A stretch of 37,504 nucleotides of DNA. Origin: Clostridia bacterium. Its GTDB lineage: Bacteria; Bacillota; Clostridia; Oscillospirales; Acutalibacteraceae. The stretch lies in contig JAFWYB010000061.1 of the NCBI GenBank assembly GCA_017517865.1, positions 1 through 37,504 on the forward strand. Direction: 5' to 3'. Numbering within the stretch: position 1 is the stretch's first letter; each line of letters opens with the position of its first letter. Shown here one piece after another: positions 1-37,504 of this stretch. The translations under genes and the position numbers were made by a program. Under the pieces are notes generated by a model, which worked only from the letters and a program-made list of their open reading frames with translations, searched no databases and was not told the origin of the DNA.

Positions 1-1152
1 GCAGAATTTAACGCTTCTACGACAAGGTTAATACTGACCAACCCTATTTATTGTGTTGCTGATGAAAGAGCATATAACTATTTTCTTGATAAAGGCGGTA
101 ATATTTACGGTGAAATTTCAGAATTTGATGGACAACACGGCATTTCGTGCTATAATAAAACTGACCAATGCAAGGTTGAAGATGAAGACTCCACTTTCTT
201 CAATCCGAAATTTTCACAGATACTTTCACGAAAGCCTGTTGAAGAATGGATTATTGCTGTCGGTAAGCACGAAGGCTTTATACCTTCGAGTGAATGGATA
301 GAAACACAGGAGCTTCTTTCAAGCATTGCAGAAAAATACAACAGACCTCACCGCCGTACTAATGCTTTACTTGCAGGAATAGTTTTCTGTCCTGTATGCG
401 GTAAAAGGTTAAGCGTTACTTCAGAATCCAATCGTTGGACACACGGTAAGCCCCGCTTTAAATATACTTGTCCTGGTGTCCGCAAAAAGGAATGCACCTC
501 TAAAGCCGTTGACGGAGTACTGCTTGATGAATTTGTAGTTGCACAGTTATCAAATCTCAGTGATGAAAGTGCAATATATTACAACACTATTTTCAATGAA
601 AAACTGCAAAATCTCATTGCTAACGATGAAACCGAAACAGAATACCGTGAGACTACGAAAGCTATTGAGAAAACAAAAGCAGCAATAGCGGCACAAGTTC
701 GAAATATGCGAGAAGCAGATGAATCTCTTCGCAAATTTATCGAAGCTGATATTGCAGAAATGAATAAAGATCTTGAAAGGCTCGAAAAAGACCTTTCCCG
801 TATTCAGGAAAGTAAGGCAGACGGTGCCTTGATGCTTCAGGAGCTTAATGAGGTAAGAAAAAAGCTGTTATCCTTTGCAGAATATGCAAAAGATGCACAG
901 CCGGAAGAACTTGTTAATTTAATCTCAACCGTTGTTGAGAAAATATTTATTACCACAGAGGTTGACAAGAGAGTTTGTCATATCTTTGTGAAAGGCTGCA
1001 CAACAGAGGATTATACAGACCTCTTCGGCGCAGCCGATTACATAACGGATAACAATAATCGTTTAATTTTTAATATGTGTGATTCAGAACAGTGTAGAGA
1101 ATACTTCAGCTTAATGATATTATTTATATATAAAGGAGGTAGAAAGATATGA
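1..1152 (+). CDS. Large serine recombinase, C-terminal part (5' end outside window)
   Basis: The frame is open from base 1, so the N-terminal catalytic resolvase domain lies outside the window and about 383 residues are visible. The visible part begins in the recombinase domain (a TNPIYCVAD-like block typical of TndX/Tn4451-type recombinases). A zinc beta-ribbon follows, with a CPVCG pair at about residues 130-134 and a second cysteine pair near 155-165, then a long charged coiled coil at about 200-290. These enzymes excise and integrate mobile elements and usually sit at one end of the element. The stop codon overlaps the mscS start, and the last codons (YKGGRKI) are read from the mscS ribosome binding site. 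That suggests the gene tail was supplied by the host target. The family is clear; the substrate element is unknown. Confidence 0.88.
   Translation, partial: AEFNASTTRLILTNPIYCVADERAYNYFLDKGGNIYGEISEFDGQHGISCYNKTDQCKVEDEDSTFFNPKFSQILSRKPVEEWIIAVGKHEGFIPSSEWIETQELLSSIAEKYNRPHRRTNALLAGIVFCPVCGKRLSVTSESNRWTHGKPRFKYTCPGVRKKECTSKAVDGVLLDEFVVAQLSNLSDESAIYYNTIFNEKLQNLIANDETETEYRETTKAIEKTKAAIAAQVRNMREADESLRKFIEADIAEMNKDLERLEKDLSRIQESKADGALMLQELNEVRKKLLSFAEYAKDAQPEELVNLISTVVEKIFITTEVDKRVCHIFVKGCTTEDYTDLFGAADYITDNNNRLIFNMCDSEQCREYFSLMILFIYKGGRKI
1132..1151 (+). promoter_or_regulatory. mscS ribosome binding site inside recombinase 3' end
   Basis: AAAGGAGGT lies about 8 bases before the ATG at 1149 and is read as codons by the recombinase frame. 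The recombinase TGA (1150-1152) overlaps the ATG, so the two genes are translationally adjacent. No separate promoter for the channel gene is obvious between them. Confidence 0.75.
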
Positions 1153-2051
1153 AAATCTTTTTCAATCTGCTCAATGCAGAAACAACCACACAGCAAAATG
1201 TTCTTACAGACATAGCGAACGACCCCTCAAAAGCAGGCTCAACTCTTCTGGACTGGTGGCAGGAGCTTGACCTTATAAACAAGTTCATCGATAAGATTCC
1301 CACCATTGTTGTTGCCGTATTTTTCTTTATCGCGGGCTTTGCTGTTGCAAAATTTGCAGGTAAGCTTGTTGTAAAGGCTCTTGAAAAAAAGCACGTTGAC
1401 CCGTCGGTTTACAATTTTATCAGAAGAATCGTAACCGCTTCAATCAAGCTTTTTGTTGTAATGACGGTTGCATCCATGTTCTTTGATTTGAGCAGCTTCC
1501 TTGCAGCCATAGGCGGTGCAGGTCTTGCAGCAGGTCTCGGTCTTCAGGCAAGCGTTTCGCAGTTTGCCAGCGGACTTCAGATTCTCATAAACCACCCCTT
1601 TAAAACAGGTGATTTTGTTGAGGTTAACGGTATATCGGGCAGTGTCAGCGACATAAGATTTATGAATACCGTTATCACAACCGCAGATAACAAAAGAATC
1701 ATCATACCGAACGCACATATCACATCAAATCACATAATCAACTACTCAGCCGAAAACAAGCGTCTTGTCAACCTCAATTTCGGCATAAGCTACTCTGACG
1801 ATATAGCTAAAGCAAAACAGGTTATTCTTGATATTGCCTATGCTGAAGAGCTCATCCTCAAGGATCCGGAGCCCAAGGTATTCGTAAATTCACACGAAGC
1901 AAGCGCAGTGCAGCTTGTCGCTAAGATTTGGTGCAATACAGAAAACTATTGGGATACCTATTTTATGATGCAGGAAAAGGTGAAGCTTGCCTTTGACGAA
2001 AACGGCATATCCATCCCCTTCAACCAGCTTGACGTACATATTCATCAGTAA
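1149..2051 (+). CDS. MscS-family small-conductance mechanosensitive channel
   Basis: A 300-residue inner-membrane channel that opens under membrane tension and releases solutes on hypo-osmotic shock. An amphipathic N-terminus is followed by about three membrane segments (near residues 50-70, 90-110 and 115-140). The third is the glycine/alanine-rich pore helix (GGAGLAAGLGLQASVSQF). It continues into the conserved beta-domain entry (NHPFKTGDFVEV) and the cytoplasmic vestibule, with the PNA(H)ITSN-type motif around 195-205. The length is typical of MscS. The ATG follows a strong AAAGGAGGT and overlaps the upstream recombinase stop. A terminator follows the stop, so the gene appears monocistronic apart from read-through from the mobile element. 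Confidence 0.9.
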   Translation: MKIFFNLLNAETTTQQNVLTDIANDPSKAGSTLLDWWQELDLINKFIDKIPTIVVAVFFFIAGFAVAKFAGKLVVKALEKKHVDPSVYNFIRRIVTASIKLFVVMTVASMFFDLSSFLAAIGGAGLAAGLGLQASVSQFASGLQILINHPFKTGDFVEVNGISGSVSDIRFMNTVITTADNKRIIIPNAHITSNHIINYSAENKRLVNLNFGISYSDDIAKAKQVILDIAYAEELILKDPEPKVFVNSHEASAVQLVAKIWCNTENYWDTYFMMQEKVKLAFDENGISIPFNQLDVHIHQ

Positions 2052-2061
2052 TACAGTTAAT

Positions 2062-2097
2062 AAATCCGTTCTCTGTTGAAACAGAGAACGGATTTTT
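2062..2097 (+). terminator. Intrinsic terminator after mscS
   Basis: A near-perfect 16-bp inverted repeat (AAATCCGTTCTCTGTT and its complement) with a very short loop ends in a T-run, 11 bases after the mscS stop. Confidence 0.88.
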
Positions 2098-2185
2098 GCA
2101 CATACTGTTGCATCAACTGTTAAAATGCACAAAATATAGTAGAAAATAAACTGTATAATTTTAACTGGAAATTAGTGAAAATCTA

Positions 2186-2213
2186 TTGAAAAGTTTGTAG
2201 AAAAAAGTAAAAT
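2186..2213 (+). promoter_or_regulatory. Probable sigma-A promoter of prs-like gene
   Basis: TTGAAA (2186-2191), a 16-base spacer and TAAAAT (2208-2213) lie about 40 bases before the coding start. The region is AT-rich and there is no other promoter candidate of equal quality nearby. Confidence 0.55.
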
Positions 2214-2253
2214 ATATATATGATATTATTTAAACGGACACGGGGGTAAAAAT

Positions 2254-3456
2254 ATGTCACCAGCAGCATCTTTAACAGAATATCTTGATACTATTCCTCA
2301 GGGCAGACTCGGCATTATTGCTATGCGCGGCTGTGAGGAGCTTGCAAAAAAAGTAAGCGACCAGATTGTTGAGTGCAGAGAAAAATTCGAAAAGGAACAC
2401 AGTAACCTTCATCTCAAAGGCTATCACCGAGATTCCTACATTCTCGATGCTTCTTTCCCCAGATTTTCAACGGGTGAAGGTAAGGGCGTTATCAACGAAT
2501 CCATCAGAGGTTATGACCTTTTCATTATCAGCGACTGCTTCAATTACAGTGTTACCTACAAAATGTATAACCTCAAGGATGCAAACGGTGAGCCTCTTCA
2601 GGTGCCTATGAGTCCCGACGACCACTTTGCAGACCTCAAAAGAGTAATCTCTGCCTGTGCAGGTAAGGCAAAGAGGATAACGGTCATTATGCCTATGCTT
2701 TATGAAGGAAGACAGCACAGAAGAACGACAAGAGAGTCTCTCGACTGTGCACTTGCACTTCAGGAGCTTGAAAATATGGGCGTAAGCAACATTATTACCT
2801 TCGATGCCCACGATCCCAGAATTCAGAACGCTATCAAGATCGGCTTTGAAAGTGTATCACCCACCTATCAGATGATAAAGGCTATTGCGAAAAGCCTCAA
2901 CAACGATATTAAGTTCACACCCGAAAACACAATGATGATTTCACCCGACGAAGGCGGAATGGGCAGATGTGTTTACTACGCTCAGGTGCTCGGTGTTCAG
3001 CTCGGTATGTTCTACAAGAGAAGAGATTTCTCAAAGATCGTTGACGGCAGAAACCCCATCGTATCACATGAATTCCTCGGCTCTGACGTTGAAGGCAAGG
3101 ACGTTATAGTTGTTGACGATATGATTTCAAGCGGTGATTCAATGCTTGACGTCTGCCAACAGCTCAAAAAGCTCAAGGCTAAGAGAATTTTCGTTTTTTC
3201 ATCCTTCGGCCTTTTCTCATCAGGTCTTGAAAGATTTGACGTTGCTTATAAAGAAGGTGTCTTCGATAAGATTTTCACAACAAACCTTATCTATCAGACT
3301 CCCGAGCTTCTTACAAAGGATTGGTACTATTCTGTTGATATGTCAAAGTATGTTGCTCTCATAATCGACACGCTCAACCACGACAGATCAGTAAGCCCCT
3401 TTCTTAACCCCATCCAGAAGATCAACGCCTATATCGATCAGTACAAGCTCAAATAA
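2254..3456 (+). CDS. prs: Ribose-phosphate pyrophosphokinase, long form
   Basis: Predicted to make PRPP from ribose 5-phosphate and ATP for nucleotide, histidine and tryptophan synthesis. The protein has 400 residues against about 315 for classical Prs, with extra sequence at the N-terminus and within the domains. Recognisable blocks are the YEGRQHRRTTRES ATP-site region (about 150-165), FDAHDPRIQNA (about 180-190), the SPDEGG segment (about 230), the KRRDFS catalytic flexible-loop equivalent (about 252) and the PRPP loop VVDDMISSGDS (about 287-297). Classical Prs carries a DTAGT-like loop, so this one reads more like a general type I phosphoribosyltransferase loop with Ser replacing Thr. The ATG follows GGGGG. 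Its own promoter and terminator flank it. The family is secure; the exact activity is less so. Confidence 0.82.
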   Translation: MSPAASLTEYLDTIPQGRLGIIAMRGCEELAKKVSDQIVECREKFEKEHSNLHLKGYHRDSYILDASFPRFSTGEGKGVINESIRGYDLFIISDCFNYSVTYKMYNLKDANGEPLQVPMSPDDHFADLKRVISACAGKAKRITVIMPMLYEGRQHRRTTRESLDCALALQELENMGVSNIITFDAHDPRIQNAIKIGFESVSPTYQMIKAIAKSLNNDIKFTPENTMMISPDEGGMGRCVYYAQVLGVQLGMFYKRRDFSKIVDGRNPIVSHEFLGSDVEGKDVIVVDDMISSGDSMLDVCQQLKKLKAKRIFVFSSFGLFSSGLERFDVAYKEGVFDKIFTTNLIYQTPELLTKDWYYSVDMSKYVALIIDTLNHDRSVSPFLNPIQKINAYIDQYKLK

Positions 3457-3464
3457 AAACATTA

Positions 3465-3491
3465 AAGGGACTGTAAAAAATACAGTCCCTT
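3465..3491. terminator. Bidirectional terminator between prs and hydF
   Basis: An 11-bp perfect stem (AAGGGACTGTA with its complement) and a 5-base A loop. The two genes converge on it. The minus-strand side is followed by a T-rich tract, so it most likely ends the hyd maturation operon as well as prs. Confidence 0.85.
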
Positions 3492-3494
3492 ATT

Positions 3495-4694
3495 CTATTC
3501 AAGTGTTTTCAGAACATCGGGAAAAACCTCGAGGCTTCTCTTAAGAATACCGTTCATATGAGCAATTGCAACGCCGTAATTTACAATAGGTACGTTCTGA
3601 GAAATGCATCTCTCGGTTCTCGATTTCATTTCCTTTTCGTTGAGCATACAACCGCCGCAATGTATCACAAGCTTATATTCAGTCAGGTTTTCCGGGAATT
3701 CTCCGCCGCTTGTAAAAGAAAACTCCGGCTTAGCCCCGCTGAAGCTTTCAATCCATACGGGCATTTTTACAGTTCCGATATCGTTACACTGTCTGTGATG
3801 GGTACAGCCCTCACTTATAAGCACCTTATCACCGTTTCGGAGTGAAGAAAGAACAGCTGCACCTTTAACAAGCTCAGTGAGCTCACCCTTATATCTTGCC
3901 ATAAGAATTGAAAAAGAGGTAAGAGGAATATCCTCGGGAACGAGCTTTGACACCTTTCCGAAGGCCTGAGAGTCGGTTATTACCATAGAGGGAGCCTCTC
4001 TGAGGCAGGCGAGCGTATCGGTAAGCTCTGAATCGCGGCAAGTTACGGCAACTGCTCCACAATCCAATATATCGCGGATAGTCATCTGCTGAGGAAGAAT
4101 AAGCCTTCCCTTGGGTGCCGCCTTATCAATGGGAACGACAAGAATTACTCTGTCCCCTGTACTGATTAAATCGGATACAATCGGTTTTGTACTCTGCTGA
4201 GCTTTGGCAAGACCTGCAATAAGCTGCTTGAGCTCATAAATGTTTTCGCCCGTAAGTGCACTTACCGTAATTTCATTATCAGCCCCCGACGCCTTGTATT
4301 TTTTCAGATCTGCCTTATTTCTCACCAGAATATAAGGCAGCTTTTTTTCTTTAAAAAAGTTTATCAGCTCTTTTTCAGTCAAATTAAGCTCTTCGGATTC
4401 AGTAACAAGCACAGCTATATCTGTTTTTGAAAGAACCTCTTTCGTTTTCATTACGCGAAGCTCACCAAGACCTCCCTCGTCGTCAAAGCCGGGTGTATCA
4501 ATAATAACCACAGGGCCGATGGGCAGAAGCTCCATAGCTTTTTTTACCGGGTCGGTCGTGGTGCCCTTAACATCAGAAACAACAGACAGATTCTGTCCCG
4601 TAACAGCGTTGACCAAGCTGGACTTACCCGCATTTCTGAGACCGAAGAAGCCGATGTGTACCCTTTCAGACGAAGGTGTTGAATTAAGACTCAT
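3495..4694 (-). CDS. hydF: [FeFe]-hydrogenase H-cluster maturation GTPase HydF
   Basis: Scaffold and GTPase on which the 2Fe subcluster of the H-cluster is assembled and from which it is handed to the hydrogenase. The 399-residue protein starts with a TrmE-like GTPase domain: P-loop GLRNAGKSS at about 18-26, DTPGFDDEG switch II at about 61-69, RNKAD at about 125-129. The C-terminal FeS domain carries the family signature C297-T-H299, then 46 residues, then C346-G-G-C349, which fits the known CxHx46-53CxxC pattern exactly. It is the last gene of the operon, 15 bases after hydG, with AAGGGG before the ATG. Confidence 0.97.
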   Translation of the reverse strand: MSLNSTPSSERVHIGFFGLRNAGKSSLVNAVTGQNLSVVSDVKGTTTDPVKKAMELLPIGPVVIIDTPGFDDEGGLGELRVMKTKEVLSKTDIAVLVTESEELNLTEKELINFFKEKKLPYILVRNKADLKKYKASGADNEITVSALTGENIYELKQLIAGLAKAQQSTKPIVSDLISTGDRVILVVPIDKAAPKGRLILPQQMTIRDILDCGAVAVTCRDSELTDTLACLREAPSMVITDSQAFGKVSKLVPEDIPLTSFSILMARYKGELTELVKGAAVLSSLRNGDKVLISEGCTHHRQCNDIGTVKMPVWIESFSGAKPEFSFTSGGEFPENLTEYKLVIHCGGCMLNEKEMKSRTERCISQNVPIVNYGVAIAHMNGILKRSLEVFPDVLKTLE

Positions 4695-4709
4695 ATTACA
4701 CCCCTTTCA

Positions 4710-6158
4710 TCAGAAACGGAAATCTCTGCGGTTGGAGTTTTTGATGTTTTCAATATTGTCAAGAGCAATAGCCTTCACCTTTTCGTTGGGAATCTTTTCA
4801 AGCTCCTTCTTTATAAGCTCATAACCTATTTTTTTCGTCTTATCAGATGCATAGTCAACCAGGTACTCGGTAAGAGTCATAAGCGCATTGGGGTGGCAGC
4901 AGTTGAGAATCTGGCCGTTTTTGCAAAGGGTCATAAATCGGTCGCCCGTTCTTCCTTCACGGTAGCATGCCGTGCAGAATGAGGGTATATGACCGTTTTC
5001 CATAAGCCAGGCAACAACCTCATCGAGAGTTCTTTGATCAGAAACATCAAACTGCTCTGTGTCGTGTGGCCTTTCATCCTGAGTGTAACCGCCTACAGAG
5101 GTTCTTGAACCGCCGCTGACCTGTGATACACCAAGTCTGAGAAGCTTTGTTCTTGTTTCCTCAGTTTCTCTTGTTGAAATAATCATACCCGTATAAGGCA
5201 CTGCAAGACGGATGCAGGCGGTGATTTTTGCAAAGATTTCATCTGAAATTGAGTTATCAAATGCAGTCGGGTCTATATCGTCCGCTTTTTTTATTCTGGG
5301 TACGCTGATTGTGTGCGGTCCTACACCGTGTACTGCCTCAAGATGCTCAGCATGCATAATAAGTCCTGCAAACTCATATTTATAAAGTTCCAGACCGAAA
5401 AGCACTCCGAGACCTACGTCGTCAATACCGCCCTCCATAGCTCTGTCCATTGCCTCGGTATGGTAAGCATAGTCGTGCTTGGGGCCGGTGGGATGAAGCT
5501 TGAGATAGCTTTCCTTGTGGTAGGTTTCCTGGAAAAGAATATAGGTACCTATGCCGGCATCCTTGAGCTTTCTGTAATTTTCAACCGTTGTTGCCGCTAT
5601 ATTCACGTTCACGCGTCGGATATCACCGTTCTTGTGATGAACGCTGTAAATAGTTTTGATACACTCAAGAATATACTCAATAGGATTGTTTTTCGGATCC
5701 TCACCCGCTTCAATGGCAAGCCTCTTGTGACCCATATCCTGAAGAGCAATTACCTCTGCCTTAACCTCCTCCTGTGTAAGCTTTTTTCTTGCAATATGCT
5801 TATTTTTAAGATGATAAGGACAGTAAACACAGCCGTTTACGCAGTAGTTTGAAAGATAAAGCGGCGCGAAAATAACTATTCTGTTACCGTAAAATGCAAG
5901 CTTTATTTCCTCTGCTATTTCATAGATTTTATCAATTTTTTCGGGAATATCACACGCAAGAAGCACCGAAGCCTCCCTGTGGGTAAGACCTGCACAGGTA
6001 ACACCGTTCCCGTTTTTCTTAGGCCTTGCTTTTTCTAAAATTGCATCTATGAGCTCAACATTGTTTTTGTTCTGCTCAGCAAATTCTAAGGTTGCTCTGA
6101 TTTCCTCATCGTTGATAAATTCCTCAGCCTTCAATGATTTAGGATTATATACTGCCAT
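4710..6158 (-). CDS. hydG: [FeFe]-hydrogenase maturase HydG (radical SAM tyrosine lyase)
   Basis: Cleaves tyrosine to supply the CO and cyanide ligands of the H-cluster. The 482-residue protein has the radical-SAM cluster motif C106-VNG-C110-VY-C113. It also has the C-terminal auxiliary-cluster region with CTAC near 394-397 and a cysteine-rich LNCCHP block near 420, which sets HydG apart from ThiH. The length is the normal family size. The ATG follows AGGAATG, and the gene sits 21 bases after hydE and directly before hydF. Confidence 0.97.
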   Translation of the reverse strand: MAVYNPKSLKAEEFINDEEIRATLEFAEQNKNNVELIDAILEKARPKKNGNGVTCAGLTHREASVLLACDIPEKIDKIYEIAEEIKLAFYGNRIVIFAPLYLSNYCVNGCVYCPYHLKNKHIARKKLTQEEVKAEVIALQDMGHKRLAIEAGEDPKNNPIEYILECIKTIYSVHHKNGDIRRVNVNIAATTVENYRKLKDAGIGTYILFQETYHKESYLKLHPTGPKHDYAYHTEAMDRAMEGGIDDVGLGVLFGLELYKYEFAGLIMHAEHLEAVHGVGPHTISVPRIKKADDIDPTAFDNSISDEIFAKITACIRLAVPYTGMIISTRETEETRTKLLRLGVSQVSGGSRTSVGGYTQDERPHDTEQFDVSDQRTLDEVVAWLMENGHIPSFCTACYREGRTGDRFMTLCKNGQILNCCHPNALMTLTEYLVDYASDKTKKIGYELIKKELEKIPNEKVKAIALDNIENIKNSNRRDFRF

Positions 6159-6179
6159 AATTACATTCCTTTCTGTTGT

Positions 6180-7217
6180 TTATTTTTTTATATCTCCTCT
6201 GTCGGTTACAATCTCATAGCCGACAGCTCTTATTCGCTTTTTCAATCCTTCAAGCTTTTCAGCCGATTCAACACCCGTGTTAAGCTTATTGTTATATAGC
6301 ATATATCTGCTCCTTGCCTCTTCCGGTGAAAGATTGGGCATAACTACATTTGCGCCCGAAAGAATGCCTTTTTCTCTGCCGTTTTCACTGAGTGTACCGA
6401 GTGCGGTAGTAGCCGGAAGCAAAATGTCAGGCTTTATTATGCGGATAACCGATAGAAGAAAGCAGGTAAAATCCACACTCCCCGCCGGATAATTACTGAA
6501 AGGTGTATCCTTATGAGGTATAAAGGGACCTATTCCGCACATATCAGGCTTAAATTCCTCAATGAATTTAAGGTCCTTCGCTATAGTTACGGCATTCTGA
6601 TAAGGCGAGCCGACCATAAAACCGCAGCCGACCTGAAAGCCGATTTTCTTAAGCTTTTCGAGACATACTATTCTGTTTTTCAAAGACAGCTCCTCGGGAT
6701 GAAGCCTTGCATAATGCTCGCTGTCAGCTGTTTCGTGGCGCAACAGATATCTGTCAGCACCTGCAGCGAAAAGCCTTTCATAGGATTCCTCACTTCTTTC
6801 GCCCAAGGACAGAGTTACCGCACAGTCGGGATACTTTTCTTTAATTTCAGAAACAAGCGCGCAAATGCGGTCATCGGAGAAATAGCCGTCATCACCGCCC
6901 TGAAGCACGAAGGTACGAAAGCCGAGAGAATAACCGTAATCACAACAGGAAAGTATTTTCTCACAGCCGAGACGGTATCTTTCACACTTTTTATTGCTTT
7001 TTCTTATTCCGCAGTAAAAGCAGTCGTTTTTACAGATATTGCTTATTTCAATAAGACCTCTGATATAAACCGTATTACCGTATATTTCTTTTCTGAGCCT
7101 CACTGCTTCATCGCGCAGCAACTCGGCTGCTTTTTCATCATAGCCGCAGATAAGCTCCTTATATTCATCAAGGGTAAGTCTGTGCTCTTTTATCAGCTTG
7201 GCTATTATGTTATTCAT
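6180..7217 (-). CDS. hydE: [FeFe]-hydrogenase maturase HydE (radical SAM)
   Basis: Radical-SAM enzyme that acts on the HydG-derived Fe(CO)2(CN) synthon during building of the 2Fe subcluster. The 345-residue protein has the [4Fe-4S] motif C62-KND-C66-FY-C69 after a BioB-like ISNIC lead-in. It also has the LQGGDDG region near 110-116 and a TIM-barrel core of normal length. The ATG at 7217-7215 lies inside the end of the TM1266-like gene (8-base overlap) with only a weak Shine-Dalgarno, so translation is probably coupled to that gene. Confidence 0.96.
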   Translation of the reverse strand: MNNIIAKLIKEHRLTLDEYKELICGYDEKAAELLRDEAVRLRKEIYGNTVYIRGLIEISNICKNDCFYCGIRKSNKKCERYRLGCEKILSCCDYGYSLGFRTFVLQGGDDGYFSDDRICALVSEIKEKYPDCAVTLSLGERSEESYERLFAAGADRYLLRHETADSEHYARLHPEELSLKNRIVCLEKLKKIGFQVGCGFMVGSPYQNAVTIAKDLKFIEEFKPDMCGIGPFIPHKDTPFSNYPAGSVDFTCFLLSVIRIIKPDILLPATTALGTLSENGREKGILSGANVVMPNLSPEEARSRYMLYNNKLNTGVESAEKLEGLKKRIRAVGYEIVTDRGDIKK

Positions 7218-7467
7218 TACAAATCACACCCGAATAAGCAGTTTTTACGCTGACGCCTTCAAGTCTTCCTATTCTGCCTGAAAGAGCAGATATAGTATTC
7301 TGAGGTGCATCAATCGCAACGCTAATAATGTTTATTCCCCTTTTTCTGTAAGGAATACCCATTCTGCCGATGATATACTCACCGTACTCATGAAGAAGTG
7401 AATTGAGCTCTTCAACAGTATCGCTTTTTTCAACAATTATGCTCATTACCGCAACTCTTGTTTCCAT
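7210..7467 (-). CDS. TM1266-family putative hydrogenase-system regulator
   Basis: An 85-residue ACT/NikR-C-like small protein. The stretch from MSIIVE to RMGIPYRKRGINI, followed by SVAIDAPQNTISALSGRIG, matches the family named putative iron-only hydrogenase system regulator (TM1266-like), which is regularly the first gene of HydEFG loci. A regulatory role is inferred from structure and context in the family, not proved. The start chosen is the ATG at 7467-7465: GGAGG (7473-7477) precedes it by 5 bases. An upstream in-frame TTG at 7479 would start on top of the Shine-Dalgarno and is rejected. The gene is first in the operon. Confidence 0.85.
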   Translation of the reverse strand: METRVAVMSIIVEKSDTVEELNSLLHEYGEYIIGRMGIPYRKRGINIISVAIDAPQNTISALSGRIGRLEGVSVKTAYSGVICNE

Positions 7468-7486
7468 TTCCGCCTCCAAAAAAACA

Positions 7487-7513
7487 TTGCCACACCTGAA
7501 AAAGGTATGGCAA
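7487..7513 (-). terminator. Leader terminator hairpin of the hyd maturation operon
   Basis: Read on the minus strand, TTGCCATACCT and AGGTGTGGCAA form an 11-bp stem with one mismatch and a T-rich loop. An eight-T run follows, and the Shine-Dalgarno of the first gene comes immediately after. A hairpin plus T-run between promoter and first gene is the form of a transcription attenuator. Confidence 0.75.
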
Positions 7514-7594
7514 CAGAATATAGCTGTAGTATGCTTGTTAATTTAATTTCTGTCACCTTATCCTCAGAGGGAAAATCCGTCTTTATGTCAGGTT
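7509..7594 (-). promoter_or_regulatory. Candidate antiterminator/riboregulator leader upstream of hyd operon
   Basis: The transcript from the promoter at 7601-7629 would have about 125 bases of leader. GGTGACAGAA (minus strand, ending at 7557 on plus coordinates) can pair with TTCTGTTGCC (about 7509-7518) over 10 bp with two G-U pairs. That pairing would occupy the 5' arm of the terminator stem, so the two structures exclude each other. The 5' end (ACCTGA at 7588-7593) can also pair with TCAGGT in the 3' arm of the terminator. The segment between, with a CCTCTGAGG mini-hairpin near 7560-7570, could be a sensor domain. It matches no riboswitch consensus I know, so the ligand is unknown. Confidence 0.5.
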
Positions 7595-7600
7595 GTATAT

Positions 7601-7629
7601 ATTATAACAGATTTTTGTAAATAAATCAA
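7601..7629 (-). promoter_or_regulatory. Promoter of hyd maturation operon
   Basis: On the minus strand, TTGATT (7624-7629), a 17-base spacer and a perfect TATAAT (7601-7606). It sits just after the stop of the upstream minus-strand gene at 7638, giving a start site near 7594. Confidence 0.75.
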
Positions 7630-7637
7630 CAGTAAAT

Positions 7638-8384
7638 TTATATTTCTTCCGTTAAAGGTACAATACCGCCGATATCTCTGAGCTCTCCTGCATCAGTACA
7701 CTCATAGCCGCATCCGTGTTCTGAAAGGAAAGCCTTGATTTTTTCATAATCACGGTGTTTTTCGATATTGCCGAAAAAAACAACGGTATTTTTTGATATT
7801 TTACCGGAAGCTCCGCCTATAAAGCCGTAAGAGTGGCCCTCGAGTGTAATATCGCCTTTGCTGACAAGAAGACTTTCTACGCCATTTTCACAAGCGACTC
7901 TGTATATTCCTTCATCGTCTGTTACAATTGCGTTTTCGCTTATTACAAGAGTTGAACACTTGCAATAGCCCTGCCTTACGTCGAGCCTTTCCAGACAGAC
8001 TGTTTCACTAAGCAGCGCTTTATCGGCACAGCTGAATTTTCCTATTATTCTTTCGCCTGATACAGCAAAATTGAGTCCGATATCACAGGGATATTCACCC
8101 GAAACATCAGCTTCGCTTTTAATCACCTTCATACCGATGCCCGTAAGCTCTGATTCAAGCTCTGCTCTGTTTTTATCAATAATTATATTCTTACCGCCAA
8201 GATGTATTGCCGCCATATCTGCGTGAGAGCTGACAGCAGAATCTATACTGCGATTAGGTGCATTTTTTATAACAGATATCCCCTTGCGGTTAAAATATGA
8301 AAGTATGCTTTCATCATCGGTGCCGCAGATTACAGCAGTCACCTTTCCCTCAGGCAGATTAGCTTTATCAATGAACTTCATCAT
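7638..8384 (-). CDS. DUF6873-like GME-fold protein, function unknown
   Basis: A 248-residue soluble protein. Repeated beta-rich blocks (HADMAAIHLGGKNIIIDKN near 54-72, CKCSTLVISENAIVTDD near 141-157, YGFIGGASGK near 186-195, ELRDIGGIVPL near the end) resemble the family called DUF6873 in NCBI naming, with a fold like guanidino-group modifying enzymes (amidinotransferase/dimethylargininase superfamily). A histidine, acidic residues and a cysteine are present in suggestive positions (H54, D57, C141/C143), but I cannot confirm a catalytic triad. The start overlaps the radA stop by 4 bases (ATGA), so it is co-transcribed and probably translationally coupled. The assignment is by memory of motifs. 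Confidence 0.6.
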   Translation of the reverse strand: MMKFIDKANLPEGKVTAVICGTDDESILSYFNRKGISVIKNAPNRSIDSAVSSHADMAAIHLGGKNIIIDKNRAELESELTGIGMKVIKSEADVSGEYPCDIGLNFAVSGERIIGKFSCADKALLSETVCLERLDVRQGYCKCSTLVISENAIVTDDEGIYRVACENGVESLLVSKGDITLEGHSYGFIGGASGKISKNTVVFFGNIEKHRDYEKIKAFLSEHGCGYECTDAGELRDIGGIVPLTEEI

Positions 8385-9760
8385 AACACAAGAGCCTCAA
8401 ATGCTTCACGTATCGTTCTTACGCCTACGATTTCAATCTCATTTTTAAGTGATGAAGAGATATTCTTCAGGTTGCTCTTAGGAATAATACATTTATTGAA
8501 GCCGAGCCTTGAAGCCTCCTTTATTCTCTGCTCACAGTGAGATACGCCTCTTATTTCACCTGCAAGACCTATTTCACCAAAGGCGAGCACATCATCTCGA
8601 AGTGCATAATCCTTCAACGAGGATACAAGAGCCATAGCGATAGTAAGGTCCAGCGCCGGCTCATCAAGCTTCATACCGCCTACAATGTTGATGTAAGCAT
8701 CACTGTTGTTGAAATAATATCCGCCACGCTTTTCAAGAACCGCAATAAGCATATTAAGGCGGTTAAAATCAAAACCGTTTGATATTCTTCTCGGGTTGCC
8801 AAAGCCGCTTGTGCATACCAAGCCCTGAATTTCTGCAAGAAGCGGTCTTGTACCCTCCATAACACAGGCAACACAGCTGCCCGGTGTATTATTAGGTCTG
8901 CCCGAAATAAGCATTTCAGAGGGGTTCTTTACCTCTTTGAGTCCCGTATCGTACATTTCAAAAACGCCTATTTCATTTGTTGAACCGAAACGGTTTTTGA
9001 CTGCGCGCAATATTCTGAATGAAAGATTTCTTTCACCTTCAAAATAAAGCACGGCATCTACAATGTGCTCAAGCACCTTGGGTCCTGCAATATTACCGTC
9101 TTTATTGACGTGACCGACCATAATAATAGGAATTGACAGGCTTTTTGCAGTTCTCATAAAGAGGTTGGAGCTTTCACGCACCTGAGTTACACAGCCGGGT
9201 GAAGAATTAAGCTCCGCAAAATTCATAGTCTGTATTGAGTCGATAATAACAAGATCGGGAGCAGTAGCCTTTATATGCTCACATATAGCCTGAGTATCGG
9301 TTTCGCAAAGCACCGAAAGATTTTCTGAGCTTACACTCAGTCTGTCAGCACGAAGCTTGATCTGACTGTAGGACTCCTCTCCCGAAACATAGAGAATTCT
9401 GAGCGCTTTGCCAAGCTGCTGACAAATCTGAAGAAGAATCGTTGACTTGCCTATGCCCGGGTCACCGCTGAGAAGCACAAGAGAGCCCTTTACAATTCCG
9501 CCGCCAAGCACACGGTCAAGCTCCTTCATTCCCGTTTTATATCTCAACTCATTATCAGGCTTTATATCTGAAAGAGAATAAGATGTTACACTGCGGCTGC
9601 CCTGTAAAAACGCACCTTTTCCTTTACCGCTCGGCTCAGCTTCCCTTATCTCCTCCTCAAGAGTAGACCATTCTCCGCATTCCGGACATTTACCAAGCCA
9701 CTTGGATGTTTCATACCCACAGCTTGAACAAACATATACTGATTTTGACTTCTGTGCCAT
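8381..9760 (-). CDS. radA: DNA repair protein RadA (Sms)
   Basis: RecA-like branch-migration ATPase that processes recombination intermediates. The 459-residue protein has the N-terminal C4 zinc finger (C11, C14, C25, C28), a Walker A GDPGIGKST at about 99-107, the RadA-specific KNRFG motif near 257, and a C-terminal Lon-protease-like domain without an obvious active Ser/Lys dyad, as usual for RadA. The length is typical. AGGAGG precedes the ATG by 8 bases, and the ATG overlaps the cwlD stop by one base (TAATG). Confidence 0.97.
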   Translation of the reverse strand: MAQKSKSVYVCSSCGYETSKWLGKCPECGEWSTLEEEIREAEPSGKGKGAFLQGSRSVTSYSLSDIKPDNELRYKTGMKELDRVLGGGIVKGSLVLLSGDPGIGKSTILLQICQQLGKALRILYVSGEESYSQIKLRADRLSVSSENLSVLCETDTQAICEHIKATAPDLVIIDSIQTMNFAELNSSPGCVTQVRESSNLFMRTAKSLSIPIIMVGHVNKDGNIAGPKVLEHIVDAVLYFEGERNLSFRILRAVKNRFGSTNEIGVFEMYDTGLKEVKNPSEMLISGRPNNTPGSCVACVMEGTRPLLAEIQGLVCTSGFGNPRRISNGFDFNRLNMLIAVLEKRGGYYFNNSDAYINIVGGMKLDEPALDLTIAMALVSSLKDYALRDDVLAFGEIGLAGEIRGVSHCEQRIKEASRLGFNKCIIPKSNLKNISSSLKNEIEIVGVRTIREAFEALVL

Positions 9761-10503
9761 TAAATTTCCTCCTGAATATCTGAATAATAATCTGTTAAAC
9801 CGGCGGCAATTGATAAAGCAAGCTCCTTCTGATACGCTTCATCCTTAAGCTTGAGCGACTCTGAGGGGTTTGACATAAAGCCGCACTCAACCATAACGGC
9901 CGGACCTTCTATTTTTTTTAACAGGTAAATATCGTCTCCGCTTTTTTTGATTTTACGGTTATTGTCATTCTGAATACGGCTTACAATGCTCTGTTGCAGA
10001 CTCTCGGCAAGAGCTTTACTGTTTTCATTATTCGGTGAATAAAAAACCTGAGCACCGCTGTATTTGCTTTCTGTGAAATAGTTTTGATGAATACTCACAA
10101 ATACAGCACCGGGGAAAGACCTGACAATTTCAAGACGGTTGTTAAGGTCTGAAACCTTTCTTTCGCGAACCGTATCACATTCATCTGAGCAGATAAGCTT
10201 ATCCTCTGTGCGTATCATAACCGTTTCGAAGCCCATAAGCTTCAATATCTTTTCAAGTTTCAGGCTGATCTGAAGATTTATATCCTTTTCCAGTGTACCG
10301 TCTGAGGATTGTGTACCGCCGTCACCGCCGCCATGACCGGCATCAATTATTACCGTCCGCTTCATTACCGCAACTGCACCGACTGCTGATGAAGTCTCCT
10401 CTTGTGAAAAAATCAGAAGCACCGATGATAAACCCAAAAGAAAAGCAAGAGTACAACATATAAAGCCTTTTAATCTGAAGGTTATATAAATACTGTTTTT
10501 CAT
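9760..10503 (-). CDS. cwlD: N-acetylmuramoyl-L-alanine amidase, CwlD type
   Basis: Zinc amidase (Amidase_3) that cleaves the stem peptide from muramic acid. In Bacillus, CwlD does this during cortex muramic-lactam formation. The 247-residue protein has one N-terminal membrane/signal segment (about 10-32). The catalytic domain follows, with DAGHGG (His56 zinc ligand), the zinc glutamate in GTLEKDIN (about 70), SIHQN histidine (about 138) and catalytic glutamate in VECGFMSNP (about 207). It lacks SPOR, SH3 or PG-binding repeats, so the short CwlD-like architecture fits best; a vegetative amidase is possible. It starts the cwlD-radA-DUF6873 run. The Shine-Dalgarno (GGGTGAT) is moderate. Confidence 0.82.
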   Translation of the reverse strand: MKNSIYITFRLKGFICCTLAFLLGLSSVLLIFSQEETSSAVGAVAVMKRTVIIDAGHGGGDGGTQSSDGTLEKDINLQISLKLEKILKLMGFETVMIRTEDKLICSDECDTVRERKVSDLNNRLEIVRSFPGAVFVSIHQNYFTESKYSGAQVFYSPNNENSKALAESLQQSIVSRIQNDNNRKIKKSGDDIYLLKKIEGPAVMVECGFMSNPSESLKLKDEAYQKELALSIAAGLTDYYSDIQEEI

Positions 10504-10552
10504 ATAATCACCCGTTAGATTTTATGTCTGACGCGCGATCCTTATAACATAA

Positions 10553-10581
10553 ATACTAACATATTAATAATGTTTTGTAAA
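10553..10581 (-). promoter_or_regulatory. Possible promoter of cwlD-radA operon
   Basis: Minus strand TTTACA (10576-10581), a 17-base spacer, TAGTAT (10553-10558), about 50 bases before the cwlD start. The spacing is ideal but the -10 is imperfect. A sporulation sigma promoter cannot be excluded. Confidence 0.45.
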
Positions 10582-10617
10582 TAGACACCTGAACCGGAGT
10601 CCTCATTTAGGTACTGC

Positions 10618-10655
10618 AAAAAGTGCTTTCGGTTTTTCAACCAAAAGCACTTTTA
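10618..10655 (-). terminator. Terminator of the citrate synthase-to-GPH operon
   Basis: A long inverted repeat, AAAAGTGCTTTTGGTT pairing with AACCGAAAGCACTTTT (one G-T pair) around a short loop, followed by T-residues on the minus strand, 10 bases after the GPH symporter stop. Confidence 0.88.
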
Positions 10656-10664
10656 AATAAATTA

Positions 10665-12119
10665 TTATTCACCGTCTGACAAGTCTTCTAAATCTTGGTG
10701 TGCTGACTCTTTGACTGCTCCATTTTCTGCAAGTGCCTCTCTCTTTTCTCTGTTGGCGGTTACGATTGCCGTAATCTCATCCATAAACGAACCGTGAAGC
10801 TTGAACTTTGTTGAGAAGATAATGAGAGAAATAAAGAAGAGTATGGCAGGAATTGCACAGAGCATAAGTGTAATTGCAAGCTTTGCACTTTCGGGGTTCT
10901 GACTGTGAAGCTCACCGTCGTAATCAGAAATGCCGAGTGAAGCAAAGAGTATGATAGTCTGAAGAGTATAAGCCATCTTCTGAAGGAAGCCTTTCATTGA
11001 GAAGGTAATCGACTCTGCTCTGAAGCCCATCTTTACTTCGCCGTAGTCAACAACGTCTGCAAGGAAAATTGTTTGTGCAATAAACATTGATGACATACCT
11101 ACGGAGCATACAAAGTAGAAAATGTTCATAACCATAAGCATATCCGTGAAAGCACCTACGGTGATTCCTATATAACCAACACCGGCAAGTATAAGCGATG
11201 TCTGATAAGCTTTACGCTTTGACATATACTTGGTCAGAATAGGAAGAAGGAGAAGACCGACAACCGAGCCTGCTGCCTGGAAGAGATTAAATACAGACTG
11301 CTTTTCGGCATCGCCTACAACAACATCAAAGTAGTAAGCAGCAACACCTGAGGTAAGATACCAGCCTGCATTTGAAACCATAGCAAAAATCATAAATACT
11401 ATAAGCTGGTCGTTACTCTTTATAATCTGAATAGCCTTCTTAAAGGAGAATTTTTCGGGAGCCTTTGTGGATACTCTTTCTTTTGTTGTGAAAACGGAAA
11501 GACTTGAGAAAAGAACAAGACAAACCGCGCATACAATGGCGCAGGTGCGGAAACTGTTAGCGTCAAAGACCTTTTCGCCGTTTTCATCAAAGGTTGAGCT
11601 GACAGCCGCCATAACAATAGGTGCACCGATTGAAACAATACCCTGACCGAGTCCTGAGAACATTCTTGCAAGAGTTGAAATAAGGTTTCTCTCTTTCGGG
11701 TCACTTGTGAATGAAGGTACCATTGACCAATAAGGAATATCAGCAAGAGTATTAGACATACCCCAACCTACATACATAACCGAGATGTAAACCATAAGAG
11801 CCGTACCGCTCAAGTCAAAAACGTTCCAGAAAAGGAAAACGAGCACAATTGCATTCAGAATTGAGCCCCTTAAAATCCACGGGCGGTACTTACCCATTCT
11901 CGTATGGGTATTATCAACGATTGTGCCCATCATCGGGTCGTTGATTCCGTCCCAGAGTCTTGCGATAGGCGTGAGAATAAGGAGGAAGTTCGGGCTGAGA
12001 TGAAGTACGTCGGTAAGATACTTGGCAAGATAGGAATAGAACATTCCGTAGCTAAGGTCCAGACCGACGGCACCGACACCGTAGCCAAGCTTACTTTTAA
12101 TAAATTTAACGGTTTTCAT
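10665..12119 (-). CDS. GPH-family sugar:cation symporter (MFS)
   Basis: A 484-residue transporter with about 12 membrane helices of the glycoside-pentoside-hexuronide:cation (GPH/MelB) family. The first helix pair has YGVGAVGLDLSYGMFYSYLAKYL-type sequence. The family loop RLWDGINDPMMGTIVDNTHTRMGKYRPW (about 47-74) contains the acidic residues used for cation coupling in MelB. A hydrophilic C-terminal tail follows about residue 450. Substrate is likely an oligosaccharide or glycoside; it cannot be read from the sequence. The ATG follows AAGGAGAAC. It is 22 bases after the Sfp-type gene and last in the run, with a strong terminator. Confidence 0.9.
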   Translation of the reverse strand: MKTVKFIKSKLGYGVGAVGLDLSYGMFYSYLAKYLTDVLHLSPNFLLILTPIARLWDGINDPMMGTIVDNTHTRMGKYRPWILRGSILNAIVLVFLFWNVFDLSGTALMVYISVMYVGWGMSNTLADIPYWSMVPSFTSDPKERNLISTLARMFSGLGQGIVSIGAPIVMAAVSSTFDENGEKVFDANSFRTCAIVCAVCLVLFSSLSVFTTKERVSTKAPEKFSFKKAIQIIKSNDQLIVFMIFAMVSNAGWYLTSGVAAYYFDVVVGDAEKQSVFNLFQAAGSVVGLLLLPILTKYMSKRKAYQTSLILAGVGYIGITVGAFTDMLMVMNIFYFVCSVGMSSMFIAQTIFLADVVDYGEVKMGFRAESITFSMKGFLQKMAYTLQTIILFASLGISDYDGELHSQNPESAKLAITLMLCAIPAILFFISLIIFSTKFKLHGSFMDEITAIVTANREKREALAENGAVKESAHQDLEDLSDGE

Positions 12120-12141
12120 TTTGTTCTCCTTTCGAATAACA

Positions 12142-12771
12142 TCAGATTTTTATGGTTTCCTCTATATTGATCTCATAAACAGTAATATCATCCGTTTCTG
12201 AGCAGATGGCGTAGCAAAAGCTTTCATCGTCGAAGCATCTGAATTTAAGTCCGTATGCATCAAAGCAGTCTGCACCGAGGTATTTCGAAAAGCCGTATGA
12301 GTTCAGACCTCCCGATAAGCCTGTGCCCCTTTGCTTGAGTATCGACTCTTTAAGTACCCAGAGCTTTATGAAATCATAATCTCTGCTTTTACTTTTTAGC
12401 AGTGCGCCGCTTTCTTCTTCGCGGTAATAGCGTTCTGAAACTTTCGGGTTAAAGGGTTTAAAGCTCTGCACATCACAGCCTACGGGTTCTGTTGAAACAA
12501 CACACAGCGCTTTACCGTCACTGTGGCTGAAATTGATATGCAGATTACTCCCCTTCAGATACGGTTTGCCGTTTTCGTCGGCAGAAATGACAAAAGCTGT
12601 AACACCGAAATGTTTTTTCAACACAAATCTGAGAAGTGCTCTCACACATACCGAGTCATTTCTGAGCTTTTCGGAGCTTTCTTCGATGTGGGCCGCAATG
12701 AGGCTTTTCAATATTTCACCCGTATACTCCGATACAGAAGAATAGTCTGTATAAACTGCAACGGTCTTCAT
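12142..12771 (-). CDS. 4'-phosphopantetheinyl transferase, Sfp type
   Basis: Transfers phosphopantetheine from CoA onto a carrier-protein serine. The 209-residue protein has the Sfp-family motifs: VGCDVQ at about 107-112 (Mg-binding Asp, usually GVD, here GCD) and KLWVLKESILK at about 161-171 (WxxKE-A/S-xxK). A NFSHSDG substrate-binding block sits near 90. The length matches short Sfp enzymes. No polyketide or peptide synthetase is in the window, so the partner carrier protein lies elsewhere. It starts 1 base after the folD stop without a clear Shine-Dalgarno, suggesting coupling. Confidence 0.88.
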   Translation of the reverse strand: MKTVAVYTDYSSVSEYTGEILKSLIAAHIEESSEKLRNDSVCVRALLRFVLKKHFGVTAFVISADENGKPYLKGSNLHINFSHSDGKALCVVSTEPVGCDVQSFKPFNPKVSERYYREEESGALLKSKSRDYDFIKLWVLKESILKQRGTGLSGGLNSYGFSKYLGADCFDAYGLKFRCFDDESFCYAICSETDDITVYEINIEETIKI

Positions 12772-12772
12772 C

Positions 12773-13624
12773 TTATTTACCGTTAGCTATATGATAAGCA
12801 ACGAGAGTATTTCTCATAAGCACGGCAATCGTCATAGGTCCGCAACCGCCGGGCACGGGAGTAATGTATGATGCCTTTTCCTTTACGCTTTCAAAATCGA
12901 CGTCACCGCAAAGCTTACCGTTTTCATCACGGTTAATTCCCACGTCGATAACAACCGCCCCGTCAGAGACCATATCGGCAGTAATGAACCTCGGTCTGCC
13001 GACTGCGGCAATAATTACCTCTGCATTTCTTGTAAACTCTGAGAGATTTTTAGTCTTTGAATGACAGACTGTAACGGTTGCACTCTTTTCAATAAGCAGT
13101 GAAGCCATAGGCTTACCTACAATATTGCTTCTGCCTATAATTACACAGTTTTTACCGCATACATCAATGCCGTAATATTCAAGAAGAAGCATAACACCCT
13201 TTGGTGTGCAGGCCGCAAAATCGTAATCACCTAACCACATTTTGCCAACATTTTCAGCTCTGAAGCAATCAACATCCTTTTCGGCCGCAATTGCATCTAT
13301 AACCTTTTTCTCATCAATGTGCTTCGGCAAGGGAAGCTGACAAAGAATACCGTTTATTTCACTGTTTTCGTTAAGCTCCTTTATAAGAGCGAGAAGCTCC
13401 TGCTCACTTGTATTTTCATCAAGTGCATATTCATAGGATTTTATTCCCGTTGCCTCGCAGGCCTTCTTTTTGTTGTTGACGTAAACACGCGAAGCGGGGT
13501 TATTGCCGACGATGATTACGGCAAGAGAAACCGTTTTGCCCTGCTTTTTCAGAGCCTCAACCTCTTCTCTTACCTGATTTTTGATAAAAGCGGAAACCTC
13601 TTTTCCGTCAATAAGCTTATACAT
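12773..13624 (-). CDS. folD: FolD: methylene-THF dehydrogenase / methenyl-THF cyclohydrolase
   Basis: Bifunctional one-carbon enzyme interconverting 5,10-methylene- and 10-formyl-tetrahydrofolate with NADP. The 283-residue protein has a Rossmann GRSNIVGKP motif around 166-174, the catalytic lysine region YVNNKKKACEATG near 52-64, GILCQLPLP near 95-103, and the C-terminal TPVPGGCGPMT signature. The start is the ATG at 13624-13622, preceded by AGGAGAAG. A longer in-frame extension upstream is very basic and lies inside lgt, so it is rejected. The gene sits 13 bases after lgt. Confidence 0.96.
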   Translation of the reverse strand: MYKLIDGKEVSAFIKNQVREEVEALKKQGKTVSLAVIIVGNNPASRVYVNNKKKACEATGIKSYEYALDENTSEQELLALIKELNENSEINGILCQLPLPKHIDEKKVIDAIAAEKDVDCFRAENVGKMWLGDYDFAACTPKGVMLLLEYYGIDVCGKNCVIIGRSNIVGKPMASLLIEKSATVTVCHSKTKNLSEFTRNAEVIIAAVGRPRFITADMVSDGAVVIDVGINRDENGKLCGDVDFESVKEKASYITPVPGGCGPMTIAVLMRNTLVAYHIANGK

Positions 13625-13637
13625 AACTCTTCTCCTT

Positions 13638-14648
13638 TTATTTTTCTGCAGATGCATCTGCAGTTTTCTTCGCTGCCCGGAGTGCCTTTTTCTCTTCTTT
13701 TTTCTTTTCCTTAAGAAGCTCTTTTTCAGTTTTGGGCGGGAAATAATCGACACCCTCTATAGGCTTCGGATTTTTGCTATACTTAATAAGAAGAGAAACA
13801 AGCAATGCTCCGCAAACAAGAACGATCACAGCCGAAAGTGCCTGCGATACTCTGAGATTGGTTCCTGCAATATAAAGGCTGTCAGAACGCAAGCCTTCAA
13901 CTATCATTCTTTCAAGTCCGTACCATACTCCGTATGTAAGGAACAGCTGACCGCTGAATTTACGGTACTTTTTCATAATTATATACAGCACAAAGAAGCC
14001 GAGAATACACCATACGGATTCATAAAAAAATGTCGGATGTACATAAAGGTTGTTCTGAGTAACATACTCCTTTACGTTTTCAACATTTTCGAGGCCGTAA
14101 AGAGGTCTGACACTTTCAAGGGAAATATAATCTATAACCTTATCGCTCATCATACCCCAGTTGCTGCCGGTAAAGCCGCCGAAAGCCTCCTGGTTGGCGT
14201 AATTACCCCATCTGCCTATGCCCTGACCGATAAGAAGGCTCATACCGACCATATCAAGCAGGTTAAAGAAATTAAGCTTTCTGACCTTACATACGACCCA
14301 TGCGGCAATTATACCGCCGATTATACCGCCGTATATCGCAAGGCCGCCCTCCCAGATTTTGGGGATCTCCGAAAGGTGTTGCGAATAATAATCCCACTTG
14401 AAGGCAACAAAGTAAAGCCTTGCACAGATAATGCCGCTGAAGGTACCGTATATAAGAACATCAACCATCTTGTCAAGATTGATTTTCCATACGTGGGCAG
14501 TTCTTCCGCCGAAAAGCACGGCAAGAGAAAAGCCGAAGGCAATTATGGCGCCGTACCATTTTACGGTAAAAAAGCCTAAATCAAGATCGCTGTTTACGGT
14601 GAATTCCTTGGCAATCCCCGCGAAACGAACTAATACACTGCTGTCCAT
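13638..14648 (-). CDS. lgt: Prolipoprotein diacylglyceryl transferase Lgt
   Basis: Integral membrane enzyme that moves diacylglyceryl from phosphatidylglycerol onto the lipobox cysteine of prolipoproteins. The 336-residue protein has about seven membrane helices. Conserved blocks are FYG-like VKWYGAIIAFGF (about 29-40), GGLAIYGGIIGG (about 102-113) and the Lgt signature GRWGNYANQEAFGG (about 146-159). A charged lysine/alanine-rich tail of about 35 residues follows the last helix. AGGAGGAA precedes the ATG; the gene is 10 bases after the AEC permease. Confidence 0.95.
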   Translation of the reverse strand: MDSSVLVRFAGIAKEFTVNSDLDLGFFTVKWYGAIIAFGFSLAVLFGGRTAHVWKINLDKMVDVLIYGTFSGIICARLYFVAFKWDYYSQHLSEIPKIWEGGLAIYGGIIGGIIAAWVVCKVRKLNFFNLLDMVGMSLLIGQGIGRWGNYANQEAFGGFTGSNWGMMSDKVIDYISLESVRPLYGLENVENVKEYVTQNNLYVHPTFFYESVWCILGFFVLYIIMKKYRKFSGQLFLTYGVWYGLERMIVEGLRSDSLYIAGTNLRVSQALSAVIVLVCGALLVSLLIKYSKNPKPIEGVDYFPPKTEKELLKEKKKEEKKALRAAKKTADASAEK

Positions 14649-14658
14649 TTCATTCCTC

Positions 14659-15588
14659 CTATATAATTTGTGTAAGTGCTATCATAAAAGGCATTGTTAC
14701 AACCGAAAGAAAGCTGACAAGTGCCACTGTTTTTGATGCAAGAGAGGCATCCCTGCCGTATTTTGATGCAAACATAAAGGTGTTGTTCGCCGAAGGTACG
14801 CAGGCGGTAATTATACTCGCGGTAAGAAGCACTCCCCTTACACCGCAAAGATAATATGCACCTATGCAGACCAACGGAAGCAAAATCAGCTTGAGAAAAG
14901 CGGTTAAGTATATCTTCTTATCAAACAGCATACTCTTAAGGTCTGTGTGAGCAAGATAACAGCCGAAAATAAGCATTGCAAGCGGACTGTTCAGATTTGC
15001 AAGCATTCCTATAGGCTGACTTATCACAACAGGAACATTGATTTTCAAAAGAAAAATCGGAAGTCCGACTGCAAGGGAAATCAGACCGGGATTGGTAAGA
15101 AGCGTTTTAATATTGAATTTCTCTTTTTTTCTGCTCATAACCGCCGCGCCGTGAATAAAGTTTATTATGTTATAAACAACAACGCCGTTGGTACAGTAAA
15201 AAACACCCTCCGTACCGAGTACAGCCTGAGCAAGAGGTAACGCCATAAAACCCACATTACCGTAAATTGATGCAAACTTGTATATAGCATTGTTTTCGTG
15301 CTTACTCTTTCTGAAAAAGGGTATATTGAGCACGATGCCTATTATGTGTGTGGCGGTTGCAACGGCAAAGGAGATAAAAAACTTTTTAACCGTATCCTCA
15401 TTCATTTCGATTTTGATAAACGAGTTGATAAGCGTGCAGGGTACGATAATATAAAGTAAAAAGTTTACCGTTGCTCTTGCGGTTTTCTCGGTATATATTC
15501 CTTTCTTATCACATATGTAACCAACAAAAACCATTACATAAAGAATAGACACCTGAGTTGCCGCCGAAAGCAGATATTCAACAAACAA
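14659..15588 (-). CDS. AEC-family permease (auxin efflux carrier-like)
   Basis: A 309-residue protein with about ten membrane helices in the two five-helix halves typical of the AEC family, which exports or takes up organic acids. Polar breaks with ASIYGNVGFMALPLAQAVLG (about 87-106) and the C-terminal NNTFMFASKYGRDASLASKTV (about 264-284) are family hallmarks. The start is TTG at 15588-15586, preceded 8 bases upstream by AGGAAG; an internal ATG would remove the first helix. It lies between citrate synthase and lgt, which permits but does not prove a di- or tricarboxylate substrate. Confidence 0.85.
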   Translation of the reverse strand: MFVEYLLSAATQVSILYVMVFVGYICDKKGIYTEKTARATVNFLLYIIVPCTLINSFIKIEMNEDTVKKFFISFAVATATHIIGIVLNIPFFRKSKHENNAIYKFASIYGNVGFMALPLAQAVLGTEGVFYCTNGVVVYNIINFIHGAAVMSRKKEKFNIKTLLTNPGLISLAVGLPIFLLKINVPVVISQPIGMLANLNSPLAMLIFGCYLAHTDLKSMLFDKKIYLTAFLKLILLPLVCIGAYYLCGVRGVLLTASIITACVPSANNTFMFASKYGRDASLASKTVALVSFLSVVTMPFMIALTQII

Positions 15589-15591
15589 GGC

Positions 15592-16479
15592 TTACACTTC
15601 CTCAACAAACTTTCTGTATCTTACAAATTCACCGATAAGCATAATTATAAAAACAGCAAAAGCTATATCTGCAATTTCAGGCATATATGACGGATTAAGA
15701 GCTGAGCTGCCCTTTATAAGTACAACAATACTTCTTGAAATATTTACGGTAACCGAAATCATAGCTGCCGAAGAACCGAAGCCGTACAGTCTCCATGAAA
15801 AGCCTGTTGAGTTCACACCAGAAACGACCTGAGCAAAAGCCATAAAAAACATAACAGTGAAAGAAAGCATCAAAAGCTCAAGGAAAAGGTCTGAAACCTC
15901 AAGAAAGCTTATCTGACTTATGAATCTGTGAACAAGACGTACGGAAGCCCAACCCACGGGAGCAAGTGCCATTATTTTAAATTTTTGTGACGCTATACGG
16001 GTGCCCCTTTTCATATCGAAGCCTAAAACCACAAAATAAATCATTGAAAAGAAAGCAAAGAAGCTCTGAAGAGTACCCGTAAGAAAGCCGGACGACATCA
16101 GCCCCTTGAAGCCGGAGCCGACCTGAACTACCGCATAAGATGAAACGCCTTCAAAAATACAGCAGAACCAATCATAAAGGAGCGTTGCCGCAAAAACGAA
16201 GGAAGAAACAGAAATTGCCTTGGATTTAACCCCGTCAAGGTCAAGCTCAGCAGTTTCTTTGCTTAAAAAGGAAATAAGACTTAAAACAAAGCAGCCGCCT
16301 GATATCAGAATATAAAAAAGAACCATAAGCCACGAGGGTCCTGTATTAAAGCCCGTTTCCGGCTCAATGAAAAATAACATCTGCAATGTTCTGAACACGG
16401 TGCAGATAAATAAAAGCACAGCGAATGCCGCAGAAAGCTTGTTCAACCTCAGCGACGTTATGGAATTTTTGAGTTTCAT
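15592..16479 (-). CDS. Membrane protein of unknown function, 7-8 helices
   Basis: A 295-residue hydrophobic protein I do not recognise. Membrane segments can be placed at about 15-35, 48-68, 88-108, 130-155, 170-190, 195-220, 232-255 and 268-288, with a few charged loops. No enzyme motif or transport signature is visible. AGGACTGAAA precedes the ATG, two bases after the citrate synthase stop, and the AEC permease begins three bases after its own stop, so it belongs to the operon. A role beside the permease or in cell-envelope sensing would be a guess. Confidence 0.7.
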   Translation of the reverse strand: MKLKNSITSLRLNKLSAAFAVLLFICTVFRTLQMLFFIEPETGFNTGPSWLMVLFYILISGGCFVLSLISFLSKETAELDLDGVKSKAISVSSFVFAATLLYDWFCCIFEGVSSYAVVQVGSGFKGLMSSGFLTGTLQSFFAFFSMIYFVVLGFDMKRGTRIASQKFKIMALAPVGWASVRLVHRFISQISFLEVSDLFLELLMLSFTVMFFMAFAQVVSGVNSTGFSWRLYGFGSSAAMISVTVNISRSIVVLIKGSSALNPSYMPEIADIAFAVFIIMLIGEFVRYRKFVEEV

Positions 16480-16481
16480 TT

Positions 16482-17909
16482 TCAGTCCTCCGTATAAACT
16501 CTCTCAACGGACGGAATATACTCCTCGAGCGAGTTGAAATTTTCAATACGATCATCCATAGAAACGTACTTTTTGGGAAGAGCAATATTTTTGTAAGCGG
16601 GTCTGATAATCTTTCCGCCGGTAAGAAGCTCTTCAAGTCTGTGTGCAGCCCAGCCGGCAACTCTGGCCGTTGCAAAAAGAGGCGTGAAAAGATCCTCGGG
16701 AATACCGAGCATTCTGTAAATGAGACCGGAATAAAGGTCAACGTTTGCACACATAATCTTATTTTTACCCTTAACTCTTCTGAAAGCCTCAGGAGTAAGC
16801 TTTTCAATGGAATTTATGAGCTCAAACTCTTCTTCAAAACCGTTTTTATAAGCAAATTCCTTAGCTTTTCTCTTAAGAATAACAGCACGGGGATCTGAAA
16901 GAGTATAAACGGCATGGCCCATACCGTAAACAAGCCCGGAGCCGTCTCCTGCCTCTTTTCTGATAATTTTTTCAAGGTAATCAAGAAGCTGTTTTTTATC
17001 AGAGATATCCTCAACATTTTCCTTGATATCCTCAAGCATTTTTGAAACCTTGATATTTGCACCGCCGTGACGGGAGCCCTTAAGCGAGCCTATTGAAGCT
17101 GCAAAGGCTGAATAAGTGTCGGTGCCGCTGGAAGTAAGAACTCTGTTGGTAAAGGTTGAATTATTACCGCCGCCGTGCTCAGCGTGAAGAATCAGACAGA
17201 TGTCAAGAAGCTTTGCTTCCTCGTCTGTGTACTTCTTATCCGACCTTATTGCACGAAGAATAGTTTCCGAAGTAGAAAGCTCTTTTTTTTCGGGATGAAA
17301 ATACATGCTCTTGCCGTAATACTTCATACGCTTTACCTGATAGGCATAACTGATAATTACGGGAATCTGAGCAATAATCTGTACTGACTGACGAAGCACG
17401 TTTTCAACTGAAATATCGTCAGGATTTTCGTCAAAGGAATATGAAACAAGTATACATCTTGCAAGCTTATTCATAATGTCAAAGGAAGCGTTCGTCATAA
17501 GAACGTCTTCAATATAGGTTTTGGGCAGCTCTCTGCAATCACTGAGCGTCTGCGTAAAGAGCGAAAGCTGTTCCCTTGTGGGAAGAGTGCCGAAAATAAG
17601 CAGATACGCTACTTCCTCATATCCGAATCTGTTTTCCTTTTCGCAGGCATCAACAATATCGTTGATATTTATGCCTCTGTATTTGAGAACACCGTGCTTG
17701 GGAACTCTTTCACCGTCTTCAACATAATAGCCGTCAACAGAGCAGATGTTTGTAAGACCTGCCATAACACCTGTTCCGTCAGGATTACGAAGGCCCCTTT
17801 TAACGCCGTACTTCCAAAAATCATCCATATCTATTTTACTTTTTCTCTGAATCTTCTGACTCATTACCGTGAGCAATTCAGGCGGAATCGAATTAAATTT
17901 GTCACTCAT
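16482..17909 (-). CDS. Citrate synthase (citrate/2-methylcitrate synthase family)
   Basis: Condenses oxaloacetate and acetyl-CoA to citrate; the family also holds 2-methylcitrate synthases. The 475-residue protein has LHAEHGGGNNSTF (catalytic His near 242), the GSRHGGAN loop near 278-285, GMGHAVYTLSDPRA (His near 332) and NVDLYSGL (Asp near 391). The form is longer than the usual 370-430 residues because of an N-terminal extension, as seen in other Clostridia. The start is the ATG at 17909-17907, with AGGAGGT 8 bases upstream; an upstream in-frame ATG at 17957 lacks this. It is the first gene of a seven-gene run with a strong promoter. Confidence 0.93.
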   Translation of the reverse strand: MSDKFNSIPPELLTVMSQKIQRKSKIDMDDFWKYGVKRGLRNPDGTGVMAGLTNICSVDGYYVEDGERVPKHGVLKYRGININDIVDACEKENRFGYEEVAYLLIFGTLPTREQLSLFTQTLSDCRELPKTYIEDVLMTNASFDIMNKLARCILVSYSFDENPDDISVENVLRQSVQIIAQIPVIISYAYQVKRMKYYGKSMYFHPEKKELSTSETILRAIRSDKKYTDEEAKLLDICLILHAEHGGGNNSTFTNRVLTSSGTDTYSAFAASIGSLKGSRHGGANIKVSKMLEDIKENVEDISDKKQLLDYLEKIIRKEAGDGSGLVYGMGHAVYTLSDPRAVILKRKAKEFAYKNGFEEEFELINSIEKLTPEAFRRVKGKNKIMCANVDLYSGLIYRMLGIPEDLFTPLFATARVAGWAAHRLEELLTGGKIIRPAYKNIALPKKYVSMDDRIENFNSLEEYIPSVERVYTED

Positions 17910-17965
17910 ATATGTTACCTCCTTGAGAGCCTTTACAGCTATACCATTATAATGCATTATTCTTT

Positions 17966-17994
17966 ATTTTATAACATAGACTTTATATTGTCAA
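17966..17994 (-). promoter_or_regulatory. Promoter of the citrate synthase operon
   Basis: Minus strand TTGACA (17989-17994), a 17-base spacer, TAAAAT (17966-17971). Near-consensus, about 57 bases before the coding start. It drives everything to the terminator at 10618 if no internal stop exists; none was seen. Confidence 0.8.
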
Positions 17995-18026
17995 GTTAAT
18001 ATAAATATTAAAAGGGATGGTAATCT

Positions 18027-19010
18027 GTGAAAAACTACATATTAAGCTCACTTTTTATATTTTTTCTAATTTTGTGTCTTCCTCTTTCGGGTTTCCCTCT
18101 GAAGGGTAACAACGTAGATGCTTACACTGTAAAAAATGAACAGACAGCAGACAGCTCAGACAGCCTGCGTGTGCTTCAGGCTTCAACCGGTAACATACTT
18201 ACACTCGATTTTCAGGACTATCTTATCGGAGCGGTTGCGGCTGAAATGCCGGCCTCCTTCAGTGAAGAAGCACTTAAGGCTCAGAGTGTAGCCTGCTATA
18301 CATATGCTCTCTGGATTATTGAAAACGCCGACAGAGCACCCGACAGTCTTTTCGATATATCGGATGACAGCAGCAAACACCAGGGATATCTCACAAATGC
18401 CGATATGAAGGATAAGTGGGGAGATAAATATGAAAAATATTACAGTAAGATAAAAAAAGCCGTCACCGAAACACGCGGCGAATATATTTCATTTTCATCA
18501 AAGCCGGCCATGACGGTTTTTCACGGCCTTTCAAGCGGAAAAACAGTCAGCGCTAAAGAACTGTGGGGATACGATATCCCCTACCTTATAAGCGTTGATG
18601 CACCCGGTGACAAGCTGAGTCCGGACCTTATAAGTGAAAATGAATTCACAAAGGAGGAATTCAGCAAGATAGTAACCGGAATTACCGAACAAAAAGCTTC
18701 AACAGATATCAGCGCAGATGTATCCGACGTCACTCGGGATGGCTATTTAAACAAGCTGAGTATAAACGGTGCGGAAATAGGACGTAGTGACATAAGAAGC
18801 GCATTTTCGCTCAAAAGCTCATGCTTTAAAATCCAAATTACGGAAGATCAGGTTATTTTTAGCGTTTACGGAAGAGGTCACGGAATAGGAATGAGCCAAT
18901 ACAGTGCGGACTTTATGGCACGTCAAGGATATGATTATAAAGAAATTCTGGGGCATTTTTATCCCGGTACGGAATTAAAGGAAAATAAGCATTTACAAAA
19001 CGGCTTCTGA
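18027..19010 (+). CDS. spoIID: SpoIID/LytB-domain protein (stage II sporulation protein D-like)
   Basis: SpoIID is a membrane-anchored lytic transglycosylase of the engulfment complex (with SpoIIM and SpoIIP). The 327-residue protein has an N-terminal signal/anchor (about 4-24). The SpoIID domain follows: LTLDFQDYLIGAVAAEMPASF with the catalytic glutamate of the AAEMP motif near 74, ALKAQSVACYTYALW, and the terminal YGRGHGIGMSQYSADFMA motif near 285-302. The start is GTG with GGGATGG six bases upstream. spoIIM and spoIIP are not adjacent, so an LytB-like vegetative role remains possible. comM follows 34 bases later. Confidence 0.86.
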   Translation: MKNYILSSLFIFFLILCLPLSGFPLKGNNVDAYTVKNEQTADSSDSLRVLQASTGNILTLDFQDYLIGAVAAEMPASFSEEALKAQSVACYTYALWIIENADRAPDSLFDISDDSSKHQGYLTNADMKDKWGDKYEKYYSKIKKAVTETRGEYISFSSKPAMTVFHGLSSGKTVSAKELWGYDIPYLISVDAPGDKLSPDLISENEFTKEEFSKIVTGITEQKASTDISADVSDVTRDGYLNKLSINGAEIGRSDIRSAFSLKSSCFKIQITEDQVIFSVYGRGHGIGMSQYSADFMARQGYDYKEILGHFYPGTELKENKHLQNGF

Positions 19011-19044
19011 GTTGTATAATGGTGCAGAAGAAGGAGTGAAAAAA

Positions 19045-20580
19045 ATGTTCGTTAAGGTTAACAGTATAGGACTTTTCGGTATGAAAAGCTTCGGTATCGG
19101 CGTAGAAGCTTCAATAGAAAGAGGTATGCCGAGAATTGATATAGTCGGTCTGCCCGATGCCGCCGTAAGCGAATCCAAGGACCGAGTAAGGTCTGCTATG
19201 AAAAACAGCGGCTTCAAATATCCCGATATGAGAATAACCGTTAATCTTACTCCTGCAGATATAAAAAAGGAAGGTCCCGTCTATGACCTTCCGATACTCG
19301 TCGCGCTACTGATCGGCTCAGATCAGCTCCGCTGCAATATTGAAAATTCAGCTTTCATAGGAGAAATATCACTGAGCGGTAAGGTAAGAAATCTAAAGGG
19401 TACCCTGCCGATGGTTATTAAGGCAAGAGAGCTCGGCTTAAAGGAAATATACGTCCCCGCAGGGAATTCATGCGAATGCTGTGTTGTAAAGGGAATTGAT
19501 ATTTACCCGGTTCAGAGTGTAAAGCAGCTTTACGACCATCTGAGCGGCAATAAAAAAATCAGCAAGCTTACAGATGATTTATACTACGAATACACAAGAC
19601 CGCTTGAATACACGCCCGATTTCAGCGATGTAAAGGGTCAGTATCAGGCAAAAAGAGCTTTGGAAATTGCTGCTGCAGGCGGTCATAATGTGCTTATGAT
19701 AGGTCCCCCGGGCTCGGGTAAAAGCATGCTGGCCAAAAGAATACCCTCTATTCTGCCCGATATGACCTTTGAGGAAAGCCTTGAAGTAACAAAAATACAC
19801 TCAATTGCGGGCTTTCTCCCAGACAATGTTTCACTTATAAAATCAAGGCCCTTCCGCTCTCCTCATCATACTATTTCCACTGCAGGCCTTTCCGGTGGCG
19901 GACGGATACCCGGTCCCGGTGAGCTCAGTCTTGCACATCACGGCGTGCTTTTTCTTGATGAGCTGCCCGAGTTCAACAAGGTAACAATGGAGGCTATGCG
20001 TCAGCCCGTTGAAGACGGTAAAATTACAATATCAAGAGTTTCAGGCTCTCTGACTTATCCCTGTGAGGTTATGCTTGTATGCGCAATGAACCCGTGTCCC
20101 TGCGGATATTACGGCCATGCCACAAAAAAATGCAGTTGCCCTAAGGGAGCAGCTGCAAAATATCTTTCCAAAGTCAGCGGCCCCTTGCTCGACAGACTTG
20201 ATATACATATTGAGGTGCCGCAGGTTGACTTTGAAAAGCTTTCAGACGACAAGCCGGCTGAATCCTCAGTTGAGATTAAGAAACGTGTTGACGCAGCCAG
20301 ACTGATTCAGAATAAACGCTTTAAGGGCACCGGTGTTACCTGTAACGCAAAAATGACACCGTCTCTGACAAGAAAATACTGTGCTCTTGACAATAGCTGT
20401 AAGGCTATGCTTGAAAAATGTTTTACTGCGCTGGATCTTTCCGCAAGAGCATATGATAAAATTCTCAGAATTGCAAGAACTATTGCTGACCTTGATAAGA
20501 GTGAGAAAATTGAACTTGAGCATATAACCGAAGCCGTTCAATACAGAAGCCTTGACAGAAAATTCTGGGGTACAGAGTAA
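19045..20580 (+). CDS. comM: YifB/ComM-type Mg-chelatase-like AAA+ ATPase
   Basis: Hexameric helicase-like ATPase that aids branch migration during recombination of incoming DNA (shown for ComM in Vibrio). The 511-residue protein has an N-terminal ChlI/Lon-like fold (about 1-180), a Mg_chelatase AAA+ core with Walker A GPPGSGKS (about 218-225), a Walker B LFLDELPEF (about 303-311) and a cysteine cluster (CAMNPCPCGYYG) typical of the family. A C-terminal Mg_chelatase_C helical domain ends it. The start is the ATG at 19045 after AAGGAG; an in-frame ATG at 19012 lies too close to the spoIID stop and lacks a Shine-Dalgarno. Confidence 0.95.
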   Translation: MFVKVNSIGLFGMKSFGIGVEASIERGMPRIDIVGLPDAAVSESKDRVRSAMKNSGFKYPDMRITVNLTPADIKKEGPVYDLPILVALLIGSDQLRCNIENSAFIGEISLSGKVRNLKGTLPMVIKARELGLKEIYVPAGNSCECCVVKGIDIYPVQSVKQLYDHLSGNKKISKLTDDLYYEYTRPLEYTPDFSDVKGQYQAKRALEIAAAGGHNVLMIGPPGSGKSMLAKRIPSILPDMTFEESLEVTKIHSIAGFLPDNVSLIKSRPFRSPHHTISTAGLSGGGRIPGPGELSLAHHGVLFLDELPEFNKVTMEAMRQPVEDGKITISRVSGSLTYPCEVMLVCAMNPCPCGYYGHATKKCSCPKGAAAKYLSKVSGPLLDRLDIHIEVPQVDFEKLSDDKPAESSVEIKKRVDAARLIQNKRFKGTGVTCNAKMTPSLTRKYCALDNSCKAMLEKCFTALDLSARAYDKILRIARTIADLDKSEKIELEHITEAVQYRSLDRKFWGTE

Positions 20581-20630
20581 AAACAACCCGCCTTATATGA
20601 GCAGGGTTGCTAAGAACAGATAAACATCAT

Positions 20631-20667
20631 CGGGAGACACTTTGTAATGAAGTGCTCCCGCTTTTTT
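20631..20667 (+). terminator. Terminator of the spoIID-comM unit
   Basis: CGGGAG(A)CACTT pairs with AAGTGCTCCCG around a 7-base loop, with one bulged base, followed by CTTTTTTA on the plus strand. Confidence 0.8.
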
Positions 20668-20899
20668 ATATAAAAAGCGACACTTTCAGCTTTAAAGTGT
20701 CATAGTGGGTATAACCTTGATAACACTTATGTAGGTCTGCAGACAGGTTCTCTTCGGTATTTATAAGTGATATTCAAGCCATAAGGCTTCAGTTTTATTT
20801 TATTCGCATAAAACTCGCGAAGCAAATAACTCTGTGCCAAGCACAATAAGAACCTGACTTCGTCAGAACCTTGTTATTCATTTCACCCATAATAAAACT

Positions 20900-20925
20900 G
20901 CCGAGTGTCCTTAAGAACACTCGGC
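20900..20925 (-). terminator. Terminator after the GPH-YhhN-membrane protein operon
   Basis: GCCGAGTGT and ACACTCGGC form a 9-bp perfect stem. On the minus strand it is followed by AGTTTTATTA. It lies 21 bases past the stop of the 20947 gene. Confidence 0.78.
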
Positions 20926-20946
20926 TGACCGGGTAGGTTATTTCTG

Positions 20947-21711
20947 TTATTTTACGGCAACAACCGTTTCCTTTTCGGCTGAATCGAAACTGAAATCTAT
21001 TTTATTCTTGCCCTTGTGTCTGTAGGGATAGACAATAAGTGCAACATAACCGAGTGCGGCGCCGATAACATTAAGCACCATATCACCCATTATATCCATA
21101 ATTGCCCAACGCTCAGGAACAAGAGGATCAAAAAGAGTTAGCTCCTTTGGTGTACCCTGAGCAAGAAGAAATGACCAATGCTGCGAATCGCCCGGATAAT
21201 CCCCCATCATACCTGCAATCTGATCAAAGCTGAATTCAAATACCTCCCAAAGGGTTGAGCCGATGAACGAGAAGCCTACAGATGCAAAAAGAATCAGACT
21301 TAAGGGAGCCGTCTTCTTTTCTTTCTTAAGAAGAGCACAGGCGAGCTCATATCCGAAAAATACACAAAGGAAGCCGCCCCAACCGTGAAGGAAAGTATCA
21401 AGAAAGCGGGTTTCATAATAAAGATTAAGGAACTTGCCGCCGAAGGATGCAACAAATATTCCGGGGATAAACAAGGTCTGGAAGCCCGGTGTAACATGTC
21501 TGAACGTATTCTTTTCGGGTAAAAGCATAAATATTTCCCAAAGGAACATACATAAGAAGTTTGCGCCTACCTGAAGCGGATCAGTGATGTCAAAGGGCTT
21601 TTTAAAAAAGCCTGCAACAAAGGCATATAGCATCAATATTCTGAATATCCACCAGAAAATAAACGTGGGGGTTGAACAATTCTGTTTTAAACGGGTAAAA
21701 TAATTTTTCAT
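20947..21711 (-). CDS. Membrane protein resembling YjdF/DUF2238 family
   Basis: A 254-residue protein with six to seven predicted helices. Conserved-looking polar motifs sit inside them: DTFLHGWGGFL (about 105-115), STLWEVFEFSFDQ (about 150-162) and IMDIMGDMVLNVIGAALGY (about 205-223). This pattern of D-HG, W-E--E and D--GD---N--GA resembles the DUF2238/YjdF group, whose function is unknown. The start chosen is the ATG at 21711-21709, with GGAG 7 bases upstream. A longer form beginning within the yhhN-like gene lacks a ribosome site. Third gene of a GPH symporter operon. Confidence 0.6.
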   Translation of the reverse strand: MKNYFTRLKQNCSTPTFIFWWIFRILMLYAFVAGFFKKPFDITDPLQVGANFLCMFLWEIFMLLPEKNTFRHVTPGFQTLFIPGIFVASFGGKFLNLYYETRFLDTFLHGWGGFLCVFFGYELACALLKKEKKTAPLSLILFASVGFSFIGSTLWEVFEFSFDQIAGMMGDYPGDSQHWSFLLAQGTPKELTLFDPLVPERWAIMDIMGDMVLNVIGAALGYVALIVYPYRHKGKNKIDFSFDSAEKETVVAVK

Positions 21712-21752
21712 TTTGCTACTCCAATTGTATTTTAAAAATGCCTTGAATTTTA

Positions 21753-22472
21753 TCAGCAACAAACGGGCTCAAGAAGAAATACCGAAAAGGCAATCATAAA
21801 CTGACCGATATAATATGTTGCATGGTTTATAACGAAATTAAAGATTGTATTCTTATCCTGCTTGATTGCAAAATACATCGGTGAAAGAATAATATCCGAA
21901 ATAAGGAAAAGAACGGCACCGATATTGAATACTATGTAAGCAATCTGCTTTGTCTGGATTGCTGCCCAAAGTGACGTACCGACCATTGTGCCGAGAATCA
22001 TACAGTAAACAGTAACGATGGCATAGAACTTTCCGTACTTCTGCTTTGTGGGCTTTTCAAGAATAAGGTTGCACACGGTTACAACAGCACCGACAATCAA
22101 AGGTACTATCATATCCTTGATTTCAAAGTGTGCGTGCTTATAAATTGCACCGATATAGAAGAAATGTCCTATACCGAAGGAAATGAAACCGAGATTGAGG
22201 TACTGATCATTGTGCTGAGGATAAATCCATTTCTGGTCAAGATAGATATCACCCATAAGACCGAATACTCCGCCCATCATAATGGGGAGTGAATACTTCC
22301 ACAGGTCGGGATAGTCTGCGTTACAGAAGGTTGCTGTAAGACCTGTAAGAAGGAAGAAAATACTTGTAAGATTTTTAATGTAAACACCGATAACGCTTCT
22401 CTGCTTGTGGCATTTAACCATAAACAAAACAAGAAAAACTGCGCCTAAAGCAAGACTGATATAAGTTAACAT
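21753..22472 (-). CDS. YhhN/TMEM86-family membrane protein (lysoplasmalogenase-like)
   Basis: A 239-residue integral protein with seven to eight helices. GDIYLD (about 74-79), GIGHFFYIGAI (about 99-109), FLISDIILS (about 188-196) and the C-terminal NHATYYIGQFMIA (about 216-228) match the YhhN family, in which vertebrate TMEM86B hydrolyses the vinyl-ether bond of lysoplasmalogens. Anaerobic Clostridia make plasmalogens, so a lipid role is plausible but inferred. The gene is 17 bases after the GPH symporter, with a good GGAGGT-like site, and 41 bases before the 254-residue membrane protein. Confidence 0.8.
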   Translation of the reverse strand: MLTYISLALGAVFLVLFMVKCHKQRSVIGVYIKNLTSIFFLLTGLTATFCNADYPDLWKYSLPIMMGGVFGLMGDIYLDQKWIYPQHNDQYLNLGFISFGIGHFFYIGAIYKHAHFEIKDMIVPLIVGAVVTVCNLILEKPTKQKYGKFYAIVTVYCMILGTMVGTSLWAAIQTKQIAYIVFNIGAVLFLISDIILSPMYFAIKQDKNTIFNFVINHATYYIGQFMIAFSVFLLEPVCC

Positions 22473-22489
22473 TTTATTACCTCCGATTT

Positions 22490-23992
22490 TTACTCTGCAA
22501 CTTCGATTCCGCGTTCTTTTCTGATAGCGTCAAGCTCAACTGCTATTTGTGCCTTCTTTTCCTTTGTTAATTTATAGAAGAACATAGGAACTGCACAAAG
22601 AAGCATACTGATACCGGGAACAATTGATACAAGTGAGAACATTGCGAAACGAAGGTTGTCAGGCATTTCAGTTGCGGCAACAACAGCGGTTGAGGAAAGC
22701 ATTTCCTCGGGCTTGAGGCCGATAACCATATACATAATAACGATACCTGATGTTGCAAAAGCATTGCCTATCTTATTGATAAAGCCCTGACATGCAGCAC
22801 CGAGAGCATTGTCACGGAAGCCTGTTTTGAGCTCCATATAGTCAAGACAGTCACAAATCATAGCAAAGCATACAGTATTGATAACGCCGAGAGGGATACA
22901 GGAAATAATGATAAAGGGAATGCAGGCGTAAAGATTCATTGTGAACCAACCAACAACGGTCGTAACGATGCTTGCCGCAAAGCCTGCAAGACAGCTGACA
23001 ATAACAAGCTTTTTAAAGTCAATTTTTTTCATAAGCTTCGGCATAAGCAGAGTTGCACCGAAAAGACCGACGATAGAGCTTATCTGGAATACTGTTTTAA
23101 CCGTTGAGATGCTGGCTTCAACTGCAGCCATTCTTTCAGCTTCCGTTGCAAGCGTTGCAAGATCGGGACCGATGTAGAAGGAGTATCTCGCAACGTGTAT
23201 TGCAGCAGCGGAAACCATATAACGTCCGCTCGAAAGAACACCCATAAGAAGAACGAGAACAAGAGGCTTGCACTTGAAAATTCTGCTGAGCTGCGAGGGC
23301 TCACCCGGCTGACGCTTCTTGACAGGAATTCTGACTCTTTCCTTAACTCTGAATACAAAAGCGTAAAGTATTGTGCCTATACCGACCGTTACGATTGCCA
23401 TAAGAAGATACTTTTTCTTCTGCACGGCTATCGGATCAATTTCATCGGCTGAGTTACCGACCCAAGCAGCAATGATAAGGCCGATGATAAGGAAAAGAAC
23501 CTCAGGTACCGCAGAACCGATGGAATTGAAAATTTTACTTATTGAAATAACCGAGCTTCTTTCGGTTGATGAGGGTGTGATAACATTGGGGATACCCCAG
23601 AAGGCAACATCGCCGACGGTATAAATCATACCCCATAAAACGTAAACGATAGCTGAATAAACCATCATCTGTGTTTTATCGAGATCGGGGCTGAGATACA
23701 TAAGAATAGTCATTGTGGCAATAGGTACGAGAGCGAAACGGATAAAGGGCTTCATTTTTCCGCTCTTAAGATTGCTTCTGTCAACGATCATACCCATCAT
23801 CGGGTCGTTGATAGCATCCCATACTCGTGCCAGAAGCATAAGAAGCAGCACGAACATAGGTGCAAGCTGTAAAACATTAAGATAGTAGTCACTGATATAG
23901 CTCGACATAAGAGCATAAATCATACCCTGACCCATACCTGCGACACAGAATGAGGTCAGCTCTTTTTTAGGCACATATTTTTTATCCTGCAT
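22490..23992 (-). CDS. GPH-family sugar:cation symporter (MFS)
   Basis: A 500-residue, roughly 12-helix transporter of the GPH/MelB family. The family loop ARVWDAINDPMMGMIVDRSNLKSGKMKP (about 50-77) is present, as is the second-half acidic loop CDCLDYMELKTGFRDNA (about 395-411). It is divergent from a GH31 glycosidase, so uptake of the GH31 substrate or product is the likely job. The start is the ATG at 23992-23990 with AAGGAGG upstream. The in-frame extension upstream to 24130 is not protein-like and has no ribosome site. Paralogous to the symporters at 10665 and 32852. Confidence 0.9.
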   Translation of the reverse strand: MQDKKYVPKKELTSFCVAGMGQGMIYALMSSYISDYYLNVLQLAPMFVLLLMLLARVWDAINDPMMGMIVDRSNLKSGKMKPFIRFALVPIATMTILMYLSPDLDKTQMMVYSAIVYVLWGMIYTVGDVAFWGIPNVITPSSTERSSVISISKIFNSIGSAVPEVLFLIIGLIIAAWVGNSADEIDPIAVQKKKYLLMAIVTVGIGTILYAFVFRVKERVRIPVKKRQPGEPSQLSRIFKCKPLVLVLLMGVLSSGRYMVSAAAIHVARYSFYIGPDLATLATEAERMAAVEASISTVKTVFQISSIVGLFGATLLMPKLMKKIDFKKLVIVSCLAGFAASIVTTVVGWFTMNLYACIPFIIISCIPLGVINTVCFAMICDCLDYMELKTGFRDNALGAACQGFINKIGNAFATSGIVIMYMVIGLKPEEMLSSTAVVAATEMPDNLRFAMFSLVSIVPGISMLLCAVPMFFYKLTKEKKAQIAVELDAIRKERGIEVAE

Positions 23993-24133
23993 AAAAATCC
24001 TCCTTGAAATAAATATGCAAAGTCTTACCATATATAATATCACACTTTTTACAAATTTTGACAAAATTTTAGTCATTTTATCACCGTTTGTGTGTAGAAA
24101 AAAATGCGCTGAATTTGTGATATTTGACAAATA

Positions 24134-24150
24134 TTCAACTTAAAGTTGAA
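24134..24150. promoter_or_regulatory. Perfect 17-bp palindrome, candidate operator
   Basis: TTCAACTT, a central A, then AAGTTGAA. The right half contains most of the GH31 -35 element (TTGAAA at 24146-24151), so a bound dimeric repressor would block RNA polymerase. No regulator gene lies next to it. Confidence 0.6.
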
Positions 24151-24174
24151 AATAGAATTATGATGTTATATGAT
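24146..24174 (+). promoter_or_regulatory. GH31 gene promoter
   Basis: TTGAAA (24146-24151), a 17-base spacer, TATGAT (24169-24174), about 34 bases before the coding start. Confidence 0.6.
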
Positions 24175-24207
24175 ATACACATAAAAATGTAAAGGACGGT
24201 GCATTTT

Positions 24208-26622
24208 ATGGCTGAAACTACGGAATATTTCAGACAGACCTTTGCCTGGAGCTCAGACAGCAAAACCTCTGAGGAATATGTTATTATCAAAAACAATGTC
24301 AGATTTTCAATTCTGAGCGACAGACTTCTGCGCGTTGAGGTTGACAGCAACGGTATTTTCACCGATGAGCCCACGCAGGCAGTAATAAACAGAAGCTTCA
24401 GCAAGCCTAAAATCCGTACTGTTGAAGACGGTGACATTGTTATAATTATGACAACAAAAACTATTTACAGATATGATACCGCCGCAAAGAAAATGATAGG
24501 CATTTCATTGAAAAACGGCAAGGATCTTTCCGAATACAACAAAGGCAACCTTAAAGGCACATACCGCACACTCGACGGCACAAGCGGTGCTATAGCCCTC
24601 GGTGACGGCATTATGTCAACAGACGGTGTTGCTGTTATTGACGACTCAGCCTCACTCATTCTGAACCCAGACGGCACAGTGGGCGAAAGACGCAAGACAG
24701 ATAAGGACGAATACTATTTCTGCTATAACCACGATTACAGAGCTGCTCTGAGAGATTTCTTTCTTCTGTGCGGCGAGGTGCCTCTCGTTCCCCGCTTCTG
24801 CCTGGGCAATTGGTGGAGCAGATATAAAGCCTACACACAGCAAGAATATATCAGCCTTATGAAAAAATTCCTTGAAAGAGAAATACCCGTTACCGTTGCC
24901 ACAATAGATATGGACTGGCATTGGGTTGATGTCAAGAACCGTTTCGGTAAATGCGGCAGCAAGAAATCCATTATACCGGGAAAGAATGATAATTTCTTTC
25001 AAGGCGACGGCTGGACCGGCTACAGCTGGAATACCGAGCTTTTCCCCGACTATAAAGAGTTTTTAAGATGGTTACACGATAATAATTTCAAGGTAACGAT
25101 GAATCTTCATCCCGCTCAGGGTGTACGCTTCTTTGAAGATATGTATAAGGAAACGGCAGAATTTATGGGCATTGACCCTGAAAGTAAAAAGCGTGTTGAA
25201 TTTGATATAACAAACCCACGCTATATCGACGCTTATTTCAACATACTTCATAAGCCCTATGAAAAAGACGGCGTTGATTTTTGGTGGATCGACTGGCAGC
25301 AGGGCAAAAACAGCAAAATTAAAAACCTTGACCCTCTGTGGGCACTTAACCACTACCATACACTGGTAGACAGAGATTCCGATTCGAAGCGACCTCTGAT
25401 ACTGTCACGCTTTGCAGAGATCGGCTCTCACAGATACCCTCTCGGCTTCTCCGGAGACACAAAAATCTGCTGGGAAGCCCTTGAGTTCCAGCCCTATTTC
25501 ACCAACACTGCAACAAACATCGGTTATACCTGGTGGAGTCACGATATCGGCGGACATATGATGGGCTCAAAGGACGACGAGCTTTACACAAGATGGATTC
25601 AGTACGGTCTCTACAGTCCGATTATGAGACTTCATTCAACCAGCAACGAATTTATGGGTAAGGAGCCCTGGAAGCACGAATATGCAGCGGAGCAGCTTGC
25701 AGTAAGGTCTCTCAGAGAAAGACACGCTCTTATCCCCTATCTCTATTCTATGAACTACCGCACGCACAAATACGCCCTTGCTCTTTGCGAGCCTATGTAT
25801 TATGCATATCCCGAGCAGGAAGATGCTTATAAGGTTAAGAATCAGTACTTCTTCGGTTCGGAGCTTATTGTTGCACCGATAACAACAAAAATAAACCCGA
25901 AGACAAATCTTGCCGGTGTTGAGGTCTGGCTTCCCGAGGGCAGATGGACAGACATTTATACGGGAGCTTCTTACAGCGGCGGAAAGAAAATCAAGATGTT
26001 CCGAGGTCTTGAGAGTATTCCCGTACTTGCCAGAGAGGGTGCAATCATTCCTCTGAGTACAAATGACAGAGATAATGATTGGTCAAATCCCACTAATATG
26101 ACGCTTCGCATTTTCAGAGGAGATAACACCTTTAAGCTATATGAGGATGACGGCGAAACAAACGCATACAAGAAAGGCGATTTTGCAATAACAAACTACA
26201 CCGTTTGCGAAAACGGCAACACGGTAACCTTCACCGTATCCCCTGCCGAAGGCAGCTGTGCTTCACTTCCGAAGAAGCGCAACTATACTCTGGTTTTTGA
26301 AGATATCTCCGATGCTCAGATTTCACTTACGGTAAACGGAAAGGATTCAAAGTACGAGGTCAGAGAGAAGTTCGGCAAGCTTTATATAACACTTAACGGC
26401 ATAACGCCGAGATCGGCCGTTGAAATAACTCTTACTGACGTTAAGGTCAGAGAAAACACCGACAAAAAAGAGCAGATTATTGACCTTATTACAAAATATC
26501 AGCTCAGTGTCAACTATAAGCTCGTTAAGTTTGCAAAGTTTCTTAAAAATATCGACGGCAAAATTCCTTCGTGCGACGACTGCCTTTCAGAGCCTATTGC
26601 CGAAATCCAGAATATGATTTAA
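24208..26622 (+). CDS. Glycoside hydrolase family 31 (alpha-glucosidase/alpha-xylosidase-like)
   Basis: An 804-residue cytoplasmic enzyme (no signal peptide). The N-terminal beta-domain (to about 190) leads into a (beta/alpha)8 barrel. The nucleophile is probably Asp362 in FWWIDWQQG, and the acid/base Asp is near 417 in GFSGDTKICW. ATIDMDWHWVD (about 231-241) and SHDIGGHMMG (about 445) are further GH31 landmarks. The nucleophile context is WIDWQQG rather than the common W-DMNE or K-DFGE types, so it belongs to a less studied subgroup. DUF5110-like and all-beta domains follow to about 750, with a helical cysteine-containing tail. The start is the ATG at 24208 after AAAGGACGG. Substrate is unknown; the divergent GPH symporter suggests intracellular cleavage of an imported alpha-glycoside. 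Confidence 0.92.
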   Translation: MAETTEYFRQTFAWSSDSKTSEEYVIIKNNVRFSILSDRLLRVEVDSNGIFTDEPTQAVINRSFSKPKIRTVEDGDIVIIMTTKTIYRYDTAAKKMIGISLKNGKDLSEYNKGNLKGTYRTLDGTSGAIALGDGIMSTDGVAVIDDSASLILNPDGTVGERRKTDKDEYYFCYNHDYRAALRDFFLLCGEVPLVPRFCLGNWWSRYKAYTQQEYISLMKKFLEREIPVTVATIDMDWHWVDVKNRFGKCGSKKSIIPGKNDNFFQGDGWTGYSWNTELFPDYKEFLRWLHDNNFKVTMNLHPAQGVRFFEDMYKETAEFMGIDPESKKRVEFDITNPRYIDAYFNILHKPYEKDGVDFWWIDWQQGKNSKIKNLDPLWALNHYHTLVDRDSDSKRPLILSRFAEIGSHRYPLGFSGDTKICWEALEFQPYFTNTATNIGYTWWSHDIGGHMMGSKDDELYTRWIQYGLYSPIMRLHSTSNEFMGKEPWKHEYAAEQLAVRSLRERHALIPYLYSMNYRTHKYALALCEPMYYAYPEQEDAYKVKNQYFFGSELIVAPITTKINPKTNLAGVEVWLPEGRWTDIYTGASYSGGKKIKMFRGLESIPVLAREGAIIPLSTNDRDNDWSNPTNMTLRIFRGDNTFKLYEDDGETNAYKKGDFAITNYTVCENGNTVTFTVSPAEGSCASLPKKRNYTLVFEDISDAQISLTVNGKDSKYEVREKFGKLYITLNGITPRSAVEITLTDVKVRENTDKKEQIIDLITKYQLSVNYKLVKFAKFLKNIDGKIPSCDDCLSEPIAEIQNMI

Positions 26623-26627
26623 AAATT

Positions 26628-26664
26628 ACTCCCGCAGTTTATTATAAACCGCGGGAGTTTTTTC
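26628..26664 (+). terminator. Terminator after GH31
   Basis: ACTCCCGC and GCGGGAGT stem, with AGTTTA/TAAAC pairs extending it inward, followed by six T, 6 bases past the stop. Confidence 0.9.
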
Positions 26665-26742
26665 AATTTTGAAATAATAATAGACTTTAAGACAAAAATA
26701 TGCTATTATCTATTTATAAATATGTTTGAAGAGGTATTTATA

Positions 26743-27276
26743 ATGAATTTAGCTAATAAACTGACTCTTTTCAGAGTTTTTCTCGTTCCGGTTTTTCTCT
26801 TTTTTATGCTGACGGACTTTATACCCGGAAGCAGACTTATTGCTTTTATCGTCTTCCTTGTAGCAACGGCAACGGATAAGCTTGACGGTACGATAGCAAA
26901 AAAATATGATATGGTGACTAATTTCGGCAAGTTTATGGACCCTATAGCAGACAAGCTTCTTGTATGCTCTGCCCTCATCTGTCTTACAGCCAACGGAGAA
27001 ATACCCGTATGGGTAACGGTTATAATTATAGCCCGTGAATTTGCGGTAAGCGGTATCAGACTTGTTGCATCTGACAACGGTGTGACAATTGCCGCATCCT
27101 GGTGGGGAAAAAGCAAAACCGTTTCGCAGATGGCTATGATTATTGTAATTCTTGCAAATATCAGCTGCCTTTCCGTCGTGCAGACTGTACTTGTCTACGC
27201 TTCGGTTATACTGACGGTTATTTCGGCAGTTGATTATATTATTAAAAACAAAAAAGCAATATCATTTGACAAATAA
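26743..27276 (+). CDS. pgsA: CDP-diacylglycerol-glycerol-3-phosphate 3-phosphatidyltransferase
   Basis: Makes phosphatidylglycerol phosphate, the precursor of phosphatidylglycerol and cardiolipin. The 177-residue protein has four to five helices. The CDP-alcohol phosphotransferase signature (D-x2-DG-x2-A-x-x8-G-x3-D-x3-D) is complete at about 50-77, seen as DKLDGTIAKKYD then GKFMDPIADK. The start is the ATG at 26743, preceded by AGAGGT 8 bases upstream; an ATG at 26722 has no ribosome site. A possible -10 (TATTAT near 26703) lies upstream. Phosphatidylglycerol is also the donor for Lgt, encoded elsewhere in this window. Confidence 0.93.
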   Translation: MNLANKLTLFRVFLVPVFLFFMLTDFIPGSRLIAFIVFLVATATDKLDGTIAKKYDMVTNFGKFMDPIADKLLVCSALICLTANGEIPVWVTVIIIAREFAVSGIRLVASDNGVTIAASWWGKSKTVSQMAMIIVILANISCLSVVQTVLVYASVILTVISAVDYIIKNKKAISFDK

Positions 27277-27294
27277 GAAAGGCTTGGTGGACTT

Positions 27295-28242
27295 ATGCAC
27301 CTTTTAGAGGTAAAAAAAGAAAACTATATAGGACAGGCTGATCCCTATATAATTGAAAGCAAGGGCAGATATTATATATACGTTACGGGCCACGATGCTG
27401 TTTATGCATATGAATCAGACAGTCTGTTTGACGGTTGGAAATACTACGGCAAGGTTATGACTATGGAAGGTCACGACTCCTTCTGGGCACCCAGCGTAAT
27501 TGAGCTTGACGGTAAGTTCTATATGTATAATTCCATTGAAATATATAACGATACACCTGACAAGGGCGGTCACAGAGGCGCTATGCACGTAAGTGTTTCA
27601 GATTCCCCTCTCGGTCCGTTTACAGGCACCAAGCAGATACTTCATCCCTTCTCAATAGATTCCCACATAGTCAAAAACGAATCGGGTCTTTTCCTTTTTT
27701 ATTCATCAAACAAATTTGAAGGAGACAGAATCGGCACCTGCATTTACGTTGACAGAATGCTTGACCCGTATACTCCCGAGGGTAATCCCGTACTCGTTGT
27801 TGAACCAACCCTTGACGAGGATATTTACTGTCGTGACAGATACAAAAAAGGTCAGCACTGGCACACCATTGAGGGCGCCTTCTATTTCAGAGAGGGCGAC
27901 TGGCAATACCTTATGTATTCCGGTAACTGCTTTGAGCAGCCAACCTACTATATAGGCTACGCCAGAGCCAAGACCGACGAAACAGACCTTACAAAGATAA
28001 AATTTGAAAAGTATCCCGATGATAACACCTACGCTCCGGTGCTTTCCGCCAACGATTTTGAGGAGGGAACAGGCCACCATTCCATGATCAAGCACGACGG
28101 GCAGTGGTATGCAGTTTATCACGCCAGAGATTATAATAACGAGCTGAACGCAAATGTGTTTGACGCCAGAAACGCCCGTATATGCAAGCTTCACGTTAAG
28201 GACGGTATTATAACTGCCGAAAGGTATAAAGACCGAATATGA
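27295..28242 (+). CDS. Glycoside hydrolase family 43-like enzyme
   Basis: A 315-residue five-bladed beta-propeller enzyme, probably an arabinofuranosidase or xylosidase. The three GH43 acidic residues can be placed: Asp16 in QADPYII (general base), Asp122 in SIDSHIVKN (pKa modulator) and Glu193 in HTIEGAFYF (general acid). HDSFWAPSVIE near 60-70 is the usual WAP block. There is no signal peptide, so it is cytoplasmic, and there is no carbohydrate-binding module. It follows pgsA by 18 bases, with GGTGG before the ATG, so it may be read from the pgsA promoter. The subfamily was not determined. Confidence 0.85.
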   Translation: MHLLEVKKENYIGQADPYIIESKGRYYIYVTGHDAVYAYESDSLFDGWKYYGKVMTMEGHDSFWAPSVIELDGKFYMYNSIEIYNDTPDKGGHRGAMHVSVSDSPLGPFTGTKQILHPFSIDSHIVKNESGLFLFYSSNKFEGDRIGTCIYVDRMLDPYTPEGNPVLVVEPTLDEDIYCRDRYKKGQHWHTIEGAFYFREGDWQYLMYSGNCFEQPTYYIGYARAKTDETDLTKIKFEKYPDDNTYAPVLSANDFEEGTGHHSMIKHDGQWYAVYHARDYNNELNANVFDARNARICKLHVKDGIITAERYKDRI

Positions 28243-28258
28243 GCCGCCCGACTCATAT
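28237..28258 (+). other. Small hairpin over the GH43 stop codon
   Basis: ATATGAG and CTCATAT form a 7-bp stem around 8 bases and include the TGA. No T-run follows. A weaker AGCGG/CCGCT pair with TTTT (28278-28314) is the nearest thing to a terminator before the response regulator. Confidence 0.35.
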
Positions 28259-28335
28259 CAGAAGCTTACGGTTGCCGGAGCGGGTCACTGATTTATCTGT
28301 ACATCCGCTTTTCAGCGACATAAAAATAATTCAGC

Positions 28336-28416
28336 GTAAACTGAACCATACACGATTTAAATAAACTGTAAACATAATTTACGGTTTAATTTCAGTTCAT
28401 ATTTACAGTTTAGAAT
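28336..28416 (+). promoter_or_regulatory. TAAACTG-box array and -10 element upstream of response regulator
   Basis: Five related boxes: AAACTG at 28338 and 28363, then in the opposite orientation CGGTTT at 28382, CAGTTC at 28393 and CAGTTT at 28406. The last three are spaced 11 and 13 bases, about one helical turn. TAGAAT (28411-28416) could be a -10, with no good -35 in front. OmpR/PhoB-family regulators commonly bind such one-turn-spaced repeats, so autoactivation is plausible. Confidence 0.5.
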
Positions 28417-28452
28417 TATTCCAAAATGTTCAAAACGGAAAGGAAGATGATT

Positions 28453-29127
28453 ATGTTTACCGTGCTTGTAGTTGAAGATGACAAAAGTGCCGCCAGACTT
28501 ATGCAGGTTATACTTACCGAAGCCGGATATAAGGTAAAATCTGCCGAAAACGGTATCAAGGCTCTTGAAATTCTGCGAAACGAATATGTTGACCTGATTG
28601 TTCTTGACCTTATGATGCCGGAAATGGACGGTCACGACTTTATAAGCACAATAAGAAGCAACAAGGTGACAACACCCGTTATTGTTGTTACCGCAAAGCT
28701 TACCGCTGAGGAAAAATACCGTGCTTTTATTGAAGGCGCAGACGATTACATAACAAAGCCCTTTGATGTTCAGGAATTACAGCTGAGGATTAAGGCTCTT
28801 ATGAGAAGAGCCAATATCACCAATGAAAAAATGCTTAATATCGGTAAAGTTACACTCGACTACAGCTCTCTTTCGGTTCAGAGAGAGGATGAAACGCATT
28901 ACCTGCCAAAAAAAGAGTTCTATCTTCTATTCAAGCTTCTTTCCAACCCCGACACAATTTTTACCAGGCTTCAGCTTATGAATGAAATATGGGGCGTTAA
29001 CACAAGCAGCACCGACACAACGGTAAATGTTCATATCAACAGACTCAGAAACAAATTCAAGGACTATCCCGAATTTAAAATTATTGCTGTTAAAGGTGTT
29101 GGCTACAAGGCGGTGATCTGCGATTAA
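28453..29127 (+). CDS. OmpR/PhoB-family response regulator
   Basis: A 224-residue two-domain transcription factor. The receiver has VEDD (8-10), phospho-acceptor Asp52 in LDLMMPEMDG, Thr near 80 in VVTAK and Lys near 102 in YITKPFD. The C-terminal winged-helix Trans_reg_C domain (about 130-224) has NTSSTDTTVNVHINRLRNKF-type recognition-helix sequence. The start is the ATG at 28453, 6 bases after AGGAAG; ATGs at 28447 and 28426 fit the ribosome site less well. It overlaps the kinase gene, and the repeat boxes upstream are likely targets. Confidence 0.9.
   Translation: MFTVLVVEDDKSAARLMQVILTEAGYKVKSAENGIKALEILRNEYVDLIVLDLMMPEMDGHDFISTIRSNKVTTPVIVVTAKLTAEEKYRAFIEGADDYITKPFDVQELQLRIKALMRRANITNEKMLNIGKVTLDYSSLSVQREDETHYLPKKEFYLLFKLLSNPDTIFTRLQLMNEIWGVNTSSTDTTVNVHINRLRNKFKDYPEFKIIAVKGVGYKAVICD
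29107..29122 (+). promoter_or_regulatory. Shine-Dalgarno that supports an AUU start of the kinase
   Basis: AAGGCGGTGATC differs by one base from the full anti-16S complement AAGGAGGTGATC. It stands 9 bases before ATT at 29123, which overlaps the response-regulator stop (ATTAA). Confidence 0.55.
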
Positions 29128-30178
29128 AAGTCATAATAAAATTCCGATTGGCAGGCTTCGCCTCTTTCTTGCATTTTCCATTACTGTTTTTCTGCTTATC
29201 TACCTTTGCGGTGCCACCGTTGTGTTTTTCTTTTACCTTGTAAGAATATCTCCGTTTATTGATATTTCGGAGCTTCCCAAGCACATAACGGAATATCTTG
29301 CTGCCTTCGTAAGTATAGTGCTCGGCGTAATACTTGCACTCATTTTCAGAAAAAGAGTGCTTAAACCCATACATGAGCTAGTCGAAGCAACGGAAAGAAT
29401 CTCTGAAGGCGATTATAAAATCAGACTACCTCTGACGGGACTTAAGTTAATCCGTATGCTCACAAAAAAGATGAACACTATGGCTGCTGAGCTTGACAGC
29501 ATTGAAACATTGAGAAGCGATTTTATCAACAATTTCTCCCACGAGTTCAAAACCCCTATTGTTTCTATAGGCGGTTTTGCTAAAATACTTAAAAGCAACA
29601 GCAACCTTTCCGAAGAAGAACGCAGGGAATATCTTGACATAATCATAAGCGAATCTGACAGACTCGCTAACCTTTCAAACAACATTCTGACACTGACCAG
29701 ACTTGAAAACCAAAGCATTCTTTCCCATAAAAGCAACTTCAACGTAAGTGAACAGATAAGACTTGTTATAGCGATGCTTGAACCAAAATGGAGAGAGAAA
29801 AATATTGATATAAGCTTTGAGGGAGAGGATTACAATATCTACGCAGATAAAGATCTGCTTCAGCACATCTGGACAAACGTTATCGACAATGCCTATAAAT
29901 TCTCACCGGCCGACACTGAAATAAAGGTAGCAGTAAGAAACATTAAAAACAACAAACTGATTTTTACCGTTGCAGACAGCGGTAAAGGTATGTCAGAGTT
30001 TGAAGCAAAGCACGCCTTTGACAAGTTTTACCAAGGCAATGTGGCAAATAAAAACAGCGGAAACGGTATCGGTCTTGCCGTAGCAAAGAAAATTTGTGAG
30101 CTGCACGGCGGCGATATTAAAATCAAATATACAGGTTCAGGTGGAAGCTGCTTTGAGATTACTCTTCCATCTGAATAA
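29123..30178 (+). CDS. HAMP-domain sensor histidine kinase, probable AUU start
   Basis: A membrane sensor kinase, partner of the adjacent regulator. Read from ATT at 29123 it has 351 residues. TM1 is at about 11-40 (LRLFLAFSITVFLLIYLCG), followed by a very short outside loop (about 15 residues) and TM2 near 57-76. HAMP lies at about 80-130. The H-box FSHEFKTPI has His140, the N-box is WTNVIDNAYKF, and the G-boxes DSGKGMSE and GNGIGLAVA follow. The frame has no ATG, GTG or TTG before 29222, and starting at that GTG would cut away TM1. The short loop suggests sensing of the membrane or a partner protein. A point mutation or sequence error at the start codon is the alternative. Confidence 0.82.
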   Translation: MKSHNKIPIGRLRLFLAFSITVFLLIYLCGATVVFFFYLVRISPFIDISELPKHITEYLAAFVSIVLGVILALIFRKRVLKPIHELVEATERISEGDYKIRLPLTGLKLIRMLTKKMNTMAAELDSIETLRSDFINNFSHEFKTPIVSIGGFAKILKSNSNLSEEERREYLDIIISESDRLANLSNNILTLTRLENQSILSHKSNFNVSEQIRLVIAMLEPKWREKNIDISFEGEDYNIYADKDLLQHIWTNVIDNAYKFSPADTEIKVAVRNIKNNKLIFTVADSGKGMSEFEAKHAFDKFYQGNVANKNSGNGIGLAVAKKICELHGGDIKIKYTGSGGSCFEITLPSE

Positions 30179-30205
30179 AAAATAAGACGCTTAAAATTTA
30201 ATAAC

Positions 30206-30243
30206 AAAAGGAGCTGAAGTATAAAGAATCTTCAGCTCCTTTT
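30206..30243. terminator. Bidirectional terminator, kinase / GH36-like
   Basis: AAAAGGAGCTGAAG and its 14-bp perfect complement around a 10-base loop, with A and T runs at both ends. The genes converge here. Confidence 0.92.
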
Positions 30244-30245
30244 GT

Positions 30246-31745
30246 TTACCATATATATTTAATTCTTTCACCGTCAATTTCCCATTCGGACGGTATTTTT
30301 GTTCCGAAAATATCTGACGGCACAATACTGTGGGGCTCATTAAAGGTCTTATATGCCTTTCTGATTTCTGCCCTCTTTCTTTCATCAATATCATCGGTGC
30401 ACGAAACAAACAGCGGCGTGTTGCTCTTAGAAAGAAGCTCCAACCACTGACGGTTCTTTTCCCAGGGAATTTTATTCTTTAAAATTCCGACACAGTCAGC
30501 ATCGCACATATAAAAGACCTCGTTTTGTGCAAGACGGAAGGCAAGAGTATTTACACCCATTTTTCTTGTACGTTCCCATTCTCTGCCGCTTGTGTCGTCT
30601 CCCGTTCTCGATATATGCACAAGGCCTGCCGAAAGGTGTGACACGGTATTGCAACCGATTATCAGCATATCCCCTGCCGCCTCCGATATAAGACGGTAAA
30701 AATCAAGAACAATTTCAGCGTTTGTTTTTGTCTTATCGTAAAAATGCCAGCCGTCAATTTTTGTTATTCTGTCATCAAGCTCAGAGCCGTAGTTTCCGAA
30801 AAGGTCTGCTGTTGAAAAGTCGTGCTTAATCAGCTCATATCCCCAGCTTCTGATTCTCTCGATATCTGCCCTGATATATTTCTGAACCTCAGGATGAGTC
30901 GGGTCAAGGTATTGCCTCTTACCGCCCCTTAGTATTCTCATATCTTTGGTTAGCGACTTATCTTTGTTGCGAAGAAGTCTTACCCATATTCCGGGTCTAA
31001 CGCCTAAGTCCTTTATTTCATCGGCAAGGCGTTTCATATCCTTGAATTTTCTGTTGGGATACCAGGGACCGCAGCAGGAGTGCTTCTGCCAACAATCGTC
31101 AATAACCTGAAACGGTCTGTTTTCTATTCCGACTGCCAGCTCAGCCTGAAGCTTTGCATCGGAAATTATCTGCTTATAGCTGCTTTTACCGTAGGCGTAG
31201 TACCAGTTGTTGCCGCCGTAAACTCTCTTTTCGGGAAGAATAGGCTTATCGCAGAGCTTTCTGCAATAATCCTTAAGGCAGTTAAACGCATCTCCGCTTT
31301 CGTATTCCTCATAAACAAAGGTAGCAAGATGAATCTTCCTTCCGTTCAGATGTACCCCGCTTCCTCCGTTTCTGCAGTCAACAAGAGCTTTTATGCCATT
31401 GTTATCATATCTGAAGCTGACAAAGGAGCTGCAGCCTGTTTTTACTCCGAAACAGAAAGAGCTTTTTCTGTCTGTCGCAATAAAATACCAGGGCATTGAA
31501 CGACTGTTATCTGAAAGAGGAAGAAACTCTAAATCACCGTAGCTTCTTTCCCAAGCATCCCCGAGAACAAGAATGTCTTCGGGAGATTCAAAATTCCAGC
31601 TGAGCTCTATATATTTCGGTCTGTCATTTGTGGCTGTTATGTATAATTCAAGCTTGTTATTCAGCAAGGACGTTTCCGCGTAAGCATCACTCACCCTTTC
31701 CTCACAGATAACCTTCAGATTAAAATTGCTGATCTCAAATCTCAT
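30246..31745 (-). CDS. Alpha-galactosidase-like glycosidase (clan GH-D, GH36/GH27-like)
   Basis: A 499-residue protein without signal peptide. The N-terminal beta-domain (to about 170) precedes a (beta/alpha)8 barrel of the melibiase type. FQVIDDCWQ (about 212-220) and GVRPGIWVR (about 248-256) are barrel-strand motifs. The likely nucleophile is Asp309 in YELIKHDFS, and the likely acid/base is Asp383 or Asp384 in SRTGDDTSGRE. It is shorter than typical 700-residue GH36 enzymes and its substrate could differ from galactosides. Monocistronic: own promoter and terminator. It is divergent from a metallophosphoesterase gene. The weak Shine-Dalgarno is GAGGAG about 8 bases before the ATG. Confidence 0.78.
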   Translation of the reverse strand: MRFEISNFNLKVICEERVSDAYAETSLLNNKLELYITATNDRPKYIELSWNFESPEDILVLGDAWERSYGDLEFLPLSDNSRSMPWYFIATDRKSSFCFGVKTGCSSFVSFRYDNNGIKALVDCRNGGSGVHLNGRKIHLATFVYEEYESGDAFNCLKDYCRKLCDKPILPEKRVYGGNNWYYAYGKSSYKQIISDAKLQAELAVGIENRPFQVIDDCWQKHSCCGPWYPNRKFKDMKRLADEIKDLGVRPGIWVRLLRNKDKSLTKDMRILRGGKRQYLDPTHPEVQKYIRADIERIRSWGYELIKHDFSTADLFGNYGSELDDRITKIDGWHFYDKTKTNAEIVLDFYRLISEAAGDMLIIGCNTVSHLSAGLVHISRTGDDTSGREWERTRKMGVNTLAFRLAQNEVFYMCDADCVGILKNKIPWEKNRQWLELLSKSNTPLFVSCTDDIDERKRAEIRKAYKTFNEPHSIVPSDIFGTKIPSEWEIDGERIKYIW

Positions 31746-31785
31746 ATTTATACTCCTCGTTTAAAAATGCATCTGCTACATTATC

Positions 31786-31814
31786 ATAATATCACTTCGC
31801 AGTCTGTTTGTAAA
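31786..31814 (-). promoter_or_regulatory. Promoter of the GH36-like gene
   Basis: Minus strand TTTACA (31809-31814), a 17-base spacer, TATTAT (31786-31791), about 40 bases before the ATG. Confidence 0.6.
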
Positions 31815-31853
31815 TATTCGACAATTACTAAATTCTTATGAAAAAAAATATGA

Positions 31854-31882
31854 TTTACAAATGCGTAACTGTGTGATAAACT
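31854..31882 (+). promoter_or_regulatory. Promoter of the metallophosphoesterase gene
   Basis: TTTACA (31854-31859), a 17-base spacer, TAAACT (31877-31882), about 45 bases before the ATG at 31928. Confidence 0.5.
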
Positions 31883-31927
31883 GAAAATAGCAGGTAAACT
31901 GTAATTTTTATGAAAGAAGGAAAAAAT

Positions 31928-32836
31928 ATGGATATTTCAACTGTAATGGAATTTATCAAGCAGGTTATGGCAACGCTTATGATTCTTCTGACAATGATGT
32001 CCCCTGCCTTCGGCGGTAACGGTACTGCCTATGAAGCAGAAAAGCCCGAGGAGCTCGTGACAAGCTTTGCAGTCATTTCGGATATTCACGTTGAAACCAA
32101 TAACCCCGAAAGCTACAAGAACTTATATGATGTTCTCGAAGGCATTAAGGCAGGCAAAAACGTTGATACGGTGGTTTATACCGGAGACAATGTTATGAAC
32201 GGTCAGCTTCTTGAAAATATATTTTTCTACAGTGCCGTCAGAGCTGTAAAGCCCGCTGAAAACAATCTTGTGCTTGTTGGTAATCACGACCTCGGCAACG
32301 GTGCGAGAGATCACGAAAATTCAGCCAAGGATTTCATTGCCAACAACAATCTTTATCTTGGCAAAAAGCTTGAAAACATCTACTATTATGATGTAATCGA
32401 CGGTTGCTATATGATTTGTCTGGCAACAGAGCACGGCGATCCCGACGGCTTAAAAATGAGTGACGAACAGCTTGAATGGCTTGAAGGTGTGCTAACAGAG
32501 GCTCAGCAGGCTGATGCACCTGTAATTGTATTCTGTCACTATCCCATCCGCATGATACTTGACAGAGATGCAAATGAGTTCGCGGCACTTCTTAAAAAGT
32601 ATGATGTTGATTTATATGTTCACGGTCACATTCACGACGACCTCGGAAAAGATAATTTCTACAACTGGGGCGGTATCAACTGTATAAATCTCCCCCGTAT
32701 AACAGAAACAACAAACTATGTAGCCGGCGACGGTATTGTTGTTGAGGTTTATGAAGATGAGCTTCTTGTAAGAGGCAGAGATTTTATCAAGGGTGAATGG
32801 ATCGAAGAGCTTGAGTACAGATACCCGATCGGATAA
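31928..32836 (+). CDS. Calcineurin-like metallophosphoesterase
   Basis: A 302-residue phosphoesterase. The two-metal site motifs are in order: SDIHVE (about 44-49), GDNV (about 82-85), GNHDLGNG (about 118-125), FCHYP (about 208-212) and HGHIHDD (about 238-244). A hydrophobic stretch at about 8-28 ending in SPAFGG looks like a signal peptide or membrane anchor, so it may act outside the membrane. The start is the ATG at 31928, 6 bases after AGAAGGA; an ATG at 31910 overlaps that site. The substrate cannot be inferred. It converges with a GPH symporter with only 15 bases between. Confidence 0.85.
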   Translation: MDISTVMEFIKQVMATLMILLTMMSPAFGGNGTAYEAEKPEELVTSFAVISDIHVETNNPESYKNLYDVLEGIKAGKNVDTVVYTGDNVMNGQLLENIFFYSAVRAVKPAENNLVLVGNHDLGNGARDHENSAKDFIANNNLYLGKKLENIYYYDVIDGCYMICLATEHGDPDGLKMSDEQLEWLEGVLTEAQQADAPVIVFCHYPIRMILDRDANEFAALLKKYDVDLYVHGHIHDDLGKDNFYNWGGINCINLPRITETTNYVAGDGIVVEVYEDELLVRGRDFIKGEWIEELEYRYPIG

Positions 32837-32851
32837 AAGAAAATATTATAC

Positions 32852-34426
32852 TTATTCAGCTTTTTCCGATACAAATTCGTTAAACTCATCGAGGCTCTGC
32901 TGTCTTCGTTCTTCAAGAGCCTTAACAATTTCCTTATGTTTTTTACCTGAGAGCTTATAAAAGAACATCGGAATAATTGACGTGAAGGAGAAAAGACCCG
33001 GTAAGAGAGCGAAAATATAAAGAAGGCTTTTTTTAGCTTGCAGAGGCATCAGCTCGGGAGTTTCCGCAAACTCTTTGTAACCGACAAATATAAGCAAAAG
33101 TTTAATAAAATAATCCGTGCAGTTGGCAAGAATTCTCGACAGGGTGTTCTTGACTGCGCTGACGGTTACCTCATTTCTTTCACCGAATTTATATTCGCCG
33201 TAGTCGTAAGCCGCCAACTGAATAAGACCCGGAATGGTGTTATAAAATCCGGTTGTAAGTCCGTGAAGTGCATACCAGAAAACAACATTCACGAAAATTT
33301 CCTGAGGCGTGTGTTTTTCGTATGGATATATTGATAAAAACATAAGAATATAGCACACGCCGGTACCGAGCTTGGTGCAGATATAAAGAACCTTATCGTC
33401 AACCCATCTGCGTACAATGGGTGCAAGGAAAAGCGAAATACCCGTTGTGACAAAGGATGCCAGTGAAGCAAACGCAAGAAGAGCCGCATAGTTTCCGTCA
33501 TTGTATGAATAGGTAAATTCTATAAATGTATCTTTGAAGAAGGTGATTTCAAACATCTCTGTGCTGAAGCATGCAATAAAGGCGTAAGTCATACATCCGT
33601 AGCCGATAGAGAAGCCGTGACCGAGAACCTCCGAAAGCATAAAGAGCATAAGAGGCTTGTTTTTTACGATTTTTTTATATATCTCTTTAACAACCTTGCC
33701 CATCTCTTTGATGTGGATTCTTTCCGCCTGCAACGGCTCGGTGATTCGTTCTTTTGTTACGATAATATTCCATACAGAAAGAGGAATAGCCAGCAGTGTT
33801 ACCACACCGTAACCGTAAAAATATCTTTCTGCCTGAGACATGTTCGGCAGAATATAAGGCAATAAGGTAGCGATATATGTACCGGTTGAGCCAATGGAAG
33901 ATCCGAGAATACTGTCGGTTGCGGCAATGCGGCCACGCTCTCTGTTATCTGTTGTTCTTCTTGCGTTGAGAGCGGTAAGAGCAGCATTATAGAAGGTGGT
34001 TAATGTATCATTGAGCAGATAAAGCACCACAAGATATGTAACCTTGAAGACATCTCCGACTTCGGGGAAATATTCATTTATAGGTAAGGCCTGCAGGATG
34101 ACAACAAGGTTGAGAGGTACAATTGTAAGCATAAGCCATGGCTTGAAGCGGCCCCATCTGCCGAAATTTTTTCGGCTGAAATCAAGAAAGCTTGCCACGA
34201 TAATATCATTTGCAATATCCCAGAAACCGAGTATGAAAACAATTGTACCGTAGATTCCGAACGCCTCAGGACTGAGACCTAAAAAGGTTGATGCAACAAG
34301 TCCGCCGAAAAATCCGTTCATAGCAGAGCCGACTCTTGACATAGCGGTGCTTGAACTGTAAGCGATATATTCCCTGCGGGTGATTTTTTCATTTACATCT
34401 GTAGCAAGGTTGTTTCTAAGCTTCAT
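32852..34426 (-). CDS. GPH-family sugar:cation symporter (MFS)
   Basis: A 524-residue transporter with about 12 helices and MelB-type features. The helix-2/3 loop has FWDIANDIIVASFLDFSRKNFGRWGRFKPW near 70-99, where the usual NDPMMG is replaced by NDIIVA, so cation coupling may differ. A family-like acidic loop YDYGEYKFGERNEV lies near 415-428. A charged tail (about 490-524) is present. The start is the ATG at 34426-34424, 9 bases after GGAG. It is the most divergent of the three GPH paralogues in this window. No catabolic gene is in its transcript. Confidence 0.86.
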   Translation of the reverse strand: MKLRNNLATDVNEKITRREYIAYSSSTAMSRVGSAMNGFFGGLVASTFLGLSPEAFGIYGTIVFILGFWDIANDIIVASFLDFSRKNFGRWGRFKPWLMLTIVPLNLVVILQALPINEYFPEVGDVFKVTYLVVLYLLNDTLTTFYNAALTALNARRTTDNRERGRIAATDSILGSSIGSTGTYIATLLPYILPNMSQAERYFYGYGVVTLLAIPLSVWNIIVTKERITEPLQAERIHIKEMGKVVKEIYKKIVKNKPLMLFMLSEVLGHGFSIGYGCMTYAFIACFSTEMFEITFFKDTFIEFTYSYNDGNYAALLAFASLASFVTTGISLFLAPIVRRWVDDKVLYICTKLGTGVCYILMFLSIYPYEKHTPQEIFVNVVFWYALHGLTTGFYNTIPGLIQLAAYDYGEYKFGERNEVTVSAVKNTLSRILANCTDYFIKLLLIFVGYKEFAETPELMPLQAKKSLLYIFALLPGLFSFTSIIPMFFYKLSGKKHKEIVKALEERRQQSLDEFNEFVSEKAE

Positions 34427-34456
34427 GTTTCTCACTCCAAAAACATTGTTCGATTC

Positions 34457-34485
34457 ATTATACATTAGGCTTTGTATATTGTCAA
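34457..34485 (-). promoter_or_regulatory. Consensus promoter of the third GPH symporter
   Basis: Minus strand perfect TTGACA (34480-34485), exactly 17 bases, perfect TATAAT (34457-34462). A full-consensus sigma-A promoter. Confidence 0.88.
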
Positions 34486-34597
34486 ACACATTATTGAAGT
34501 TATACTGCCTTATGGGGTGTCGACGAAAATACAGCCCCTTTCAGCCGAAGCGGGATTTCATAAGGGTACTGCTCAAAAAAACAACTTACACTCAACC
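34486..34597. other. Structured spacer between GPH symporter and DUF3021 gene
   Basis: Contains CCTTATG (34508-34514) and CATAAGG (34559-34565) enclosing GGGG-TGT / ACA-GCCCC arms. There is no T-run in the right position for a standard terminator of the ABC operon, though a T7 tract (minus strand) lies between the stop and this structure. Confidence 0.35.
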
Positions 34598-35038
34598 CTA
34601 CACATTATTAGCCTGCTGTTTTTCTTTCAGTTTTATGTTTATATGCTTTGTGCTTTTTCTGGTTACGGAATAAATGATTACCCAAATCACCAGGTAAGCG
34701 ACAATAAAAATGCCGGTAAAAGCTAAAATCGGTGCAAGACCCCATTCGAGCCAACTGTTGAGAATATAGGTAAATAAATAGCTGATATATAAGATAACTC
34801 CGTGAGTAAGAATTGCAATCATCAAGGGCAGCCTTTCAATCTGATAAACAGCATTCATACCGCCTGCAATAAAAGCAAGCAATGTTATTGAAAATATACC
34901 GACACAAACCTGACCTACAGTCAGAGTCTGTACATTTGCCGTATAATGCAATATCATATACACAATTGCTAAAACAACAGGTCCGAAGCCGCAGGCCATC
35001 AGGCCTCTGCGTAAAAATTCCGAAAAAAACTTTTTCAT
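34598..35038 (-). CDS. DUF3021 family membrane protein
   Basis: A 146-residue protein with four membrane helices (about 12-34, 42-62, 73-95 and 100-123) and a basic C-terminal tail. DUF3021 proteins commonly lie directly after a LytTR regulator and an ABC-2 exporter, as here, and are thought to modulate the regulator from the membrane; this is inferred from context. The start overlaps the LytTR stop by 4 bases, so the two are translationally coupled. Confidence 0.85.
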   Translation of the reverse strand: MKKFFSEFLRRGLMACGFGPVVLAIVYMILHYTANVQTLTVGQVCVGIFSITLLAFIAGGMNAVYQIERLPLMIAILTHGVILYISYLFTYILNSWLEWGLAPILAFTGIFIVAYLVIWVIIYSVTRKSTKHINIKLKEKQQANNV

Positions 35039-35478
35039 ATTCCTTCATACCTCCTTTTTATCTGCGAAAAACAACGTCTTGAAACATAATCACGGTAGCC
35101 ACATTGAAAAACGGCATCAACTCCACCGCTGAATACCGCATCAAATTGCAGAATACGGTGTTCGTTTGCAAGGGTGGATTTGTTGATTCGTATAAAATAA
35201 GAAGGCAAAACAGCTTCCAGCTCGTAGAGTCTTTCCTTGAGTGTGTATTTTTTGCATTCAGTATCAACAGCTATCACTTTCTTTTCAATAACAGTAATAC
35301 ATTCTATTTCTAAAAACGTCAATTTTCTCATTTCACCGTCTCTGTAGCCCATTATGCTTTCTGTGCCCGAATAGCTGCAGACAAGATTTTCTATCTGCTG
35401 TGTAAGAGAAGACGGAGCATGAACTGTTGCAACTATTTCTTCATCTGAATTTTTATCGATAATCAGTTTGTATTTCAT
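35035..35478 (-). CDS. LytTR-domain DNA-binding regulator
   Basis: A 147-residue transcription factor made of a short N-terminal region (about 1-45) and a LytTR domain (about 50-145). The domain has IECITVIEKKVIAVDTECKKYTL, then RLYELEAVLPSYFIRINKSTLANEHRI, then RDYVSRRCFSQIKRR, all typical. It has no receiver domain, so it is not a standard response regulator. The DUF3021 partner downstream is likely its control element. It lies 12 bases after the ABC permease. Its targets probably include its own operon, but I could not define boxes. Confidence 0.9.
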   Translation of the reverse strand: MKYKLIIDKNSDEEIVATVHAPSSLTQQIENLVCSYSGTESIMGYRDGEMRKLTFLEIECITVIEKKVIAVDTECKKYTLKERLYELEAVLPSYFIRINKSTLANEHRILQFDAVFSGGVDAVFQCGYRDYVSRRCFSQIKRRYEGI

Positions 35479-35490
35479 TACTTCAAATCC

Positions 35491-36222
35491 TTATTGTTTC
35501 TTCATTTGTCTGAGAAAGCAGAACACACTTGCAGCAGTAATTGATATACTGTAGAAAATTATTGACGGAAAATGACTGAAAGCGAGTTGAAAGTTTCCGC
35601 TGAATAAGGCTTTTACCGCCTCTGCGGCATGAACAAAGGGCAGTGCCCCTGCAAATTTCTGAAAGAAGCCTCCAACAAGCGACAAATCAAACCATATTCC
35701 CGAAAGCCATGCTGAAAGATTGGTAAGTAATGCTCCGCAGATGCCGCCGACTTGCTTAACACCTAATATACTCCCGCATAAAAGTCCCAAAGCAATGCTG
35801 AATATAGACATAGGTATTGTTCCGATTACAGCATAGATAATATTTACGCTGACAGTCAGGCCTAATGGAATTGCAAAAAGGTAGCATATAACTGTCTGCC
35901 CGACGGCAACCGGTAAAAGCGGCAGCATATAGCCAAGAATAAAGTCAAGACCCGTAAGCGGAGTTGTATATAATCTCTGAAGCAGAGCACTTTCACGGTC
36001 TTTTGCAACAAGCGTTGCAGAAAAAAGCGTGATAAAGGACAAGCCGAACACAGTGATACCGGGAGTAAGAATATCAATTTCAAATAGACTCACCGGTATG
36101 TTTGCCTGAAGAGCACTAAGAAGAAGCAGTAAAATCAAGGGAAAGCCCAAACCGAACAAAAGGTTGATGGGATCCCGCAAAATCTCTTTTATATTTCTTT
36201 TGGCAAAAGTCAACATTCTCAT
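35491..36222 (-). CDS. ABC-2 type transporter permease
   Basis: A 243-residue, six-helix membrane subunit of an ABC exporter. Motifs are NIKEILRDPINLLFGLGFPLIL at the N-terminus, the AKDRESALLQRLYTTPLT block (about 71-88) that is typical of ABC-2 permeases such as DrrB/NodJ types, and the GSILGVKQVGG region near 150. It overlaps the ATPase gene stop by 4 bases. Cargo could be an antimicrobial peptide, drug or lipid; unknown. Confidence 0.9.
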   Translation of the reverse strand: MRMLTFAKRNIKEILRDPINLLFGLGFPLILLLLLSALQANIPVSLFEIDILTPGITVFGLSFITLFSATLVAKDRESALLQRLYTTPLTGLDFILGYMLPLLPVAVGQTVICYLFAIPLGLTVSVNIIYAVIGTIPMSIFSIALGLLCGSILGVKQVGGICGALLTNLSAWLSGIWFDLSLVGGFFQKFAGALPFVHAAEAVKALFSGNFQLAFSHFPSIIFYSISITAASVFCFLRQMKKQ

Positions 36223-36947
36223 TCTGCACCCTCCCTAACAACAGAAAGGAAGGCCGATTCAAAATCAGCTGTTCCCGTTTTTATCTTCAAATCATCTATG
36301 GTTCCCGTTGCAAGAAGCTTACCGTCTTTCATAATACCGATCCGGTCAGAAAGAGCCTCTGCTTCTTCCATATAGTGCGTTGTCAGTATAACGGTAGAAG
36401 TACCTTTCAAAGAGCGTATCTCGTCCCAAAGCTCATGTCTTGCAATAATATCCAGACCAAGAGTAGGTTCATCCAGAAAAAGAATTTCAGGTTCGCTTAT
36501 AAGAGCCATAGCAATACTGACCCGGCGCTTATAACCGCCCGATAACTTACTTGCTTTTCTGTTTAAAACAGTTTCTAAGTTAAATTGATTTGACAGGTCT
36601 TTGATTTTTTCTTTCGTTTTATCTTTGGAAAAGCCGTGTATACCACATATGAGCTCAAAATTTTCTTTAACAGAAAGGTTTGGCGCCACTGCAGTTTCCT
36701 GCGGAGATACTCCGATCAGCCGTTTAACCCTTTCGGGCTCATTAACAACACTGTATCCGCCTACTAAAGCATCGCCGGACGTAGGTTTTGTTATACAGGT
36801 CAGCATTTTTATTGTTGTAGTTTTTCCGGCTCCGTTAACACCTAACAATGAAAACAGTTCTCCCCGATTGATTTCTAAATTAAGCTTATCCACAGCAGTA
36901 AGATTTTTATACTGCTTGACAAGCTCAGTTATCTTTATTGCTTGCAT
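36219..36947 (-). CDS. ABC transporter ATP-binding protein
   Basis: A 242-residue ATPase driving the adjacent ABC-2 permease. Walker A GVNGAGKTT (about 36-44), Q-loop near 86 (SPQETAVAPNL), signature LSGGYKRR (about 136-143), Walker B ILFLDEPTLGLD (about 156-167) and the switch histidine in TTHYMEEA (about 190-197) are all present. The DrrA/CcmA-like type suits an exporter. The start chosen is the ATG at 36947, 9 bases after GGGAGG; an ATG at 36953 is only 3 bases from it. First gene of the module, with a possible -10 TATTAT near 36981. Confidence 0.93.
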   Translation of the reverse strand: MQAIKITELVKQYKNLTAVDKLNLEINRGELFSLLGVNGAGKTTTIKMLTCITKPTSGDALVGGYSVVNEPERVKRLIGVSPQETAVAPNLSVKENFELICGIHGFSKDKTKEKIKDLSNQFNLETVLNRKASKLSGGYKRRVSIAMALISEPEILFLDEPTLGLDIIARHELWDEIRSLKGTSTVILTTHYMEEAEALSDRIGIMKDGKLLATGTIDDLKIKTGTADFESAFLSVVREGAE

Positions 36948-36953
36948 TTGCAT

Positions 36954-37504
36954 TATCCTCCCTTTAACTTACGGTACAATAATAACAAATTAAAGGCACT
37001 AAATGTTAACTTCTGTCTGTTCGGTCGTTTTTTACATCTCATCGGTCACGGATTTTCTTTTTATGCGATTTGCAATTTGTAACAATATATTCGTCCGAAT
37101 CATTATACCACAATGACACAATATGTTTCAAACCGGATTCGCTTAGTTTCCCTATACAAAAATCGGTAATAAAGCGAATAATGCTTTTGTTAGCAATCAA
37201 ATAATAAAACTAAATGTAACCCCATTATTAAGCAAAAAACTGAGTATTCACAGTTATAATCCCTTAGGGTGGCGAGCATAATCCGAACCCCGTTTTTTAC
37301 GGGCGGATTTCCGCCAATACTTCGTTAAAATACTCGTAAATCCGATAGGATTTACTGCGTTTTATGTCTTGTCTTGCCAAAAATCCGCTCCGCAAAAAAT
37401 CGCAGACCCAAAAGTGCGAATTTTTGCAGGATTTTTGGATATTGAGGGTGCCGACAGGCTGACGCCTTTCAAAACCGAAATGCCGAAAAGCCGCGAAAAT
37501 ACAC
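36954..37504. other. Gene-free right end with tandem hairpins
   Basis: 551 bases with no convincing protein-coding gene on either strand. The left part (to about 37250) is AT-rich and featureless apart from the likely ABC promoter. The right part has CCCGT/ACGGG (37289-37303), GGCGG-ATTT-CCGCC (37302-37315), GTAAATCC-GATA-GGATTTAC (37336-37355) and a long imperfect palindrome at 37377-37438. It may be the border or origin region of a mobile element continuing to the right. Confidence 0.55.
37377..37438. repeat. Long imperfect palindrome
   Basis: The outer arms CCAAAAATCC (37377-37386) and GGATTTTTGG (37429-37438) are perfect complements. The inner arms GCAAAAAATCGCA (37392-37404) and TGCGAATTTTTGC (37415-37427) pair with one mismatch around a 10-base loop. 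It is not followed by a T-run, so it is not a terminator. Confidence 0.8.

What the first reader, a model, noticed from the sequence alone, without database searches (positions are those of the whole stretch)
7487..7629. Putative attenuator/riboswitch controlling [FeFe]-hydrogenase maturation
A near-consensus promoter is followed by a leader of about 125 bases that ends in a stem plus eight T, directly before the Shine-Dalgarno of the first gene of the TM1266-hydE-hydG-hydF operon. GGTGACAGAA in the leader can pair over 10 bp (two G-U) with TTCTGTTGCC, which holds the 5' arm of the terminator, and the leader's first bases (ACCTGA) can pair with the 3' arm. Mutually exclusive stems of this kind are the hallmark of regulated termination. 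I know of no riboswitch class assigned to hydEFG operons; a metal, FeS, SAM, redox or protein signal is possible.
Basis: partly seen in the sequence, partly recalled or inferred. Interest (0 to 1): 0.78.

Follow-up and report, generated by a model that had tools for sequence, protein, structure and literature searches.

The report
Hidden RNA switch before hydrogenase genes
A short RNA hairpin at the very start of the message for hydrogen-enzyme assembly genes is conserved in many gut Clostridia and appears to decide whether transcription stops early or runs on; it matches no RNA family in the library searched, so it looks like a new, testable gene switch whose signal is still unknown.

Summary
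On the minus strand a promoter-like site starts a ~127-nt leader of TM1266-hydE-hydG-hydF, with a terminator (7515-7478) and competing stems. The leader begins with a 39-nt hairpin (7593-7555) that proves to be a conserved RNA: both arms read CUGA-NNN(N)-(A)AAG around a covarying 3-4 bp helix. The motif precedes TM1266 in 41 of 70 related loci and in 45 of 80 titled-genome loci. Order-wide, 50 of 59 matches precede TM1266, hydE or a TM1266-linked ABC-transporter/nitrogenase-like operon. A script found a terminator-like hairpin after 91 of 97 copies. The hairpin's 3' strand (AAAGG...) covaries both with its partner inside the hairpin and with its own terminator's 5' arm, as expected of a real switch. 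No Rfam 15 family reached its threshold, and my literature searches showed no description. Best reading: a transcription attenuator in which a folded or bound hairpin means termination. The partner is unproven: TM1266 protein (~0.4) or a small ligand/metal (~0.4). Against a dedicated TM1266 partner: most TM1266-bearing Clostridia sampled lack a detectable motif. New member of a known kind.

The parts
7601..7629 (-). promoter-like site: TTGATT (7629-7624), 17 nt, TGN-TATAAT (7606-7601)
   Evidence: a -10-like hexamer (at least 5 of 6) lies 3-15 nt upstream of 70 of 97 motif copies, against 16-25 of 97 in ten shuffles
7555..7593 (-). sensor hairpin (conserved motif): left arm ACCUGACAUAAAG (7593-7581), loop/P3 (7580-7568), right arm CUGAGGAUAAGGU (7567-7555)
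   Evidence: found by models R1 and R2 in the window and in many relatives; pair counts
7548..7557 (-). antiterminator 5' strand GGUGACAGAA; shares GGU with the hairpin's right arm
   Evidence: sequence; folds; related pairing across leaders
7509..7518 (-). antiterminator 3' strand UUCUGUUGCC; contains the start of the terminator 5' arm
   Evidence: sequence
7478..7515 (-). intrinsic terminator: 13-pair stem-loop 7515-7485 and seven T 7484-7478
   Evidence: terminator-like hairpin found by script after 91 of 97 motif copies
7210..7467 (-). TM1266-family gene, first gene of the operon (ORF from TTG 7479; ATG at 7467 preceded by GGAGG 7477-7473 more likely)
   Evidence: TIGR03959 115 bits, PF21699, PDB 2nzc E 8e-13
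6180..7217 (-). hydE
   Evidence: TIGR03956 556 bits
4710..6158 (-). hydG
   Evidence: TIGR03955 918 bits
3495..4694 (-). hydF
   Evidence: TIGR03918 560 bits

Best explanation
The leader is a cis-acting transcription attenuator. The transcript probably starts within a few nucleotides of a roughly 31-45 nt hairpin whose two arms both read CUGA-NNN(N)-(A)AAG, making a pseudo-two-fold-symmetric stem with non-Watson-Crick G.A/A.A steps on both sides of a short covarying helix. If this hairpin stays folded because its partner is bound, its 3' strand (AAAGGU...) is held, the terminator forms and transcription stops (OFF). If it is not held, the same strand pairs with the 5' arm of the terminator (antiterminator) and the operon is transcribed (ON). 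Shown by comparison: hairpin, terminator and the two competing pairings are conserved and covary. Inferred: OFF polarity (about 0.75). Inferred: the partner is the TM1266 protein or a complex of it, acting as feedback or sensor on the operon it heads (about 0.4); a directly bound small ligand or metal is about equally likely. The confidence below is for the attenuator and its switching logic, not for the partner.
For: Motif upstream of TM1266 in 41 of 70 related loci, the window included, at 20 bits or more; a 42nd match, L064, was judged coding and not counted. In 45 of 80 titled-genome TM1266 loci at E<=1. Order-wide scan of 394 genomes, 59 matches: 45 before TM1266, 4 before hydE, 1 before a FecCD permease/ATPase-TM1266 operon, 2 at contig ends, 7 elsewhere. 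Helix covariation: score 0.320 vs 0.165 shuffled on 33 hand-chosen rows and 0.299 vs 0.157 on 93 distinct rows (that alignment is fitted to the model). In 94 motif sequences from loci outside the first alignment, the central three pairs form in 86.9% of cells vs 74.6% shuffled, maximum of 2000 shuffles 79.4% (these sequences were found with models that hold the structure, which favours pairing). Terminator-like hairpin after 91 of 97 copies. The hairpin's 3' strand pairs with its own terminator arm in the best 10% of all terminators in 32 of 91 (9 expected, p 9e-11), and in 30 of 79 after thinning; the p values treat leaders as independent. An A for G in the hairpin's 3' strand goes with UCU in the terminator (13 of 21 vs 9 of 68, Fisher p 3e-5) and with U for C in the hairpin's 5' strand (columns 2-60). 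A -10-like hexamer lies just upstream of 70 of 97 copies. Folding reproduces the order hairpin, antiterminator, hairpin plus terminator in the window and in L022.
Against: No expression or probing data. 28 of 70 related TM1266 loci have no match at 20 bits (29 without L064) and 35 of 80 none at E<=1. In the class sample 240 of 391 genomes carry TM1266 but only 15 carry a motif beside hyd genes (that scan used stricter filters and loses weak copies), so TM1266 mostly works without this RNA. The window's own leader is not the best example: CAU faces GGA instead of GUG, and 24% of other leaders' terminators pair with its AAGG strand as well as its own does. The outer pair (column 1) is unpaired in 52 of 93 rows and the fourth helix position (column 10) in 64 of 93. 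Some script-found terminators are long and doubtful (L200, L177, L167, L144), and six copies had none by script.
Confidence: 0.82

Rival explanations
1. Riboswitch in the strict sense: the symmetric hairpin binds a small ligand or metal (iron, an iron complex, or another cofactor precursor) directly, without protein, and folding then causes termination. TM1266 would sense the same compound at protein level.
For: Unpaired or non-Watson-Crick positions (CUGA, AAAG) are invariant or nearly so in the 33 rows. One operon kind with the motif includes a FecCD-type importer whose ATPase carries a C-terminal TM1266 domain, reminiscent (recalled, not tested) of molybdate or methionine transporters that carry ligand-sensing C-terminal domains and sit under Moco or SAM riboswitches. 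TM1266 often occurs without a detectable motif, so the motif need not be its target.
Against: The hairpin is very small and nearly a perfect two-fold repeat, which suits a protein dimer. In the six genomes where the motif does not stand before a free-standing TM1266 gene (G128, G448, G707, G759, G818, G767) TM1266 is nevertheless encoded elsewhere.
Confidence: 0.4
2. Same attenuator but opposite polarity: partner binding favours the antiterminated form (ON switch).
For: The 5' strand can also pair with the terminator loop/3' arm in some lineages, giving a well-formed antiterminated structure.
Against: The conserved core uses the AAAGG strand inside the hairpin, which excludes the antiterminator; the 5'-strand pairing is not general (16 of 91 in the best 10%).
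Confidence: 0.2
3. A DNA operator: CTGA....AAG is a direct repeat just after the -10 box, bound by a DNA-binding repressor, and the terminator is constitutive.
For: The two arms are a direct repeat in DNA and lie right after a -10-like box in 70 of 97 copies.
Against: Central helix and terminator pairing covary as RNA; spacing between the repeats varies with the loop; a terminator-like hairpin follows 91 of 97 copies.
Confidence: 0.04
4. A plain leader terminator that tunes basal expression, with no regulated switching.
For: No experimental evidence of regulation; terminators alone are common.
Against: A strongly conserved non-coding motif and two mutually exclusive, covarying pairings would not be kept for a fixed terminator.
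Confidence: 0.05

Closest known systems
Transcription-attenuating riboswitches (general)
   Same: 5' conserved sensor hairpin, antiterminator and intrinsic terminator that share strands; upstream of a metal-cofactor operon
   Different: No Rfam 15 family reached its gathering score (weak unrelated hits); ligand unknown; sensor is one short symmetric hairpin
Protein-dependent attenuators whose RNA-binding protein is encoded in the operon (PyrR, L10(L12)4, BglG/LicT-type; recalled, L10 also seen in the listing)
   Same: Small hairpin near the transcript start; first gene encodes a small putative regulator (TM1266); two-fold symmetry suits a dimer
   Different: TM1266 has no demonstrated RNA binding that I found and is common without a detectable motif
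TM1266 family (TIGR03959, PF21699; structure 2nzc)
   Same: The first gene of the operon is a clear member
   Different: The family is annotated as a putative regulator; the listings I saw did not show an RNA leader attached to it

Membership tests
Any Rfam 15 family | covariance-model score at or above the gathering score | tested here: not met
   0 matches in the window; in 20 relatives' loci only a 5S rRNA; best sub-threshold hits on three leaders are weak and unrelated
Transcription attenuator with terminator/antiterminator | intrinsic terminator before the first gene | tested here: met
   after 91 of 97 copies by script
Transcription attenuator with terminator/antiterminator | conserved, mutually exclusive alternative pairing with the terminator | tested here: met
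Transcription attenuator with terminator/antiterminator | readthrough changes with a signal | not testable with these tools
   needs transcription assays
Riboswitch (strict) | conserved aptamer with covarying stems | tested here: met
Riboswitch (strict) | direct ligand binding without protein | not testable with these tools
   needs in-line probing
Autogenous protein-binding leader (PyrR-like logic) | operon encodes the putative binder next to the RNA | tested here: met
   45 of 59 order-wide matches are before TM1266; 53 of 57 matched genomes have TM1266, largely by that adjacency; the 4 without are matches not beside these genes
Autogenous protein-binding leader (PyrR-like logic) | protein binds the RNA | not testable with these tools
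   needs binding assay
BglG/LicT antiterminator hairpins | BglG-family regulator and its RAT site | not tested
   no dedicated search made; resemblance is only a short hairpin for a dimer (recalled)

The most novel reading that the evidence does not exclude
TM1266 is an RNA-binding regulator: a symmetric oligomer of this small protein grips the two-fold-symmetric CUGA/AAAG hairpin. In doing so it ties [FeFe]-hydrogenase maturation, and in some genomes a nitrogenase-like enzyme with its own importer and HydE paralogue, to the state of a shared iron or cofactor pool through transcription termination.
Probability: 0.38. Interest if true: 0.88.

Novelty: new member of a known kind. Interest (0 to 1): 0.77.

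Why it matters
How H-cluster maturation genes are regulated is, as far as I know (recalled), largely open, and TM1266 is annotated only as a putative regulator. This RNA gives a concrete short handle: a 31-45 nt hairpin with a defined set of target operons (TM1266-hydE/G/F and a TM1266-linked importer/nitrogenase-like operon) on which ligand or TM1266 binding can be tested directly. If it responds to iron or a cofactor intermediate it would be a sensor for hydrogen metabolism in gut Clostridia.

Tried and rejected
Rejected: known Rfam classes. DNA operator (RNA covariation). Motif as a general genome repeat (own genome: one match at E 8.6e-5, next 0.25 and 4.1). Twenty matches that are not beside these genes were read as chance: L104, L106-L109, L118, L121, L125-L127, L129-L131, and L243, L247, L249, L250, L252, L256, L258. 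Twelve of the twenty lie inside a same-strand open frame (L104, L107, L109, L118, L121, L126, L129, L130, L131, L247, L256, L258); the opposite strand was not checked. L250 has motif plus terminator but no recognisable gene and stays open.

Weak or against: the leader-start/terminator-3'-arm pairing is lineage-limited. TM1266 is not tied to the motif in one direction: 240 of 391 class genomes have TM1266, 15 have the motif beside hyd genes. About 50 genomes with HydE lack TM1266 by my hand comparison of the lists; none of them has a motif beside hyd genes, but with so few motif genomes this proves little.

Rows dropped and choices: the 70 related loci are those fetched for 70 of the 78 genomes with TM1266; mostly the weakest matches were not fetched. 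Of 34 hand-collected cores L027 was left out of alignment A1 (33 rows); A1 was chosen from the 70 printed leaders, so it is a selected set. The L064 match (20.2 bits) was judged coding and not counted. In the held-out test one L115 row was dropped, one further row failed the anchor filter, and matches judged chance plus contig-end L235 were excluded.

Literature: searches (listings only). I searched by term within the main texts of PMC11109978, PMC8632094, PMC6429828, PMC2864571 (no hydrogenase, hydE or hydG), and saw riboswitch passages of PMC5317091 and riboswitch/hydE passages of PMC3543383. Nothing that I saw describes this RNA. Supplements could not be searched, and most subscription papers are not held, including the 2017 survey of 224 candidate RNAs (its DOI recalled, not held).

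Full report
What is there. On the minus strand of the window a promoter-like pair TTGATT-17-TATAAT (7629-7601) is followed, seven bases on, by ACCUGACAUAAAG and the rest of a ~127-nt leader, a 13-pair stem-loop with seven T (7515-7478), an SD (7477-7473) and the TM1266-family gene. Promoter-like sites of this quality are expected by chance in the stretch scanned (6 found, 4.9 in shuffles); it is the position relative to the motif that counts (below). The operon continues with hydE, hydG and hydF, each well above its NCBIfam cut-off. Full-length folding gives hairpin plus terminator (-29.2 kcal/mol); enforcing GGUGACAGAA/UUCUGUUGCC gives -25.9 and brings in the ACCUGA/UCAGGU pairing. A 93-nt transcript, before the terminator's 3' arm exists, prefers the antiterminator.

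A conserved RNA. I compared 70 TM1266 upstream regions (the window and 69 related genomes, of 78 genomes with TM1266). A motif stood out: CCUGACAYNAAG - stem-loop - CUGNGUGAAAGG. Written as a hairpin it is almost two-fold symmetric. Both arms read CUGA, three or four variable bases, then (A)AAG; the variable bases pair with each other, and the flanks would form U-A, G.A and A.A/A.G steps. On 33 hand-chosen copies 8 of 10 counted pairs show changes on both sides, covariation score 0.320 against 0.165 in shuffles. On 93 distinct copies the score is 0.299 against 0.157 (this alignment is fitted to the model). Not every position pairs: column 1 is unpaired in 52 and column 10 in 64 of 93. In 94 copies from loci outside the first alignment the central three pairs form in 86.9% of cells (shuffled 74.6%, maximum of 2000 79.4%). 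Examples of the exchanged helix are CAUC/GAUG, CGCC/GGCG, CGUU/GACG and CAG/CUG. The window's own group is an outlier: CAU faces GGA, and in L009 AAC faces AGC, wobble-type or mismatched steps.

Where it occurs. Model R1 finds the motif before TM1266 in 41 of 70 related loci at 20 bits or more (a 42nd match, in L064, was judged coding). In the 147-genome relatives scan there are 39 matches: 34 before TM1266, 1 before hydE (G128) and 4 elsewhere. In the 391-genome class scan 15 of 23 matches are beside TM1266, hydE or hydG. Of 80 titled TM1266 loci (the best 80 of 589 found) 45 have a match at E<=1, including Loigolactobacillus rennini (24.8 bits) and, more weakly, Holdemanella porci (20.8) and Sporobacter termitidis (19.3), while Catonella morbi, Lachnobacterium bovis and Petralouisia muris have none. 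With R2 in 394 genomes of the order: 59 matches, 45 before TM1266, 4 before hydE (G707, G759, G818 at 81-104 nt, G128 at 418 nt), 1 before a permease operon with an ATPase-TM1266 fusion (G767), 2 at contig ends, 7 elsewhere. Of the 57 matched genomes 53 have TM1266, for most simply because it is the next gene; the four without are matches not beside such genes.

A second kind of target. In L259, L264, L265, L260, L261 and L262 the motif and TM1266 head a different operon. Families were checked as follows. L259: FecCD permease, ABC ATPase with a C-terminal TM1266 domain, NifH-like protein, one nitrogenase-component-1-like protein, no HydE seen. L260: HydE-family enzyme, NifH-like protein, two component-1-like proteins. 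For L262 only the ATPase was checked; for L263 the permease, the ATPase, HydE and the NifH-like protein were. The rest rests on resemblance of the translations. A second, longer-frame TM1266 domain was located in G118, G105 and G126 and in G606, G813 and G767; G508 has two TM1266 matches. In L263 the motif stands before the permease, and that genome's free-standing TM1266 is on another contig. TM1266 is the protein common to both kinds of operon.

The switch. A script found a terminator-like hairpin (below -8 kcal/mol) between motif and gene for 91 of 97 copies; a few are long and doubtful, and two of the six misses (L180, L145) show a terminator by eye. The motif's last seven bases plus ten more pair with their own terminator's 5' arm better than with other leaders' terminators: own mean -11.4, others -9.0 kcal/mol, in the best 10% for 32 of 91 (expected 9, p 9e-11). 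After thinning similar leaders it is 30 of 79 (p values treat leaders as independent). The window's own leader is middling by this measure (24% of other terminators do as well). Among the 51 leaders not of the commonest GGU class, the exact complement of the five-base strand is in the own terminator arm in 20 of 51 against 12.4% in swapped pairs. An A instead of G in this strand goes with UCU in the terminator (13 of 21 against 9 of 68, p 3e-5) and with U instead of C in the hairpin's 5' arm. One strand that covaries with two alternative partners is what a working switch predicts. The additional pairing of the 5' arm with the terminator loop/3' arm is strong in some lineages only (16 of 91, p 0.018). 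A -10-like hexamer lies 3-15 nt upstream of 70 of 97 copies (16-25 in shuffles), so the hairpin is probably the transcript's 5' end.

How it most likely works. Folded hairpin: AAAGG is occupied, terminator forms, operon off. Open hairpin: AAAGG... pairs with the terminator's 5' arm, operon on. The pairing logic is shown by comparison; the polarity is inferred. The partner is not known. For TM1266: it is the first gene in 45 of 59 order-wide matches. In five genomes where the motif precedes hydE (G128, G448, G707, G759, G818) and in G767 it is encoded elsewhere. A symmetric hairpin suits a symmetric oligomer (entry 2nzc has four chains; its assembly was not examined). Against: TM1266 is widespread without a detectable motif (240 of 391 class genomes have it, 15 have the motif beside hyd genes); Thermotoga maritima also has it, but its leader was not examined. 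For a direct ligand: the importer operon and an ATPase with a C-terminal TM1266 domain, similar (from memory) to transporters that carry ligand-sensing domains and lie under cofactor riboswitches.

Novelty. No Rfam 15 family reaches its gathering score in the window, and in 20 relatives' loci only a 5S rRNA does; sub-threshold matches on three leaders are unrelated. Nothing that I saw in my literature searches describes it (listings, in-text term searches and passages); the large 2017 survey was not held. I therefore call it a new member of a known kind: an orphan attenuator leader, riboswitch candidate or autogenous protein target.

Noticed in passing
L259, L260, L261, L262, L263, L264, L265: Operons with a FecCD-type permease, an ABC ATPase fused to a TM1266 domain, NifH-like and nitrogenase-component-1-like proteins and in some a HydE paralogue, headed by the same RNA motif (families checked only in part); substrate and product unknown.
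   Followed up: partly
L182:176-260, L055:454-534: Two motif copies in tandem upstream of TM1266 (scores 20.2 and 20.0 in L182; 17.3 and 24.4 in L055).
   Followed up: no
L115:1096-1123 (minus): Second motif-like copy (22.8 bits) between TM1266 and hydE, 20 nt before hydE, where AAAGG could also act as Shine-Dalgarno; possible translational version, or chance.
   Followed up: no
L250 (G598:C21:6404-6438): Motif plus terminator with no recognisable gene downstream.
   Followed up: partly
G143:C11:15543-15791, G104:C6:68150-68395 (L023, L027): TM1266 matches of two genomes of one genus each contain one in-frame TGA; pseudogene, misassembly or recoding not examined.
   Followed up: no
window 7638-9760 (minus): Upstream neighbours are a DUF6873 protein and a RadA/Sms family protein.
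   Followed up: no
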